A DNA stretch of 17,869 nucleotides from Candidatus Saccharimonadota bacterium (lineage in GTDB: Bacteria; Patescibacteriota; Saccharimonadia; Saccharimonadales; Saccharimonadaceae). A program made the position numbers and the translations under genes. The stretch spans positions 1-17,869 of the forward strand of contig JAFOHW010000044.1 of assembly GCA_017421685.1 (NCBI GenBank), given 5' to 3'. Numbering within the stretch: the first letter of the stretch is position 1; every line of letters starts with the position of its first letter. This document shows, piece by piece, positions 1 to 17,869 of this stretch. Under the pieces are notes generated by a model. The model had not been told where the DNA came from. It worked only from the letters and a program-made list of their open reading frames with translations, and did not search any database.

Positions 1-987
1 TATGAGTTTCTTCTCTTCAATATAATAAGGTTTTAGATTTTTTTCGGTTTTAGCGAGTTCAAAAACGTCGTCATTATAATCACTAGTAATATAATGAATT
101 ACTAGATTCGTATTTTTTAGAATATATTCAATAATACCTTTATAGTATTTATAGAAGCCGTTACTTTCAGAATAAAAGACGAGTTTTTTATTCGCGACAG
201 AAAAGAATTTTTTATAATCGGCTTTTTCTTTTTTAATTTGTTCTTTCGTTCGTTTATGGGTTTTACTAATATCCTGGAGTTCTTTTAATTCTTTTCGGGA
301 TTCATCGAGAGCTTCATAATCGACATGTTTTTTCGGGTTAATGAAGATATTCAAGAGCCATTGCTGAAGAATTGCCATTAAATTACTAGCGGTCCAATAA
401 AGAGCTACGCCGGCGGTAACGAAGGCGCCGAGATAAACGGAGAGACCAACGGAGAGAATGAGCATACCGTATTGGTTCCATTTAGATTGTTCGGCTTGGA
501 GGACGTTCATGATGTTTTGGCCAATGCAGAGAGCGAGAGCGGAAAGGCCAGCAATGACTGGAATCCAGATAGCGATACCGCCGTTTTCTACAGCAATCCA
601 ACGAAGGTCGAAGCCGAGAAAATTAAAATCAAGGTTTTCAACACCAATATATAGTCCGGGATTTTTTACGATTTCAACTACGCCGAGAAGGAGGATGATT
701 TGTGCGATTAGAGGAATTAATGAAGCAAAAGGATTATATTTATATTTTTTATAGATTTTCGATTCTTCTTCGGCTATAGTATCTTTGTCGCCAAAATATT
801 TAATTTTAAGGCGATTAATTTCGGGTTGCATTTTAACCATTTTAATTGAGTTTTTCTGGACCCAAATCGAAATTGGGAGGAGAATGATTTTACTGACTAA
901 TGTAAATAAAATAATAGCAAGACCATAATTATTAACTACGTTGTAACATAGCTTCATAATCCAGCCGAGAAAATCGACAAAAAACAT
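1..987 (-). CDS. yidC: YidC/Oxa1-family membrane insertase fused to a TagF-like domain (3' end cut by window edge)
   Basis: The frame is open from the ATG at 985-987 to the window edge: 329 residues, no stop. Residues 1-215 read as the YidC core, which inserts and folds inner-membrane proteins. The first helix is NYGLAIILFTLVSKIILLP (20-38), with Lys33 where the family usually has a conserved Arg. It is followed by a charged cytoplasmic hairpin (about 43-85) and the closing motif ALYWTASNLMAILQQW (195-210). There is no N-terminal signal peptide or lipobox. A Lys/Glu-rich linker (218-262) leads to KKLVFYSESNGFYKYYKG (267-284) and onward. From memory this resembles the start of CDP-glycerol glycerophosphotransferase (TagF-like) proteins; no search was possible. 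GGAG at 995-998 lies 7 nt upstream. The gene is divergent from galE. YidC is very likely; the fusion partner is a moderate inference. Confidence 0.88.
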   Translation of the reverse strand, partial: MFFVDFLGWIMKLCYNVVNNYGLAIILFTLVSKIILLPISIWVQKNSIKMVKMQPEINRLKIKYFGDKDTIAEEESKIYKKYKYNPFASLIPLIAQIILLLGVVEIVKNPGLYIGVENLDFNFLGFDLRWIAVENGGIAIWIPVIAGLSALALCIGQNIMNVLQAEQSKWNQYGMLILSVGLSVYLGAFVTAGVALYWTASNLMAILQQWLLNIFINPKKHVDYEALDESRKELKELQDISKTHKRTKEQIKKEKADYKKFFSVANKKLVFYSESNGFYKYYKGIIEYILKNTNLVIHYITSDYNDDVFELAKTEKNLKPYYIEEKKLI

Positions 988-1015
988 AAAATAACTCCAA
1001 TATTACTTCTATATA

Positions 1016-1037
1016 TTTTATCATAAAATGTTATAAT
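1016..1037. promoter_or_regulatory. Divergent promoter region yidC / galE
   Basis: On the plus strand TGtTATAAT (1029-1037) is an extended -10 ending 6 nt before the galE ATG, with no recognisable -35 (ctatat at the expected place). This predicts a transcript starting at or next to the ATG. On the minus strand an extended -10-like TGaTAAAAT can be read over about 1016-1024, pointing at yidC and leaving room for its GGAG ribosome binding site. Confidence 0.6.
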
Positions 1038-1043
1038 TGCCAC

Positions 1044-2042
1044 ATGAAGAGGATTTTAGTTACTGGGGGGACCGGATATATCGGTTCACATACAATTATT
1101 GAACTTTTTAAAAAAGATTACGAAATTGACATTTTAGATAATCTTTTTAACTCTAAAATTACAGTTTTAGATAAAATTGAAGAAATTTCAGGAAAGCGAC
1201 CAAATTTTTACGAGATAGATTTATTGGAATATGAGAAAATGCGGGAGCTTTTCCGAGATAATAAGTATGATTTAGTGATTCATTTTGCGGGATTAAAGGC
1301 AGTAGGAGAGTCGGTAGAAAAACCATTACTATATTATGAGAACAATGTTGGAGGAACGATAAATCTACTAAAGTGCATGAAGGAGTTTGGGGTTAATAAA
1401 ATTATCTTTTCTTCTTCAGCGACGGTTTACGGGGAACAGCCGACTCCGAAGTTAGACGAGACGATGCCGACTGGGGTAGGAATCACCAACCCTTATGGGG
1501 AAACGAAACATATTATAGAAGAGATATTAAAAGACGTAGCGGAATCTGATCCAGAATTTTCGGCGGTAATTTTAAGATATTTTAATCCAATTGGGAACCA
1601 TCCGTCGGGATTAATTGGTGAAGATCCGAATGATATTCCAAACAATCTTATGCCGATTATCATGAAGGTCTCGCGAGGTGAAATAAAAGAACTTAGTGTT
1701 TATGGGGATGATTATGACACGGTTGATGGGAGTGGGGTTAGAGACTATATTCATGTTGTTGATCTTGCGAAAGGCCATGTTGCTGTAATTGATAAAATGA
1801 AGCCAGGAGTTTTAATTTATAATTTAGGAACGGGGAAGGGAACTTCAGTTTTTCAGATGATTAAGGCTTTCGAGGAGGCGAGTGGAGAAAAACTTCCATA
1901 TAAAGTTACGGAACGAAGGCCGGGAGATTTGGCGGAAATTTATGCGGATTCTTCTAAGGCTGAGAAAGAGTTGGGATGGAAAGCTGAATTAAATGTAGAT
2001 GATGCGATGCGTGATACTTTAAATTATTTAAACAATTTGTAA
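1044..2042 (+). CDS. galE: UDP-glucose 4-epimerase
   Basis: 332 residues, close to the usual 330-340 of GalE. The enzyme interconverts UDP-glucose and UDP-galactose in the cytoplasm with bound NAD, supplying sugar nucleotides for surface glycans. Visible features are the Rossmann motif GGTGYIGSH (8-16), SSSATVYG with the catalytic Ser at 125, and the YxxxK pair in NPYGETK (Tyr151, Lys155). These mark an extended short-chain dehydrogenase and specifically the GalE branch; LRYFNPIGNHPSGLIGEDP also matches GalE. There is no Shine-Dalgarno; an extended -10 ends 6 nt before the ATG, so the mRNA is probably leaderless. The 3' end overlaps the glycosyltransferase gene on the other strand by 19 nt, leaving no room for a separate terminator. 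A related UDP-sugar epimerase activity (for example on GlcNAc) cannot be excluded. Confidence 0.93.
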   Translation: MKRILVTGGTGYIGSHTIIELFKKDYEIDILDNLFNSKITVLDKIEEISGKRPNFYEIDLLEYEKMRELFRDNKYDLVIHFAGLKAVGESVEKPLLYYENNVGGTINLLKCMKEFGVNKIIFSSSATVYGEQPTPKLDETMPTGVGITNPYGETKHIIEEILKDVAESDPEFSAVILRYFNPIGNHPSGLIGEDPNDIPNNLMPIIMKVSRGEIKELSVYGDDYDTVDGSGVRDYIHVVDLAKGHVAVIDKMKPGVLIYNLGTGKGTSVFQMIKAFEEASGEKLPYKVTERRPGDLAEIYADSSKAEKELGWKAELNVDDAMRDTLNYLNNL

Positions 2043-2977
2043 GCGAGTTTAAAGAGATTAGGATTTATTAAGGCTAGTTTTAATGCGATTTTGTCGATTT
2101 TGCTTGCTTCGGGGTTTTTAGTAATATATTCTTTGTTGTTTTTTAAGTAATTTATAATTTTTTTCGATTCTTTATTACCTAAAGGTATTTGTCGGAGAAT
2201 AGAAAAGCGAGCGCGCATGCGACGTTCGTTCGTGACATTTTTTAGATCGGGATAGGTTTTTTCGATTTCGTCGCACATTCCATCGGTCAAAGTAATTAAA
2301 TCAAGTTTTCGGTTATCGAATTTTTTTGAAATAATAGAATCTTCGTGATGATTATAGATGTAATATTCATTCGGGAGAAAAACGATTTTTTCGGCTTTCA
2401 TGATTAGTTTATAAGTTGTTCCGACATCTTCATGAAGTTTTCCGATGGGGAATTCGACGTTTTTAAAATAGGATTTAGGGAAGAGTTTCATGGTTGTTGA
2501 AACCATGAAGCCTTCTTCTTTCAGCATAGAGGAAAGAGCTTCTTTTTTAGTTAAGATTTTTTCGGGATAGTTTTTATTGAAGTTTTTAATTTTTCCGTCG
2601 GAGAATTTTTCCTTAAAGGAGCAGACGGCGATGTCGGAATTAGTTTCTTTTAACTTTTCTAGCATATCTCCTATCATGGTTAATTCGATTTCATCATCGG
2701 AATCAACAAATGTCACGTAATCACCAGTAGCTTTTTTTAGGCCGTTATTTCGAGAAGCAGAAAGGCCTTGGTTTTTTTGAGTTATAACTTTTATACGAGA
2801 GTCATCCTTTTCATAGTTTTCAATAATTTCAGGGGAATTGTCGGTTGAACCGTCATTTATAATGATGATTTCGAGATTTTTGTAAGTTTGGGCTAAAATT
2901 GAGTTTAGGCAGGTCTCTAGATATTTTCCTGAATTATAAACTGGAATAATAATAGAAACTTTTAAATTATTTTTCAT
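2024..2977 (-). CDS. Family 2 glycosyltransferase
   Basis: 317 residues. The GT-A fold of GT2 enzymes is clear: VSIIIPVYNSGKYLETCLNS (7-26), the nucleotide-binding IIINDGSTDNSPEII (38-52), NQGLSASRNNGLKKATGDYV (69-88) and the metal-binding DXD-type motif FVDSDDE (90-96). The C-terminal third is variable and Lys/Asn-rich, with no convincing transmembrane helix. It probably transfers a sugar from a nucleotide or polyprenyl donor onto an envelope glycan; the substrate cannot be told from sequence. The start overlaps the end of the GtrA-like gene by 11 nt, so the two are translationally coupled and probably act together. The end overlaps galE tail-to-tail. Confidence 0.9.
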   Translation of the reverse strand: MKNNLKVSIIIPVYNSGKYLETCLNSILAQTYKNLEIIIINDGSTDNSPEIIENYEKDDSRIKVITQKNQGLSASRNNGLKKATGDYVTFVDSDDEIELTMIGDMLEKLKETNSDIAVCSFKEKFSDGKIKNFNKNYPEKILTKKEALSSMLKEEGFMVSTTMKLFPKSYFKNVEFPIGKLHEDVGTTYKLIMKAEKIVFLPNEYYIYNHHEDSIISKKFDNRKLDLITLTDGMCDEIEKTYPDLKNVTNERRMRARFSILRQIPLGNKESKKIINYLKNNKEYITKNPEASKIDKIALKLALINPNLFKLAYKLFK

Positions 2978-3461
2978 CTTTAGTTTTTCCTTTGCTAAAA
3001 ACGATTTTATCGTAGAAGAGATAATTTAATACCATAGTTACTGCACAGGTGAGGCAGAAGATGGAGGTCGATTCAATAAAGGCATAGTCGAAGGGGAGGT
3101 TTAGGGCGGAAGAAATATTAAAAAGTAGTTCGTACAGAGGAGTAATTAAACCGAAGAGCCAAGTAAAAAAGGGGCTGATTATAATAGCAGTTATTCCGTT
3201 CCAGAGGAAGAACATGAAAATATTTTTTTTAGTAACCGAGCGTTCTTTCCAAGTAATATTAAAGTGAAGAAAGAAGGCGAGGATGGTCGCGAGGAGATAA
3301 GAAATAATACTGGTAAGCCAGAGAAGGTCATTTGTATTAAAGATGACGCGAGCGAGAAAAGTATAGATTAAAAAATTAAAAATTGTCAAAATTATACCAA
3401 TAATGGTGAATTTTCCGACTCTTTCGGTAGTTTTTATTATTCTTTTTTCTTGATTCATCAT
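2967..3461 (-). CDS. GtrA-family membrane protein (putative polyprenyl-linked sugar flippase)
   Basis: About 164 residues with four hydrophobic helices (roughly 18-38, 45-66, 80-107, 128-150) and charged ends, the size and layout of GtrA/DPMS-type proteins. GtrA members are thought to move undecaprenyl-phosphate-linked sugars across the membrane for glycan or teichoic acid decoration. The protein has the family look RVGKFTIIGIILTIFNFLIY near the start and a YDKIVF-type ending. Two ATGs are adjacent (3459-3461 and 3456-3458). An extended -10 (TGcTATAAT, minus strand) ends 5 nt before the first, with no Shine-Dalgarno. It forms an overlapping pair with the glycosyltransferase, a common GtrA/GT2 pairing. 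The substrate is unknown. Confidence 0.85.
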   Translation of the reverse strand: MMNQEKRIIKTTERVGKFTIIGIILTIFNFLIYTFLARVIFNTNDLLWLTSIISYLLATILAFFLHFNITWKERSVTKKNIFMFFLWNGITAIIISPFFTWLFGLITPLYELLFNISSALNLPFDYAFIESTSIFCLTCAVTMVLNYLFYDKIVFSKGKTKDEK

Positions 3462-3466
3462 TCTTT

Positions 3467-3506
3467 ATTATAGCATATGGACAAAAGGCAAATATTTTGT
3501 TATAAT
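3467..3506. promoter_or_regulatory. Divergent promoters for uvrA (+) and the GtrA-like gene (-)
   Basis: Plus strand: TGGACA (3478-3483), 17-nt spacer, then TATAAT (3501-3506) with the upstream TG of an extended -10; start expected near 3513, giving uvrA a leader of about 29 nt. Minus strand: TGcTATAAT with its -10 at 3467-3472, aimed at the ATG at 3461. The two promoters overlap. Confidence 0.75.
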
Positions 3507-3541
3507 ATATGCGTTTAAATTAGGGAAGGTAAAGAAAAAGG

Positions 3542-6469
3542 ATGAGCGAGAATACAAAAAAAGCTGAAGTGGAGGGGGAGATTTTTGGTAATGATAATAT
3601 GATCAGGGTTCGGGGAGCGAGGCAGAATAACTTAAAGGATCTTGATGTTGATATTCCGAGGGATAAACTAGTCATTATTACTGGCCTGTCTGGGTCGGGA
3701 AAGTCTTCTTTAGCTTTTGATACGATTTACGCTGAAGGACAGAGACGGTATGTTGAATCTTTGTCTTCTTACGCAAGGATGTTTCTTGGAATTATGGATA
3801 AACCGGATATGGACTCAATTACGGGGCTTTCGCCGGCGATTTCGATTGACCAGAAATCTACTTCTAGAAATCCACGTTCGACAGTGGCGACGGTGACTGA
3901 GGTTTACGATTATTTAAGGTTGCTGTTTGCGAGAGTTGGAGTTCCGCATTGTCCAATTTGCAAGAAGGAGGTTTCAAGAAGAACGGTTGATGATATTGTT
4001 AATGAGGTGATGAAATTACCATTAGGGTCTAAATTGATATTGCTAGCGCCAATTGTAAGTTCAAAAAAAGGAGAGTTTTTACATATTTCAGAACAATACC
4101 TATCGAGAGGTTTTTCGAGAGTTCGAGTTGATGGGATTATATATGCTTTAGACGAATTTCCGGAACTTAATAAAAACGAAAGGCATAATATTGAAATTGT
4201 AGTTGATCGGTTTGTTTTGAATCCGGAGCTTAGAGCAAGGATTTCTAGCTCAATTGAGCAGGCACTGGAAATGGGTCAGGGGATTATTCAATTGATTAAA
4301 ATCAATGATAATTCGGTTTCGATTGGAGACAATAGGATTCGTTCGGAGAATTCGGAGATTTTAACTTATTCACAGAGATATGCTTGTTCGGAGCATCCGG
4401 ATGAGTTGATCCCGGAGCTTTCACCACGGCTATTTAGTTTTAACGCGCCGGAAGGCGCCTGTCCGACCTGTACAGGATTAGGAACGAGGATGGAAATTGA
4501 CCCAGGATTAGTTTTTAATAAGAACTTAACGATTGCGGAAGGGGGGATTCGTCCGTTTAATCGAATTGGGCAGGATTCTTGGTGGTTAAAAAGATTAATG
4601 CAGGTTGGGATAAAACATGGATTTAATGTTTATACACCGATTGGTGAATTGTCGGAAGAAGCAAGACATATAATATTGTATGGTACTGGGGACGAAAAAT
4701 ACGAGATGAAGATTAGTGGTTCGGGGAGATTTGCGGATGGGACGATTTATGAGACGACTTACGAGGGAGTTATCCCAACTCTAGAGAGGCGCTATCATGA
4801 TCCTAAAGTTTCTGAGTTTACGAAGCATGATATTGAGAGATTTATGAGAGTTAGGAAATGCCAAACGTGTAATGGAGCAAGATTAAAGCCGGTAGTTCTT
4901 GCTGTTACGGTTCATGATTTGAATATTGTCGATATGTGTAATTTGGACGTTGATGCGACGCTGGAAGTATTATCTCAAGATTTGGGATTTTCGGAGTCGG
5001 AAGAGATGATTGCGAAGCCGATTTTAAAAGAGATTCGAGAGCGGGTTAAGTTTATGAAGGATGTTGGGTTGGGATATTTAGAGCTGGGGCGAGCTGCGAA
5101 TACCTTATCTGGAGGAGAAGCTCAGAGAATAAGATTAGCGACGCAGATTGGATCTGGTTTGCAGGGGGTCCTATATGTTTTGGATGAGCCGTCGATTGGT
5201 TTACATCAGAGAGACAACAATAAATTAATTTCAACTTTAAAACATTTGCGAGATTTAAAAAATACGGTTTTAGTTGTTGAACATGACGAAGATACGATGC
5301 TGGAGTCGGACTATATTATTGATATTGGACCAGGAGCGGGAAACAATGGGGGGAAGTTAGTTGCTGCGGGGACACCGGAAGAGATCATGAAAAATCCAGA
5401 CTCGATTACAGGAAAATATTTATCTGGAAAAATGACGATCCCGGTTCCGAAAAAACGAAGAAAAGCCCGTTCTGGGCAAGAGTTGGTTGTGGTTGGGGCG
5501 AGAGAAAATAATCTTAAAAATATTGATGTCCATTTTCCGCTCGGAGTTATGACGGTTGTTTCGGGGGTTTCGGGCTCTGGAAAATCGACATTGGTTAATA
5601 GTATTTTAGCAAATGAACTACTGGCTAGATTACATCGAGCTCAGACCGTTTCGGGAACACACGAGAGAATTGATGGAATTGAAAAAATTAATAAAATAAT
5701 TGTTATAGATCAGTCTCCGATTGGGCGAACGCCAAGGTCGAACGTCGCGACTTATACAGGAGTATTTACGGCAATTCGCGAATTATTCGCGAGTCAACCA
5801 GAGGCGGAAGTTCGAGGTTATAAGGCGGGACGTTTTTCGTTCAATGTTAAGGGGGGAAGATGTGAACATTGTCAGGGTGATGGTGTTAATAAGATTGAGA
5901 TGCACTTTTTACCAGATGTTTATGTCACTTGTCCGGCATGTAGGGGAAGACGATATAATCAGGAAGCCTTAGAAATCAAATATAAGGGTAAGGATATATC
6001 TGAGGTTTTGAAAATGACGATCGATGAAGCAGTAGAGTTTTTTGGTAATATTCCGTCAATTATAGGGAAGTTGAAGACGATTCAGGAAGTAGGTTTAGGA
6101 TATATTAGATTAGGGCAACCGGCGACGACTTTTTCGGGTGGGGAAGCACAAAGGATCAAGCTAGCTACAGAGCTAGCGCGTCGTTCAACTGGGAAGACTT
6201 TGTATATTTTGGACGAGCCGACGACTGGCTTACACACGGACGATGTTAAGAGGCTCCTCAGTATTTTAAATAGATTGGTCGATGGGGGAAATTCGATGAT
6301 TATTATTGAGCATAATTTACATGTAATTAAATCGGCAGACTGGGTTATCGATATGGGTCCAGAAGGGGGGCTTAAAGGTGGAGAGGTAGTTGCGGAAGGA
6401 ACGCCGGAAGAATTAGCTAGACTATCGAAAACTCCAACAGGAGAGTATCTCAGTAAAATATTAAAATAG
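3542..6469 (+). CDS. uvrA: Excinuclease ABC subunit A (UvrA), nucleotide excision repair
   Basis: 975 residues, slightly longer than the usual ~940 because of a 19-residue N-terminal extension before MIRVRGARQNNLKDL. UvrA is the ATP-driven DNA-damage sensor that loads UvrB. Both ABC modules are complete. The first has Walker A GLSGSGKS (48-55), signature LSGGEAQ (from 522) and Walker B VLDEPSIGLH (Asp548). The second has GVSGSGKS (675-682), FSGGEAQ (from 864) and ILDEPTTGLH (Asp891). Zinc-binding CxxC pairs appear as CPIC, CPTC, CQTC, CEHC and CPAC. A GGGAAGG sequence 12 nt before the chosen ATG is a distant ribosome binding site, so the internal Met20 (3599) is an alternative start. uvrB and uvrC are not in the window. 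A TetR-like gene follows after 39 nt and may be cotranscribed. Confidence 0.97.
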   Translation: MSENTKKAEVEGEIFGNDNMIRVRGARQNNLKDLDVDIPRDKLVIITGLSGSGKSSLAFDTIYAEGQRRYVESLSSYARMFLGIMDKPDMDSITGLSPAISIDQKSTSRNPRSTVATVTEVYDYLRLLFARVGVPHCPICKKEVSRRTVDDIVNEVMKLPLGSKLILLAPIVSSKKGEFLHISEQYLSRGFSRVRVDGIIYALDEFPELNKNERHNIEIVVDRFVLNPELRARISSSIEQALEMGQGIIQLIKINDNSVSIGDNRIRSENSEILTYSQRYACSEHPDELIPELSPRLFSFNAPEGACPTCTGLGTRMEIDPGLVFNKNLTIAEGGIRPFNRIGQDSWWLKRLMQVGIKHGFNVYTPIGELSEEARHIILYGTGDEKYEMKISGSGRFADGTIYETTYEGVIPTLERRYHDPKVSEFTKHDIERFMRVRKCQTCNGARLKPVVLAVTVHDLNIVDMCNLDVDATLEVLSQDLGFSESEEMIAKPILKEIRERVKFMKDVGLGYLELGRAANTLSGGEAQRIRLATQIGSGLQGVLYVLDEPSIGLHQRDNNKLISTLKHLRDLKNTVLVVEHDEDTMLESDYIIDIGPGAGNNGGKLVAAGTPEEIMKNPDSITGKYLSGKMTIPVPKKRRKARSGQELVVVGARENNLKNIDVHFPLGVMTVVSGVSGSGKSTLVNSILANELLARLHRAQTVSGTHERIDGIEKINKIIVIDQSPIGRTPRSNVATYTGVFTAIRELFASQPEAEVRGYKAGRFSFNVKGGRCEHCQGDGVNKIEMHFLPDVYVTCPACRGRRYNQEALEIKYKGKDISEVLKMTIDEAVEFFGNIPSIIGKLKTIQEVGLGYIRLGQPATTFSGGEAQRIKLATELARRSTGKTLYILDEPTTGLHTDDVKRLLSILNRLVDGGNSMIIIEHNLHVIKSADWVIDMGPEGGLKGGEVVAEGTPEELARLSKTPTGEYLSKILK

Positions 6470-6508
6470 GCGGAAATGACGAAAGGGAGTGGGTTAACGG
6501 AGGAAAAA

Positions 6509-7063
6509 ATGTCCGACAAGAGATTTAGGCGGACCGAAGAAAAGATTTTTGTTGCAGTTTTTGAGGAAGAAAATTTTCCAGGGGTCAGTTTGATTTCTAG
6601 GAAAACAAAACTTTCACGTTCGACTTTATATAGGCATCATCGGATTCTTCATAATATTGTGTTTGACTATGAAATTTATGTGTATAGAAAATATAAAAAA
6701 ATGATGAAGCCGTTTCTTTTAAATCGTAGAGTTAGTCTCAGAGTTTTATATGATAGGATGCTATGCTTTATTTTAGTTGAAAAAAGAATTATTTTAGCTT
6801 TAACGAAGATTAAAAGATATGTTTTAATCACGAAGATGATAAAAACTTTAAAAGAGAGGATAGAGTCGGCTTATCATTTCCCTAAAGGTTCAAAGAAGGT
6901 TTTTAAGGTGTTTACGGATGAGGTTATTGGGATAATAGATATGTGGGGAGAAAGTGGCTTTTCTCGGGATAAAATCGAAGAGGTTTTGGATGATATGATG
7001 TATTTAACAGAGACCGCAGGAACAAGATTGTCGTCTTTGAAGAAAGAAAATAAACATAACTAG
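6509..7063 (+). CDS. TetR/AcrR-like transcriptional regulator
   Basis: 184 residues from the ATG at 6509, chosen because GGAGG (6499-6503) lies 5 nt upstream; an in-frame ATG at 6476 lacks such a site. The N-terminal 55 residues look like a TetR helix-turn-helix: RRTEEKIFVAVFEEENFPGVS, then LISRKTKLSRSTLYRHH with the SRSTLYRH recognition helix typical of the family. The rest is predicted helical, as in TetR ligand or dimer domains, but matches nothing I recognise and is rich in Lys, Arg and aromatic residues. It follows uvrA by 39 nt. Its stop codon lies inside the CIRCE operator of groES. The target genes and ligand are unknown. A TetR-like fold is fairly confident; a role in heat shock is not supported. 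Confidence 0.75.
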   Translation: MSDKRFRRTEEKIFVAVFEEENFPGVSLISRKTKLSRSTLYRHHRILHNIVFDYEIYVYRKYKKMMKPFLLNRRVSLRVLYDRMLCFILVEKRIILALTKIKRYVLITKMIKTLKERIESAYHFPKGSKKVFKVFTDEVIGIIDMWGESGFSRDKIEEVLDDMMYLTETAGTRLSSLKKENKHN

Positions 7064-7086
7064 CACTCTGGGGTTGTAAGTGCTAA
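7060..7086 (+). promoter_or_regulatory. CIRCE operator (HrcA binding site) of groESL
   Basis: Left arm CTAGCACTC (7060-7068), 9-nt spacer, right arm AAGTGCTAA (7078-7086). The consensus is TTAGCACTC-N9-GAGTGCTAA, so each arm has one change and the N9 spacing is exact. HrcA bound here would cover the -35 region of the groES promoter. The left arm overlaps the stop codon of the upstream TetR-like gene. HrcA itself is not encoded in the window. Confidence 0.92.
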
Positions 7087-7101
7087 AAAGTGTGTTATAA
7101 T
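7074..7101 (+). promoter_or_regulatory. groES promoter
   Basis: TTGTAA (7074-7079), 16-nt spacer and TATAAT (7096-7101), with TG at 7093-7094 forming an extended -10. The -35 lies within the CIRCE element, so repressor binding and polymerase binding should exclude each other. Confidence 0.8.
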
Positions 7102-7125
7102 AGGGGTAGAAAAGGAGATGATAAT

Positions 7126-7380
7126 ATGGCATTGAAACCATTAAAAGACCGAGTTGTGGCAGTTATTGAAAAGCCATTAGAGAAAACAAAATCTGGAATT
7201 TTGCTCGGAGAAGCTAAGGAGAAACCGGCTTATGCGGTAGTTGAGGCGGTTGGACCTGAGGTTTCGGTGGTAAAGAAGGGGGACAAAATTGTCTATAAGG
7301 AGTATTCTACGACTGAGATTAAGGTAGATGAAAAAGATTATATTATTTTAAAAGAGGAAGATATTTTAGCGACTTTATAG
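7126..7380 (+). CDS. groES: Co-chaperonin GroES (Hsp10)
   Basis: 84 residues, shorter than the usual 94-97. The start at 7126 follows AAAGGAG (7111-7117) with 8 nt spacing and gives MALKPLKDRVVAVIEKP, the family N-terminus. GroES forms the heptameric lid of GroEL. The mobile loop with the GroEL-contacting hydrophobic triplet is present as KTKSGILLGEAKEK (20-33). VVEAVGPEVSVVKKGDKIVY (38-57) joins the conserved strands, and DYIILKEEDILATL closes the fold. The missing length falls in the beta-hairpin that forms the dome roof, where other GroES proteins have roughly a dozen more residues. It lies downstream of CIRCE and upstream of groEL, so it is heat-inducible by inference. Confidence 0.96.
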   Translation: MALKPLKDRVVAVIEKPLEKTKSGILLGEAKEKPAYAVVEAVGPEVSVVKKGDKIVYKEYSTTEIKVDEKDYIILKEEDILATL

Positions 7381-7389
7381 AGGTTGGGT

Positions 7390-7453
7390 TGTGGAAAACT
7401 TGTGGAAAACTATGTTAAAAACTTGTGAATAAGGTGTGAAAAAGGGTGGATAA
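7390..7453 (+). repeat. Array of DnaA-box-like 9-mers between groES and groEL
   Basis: Six same-direction 9-mers: TGTGGAAAA (7390), TGTGGAAAA (7401), TGTTAAAAA (7413), TGTGAATAA (7424), TGTGAAAAA (7435) and GGTGGATAA (7445). The starts are 11, 12, 11, 11 and 10 nt apart, about one helical turn. The first, second, fourth and fifth fit the relaxed DnaA box TTWTNCACA read on the opposite strand; the third and sixth each miss it by one base. The array fills most of the 93-nt gap. DnaA binding is an inference; see findings. Confidence 0.6.
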
Positions 7454-7473
7454 TTCAAAGAAAGGATAAGTAA

Positions 7474-9087
7474 ATGGCAAAAAAGATTTATTATGAATCA
7501 GAGGCTAGAGAGAAGGTTCTCTCTGGTGCGAAACAACTATACGATGCTGTAAAGGTTACTTTTGGGCCAAAAGGTAAAAATGTAATTATTGAAAAGGAAT
7601 ATGGGGCGCCGGTAATTACCCATGATGGAGTTACGGTAGCTGAGGCGGTTGAGCTCCCAAATAATGAGGAGAGTCTTGGTGAGGCCGTTGGGGCTAAATT
7701 AATTAAGACGGCTGCCCAAAAGCTAAATAAAGTAGCTGGGGATGGAACTACTACAGTTACGGTTTTAACTTACAATATATTGAATGAGGCGAATAAACTG
7801 ATTGTTGCCGGAATGAACCCAATGGAGCTTAGGAAAGGGATTGAGAAAGCCGGAGCGGAAGTTGTAGCTGAGATTGATAAAATTTCTGAGAAGATTGAAG
7901 GTGATTCTAAGAAAGTAGCTGAGGTTGCGACAATTTCGGCAGGAGATGAGAAGATCGGTGAGTTAATTGCGGAAGTTATTTCAAAGATTGGAAAAGATGG
8001 AGTTGTTACGGTTGAGGCTGGGCAGGGACTTGAAATGGAACAAGAGATTGTCGAGGGATTTAGCTACGACAAAGGTTATTCATCGCCGTTTTTCGTTACT
8101 GACGTGAATCGTCAAGAAGCGATTTTCGATAAACCTTTAATTCTGTTGACTGATAAGAAAATTTCGGCGGGTTCGGATATTTTGCCGATTTTAGAAAAAT
8201 GTGCGCAAGCTGGAAAGAAAGATTTAGTAATTATTGCAGAAGAAGTTGAAGGGGAAGCTCTATCGCTATTAGTTTTAAATAAACTTAAGGGGGTATTTAA
8301 CTCTCTAGTTTTGAAAGCGCCAGCTTTTGGGGAGCGAAGAAAAGAAATAATGGAAGATATTGCGATTTTGACAGACGCAACGGTAGTTTCTTCGGATAAG
8401 GGATTAAAGTTAGAAGAGGTTGGGTTAGAGGTTCTCGGTTCGGCTTCGAAGATTATTGCGACGAAAGACGAGACAACAATCATTAAGGGGTCCGGAAATG
8501 CGAAGGCGGTTTCGGAAAGAATTGGATTGATTCATTCTCAAGTTAAATTAGCGAAGTCGGATTATGAAAAAGAGGAGCTCGAGAAGAGAGCGGCGGCGCT
8601 ATCTGGAAAGGTTGCAGTAATTAAGGTTGGAGGGGCGACTGAAACCGAAATTGATGAGAAGAAATTTAGAGTTGATGATGCAGTTGCGGCGACGAAAGCA
8701 GCACTTTCTGAAGGTATTGTAACTGGAGGGGGAGTTACTTTAGTTAATCTTGCCTCGAAGTTATCTTCGGAAGAGGCGGGGGCGAGGATTGTAAAGAATG
8801 CTCTTAAAACGCCGTTTATTCATATTATGGAGAACGCAGGGTTAAATGCACAAGCGCTACTGGCGGAAGTTGAATCGGCTAAGACCGGATATGGGATTAA
8901 CGTAATGAAGCCAGAAAAAGGATTGGTCGAACTTAAGAAAGCTGGGGTAATTGATCCGGCAAAGGTAACTAAGGAAGCGGTAAAAAATGCTACCTCGATT
9001 GCTTCGACGGCAATTACGATGGGAGCATTAATTTGTAATATTCCAGAGGAGAAACCTTCTGCTCCGGATATGGGCGGGATGTATTAA
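7474..9087 (+). CDS. groEL: Chaperonin GroEL (Hsp60)
   Basis: 537 residues against about 548 in E. coli. GroEL forms the double-ring ATP-driven folding chamber with GroES. The ATP site is intact: TFGPKGKNV (29-37), HDGVTVAEAV (50-59), AGDGTTTVT (88-96) with Asp90 equivalent to E. coli Asp87, and RVDDAVAATKAALSEGIVTGGG with the hydrolytic Asp at 402. The apical-domain sequence (AEEVEGEALSLLVLNKLKG) is typical. The C-terminus DMGGMY has only a single GGM instead of the long GGM tail. AAAGGA (7461-7466) lies 7 nt before the ATG. It shares the CIRCE-controlled promoter with groES and ends at a strong terminator. Confidence 0.98.
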   Translation: MAKKIYYESEAREKVLSGAKQLYDAVKVTFGPKGKNVIIEKEYGAPVITHDGVTVAEAVELPNNEESLGEAVGAKLIKTAAQKLNKVAGDGTTTVTVLTYNILNEANKLIVAGMNPMELRKGIEKAGAEVVAEIDKISEKIEGDSKKVAEVATISAGDEKIGELIAEVISKIGKDGVVTVEAGQGLEMEQEIVEGFSYDKGYSSPFFVTDVNRQEAIFDKPLILLTDKKISAGSDILPILEKCAQAGKKDLVIIAEEVEGEALSLLVLNKLKGVFNSLVLKAPAFGERRKEIMEDIAILTDATVVSSDKGLKLEEVGLEVLGSASKIIATKDETTIIKGSGNAKAVSERIGLIHSQVKLAKSDYEKEELEKRAAALSGKVAVIKVGGATETEIDEKKFRVDDAVAATKAALSEGIVTGGGVTLVNLASKLSSEEAGARIVKNALKTPFIHIMENAGLNAQALLAEVESAKTGYGINVMKPEKGLVELKKAGVIDPAKVTKEAVKNATSIASTAITMGALICNIPEEKPSAPDMGGMY

Positions 9088-9117
9088 AAAAATAGCCCCC
9101 TGGAGGGGCTATTTTTT
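9086..9117. terminator. Bidirectional intrinsic terminator between groEL and the proline-rich gene
   Basis: The stem AATAGCCCC / GGGGCTATT encloses a 5-nt loop (ctgga, 9100-9104), with an A-run on the left and a T-run on the right. It can therefore end groEL on the plus strand and the 9125-9721 gene on the minus strand. Confidence 0.9.
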
Positions 9118-9124
9118 ATGAAAT

Positions 9125-9721
9125 CTACATTTTATCGATAGCTTCAACTACGAAGAGAAGAGCTTCGGCTCGTTTGTCTTCATCAGGGATTTCTTTTGCG
9201 GTTCTGTAGGCAGATTCTAAAGCGGAGTAGTCGCGGAGTGTTTCGAAAATGTCTTTATAGATATTGAACTTTTGGGCAGGGTTAATGTTTAGGCGTTCTA
9301 ATACAGGGATTAGATCGCGAAGAGCTGCCTCTTTGATTTGTTTCATATTTAGGTTTCCGCTTGGGGTTTCTTCGATTTTGGGTTCTGGAGCCTCAGGAAA
9401 TCCAGGGGCGGAAGCCATTGGATCTGGAGCAGGGGGGAATTCTGGGGCCGGGACTTCAGGGATGGTCGGTTCAGGTGGTGCATTTAAGCTAGGAGCCATT
9501 GGTGGTTCAATTGGGGCCATTGGTTCAGGGGCAGGTTGAGGTACTTCGGCGATTGGTTCAGGGAAAGGACCAACCGGTTCAGCCAAACCTCCATCGTCGT
9601 TCTCAGGAATAGAAGAAGGAGCAGCAACAGGGTCGGAAAAAACCGGGTCAATGCTGGTTGTGTTAGTGATGTCGTCGATTGCTTTTTGTAGATCATTATC
9701 TACGGTTTGATTTTGGTCCAT
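9125..9721 (-). CDS. Proline-rich protein with a helical C-terminal domain, function unknown
   Basis: 198 residues. Residues 1-25 are polar and partly helical. About 31-120 is a low-complexity Pro/Ala/Glu-rich stretch (repeated PAPEP, PEAPEP and PPAP units) with no Cys and no membrane segment. Residues 125-198 form a compact charged helical domain (LRDLIPVLERLNINPAQKFN, then YKDIFETLRDYSALESAYRT and KRAEALLFVVEAIDKM). I recognise no named family. The layout suggests a disordered spacer linking an interaction domain to something else. There is no signal peptide, so it is probably cytoplasmic. AAGGTGGG lies 6-13 nt upstream, and a minus-strand TATAAT (9740-9745) lies above that. The small membrane protein gene is 51 nt upstream on the same strand. 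Confidence 0.8.
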   Translation of the reverse strand: MDQNQTVDNDLQKAIDDITNTTSIDPVFSDPVAAPSSIPENDDGGLAEPVGPFPEPIAEVPQPAPEPMAPIEPPMAPSLNAPPEPTIPEVPAPEFPPAPDPMASAPGFPEAPEPKIEETPSGNLNMKQIKEAALRDLIPVLERLNINPAQKFNIYKDIFETLRDYSALESAYRTAKEIPDEDKRAEALLFVVEAIDKM

Positions 9722-9772
9722 ATTATACCCACCTTTTATATTATACTTATGTTTAATTTTAGCACGGATTTT

Positions 9773-10234
9773 TTAAATTCGCAAGAAGTTTACGATTTTA
9801 TCGAGAAAATCAAGTTTTACTTCTTCCATGGGGAGGCGAGAGCCGAGCATGTCGACAATCTCTTCACCGTTAGTTCCTGGGAAGTAGACTTTTGTGCTTG
9901 GGCTGAAACGTTTTTTCGGGATAAGAATGGCGGAGAAATGGGAACCTTCTTTTAAAATTCCAAAGGCTTTATATTCTTCATATTTATGAAGGCTTTTTTC
10001 TTCGTAGAGACCGGTTTTATCTAGGCGGTAATGGATTTTTCGGGGCGGACGGATTGCGGAAATTAGGATTGTTATAACGCTTAAGATGACGAGAATTAGG
10101 AAAGTCCACCATTTTAGAACGACCGAGAGGACGCATAGCCCTACTCCTACAACTAATAAGCCGATATACCATAAGGTATTATGTTCATGGGTGATATATT
10201 CTTCGGCTTCCCAAGATATTTCTGCTTTTGCCAT
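9773..10234 (-). CDS. Small membrane protein with C-terminal PH-like domain (DUF5673-like), function unknown
   Basis: 153 residues from the ATG at 10232-10234, giving MAKAEISWEAEEYITHEHNT. A longer frame upstream (to 10306) would run into the tRNA gene, and the -10 sits between the two candidate starts. Residues about 21-40 and 42-60 form a tight two-helix membrane hairpin, followed by RPPRKIHYRLDKTGLY and a beta-rich cytoplasmic domain ending in a helix (EEVKLDFLDKIVNFLRI). From memory, the layout W-E-x-x-E-Y plus hairpin plus PH-like domain recurs in CPR genomes as DUF5673-type proteins; this could not be searched. Minus-strand TGtTATAAT (-10 at 10241-10246) ends 6 nt before the ATG and no Shine-Dalgarno is present, so a leaderless mRNA is expected. 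Confidence 0.82.
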   Translation of the reverse strand: MAKAEISWEAEEYITHEHNTLWYIGLLVVGVGLCVLSVVLKWWTFLILVILSVITILISAIRPPRKIHYRLDKTGLYEEKSLHKYEEYKAFGILKEGSHFSAILIPKKRFSPSTKVYFPGTNGEEIVDMLGSRLPMEEVKLDFLDKIVNFLRI

Positions 10235-10240
10235 AAGTTT

Positions 10241-10283
10241 ATTATAACATAATCTAACAAAAAATGGGAAATTGTGATAAAAT
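10241..10283. promoter_or_regulatory. Divergent promoters: membrane protein gene (-) and tRNA-Ser (+)
   Basis: Minus strand: TGtTATAAT, with the hexamer at 10241-10246. Plus strand: TGaTAAAAT, with the hexamer at 10278-10283, ending 9 nt before the mature tRNA. Neither has a good -35, so both seem to rely on the extended -10. Confidence 0.65.
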
Positions 10284-10292
10284 GGAATGAAT

Positions 10293-10385
10293 GGAGGGTT
10301 ACCCAAGTGGCTGAAGGGGACGGTTTGCTAAATCGTTAGTCTGGAGTGATCTGGAGCGGGAGTTCGAATCTCCCACCCTCCGCCA
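10293..10385 (+). tRNA. tRNA-Ser (anticodon GCU)
   Basis: The class II cloverleaf is 93 nt including an encoded CCA. Acceptor arm GGAGGGT (10293-10299) pairs with ACCCTCC (10375-10381), and G is the discriminator base. The anticodon stem ACGGT/ATCGT encloses loop TTGCTAA with anticodon GCT, which reads AGC and AGU. A long variable arm typical of serine tRNAs follows. The T-arm is GGGAG-TTCGAAT-CTCCC. It is transcribed divergently from the membrane protein gene. Confidence 0.96.
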
Positions 10386-10440
10386 TGTATCTTGCGATAC
10401 ATCATTAAAAAGCGGAATTCGGTTCTCGCTTCGCTCGAAG
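10386..10440 (+). other. Spacer with two hairpins between tRNA-Ser and its partial repeat
   Basis: This 55-nt piece holds two perfect small hairpins: ATGTATC-ttgc-GATACAT (10385-10402, starting on the last base of the tRNA) and CGCTTC-gctc-GAAGCG (10427-10442, running into the partial tRNA repeat). Neither is followed by a T-run, so they do not look like terminators. They may act in tRNA 3' processing or be remains of an inserted piece. Confidence 0.6.
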
Positions 10441-10461
10441 CGAATCTCCCACTCTCCGCCA
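10441..10461 (+). repeat. Partial copy of the tRNA-Ser 3' end (att-like direct repeat)
   Basis: These 21 nt match the tRNA 3' end at 10365-10385, including the CCA, in 20 of 21 positions (C to T at 10453). The copies are 76 nt apart in the same direction. Such tRNA 3'-end duplications are typical of integration sites. No integrase or cargo is visible, and it could also be the tail of a decayed second tRNA-Ser gene. Confidence 0.75.
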
Positions 10462-10502
10462 GGAAAAATAGGATTGAAAACTACCGATTTTGGTATTTTT
10501 TC

Positions 10503-10531
10503 TTGCTCAAGTTTATCATATGTGATATAAT
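10503..10531 (+). promoter_or_regulatory. Promoter of pilin-like gene 1
   Basis: TTGCTC (10503-10508), 17-nt spacer, TATAAT (10526-10531) with TG at 10523-10524. The -10 ends 7 nt before the ATG. A weak hairpin TACC-gatttt-GGTA (10482-10495) followed by T-rich sequence lies just upstream and may end the tRNA transcript. Confidence 0.75.
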
Positions 10532-10538
10532 TTGAGGT

Positions 10539-10964
10539 ATGAAAAATGTGTTTAAAATTATTTTAACAATATTCTTAAGTAGCGTAATTACTCTGACCGG
10601 TTTTTCATCGGTTTTTGCGACGCCGATGACTCTTCAACAGGGGGCGGAGGCTGCGCGATGTGATGGTTGTCCGAGAGACTTATTTGGGAATACAGGAGTC
10701 TTCAAACAAGTTACTAACACAATTCTCTATATTGTAGGTATCGTTGCTGTTTTGATGCTTATTATTGGTGGTATTAAATATGTTGTTTCTGGGGGAGATT
10801 CGAAAAAGGTTACTGATGCGAAAAATACGGTGCTTTATGCGATTATCGGGTTAGTAATTGCTTTCTTGGCATATGCGATTGTCAACTTCGTGATTTCGGC
10901 GCTTCCGTCTTCTGAAGAAGAGATTGAACAGACTTCAGCTCTGATTCAGTCGATTTACGGTTAA
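10539..10964 (+). CDS. VirB2/TrbC-like pilin protein 1
   Basis: 141 residues. A signal peptide (Lys at 2 and 6, hydrophobic 7-25, likely cleavage after SSVFA at 27) is followed by a short exported segment with CDGC (41-44). Then comes a two-helix hairpin: TILYIVGIVAVLMLIIGG (61-78), the polar turn KYVVSGGDSKKVTDAKN (80-96), then VLYAIIGLVIAFLAYAIVNF (98-117), and an acidic tail. This helix-loop-helix with a small-residue and Lys-rich turn is the shape of VirB2/TrbC conjugative pilins and recurs in three other genes here. Predicted role: subunit of a type IV secretion or pilus apparatus in the cytoplasmic membrane. The promoter -10 is 7 nt before the ATG; the GAGG next to the ATG is too close to serve as a ribosome binding site. 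The 3' end overlaps comF tail-to-tail by 30 nt. Confidence 0.82.
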   Translation: MKNVFKIILTIFLSSVITLTGFSSVFATPMTLQQGAEAARCDGCPRDLFGNTGVFKQVTNTILYIVGIVAVLMLIIGGIKYVVSGGDSKKVTDAKNTVLYAIIGLVIAFLAYAIVNFVISALPSSEEEIEQTSALIQSIYG

Positions 10965-11633
10965 TATTGCAATGACGATATTTTTAGCTCCAGCCTCCTG
11001 GAGCTTTTTTAAGGCGGATTTTGCAGTTGCCCCAGTAGTCCAAACGTCATCAAGTAAAAGATAGGTTTTATGGTTGTCGATTTCTATATTTTTATTGATT
11101 TTATAGGCTGAGGAGGCTTGTTTTAGGCGAGTTTTTTCATCTGAGCCAACCTGGACAGTGTTTTTTTCGCGGAGAAGAAGCTTTTCAATAGAACAATTTT
11201 TTCGAAGTTTTTTTAAATTTTTCGCGATAAGGAAAGTATGGTCGAGACCGCGCTCACGAATGTGTCTTTGGATAGTTGGTAAAGGTACGATAGATAATTC
11301 GGTGTTAAAATCTGGCAAGATTTCGTTTAGGATTTCTGCTAGGGGTTTCGCGAGGGAACGAACGGAATGAAATTTTAATTCTTGAACTAACTCCCCGATA
11401 AGTTCATTCCTTGGACCAACGATGAAAATTTTTGGGAGATCTCTACATCTTTCACAATGGCCAACATGGCTTGGACCTTTGCAATTTGGACAAATGTTTA
11501 AATGGTTAGATATTATGTTATTTTTACAACAGTCACATAATGCGTTACCGATACGTCCACAACCTCGACAAGAGTGAGGTGCGAGTAAGTCAAAAATGTT
11601 TGGGAACGTTGTATTTTTTACATTTAAACTCAT
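10935..11633 (-). CDS. comF: ComF-family protein (phosphoribosyltransferase-like, DNA uptake)
   Basis: 232 residues from the ATG at 11631-11633 (MSLNVKNTTFPNIFDLL); upstream in-frame ATGs run into the promoter of the opposite-strand hsp20 gene. The N-terminal zinc-ribbon region has CRGC (22-25), CDCC (33-36), CPNC (48-51) and CERC (60-63). The C-terminal part is a type I phosphoribosyltransferase domain: LSIVPLPTIQRHIRERGLDH in the middle and the PRPP loop LLLDDVWTTGATAKS (192-206). ComF proteins are needed for natural transformation, probably helping single-stranded DNA handling after import. The promoter is a minus-strand TATAGT (11649-11654) overlapping the divergent hsp20 promoter; the Shine-Dalgarno is weak. 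The gene sits between pilin-like genes, consistent with a DNA-transfer theme. Confidence 0.92.
   Translation of the reverse strand: MSLNVKNTTFPNIFDLLAPHSCRGCGRIGNALCDCCKNNIISNHLNICPNCKGPSHVGHCERCRDLPKIFIVGPRNELIGELVQELKFHSVRSLAKPLAEILNEILPDFNTELSIVPLPTIQRHIRERGLDHTFLIAKNLKKLRKNCSIEKLLLREKNTVQVGSDEKTRLKQASSAYKINKNIEIDNHKTYLLLDDVWTTGATAKSALKKLQEAGAKNIVIAILTVNRLNQS
10986..11010 (+). terminator. Intrinsic terminator of pilin-like gene 1, inside comF
   Basis: Perfect 8-bp stem AGCTCCAG / CTGGAGCT with loop cctc (10994-10997), followed by a T-run (11006-11010). It begins 21 nt after the pilin stop codon and lies within the 3' coding part of comF on the other strand. Confidence 0.88.
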
Positions 11634-11640
11634 ATTTCTC

Positions 11641-11669
11641 TTGATTTTACTATAATAATGGTCTATAAT
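11641..11669 (+). promoter_or_regulatory. hsp20 promoter
   Basis: TTGATT (11641-11646), 17-nt spacer, TATAAT (11664-11669). A second TATAAT lies at 11651-11656, overlapping the minus-strand comF promoter. No CIRCE-like inverted repeat is present, so control differs from groESL. Confidence 0.7.
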
Positions 11670-11697
11670 AAAGCATAACAACATAAGTGGAGGAAAT

Positions 11698-12207
11698 ATG
11701 GCTCGTACAAATAGTGACGATTTGCTGATGGAGGACGACCTCGCCGCTGCTTTCCTTGGAGGGGATGACGAAATTGTCGCTCCGATGGAACCCGAGGAGC
11801 CAGTAATTGAGGAAGAAGTACCTCAAGAAGAAATCAGCGAACCAGTTGAAGATGAGTGGGAAAATACCGATGAGTTTCCTGGACAACTAGCTGTTGATGT
11901 CTACGAAACTGCCGATAAATTAGTAGTAAAAGCTCGTACCGCTGGCATCTCTAAGTCTGATCTTGATGTCAGTATTTCCGACAATATTTTGACGATTTCG
12001 GGAGTTTTGTCTGGTGGAGAAGATGAGCAAACTACGAGGTGGCATATCCAGGAATGTTATTGGGGAGAGTTTTCGAGAACGATTGCGCTTCCGGTTCAGG
12101 TACGTGAAGATGAAGACAGCGTCAAAGCTGAGCTTAAAGATGGGGTTTTGACAATTACGTTTGAGAAAGAAAAGACTGAGGCACCGAAGAAGATTGCGAT
12201 TCAGTAA
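11698..12207 (+). CDS. Small heat-shock protein (Hsp20 / alpha-crystallin family)
   Basis: 169 residues. The alpha-crystallin domain spans about 62-157: GQLAVDVYETADKLVVKART, then LDVSISDNILTISG and the closing AELKDGVLTITFEK (144-157) with the A-x(4)-GVLTI hallmark. The C-terminal IXI anchoring motif is present as IAI (166-168). Such proteins are ATP-independent holdases that bind unfolding proteins as oligomers. The N-terminal arm (1-60) is unusual: strongly acidic with repeated Glu/Asp/Pro and few aromatic residues, where most family members have a hydrophobic arm. GGAGG (11689-11693) lies 4 nt before the ATG. The gene is monocistronic between its own promoter and terminator, and divergent from comF. 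Confidence 0.95.
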   Translation: MARTNSDDLLMEDDLAAAFLGGDDEIVAPMEPEEPVIEEEVPQEEISEPVEDEWENTDEFPGQLAVDVYETADKLVVKARTAGISKSDLDVSISDNILTISGVLSGGEDEQTTRWHIQECYWGEFSRTIALPVQVREDEDSVKAELKDGVLTITFEKEKTEAPKKIAIQ

Positions 12208-12218
12208 AGTTCGGTTTT

Positions 12219-12251
12219 AAAATGGGCTAGTTGGAACTAGCCCATTTTTTT
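12219..12251 (+). terminator. Intrinsic terminator of hsp20
   Basis: Stem AATGGGCTAG (12221-12230) / CTAGCCCATT (12237-12246) with a 6-nt loop, extended by A/T pairs and followed by a T-run. Confidence 0.92.
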
Positions 12252-12256
12252 GATAT

Positions 12257-12286
12257 AAAAATATCCCCCGTGAAGGGGGTATTTTT
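12257..12286 (-). terminator. Intrinsic terminator of pilin-like gene 2
   Basis: CCCCC (12265-12269) pairs with GGGGG (12275-12279) across a 5-nt loop; A/T pairs extend the stem if one T (12264) is bulged out. On the minus strand the stem ends in a T-run, suiting the gene that ends at 12299. It could also back up the hsp20 terminator. Confidence 0.8.
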
Positions 12287-12298
12287 AAAAAATCTATA

Positions 12299-12604
12299 TT
12301 AAGCGGCGCCGAGAACGTTTTTAATAACGAAGTTTACGATAGCAAAAGCAAGAACACAAATTATTAGGCCGATGACACCGTAGAGAATGGTGTCTTTAGC
12401 TTTTTTGACTTTACTGGATTCGCCCGTAGAGGTCATATATTGGACGCCACCGAGAATAATAACAATAACACAAACTAGACCAAGAATACCGATAACAGCG
12501 TTGATTATATTGATAATAGTAACGTTTAACCCGTCGCCTTGCCCATCGATATATTTTCCTGGGTCTGCTTCGGTAGCGGCGAATCTTGTGAGAATATCTT
12601 TCAT
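12299..12604 (-). CDS. VirB2-like pilin protein 2 (no signal peptide)
   Basis: 101 residues. The N-terminal 27 are polar (MKDILTRFAATEADPGKYID and on) with no signal peptide. The hairpin follows: VTIINIINAVIGILGLVCVI (28-47) and IILGG, turn VQYMTSTGESSKVKKAKDT (54-72), then ILYGVIGLIICVLAFAIVNF (73-92). About three quarters of residues 41-96 match pilin-like protein 3, so these are close paralogues, probably a local duplication. AAAGGA (12611-12616) lies 6 nt before the ATG. A possible promoter on the minus strand is TTGCTT (12657-12662), 17-nt spacer, TACAAT (12634-12639). Predicted role: inner-membrane subunit of the secretion or pilus machine, by family shape only. Confidence 0.8.
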   Translation of the reverse strand: MKDILTRFAATEADPGKYIDGQGDGLNVTIINIINAVIGILGLVCVIVIILGGVQYMTSTGESSKVKKAKDTILYGVIGLIICVLAFAIVNFVIKNVLGAA

Positions 12605-12633
12605 TTTTAGTCCTTTATAATTATCTTGATATT

Positions 12634-12662
12634 ATTGTATAACTATTTTTTAAAAAAAGCAA
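12634..12662 (-). promoter_or_regulatory. Possible promoter of pilin-like gene 2
   Basis: Minus-strand TTGCTT (12657-12662), 17-nt spacer, TACAAT (12634-12639). It gives a leader of about 20 nt that includes the AAAGGA ribosome binding site. This means gene 2 can be expressed separately from genes 4 and 3 upstream. Confidence 0.5.
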
Positions 12663-12699
12663 CTATTTTTATTGGATTTAGTATTATACTGGAAAAACT

Positions 12700-13089
12700 T
12701 TAACTACTGAAAAGGATATCTTTGATAACGAAATTGACGATAGCAAAAGCAAGTACGCAAACCGCGAGACCGATAACTGCGTAGAGAATAGTATCTCTGG
12801 CTTTTTTAATTTTCGGAGCGTCGCCGGTAGAAGTCATATACTGGACGCCGCCGATGATAATGAATATTACTGCGACGATTCCGAGAACCGTAATAATTGC
12901 ATTAATGATGTTTATAACTATTCCAGGTAGTTTATCTTCTGATCCTTCACATCCGTTAGCTTCGCGAACGGTTTCTGGCAGATTGCCGTCGCAAGGGTTA
13001 GTTGCGAATGCTGGGGAAAGACTAAAAGCGCTAAACCCGACGAGGCTAGCGATAACTAGGATTATTGTTTTAAAGGGTTTTAGTTTCAT
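12700..13089 (-). CDS. VirB2-like pilin protein 3
   Basis: 129 residues. A clear signal peptide (KLKPFK, hydrophobic 8-24, likely cut after SPAFA at 29) is followed by a short exported segment with two Cys (33 and 47) that could form a disulfide. The hairpin is IVINIINAIITVLGIVAVIF (57-76), turn GGVQYMTSTGDAPKIKKARD (80-99), then ILYAVIGLAVCVLAFAIVNF (101-120). It closely matches protein 2. A near-perfect AAAGGAGGT lies 3 nt before the ATG, itself within the 3' end of gene 4; the two genes overlap by 20 nt and are translationally coupled. The strong ribosome binding site suggests high output, as expected for a pilin subunit. Confidence 0.84.
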   Translation of the reverse strand: MKLKPFKTIILVIASLVGFSAFSLSPAFATNPCDGNLPETVREANGCEGSEDKLPGIVINIINAIITVLGIVAVIFIIIGGVQYMTSTGDAPKIKKARDTILYAVIGLAVCVLAFAIVNFVIKDILFSS

Positions 13090-13843
13090 GGACCTCCTTT
13101 AAGGCTATTATATTGTTAGTTGGATTAACTAGGGCAGAAGATTCTGCGTTGCGGATGAGGTTCGAGACAAATGCAGAGATGACTATAGCTAGAGCTACGA
13201 TTGCTAGTCCGATTAGAGAATAGAGGATTGAATTTTTTGCTTTTTGTATTTTTGATGCTTCGCCAGAAGAAGTTATATAGAGGACGCTTCCGTAGATAAG
13301 GAAGATGACCGAGACGACTCCAACAATACTAATAACCCAAGTGATGAGACTTTCGACTAGAGTATTAGGATCAACGCAAGGGGTAGTTGCAGTCATGCTT
13401 GCACATTCACTAAGATTACCGTCTCCTCCGAGAAGAACGATACGAATTGAGCTAATAATAATGTTTGCAAGCATGACTATGGCGAGACCAATAAAGGCTT
13501 GGGTTAAAGTTTTCTTTCCGGTAGCTACTTTACTAGGGTCACCACTAGACATAATATAAAGATATCCTCCGTAAATAACATATCCTAGGATTAAATAAGA
13601 AGCAATTACAGTTATATCGGAAGCAATATTCGCGACAATGAGCCAGATACCGGATTTTAAAGATTCTTCATCTGTGATATTTACACCACAATCCCAGGAG
13701 GTGAGACCAAGTATGTTCTCACAATTGCCTTCAAAGAAAGATTCTTTTGCGAGAGTCGAACTTGGGTTAAACGAAGAAAAAATAGCAGAGAAAGATGAGA
13801 TTATTAGGCTTATAACAAGAAATTTTTTTAGTATATTTTTCAT
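13070..13843 (-). CDS. Tandem-duplicated VirB2-like pilin protein 4 (two hairpin domains)
   Basis: 257 residues, about twice the length of its paralogues. Signal peptide 1-32 (likely cut after STLA). The first exported segment has Cys41 and Cys52. The first hairpin is VIASYLILGYVIYGGYLYIM (79-98), turn SSGDPSKVATGKK, helix QAFIGLAIVMLANIII (115-130). A second exported segment has Cys147 and Cys156. The second hairpin is VGVVSVIFLIYGSVLYI (174-190), turn TSSGEASKIQKAKNS, helix ILYSLIGLAIVALAIVISAF (206-225). It thus carries two copies of the domain found singly in proteins 1-3. The start has only a weak GGAA upstream. It is the first gene of a minus-strand pair with protein 3 and is divergent from the VirB6-like gene. 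A structural partner of the pilin, rather than the main subunit, is a reasonable guess. Confidence 0.82.
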   Translation of the reverse strand: MKNILKKFLVISLIISSFSAIFSSFNPSSTLAKESFFEGNCENILGLTSWDCGVNITDEESLKSGIWLIVANIASDITVIASYLILGYVIYGGYLYIMSSGDPSKVATGKKTLTQAFIGLAIVMLANIIISSIRIVLLGGDGNLSECASMTATTPCVDPNTLVESLITWVISIVGVVSVIFLIYGSVLYITSSGEASKIQKAKNSILYSLIGLAIVALAIVISAFVSNLIRNAESSALVNPTNNIIALKEVHETKTL

Positions 13844-13959
13844 AATTATTCCGTTTTAGCTAGTTTTATCTTAACATAATGTTTAAAAAATGTCCAAAAA
13901 AGAAGAAACATTAAACTTAAGCATAATATTGACTATTTGTAAAAACAAGACTTTTACTC
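13844..13959. other. Divergent intergenic region between pilin-like gene 4 and the VirB6-like gene
   Basis: AT-rich, with no gene. The minus-strand promoter for gene 4 is only suggested: TTGGAC-like and TAAGAT-like boxes about 18 nt apart in 13869-13898. The plus-strand promoter follows at 13960. Confidence 0.5.
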
Positions 13960-13988
13960 TTGACAATAATGCTTATGCGTGCTATAAT
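13960..13988 (+). promoter_or_regulatory. Consensus sigma-70 promoter of the VirB6-like gene
   Basis: TTGACA (13960-13965), exactly 17-nt spacer, TATAAT (13983-13988), and TG at 13980-13981. All elements are perfect consensus, making this the strongest-looking promoter in the window. Start expected near 13995. Confidence 0.92.
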
Positions 13989-13994
13989 AGTTAT

Positions 13995-14013
13995 ACGCCT
14001 AAAAGGGAGGCGT
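13995..14013 (+). promoter_or_regulatory. 5' leader hairpin overlapping the ribosome binding site of the VirB6-like gene
   Basis: ACGCCT (13995-14000), loop aaaaggg, AGGCGT (14008-14013), followed by TTTT. The ribosome binding site GGGAGG (14005-14010) is split between loop and stem. The predicted transcript would begin at or next to this hairpin, 25 nt before the ATG. Confidence 0.7.
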
Positions 14014-14020
14014 TTTTACT

Positions 14021-17000
14021 ATGATAATGAAAAAATATTCAAGAATGAACTTGAAAAAGGCCGTTTTTGGTTGTTTTTTCGTGATTATGACTTTGTTCGG
14101 ATTTTTATCTAATTGTTATATTAATACTCAGGATGTTTACGCTGTTTCGACCGATGAATCCACCTCTATTAGTGAAGATTCTGGGAGTATTATAACTGTA
14201 GTGGATGCTCCCGATGATACGGGTGATGCAAAAACGAGAAGTGATAGTTGTCAGAGTAGTTTAGGTGCGATCGGGTGGTTGGTTTGTCCGACGACTGGAA
14301 AAATTGCAGAGGCTATTGACGGATTATATGGACTTTTAGAAAACTTTTTAGTTATTAATCCGGTTTCGGCGGAAGAAGGTACTCCTGTTTATGAAATTTG
14401 GAAGTATTGTCGAGGATTGACTAATATTGCGTTTATTATTTTCTTGTTGGTAGTAATTTATTCTCAGATAACGGGAATTGGGATATCTAATTATGGGATT
14501 AAACGGGTATTACCAAAGTTAATTATTGCGGCGGTTTTAGTGAATTTGAGTTATCTGATTTGTACTTTGGCGGTAGATGTATCGAATGTAATTGGGAATA
14601 GCCTAAGAGGGCTTTTTGCATCGATAGGGGAATCAGCGGTAGTTACAGGAAGCGATGTAGCTTCGACGATGAAGGTTTCTTATTCGGATCTCTTCTCTTC
14701 TCTTGCCGGGGGATCTGCGCTTGCGATTGGAGGAACAGTTATCGCGATTGAATCTGGAGCGATTTGGATGCTGATTCCTACGGTTCTCGGAGCGATTGTG
14801 GCGATTGTGACTGGGCTTATTACGATTACGCTTCGTCAAGCAGTCGTAGTGCTTCTTATCATGATTTCGCCACTAGCAATTGTGGCTTATATGCTACCTA
14901 ATACGGAGAGCTTGTTTAAAAAATGGAAAGATTTACTAATTAAAATGTTGGTGTTTTATCCAATGTTTAGTTTATTGTTTGGGGCATCGAATTTAGCTGG
15001 ATTTGCGATTATAACTAGTGCGACTAGCGTTTTTGGTATTATTCTTGGGATGGCGGTACAGATTTTCCCGTTATTCTTTGCTTGGACTCTAATGAAAATG
15101 TCTGGCACATTTCTTGGTGCGATTAACCAGGGTCTTAGGGGAATTACGAGTGGGCCATTGGCGAGAAACAGGGCTTGGGCGGAATCGCAGAAGGCGAGGA
15201 CGAAAGCCAAGAACCTTGCTTCAGGTAGACCCACGACACCATCTCTTAGACTTATGCAATTTATGCATAATCGTAATGTTGCGAGAGAGGCTGAAATTAG
15301 TGAGAATGAACAGTTAGCGAAGAAGCGAGCGATGGCTTATTATCGTGGGAAGCGTTACAACAAAGATGGTAGCAGTACGAAGAAGGGTCTAGAGGCATAT
15401 GAGAGGCAGGCTTTGGGTATGCAATACGATAAAGTTGTACTTAGAGATGATAATAATATGAATAAAGGATTAGGGGAACTTAAGGCGAACGAAGGTTCTA
15501 AATATGGCGCGAGGATTAAGGGGCTAGATGTAATGAATGTGGAGGCTTCGGATGAATTGAATATAGAAAAGGCGAGAGCCCAAAGTATCGAATTTGGCAA
15601 TGCTAAGGGTTTTTATAATAGAATGAAAGACGCTATAGGCTTGCATGCTGACGAGACTGAGGGTTATGAAATTGATGCTAATACAGGACAAAGGGTTAAG
15701 AAGGAAGATTATAAATTCCATTTCAAAGAAGGTACTCCTGTTGCTAAAATCAATGAGGCTTCAGCTAGATACGATAAAATTAATGAAATTATGGAAGGAA
15801 ATGAAGCTGATATCCAATATGCGGCAGCTATAGCTGCGCACGGTTATGATACTCAATTGAAAATGTATGCGACGAATTTTCAGAAACATTTTGAAATGAT
15901 GCCTTCGTCTAAGAATTTAGATTTAGCATTAAGTGAACTAACGACTTTGCCAAATGCTTCAAGCTATATCGATGCAATTATACCTGGGCTCAGGGTAATT
16001 AATCAGCGAGGGGACACTGATGTGGTCTTAAAACATATTAATAATATAATGAATAGTGCTGAAGGCTTGGAGTTAGGGACACACGCTTCGCAGTCTTTAG
16101 CAAATTTCTTGATGTTTGATGTAAAAGATTCTGACCCGTGGCTTCGAAGATTTGGTAAATATATTAATCTCGAGACGGCGCGTGTATATAGCAAGAATGA
16201 ACGAAAAGAATTGAAAGTGAATTATGATGAGTATGTGAAGGGTTATCATGATGAACCGGATCCGGATAATCCTGGACAGACAAAAAGAATGTATGCGAAA
16301 AAAGGAATGTCGGTTCTTATGGAAGGTACGTCTTTGGATAGCTTAGAGAGAACGGCTTTTGCGAGTTTAGATGAAAGCTTAAAGCATGCGTATACTGGTC
16401 CTAATGGGCTTGATGTGGATGGATATCTAAAGAAGCGAGGCGAAATTCAGCAAGCTATTGGGGCGCAGTTTAATTCGGCAAGCGGTAAATATCTTGCTGG
16501 AAGCGAACAATTAAAGAATGCAGTATCATTCTTGACTGGATATAATTATACGCAAATGAAGGATCCTAATACTAAGGAAATTATTTTAGACGATAACAAT
16601 GATCCGATGTATCAATGGCAATCAGTTTGGGATACTGAGAACTATAATGGGCAAGAGAATAAAGTTAGAAAATATTATAGAGATAAGACAAAAGGGTATA
16701 TTGAGAGCTTAACTCCGACCCAGATATTAGGAATGCGTTCGGATTATAGGGATCCGATGATGGAGCATTTAGTAGATATGTTCCTTGAAGAATCGCCGGA
16801 AGGTGATGAATATAGAAGAAGAATGTCTGATGTTCAGACGAGATATGGAGATTTGTCCGTTAACGAGGCGAAAAAGAAGCGTGATAATGATATGAAGAAT
16901 TTGAAGATGGAGATGGCAGGAAAACAAATGAGGAAAATCCTTGGAGATACTGGCAAGCTAGCCCAGATTTACAGGACTCGTAGGTCGGGTGCGGCTAATG

Positions 17001-17389
17001 GTGCGAAAGACTGGCTACGTCAGTGGGTTAGTCTTGATGACGAGCAAGTTCTATTAGGAGAAGTGAAGAAGTATGAGAGAGCGCGAAGAGAAAGAGAAAG
17101 AAGGAGTAATGAAGTTGTTGATTCTGGGGAGCCGGCACAACAGAGAATTTATAGCGATGAAGATATCGAGAATTTTGTACTAAATATAAATAATTTATAT
17201 GATAATTTGAATACTGACGACCCTCAGGCTTTTTACGATGAATCATCAGATTTCATAAAGAATAGTCTAGGTGAACAGAGTCGTATCTATAATGAATATA
17301 GGCGTTTTCATGACGATGATCCATATGCGGATAGCGATGTCTTGAAACAATTCCTTGAGGACATGCTTAGGGATTCAGACAATTATTAA
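14021..17389 (+). CDS. VirB6/TrbL-like membrane protein with a very long cytoplasmic tail
   Basis: 1122 residues. A signal-like hydrophobic segment (14-34) precedes a low-complexity exported stretch (42-120). A multi-helix membrane core spans about 133-365: NIAFIIFLLVVIYSQITGIG, KRVLPKLIIAAVLVNLSYLI, then ITITLRQAVVVLLIMISPLA and helices ending at FPLFFAWTLMKMSGTF. The conserved loop with NYGIKRVLPKL and the RQAVVVLLIMISPLA helix match the VirB6-like channel proteins I associate with CPR type IV secretion loci. Residues 375 to the end (about 750) are hydrophilic, charged, mostly helical and without membrane segments or a recognised domain. Start at 14021 follows GGGAGG at 10 nt spacing; Met3 and Met9 are alternatives. 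It has a perfect promoter and is divergent from pilin-like genes 4 and 3. Predicted role: inner-membrane channel of a secretion or DNA-transfer machine. No ATPase gene is in the window. Confidence 0.82.
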   Translation: MIMKKYSRMNLKKAVFGCFFVIMTLFGFLSNCYINTQDVYAVSTDESTSISEDSGSIITVVDAPDDTGDAKTRSDSCQSSLGAIGWLVCPTTGKIAEAIDGLYGLLENFLVINPVSAEEGTPVYEIWKYCRGLTNIAFIIFLLVVIYSQITGIGISNYGIKRVLPKLIIAAVLVNLSYLICTLAVDVSNVIGNSLRGLFASIGESAVVTGSDVASTMKVSYSDLFSSLAGGSALAIGGTVIAIESGAIWMLIPTVLGAIVAIVTGLITITLRQAVVVLLIMISPLAIVAYMLPNTESLFKKWKDLLIKMLVFYPMFSLLFGASNLAGFAIITSATSVFGIILGMAVQIFPLFFAWTLMKMSGTFLGAINQGLRGITSGPLARNRAWAESQKARTKAKNLASGRPTTPSLRLMQFMHNRNVAREAEISENEQLAKKRAMAYYRGKRYNKDGSSTKKGLEAYERQALGMQYDKVVLRDDNNMNKGLGELKANEGSKYGARIKGLDVMNVEASDELNIEKARAQSIEFGNAKGFYNRMKDAIGLHADETEGYEIDANTGQRVKKEDYKFHFKEGTPVAKINEASARYDKINEIMEGNEADIQYAAAIAAHGYDTQLKMYATNFQKHFEMMPSSKNLDLALSELTTLPNASSYIDAIIPGLRVINQRGDTDVVLKHINNIMNSAEGLELGTHASQSLANFLMFDVKDSDPWLRRFGKYINLETARVYSKNERKELKVNYDEYVKGYHDEPDPDNPGQTKRMYAKKGMSVLMEGTSLDSLERTAFASLDESLKHAYTGPNGLDVDGYLKKRGEIQQAIGAQFNSASGKYLAGSEQLKNAVSFLTGYNYTQMKDPNTKEIILDDNNDPMYQWQSVWDTENYNGQENKVRKYYRDKTKGYIESLTPTQILGMRSDYRDPMMEHLVDMFLEESPEGDEYRRRMSDVQTRYGDLSVNEAKKKRDNDMKNLKMEMAGKQMRKILGDTGKLAQIYRTRRSGAANGAKDWLRQWVSLDDEQVLLGEVKKYERARRERERRSNEVVDSGEPAQQRIYSDEDIENFVLNINNLYDNLNTDDPQAFYDESSDFIKNSLGEQSRIYNEYRRFHDDDPYADSDVLKQFLEDMLRDSDNY

Positions 17390-17531
17390 AAAGGGTTATT
17401 CTTGAACTGATAGAAAAGATTTGAGATAATTGGGGAATTAAGTCGTTTAGGCTAGTACATTAAAAGAGGAGATTCGGCAAGTGGTTTGTTTGGCGCGGTG
17501 GCTGGCGTAAGTCTTGAAACAGTGGTATAAT
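17390..17531 (+). promoter_or_regulatory. Intergenic region with the ackA promoter
   Basis: No clear terminator follows the VirB6-like gene. TGgTATAAT (17523-17531) is an extended -10 for ackA, with no good -35 (tggcgt at the expected place). A locally G-rich patch lies at about 17480-17505; I assign it no function. Confidence 0.65.
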
Positions 17532-17549
17532 CGTTGAAAAGGAGAAAAA

Positions 17550-17869
17550 ATGACAAATATCACTAAGATTTTTCTGGTACTAAACTCTGGGTCTTCGAGT
17601 GAAAAATTCTCTCTCTATGAAGGTGAAGATGAAGTTTGCTCGCTTTACTTTGAGGGAATTGAGGAAGACGGCAAGAAGAAGTTCATCTGCACTGTAACTA
17701 GGGCGGATGGAACTGACGAGGTTCTAGGCAAGAAGTGGGATTCTTTGGATGTCGCCTTCAAAGAGGCGAAGGCGATTTTCGAGAAGGAAGGATTTATCAA
17801 CGAGGCTCATCCGCTGGATGGCATTTTGGTTCGCGTTGTGGCTGCTGGAAAGTATTTCTCGAAACATCA
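17550..17869 (+). CDS. ackA: Acetate kinase, N-terminal part (runs off the window end)
   Basis: 106 residues are visible, about a quarter of the usual ~400. IFLVLNSGSSSEKFSLYEG (7-25) carries the acetate kinase N-terminal signature (N-x-G-S-S-S-x-K-F) that binds ATP and Mg. The enzyme makes ATP and acetate from acetyl phosphate, a main energy step in fermenting bacteria. At the place of the usual GHRVVHGG motif this protein reads LVRVVAAGKYF (93-103): the substrate-binding Arg is kept (Arg95), while the His of HGG is Ala98. AAAAGGAG (17537-17544) lies 5 nt before the ATG. A phosphotransacetylase gene is not visible. Family assignment is good; activity cannot be judged from the fragment. Confidence 0.85.
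   Translation, partial: MTNITKIFLVLNSGSSSEKFSLYEGEDEVCSLYFEGIEEDGKKKFICTVTRADGTDEVLGKKWDSLDVAFKEAKAIFEKEGFINEAHPLDGILVRVVAAGKYFSKH

Follow-up and report, generated by a model that had tools for sequence, protein, structure and literature searches.

In Escherichia coli, DnaA is described as preferring in vivo two direct 9-mer boxes separated by a spacer of 2 or 3 bp. Of the 16 regions found there by DnaA ChIP, 15 closely match such a double box, and mutation of either box or addition of one base pair greatly lowers binding (Stringer et al. 2024, PMC11317965). Double boxes also occur away from oriC, including one in the upstream region of rpoH (PMC11317965), and DnaA is reported to bind at this heat-shock sigma gene and repress it (Wang and Kaguni 1989, via PMC8203912). 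DnaA-dependent attenuation of the his operon, or his leader, has been proposed in the same species (PMC10989985). DnaA-box clusters outside oriC are further described as datA and DARS and in Bacillus subtilis; datA and the B. subtilis cluster lie near the origin, and the function of datA and DARS suffers when strong transcription passes through them (PMC5010248).

The locus compared here lies in a window of 17,869 nucleotides, the whole stretch of Candidatus Saccharimonadota DNA that was analysed, from a genome of 643,773 bases on 70 contigs. On the + strand, groES (positions 7126 to 7380, its stop ending at 7380; Pfam Cpn10, 76.8 bits) is followed by groEL (7474 to 9087, ATG at 7474; Pfam Cpn60_TCP1, 216.6 bits), and the 93-nt + strand gap between them (7381 to 7473) carries a row of six DnaA-box-like 9-mers. 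Upstream of groES on the + strand are a CIRCE-like operator (7060 to 7086, 16 of 18 positions matching) and a sigma-70-like promoter, TTGTAA-16-TATAAT (7074 to 7101), which is a consensus match only. Matched to the CIRCE consensus and without a shuffled control, a CIRCE-like operator with at most 4 mismatches was present at 78 of 80 evaluable groESL loci. The genome also encodes HrcA, so that both parts of the known CIRCE/HrcA control of groESL have a counterpart here. CIRCE, however, sits at the promoter and has its repeats inverted, whereas the array consists of direct repeats in a row inside the operon. On the + strand of the gap neither a consensus promoter nor a terminator was found, and an internal promoter or terminator was rejected as the gap element; the − strand held a single promoter-like match (9/12). 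An Rfam scan of positions 6900 to 7700 gave nothing above gathering score. Its one match, below that score, lay within the groEL coding sequence, and an RNA family was rejected on these grounds. Elsewhere in the window, a gene for an HSP20 small heat-shock protein (11698 to 12207) lies about 2.6 kb downstream of groEL, positions 13070 to 13843 encode a type IV secretion pilin-domain protein (PF18895), with small membrane ORFs resembling it nearby, and an ORF of 1122 aa at 14021 to 17389 had no Pfam match.

All six boxes of the array are on the + strand, where a strict box was defined as TGTGNAWAA. Box 1 (7390 to 7398) and box 2 (7401 to 7409) are both TGTGGAAAA, which on the − strand reads as the putative DnaA box TTTTCCACA; box 1 is an exact match and the same 9-mer as the boxes between rpmH and dnaA described below. 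Box 4 (TGTGAATAA, 7424 to 7432) and box 5 (TGTGAAAAA, 7435 to 7443) are also exact matches to the strict pattern. The degenerate box 3 (TGTTAAAAA, 7413 to 7421) and box 6 (GGTGGATAA, 7445 to 7453) each have one mismatch. Start-to-start steps along the row were 11, 12, 11, 11 and 10 nt. The coordinates therefore bear out the first-pass annotation, which had described six same-strand 9-mers 10 to 12 nt apart, four of them exact and two off by one base.

The strict pattern occurred 5 times on both strands of the window, and 4 of these matches were in the groES-groEL gap. By comparison, 300 dinucleotide shuffles of the window gave a mean of 1.4 matches and a maximum of 2 per strand within 55 nt, and 5000 shuffles of the gap alone never gave more than 2. 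The whole genome (643,773 bases) contained 60 TGTGNAWAA matches compared to 29 for the reversed control pattern. The gap was the only place with more than 2 matches in 54 nt and the densest such cluster. With maxima of 2 in the shuffles and elsewhere in the genome, the 9-mers are not equally dense outside the gap, and a chance origin of the array, already doubted at first reading, was ruled out.

Boxes 1 and 2 and boxes 4 and 5 form two putative double DnaA boxes, each in the same orientation and with a 2-bp spacer, as in the direct repeats of E. coli. The 9-mer differs, being TTTTCCACA here and TTATCCACA in the E. coli consensus (PMC11317965). Also unlike the E. coli double boxes, up to six boxes stand in a row, between two chaperonin genes in an operon of a Saccharibacterium.

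The dnaA gene, which the first-pass annotation had proposed to locate, was found on a short contig, where it follows an rpmH-like sequence and precedes a dnaN-like gene (names by ORF reading). The rpmH-dnaA region of this genome contains four TGTGGAAAA boxes in both orientations. Among 30 dnaA loci of the genus, the best 30 matches of a dnaA search, the 350 bp upstream of dnaA held 99 strict boxes, 94 of which were TGTGGAAAA, and this 9-mer of the array was present there in 30 of 30 loci; the dnaA coding sequence (40.9 kb) held just 10 strict boxes. TGTGGAAAA was also the commonest box (24 copies) in the 15 dnaA regions examined from other families. Since the same 9-mer dominates the rpmH-dnaA regions, TTTTCCACA is taken as the DnaA box of this lineage. 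The DnaA of this genome is encoded by an intact gene and has the PF08299 domain (76.7 bits). It keeps ARQ and KDHSTV, which we take to include the residues contacting DNA, with S replacing the T of the compared relatives. Loss of a base-contacting arginine from the DnaA of the genus was considered as the reason why the box has TTTT in place of TTAT. This idea was rejected because the (P/A)RQ motif persists and because TGTGGAAAA is common already in the rpmH-dnaA regions of other families. The orientation of the boxes, their spacing of 2 or 3 bp, the 9-mer shared with the rpmH-dnaA regions of the genus and a DnaA gene intact in its DNA-binding domain together support well the DnaA-box-like identity first proposed for the array.

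Behind dnaA, 8 of the 30 genus loci have in their dnaA-dnaN gap strict boxes paired on the same strand at a distance of 11 or 12 nt. Most lie just behind the dnaA stop, resembling the layout of the groE gap, and in the relatives L131 and L128 rows of boxes follow directly 3' of it. The dnaA-dnaN gap of this genome contained two single boxes and no strict pair 11 or 12 nt apart. The likeness of the array to the rows in L131 and L128 would suit a secondary or relocated replication origin, one of the roles suggested at first reading. Against this, this genome retains intact boxes between rpmH and dnaA. In the relative G027 (400 kb of one contig), moreover, GC skew was strongly positive from dnaA (447 kb) onward, its slope shifting at dnaA, and at groES (507 kb, 60 kb off) it merely stayed positive. 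This skew comes from one genome, which has no double box, and it shows neither a classical V shape nor a clearly negative stretch ahead of dnaA; it would fit an origin at dnaA better than one at groESL. Given the conserved boxes beside dnaA and the change of slope there, a secondary origin at the array is exceedingly improbable.

When 81 groESL loci were compared (the window and 80 GroEL relatives, all Saccharibacteria, including Candidatus Nanosyncoccus alces), at least two strict boxes were found in 24 gaps, one in 6, and degenerate remnants, judged by eye, in 3. On the GroEL tree all 33 of these loci fell inside one clade of 58 rows (support 89/93, not starred). Absence of the repeats from related genomes, which had been named as an argument against the array, was thus observed in part: 33 of the 58 clade loci keep an array or remnant, and 25 of the 58, as well as all 23 rows outside the clade, have none. 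Among the 25 clade members without a gap box, 23 had gaps of 3 to 25 nt and 2 had gaps of 36 nt. The no-element label required 15 changes on the tree, which would most simply reflect repeated loss of the array. Of the 35 gaps in the clade that measure at least 35 nt, 33 carried boxes or remnants (the three remnants by eye), and seven long gaps outside the clade contained no boxes. With 33 of 35 long gaps occupied and the 23 short ones empty, a long groES-groEL gap within the clade nearly always means an array.

The strict boxes of the 35 long clade gaps, 57 in all, were without exception in sense orientation; shuffled gaps gave a mean of 1.8 and a maximum of 7. The first box lay 2 to 21 nt behind the groES stop in 31 gaps, and where strict boxes followed one another in these groE gaps, 25 of 27 steps were 11 or 12 nt, equal to spacers of 2 or 3 bp. 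For 57 clade loci, the groES-groEL gaps contained 53 boxes in 2,151 bp, and the flanks with the gap excluded contained 72 boxes in 405,789 bp (56 sense, 16 antisense), among them 10 pairs spaced by 11 or 12 nt. The gaps of L035 and L037 are identical. Two different groESL loci, L026 and L037, come from one metagenome assembly (RGIG5886), and G165 and G188 each gave two groES matches; these are either paralogues or mixed bins.

The count of 57 sense boxes against no antisense ones would also fit an RNA element, in which an RNA-binding protein, or DnaA, recognises the transcribed UGUGGAAAAC repeats and so adjusts how groEL is translated or how the groES-groEL mRNA decays; the DnaA-RNA attenuation proposed in E. 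coli (PMC10989985) would offer a precedent. No Rfam match exceeded gathering in 6900 to 7700, however, the rpmH-dnaA region retains the 9-mer in both orientations, and a period of 11 or 12 nt would suit the binding of one DNA face. An RNA element is accordingly judged improbable.

The exact pair TGTGGAAAA-N2/3-TGTGGAAAA was found in 94 of 174 genomes of the genus, and the reversed control in 0 of 174. Among the 150 pairs listed (the pair table sums to 196), at least 23 were in the groES-groEL gap, for which the first-pass annotation had proposed a genome scan. With spacers of 4 to 30, the conserved spacer-12 pair of the rpmH-dnaA region, recognised by its spacer motif and not by position, accounted for 83 of the 150 matches listed; the remaining 67 had spacers of 6 to 29, with 15 at 12, 11 at 13 and 11 at 15. 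At the order level the relaxed pair was found in 14 of 197 genomes. Outside the genus it was present in only three genomes, all of the same family, and in none of the other-family genomes drawn at this level.

Not every double box of the genus appears to be a DnaA site. Among the matches listed, 75 distinct pairs were sorted by position: 45 lay within ORFs on the sense strand, 14 on the antisense strand, and 16 were not in ORFs; this set is not a random sample, and L094, L111 and L219, perhaps with others, were classed as coding through read-through ORFs. Because 33 of the 45 sense ORF pairs sit in the frame encoding VE[KN]xVE[KN], many double boxes in coding sequences may be protein linkers, and a general reading of double boxes as DnaA sites was rejected. 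A glycosyltransferase-like gene (VALVCDWLT..GGAEKVLLE; by ORF reading) has double boxes in L090, L092, L095, L099, L103, L108, L152 and L167, in sense in some species and in antisense in others. In L096, L155 and L164, box pairs lie in the gap that separates a small gene from a recombinase-like gene (names by ORF reading).

The second noncoding double box of this genome (L001:1501-1520; G000:C19:10683-10702, − strand) is between carbamate-kinase-like and ornithine-carbamoyltransferase-like genes (the arcC-OTC gap; names by ORF reading); its orientation relative to the genes matches that in groESL. Rows of two or three boxes at a 12-nt period occur 0.8 to 2.0 kb upstream of groEL in L013, L020, L028, L035, L037, L045 and L082; the gene with boxes upstream of groES is TylF-type methyltransferase-like in several relatives (by ORF reading). 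In a look for compensation, seven loci had this upstream-gene pair, too few to say: L028, L035, L037, L045 and L082, whose gaps lack strict boxes, and L013 and L020, whose gaps have them.

Box pairs recurring at many loci could reflect a global regulator, and another DNA-binding protein with a similar target might occupy the array. Yet DnaA would be sufficient, given the boxes beside dnaA, the double-box rule of 2 or 3 bp and the intact DnaA, and a different protein is very improbable.

The best reading of the array, to which we give an even chance of being correct, is that of a DnaA-binding array modulating transcription into groEL. The array would be a double DnaA box, two direct 9-mers 2 or 3 bp apart, extended to six boxes. 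This spacing would place the boxes on the same helix face, and DnaA would bind the phased boxes cooperatively. As no promoter was found on the + strand of the gap, transcription of groEL would start at the CIRCE promoter and pass through the array, and bound DnaA could act as an elongation brake, partly blocking or attenuating the RNA polymerase arriving from that promoter. High free DnaA would then be expected to lower groEL relative to groES. Recurrence of the site just after the stop of groES, within the groESL transcription unit, supports such a brake. Several points speak against it: the array is dispensable, as 25 of the 58 clade members have no box; the double boxes of the gene upstream of groES cannot affect groEL in this way; the fixed orientation of the boxes may be mere descent; and there are a promoter-like match on the − strand of the gap and double boxes elsewhere.

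The statement made at first reading, that DnaA boxes inside a heat-shock operon were not known, needs qualifying, because E. coli DnaA acts at rpoH. The predicted DnaA binding at a heat-shock gene resembles that case. In E. coli, however, the site is in the promoter region of the heat-shock sigma gene (PMC8203912), and here it follows the first gene of a chaperonin operon of the CIRCE type. The E. coli case is thus a precedent for DnaA action on a heat-shock gene.

The main rival to the DnaA brake is that the array titrates DnaA, or controls DnaA-ATP, for replication timing, with groESL merely a convenient early-replicating place. The groES gene was 17 to 60 kb from dnaA in 59 of 59 relatives' cases with both on one contig, a count drawn from the 150 listed pairs, 112 of the groES places listed and 149 dnaA places; in this genome the two genes are on different contigs, and the distances are those of the relatives. 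The array thus resembles datA, which is placed at a relative distance of 0.10 from oriC, and the B. subtilis cluster, in lying near the origin (PMC5010248). Double boxes in the dnaA-dnaN gap (8 of 30), the arcC-OTC gap and the methyltransferase gene upstream of groES would also be expected of titration. The array differs from datA and DARS in its position inside an operon, within a predicted transcribed unit, where strong transcription would harm such a function (PMC5010248), and it recurs at one exact spot right behind the groES stop. Titration is therefore regarded as possible but rather unlikely.

The brake and the origin might also be joined in a two-way switch, in which DnaA on the array brakes groEL and heat-shock transcription started at the CIRCE promoter sweeps DnaA off toward the nearby origin. 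The eviction step is drawn by analogy with datA and DARS, which transcription disables, and the switch as a whole is doubtful.

Saccharibacteria are reduced, host-dependent bacteria. In the titles and abstract openings of the literature searched, no description of a DnaA-box array at groESL and nothing on replication timing in Saccharibacteria was found. Overproduction of GroELS is reported to cause over-initiation in an E. coli dnaA46 mutant (PMC11853086), which makes a link between folding and replication physiologically reasonable. Retention of the array in many related species hints at such coupling. A conserved initiator-binding array in a chaperonin operon would link protein-folding stress to replication in a testable way and, if the two-way switch were true, a single site of 60 bp in this ultra-reduced genome would read out both proteotoxic stress and replication initiation.
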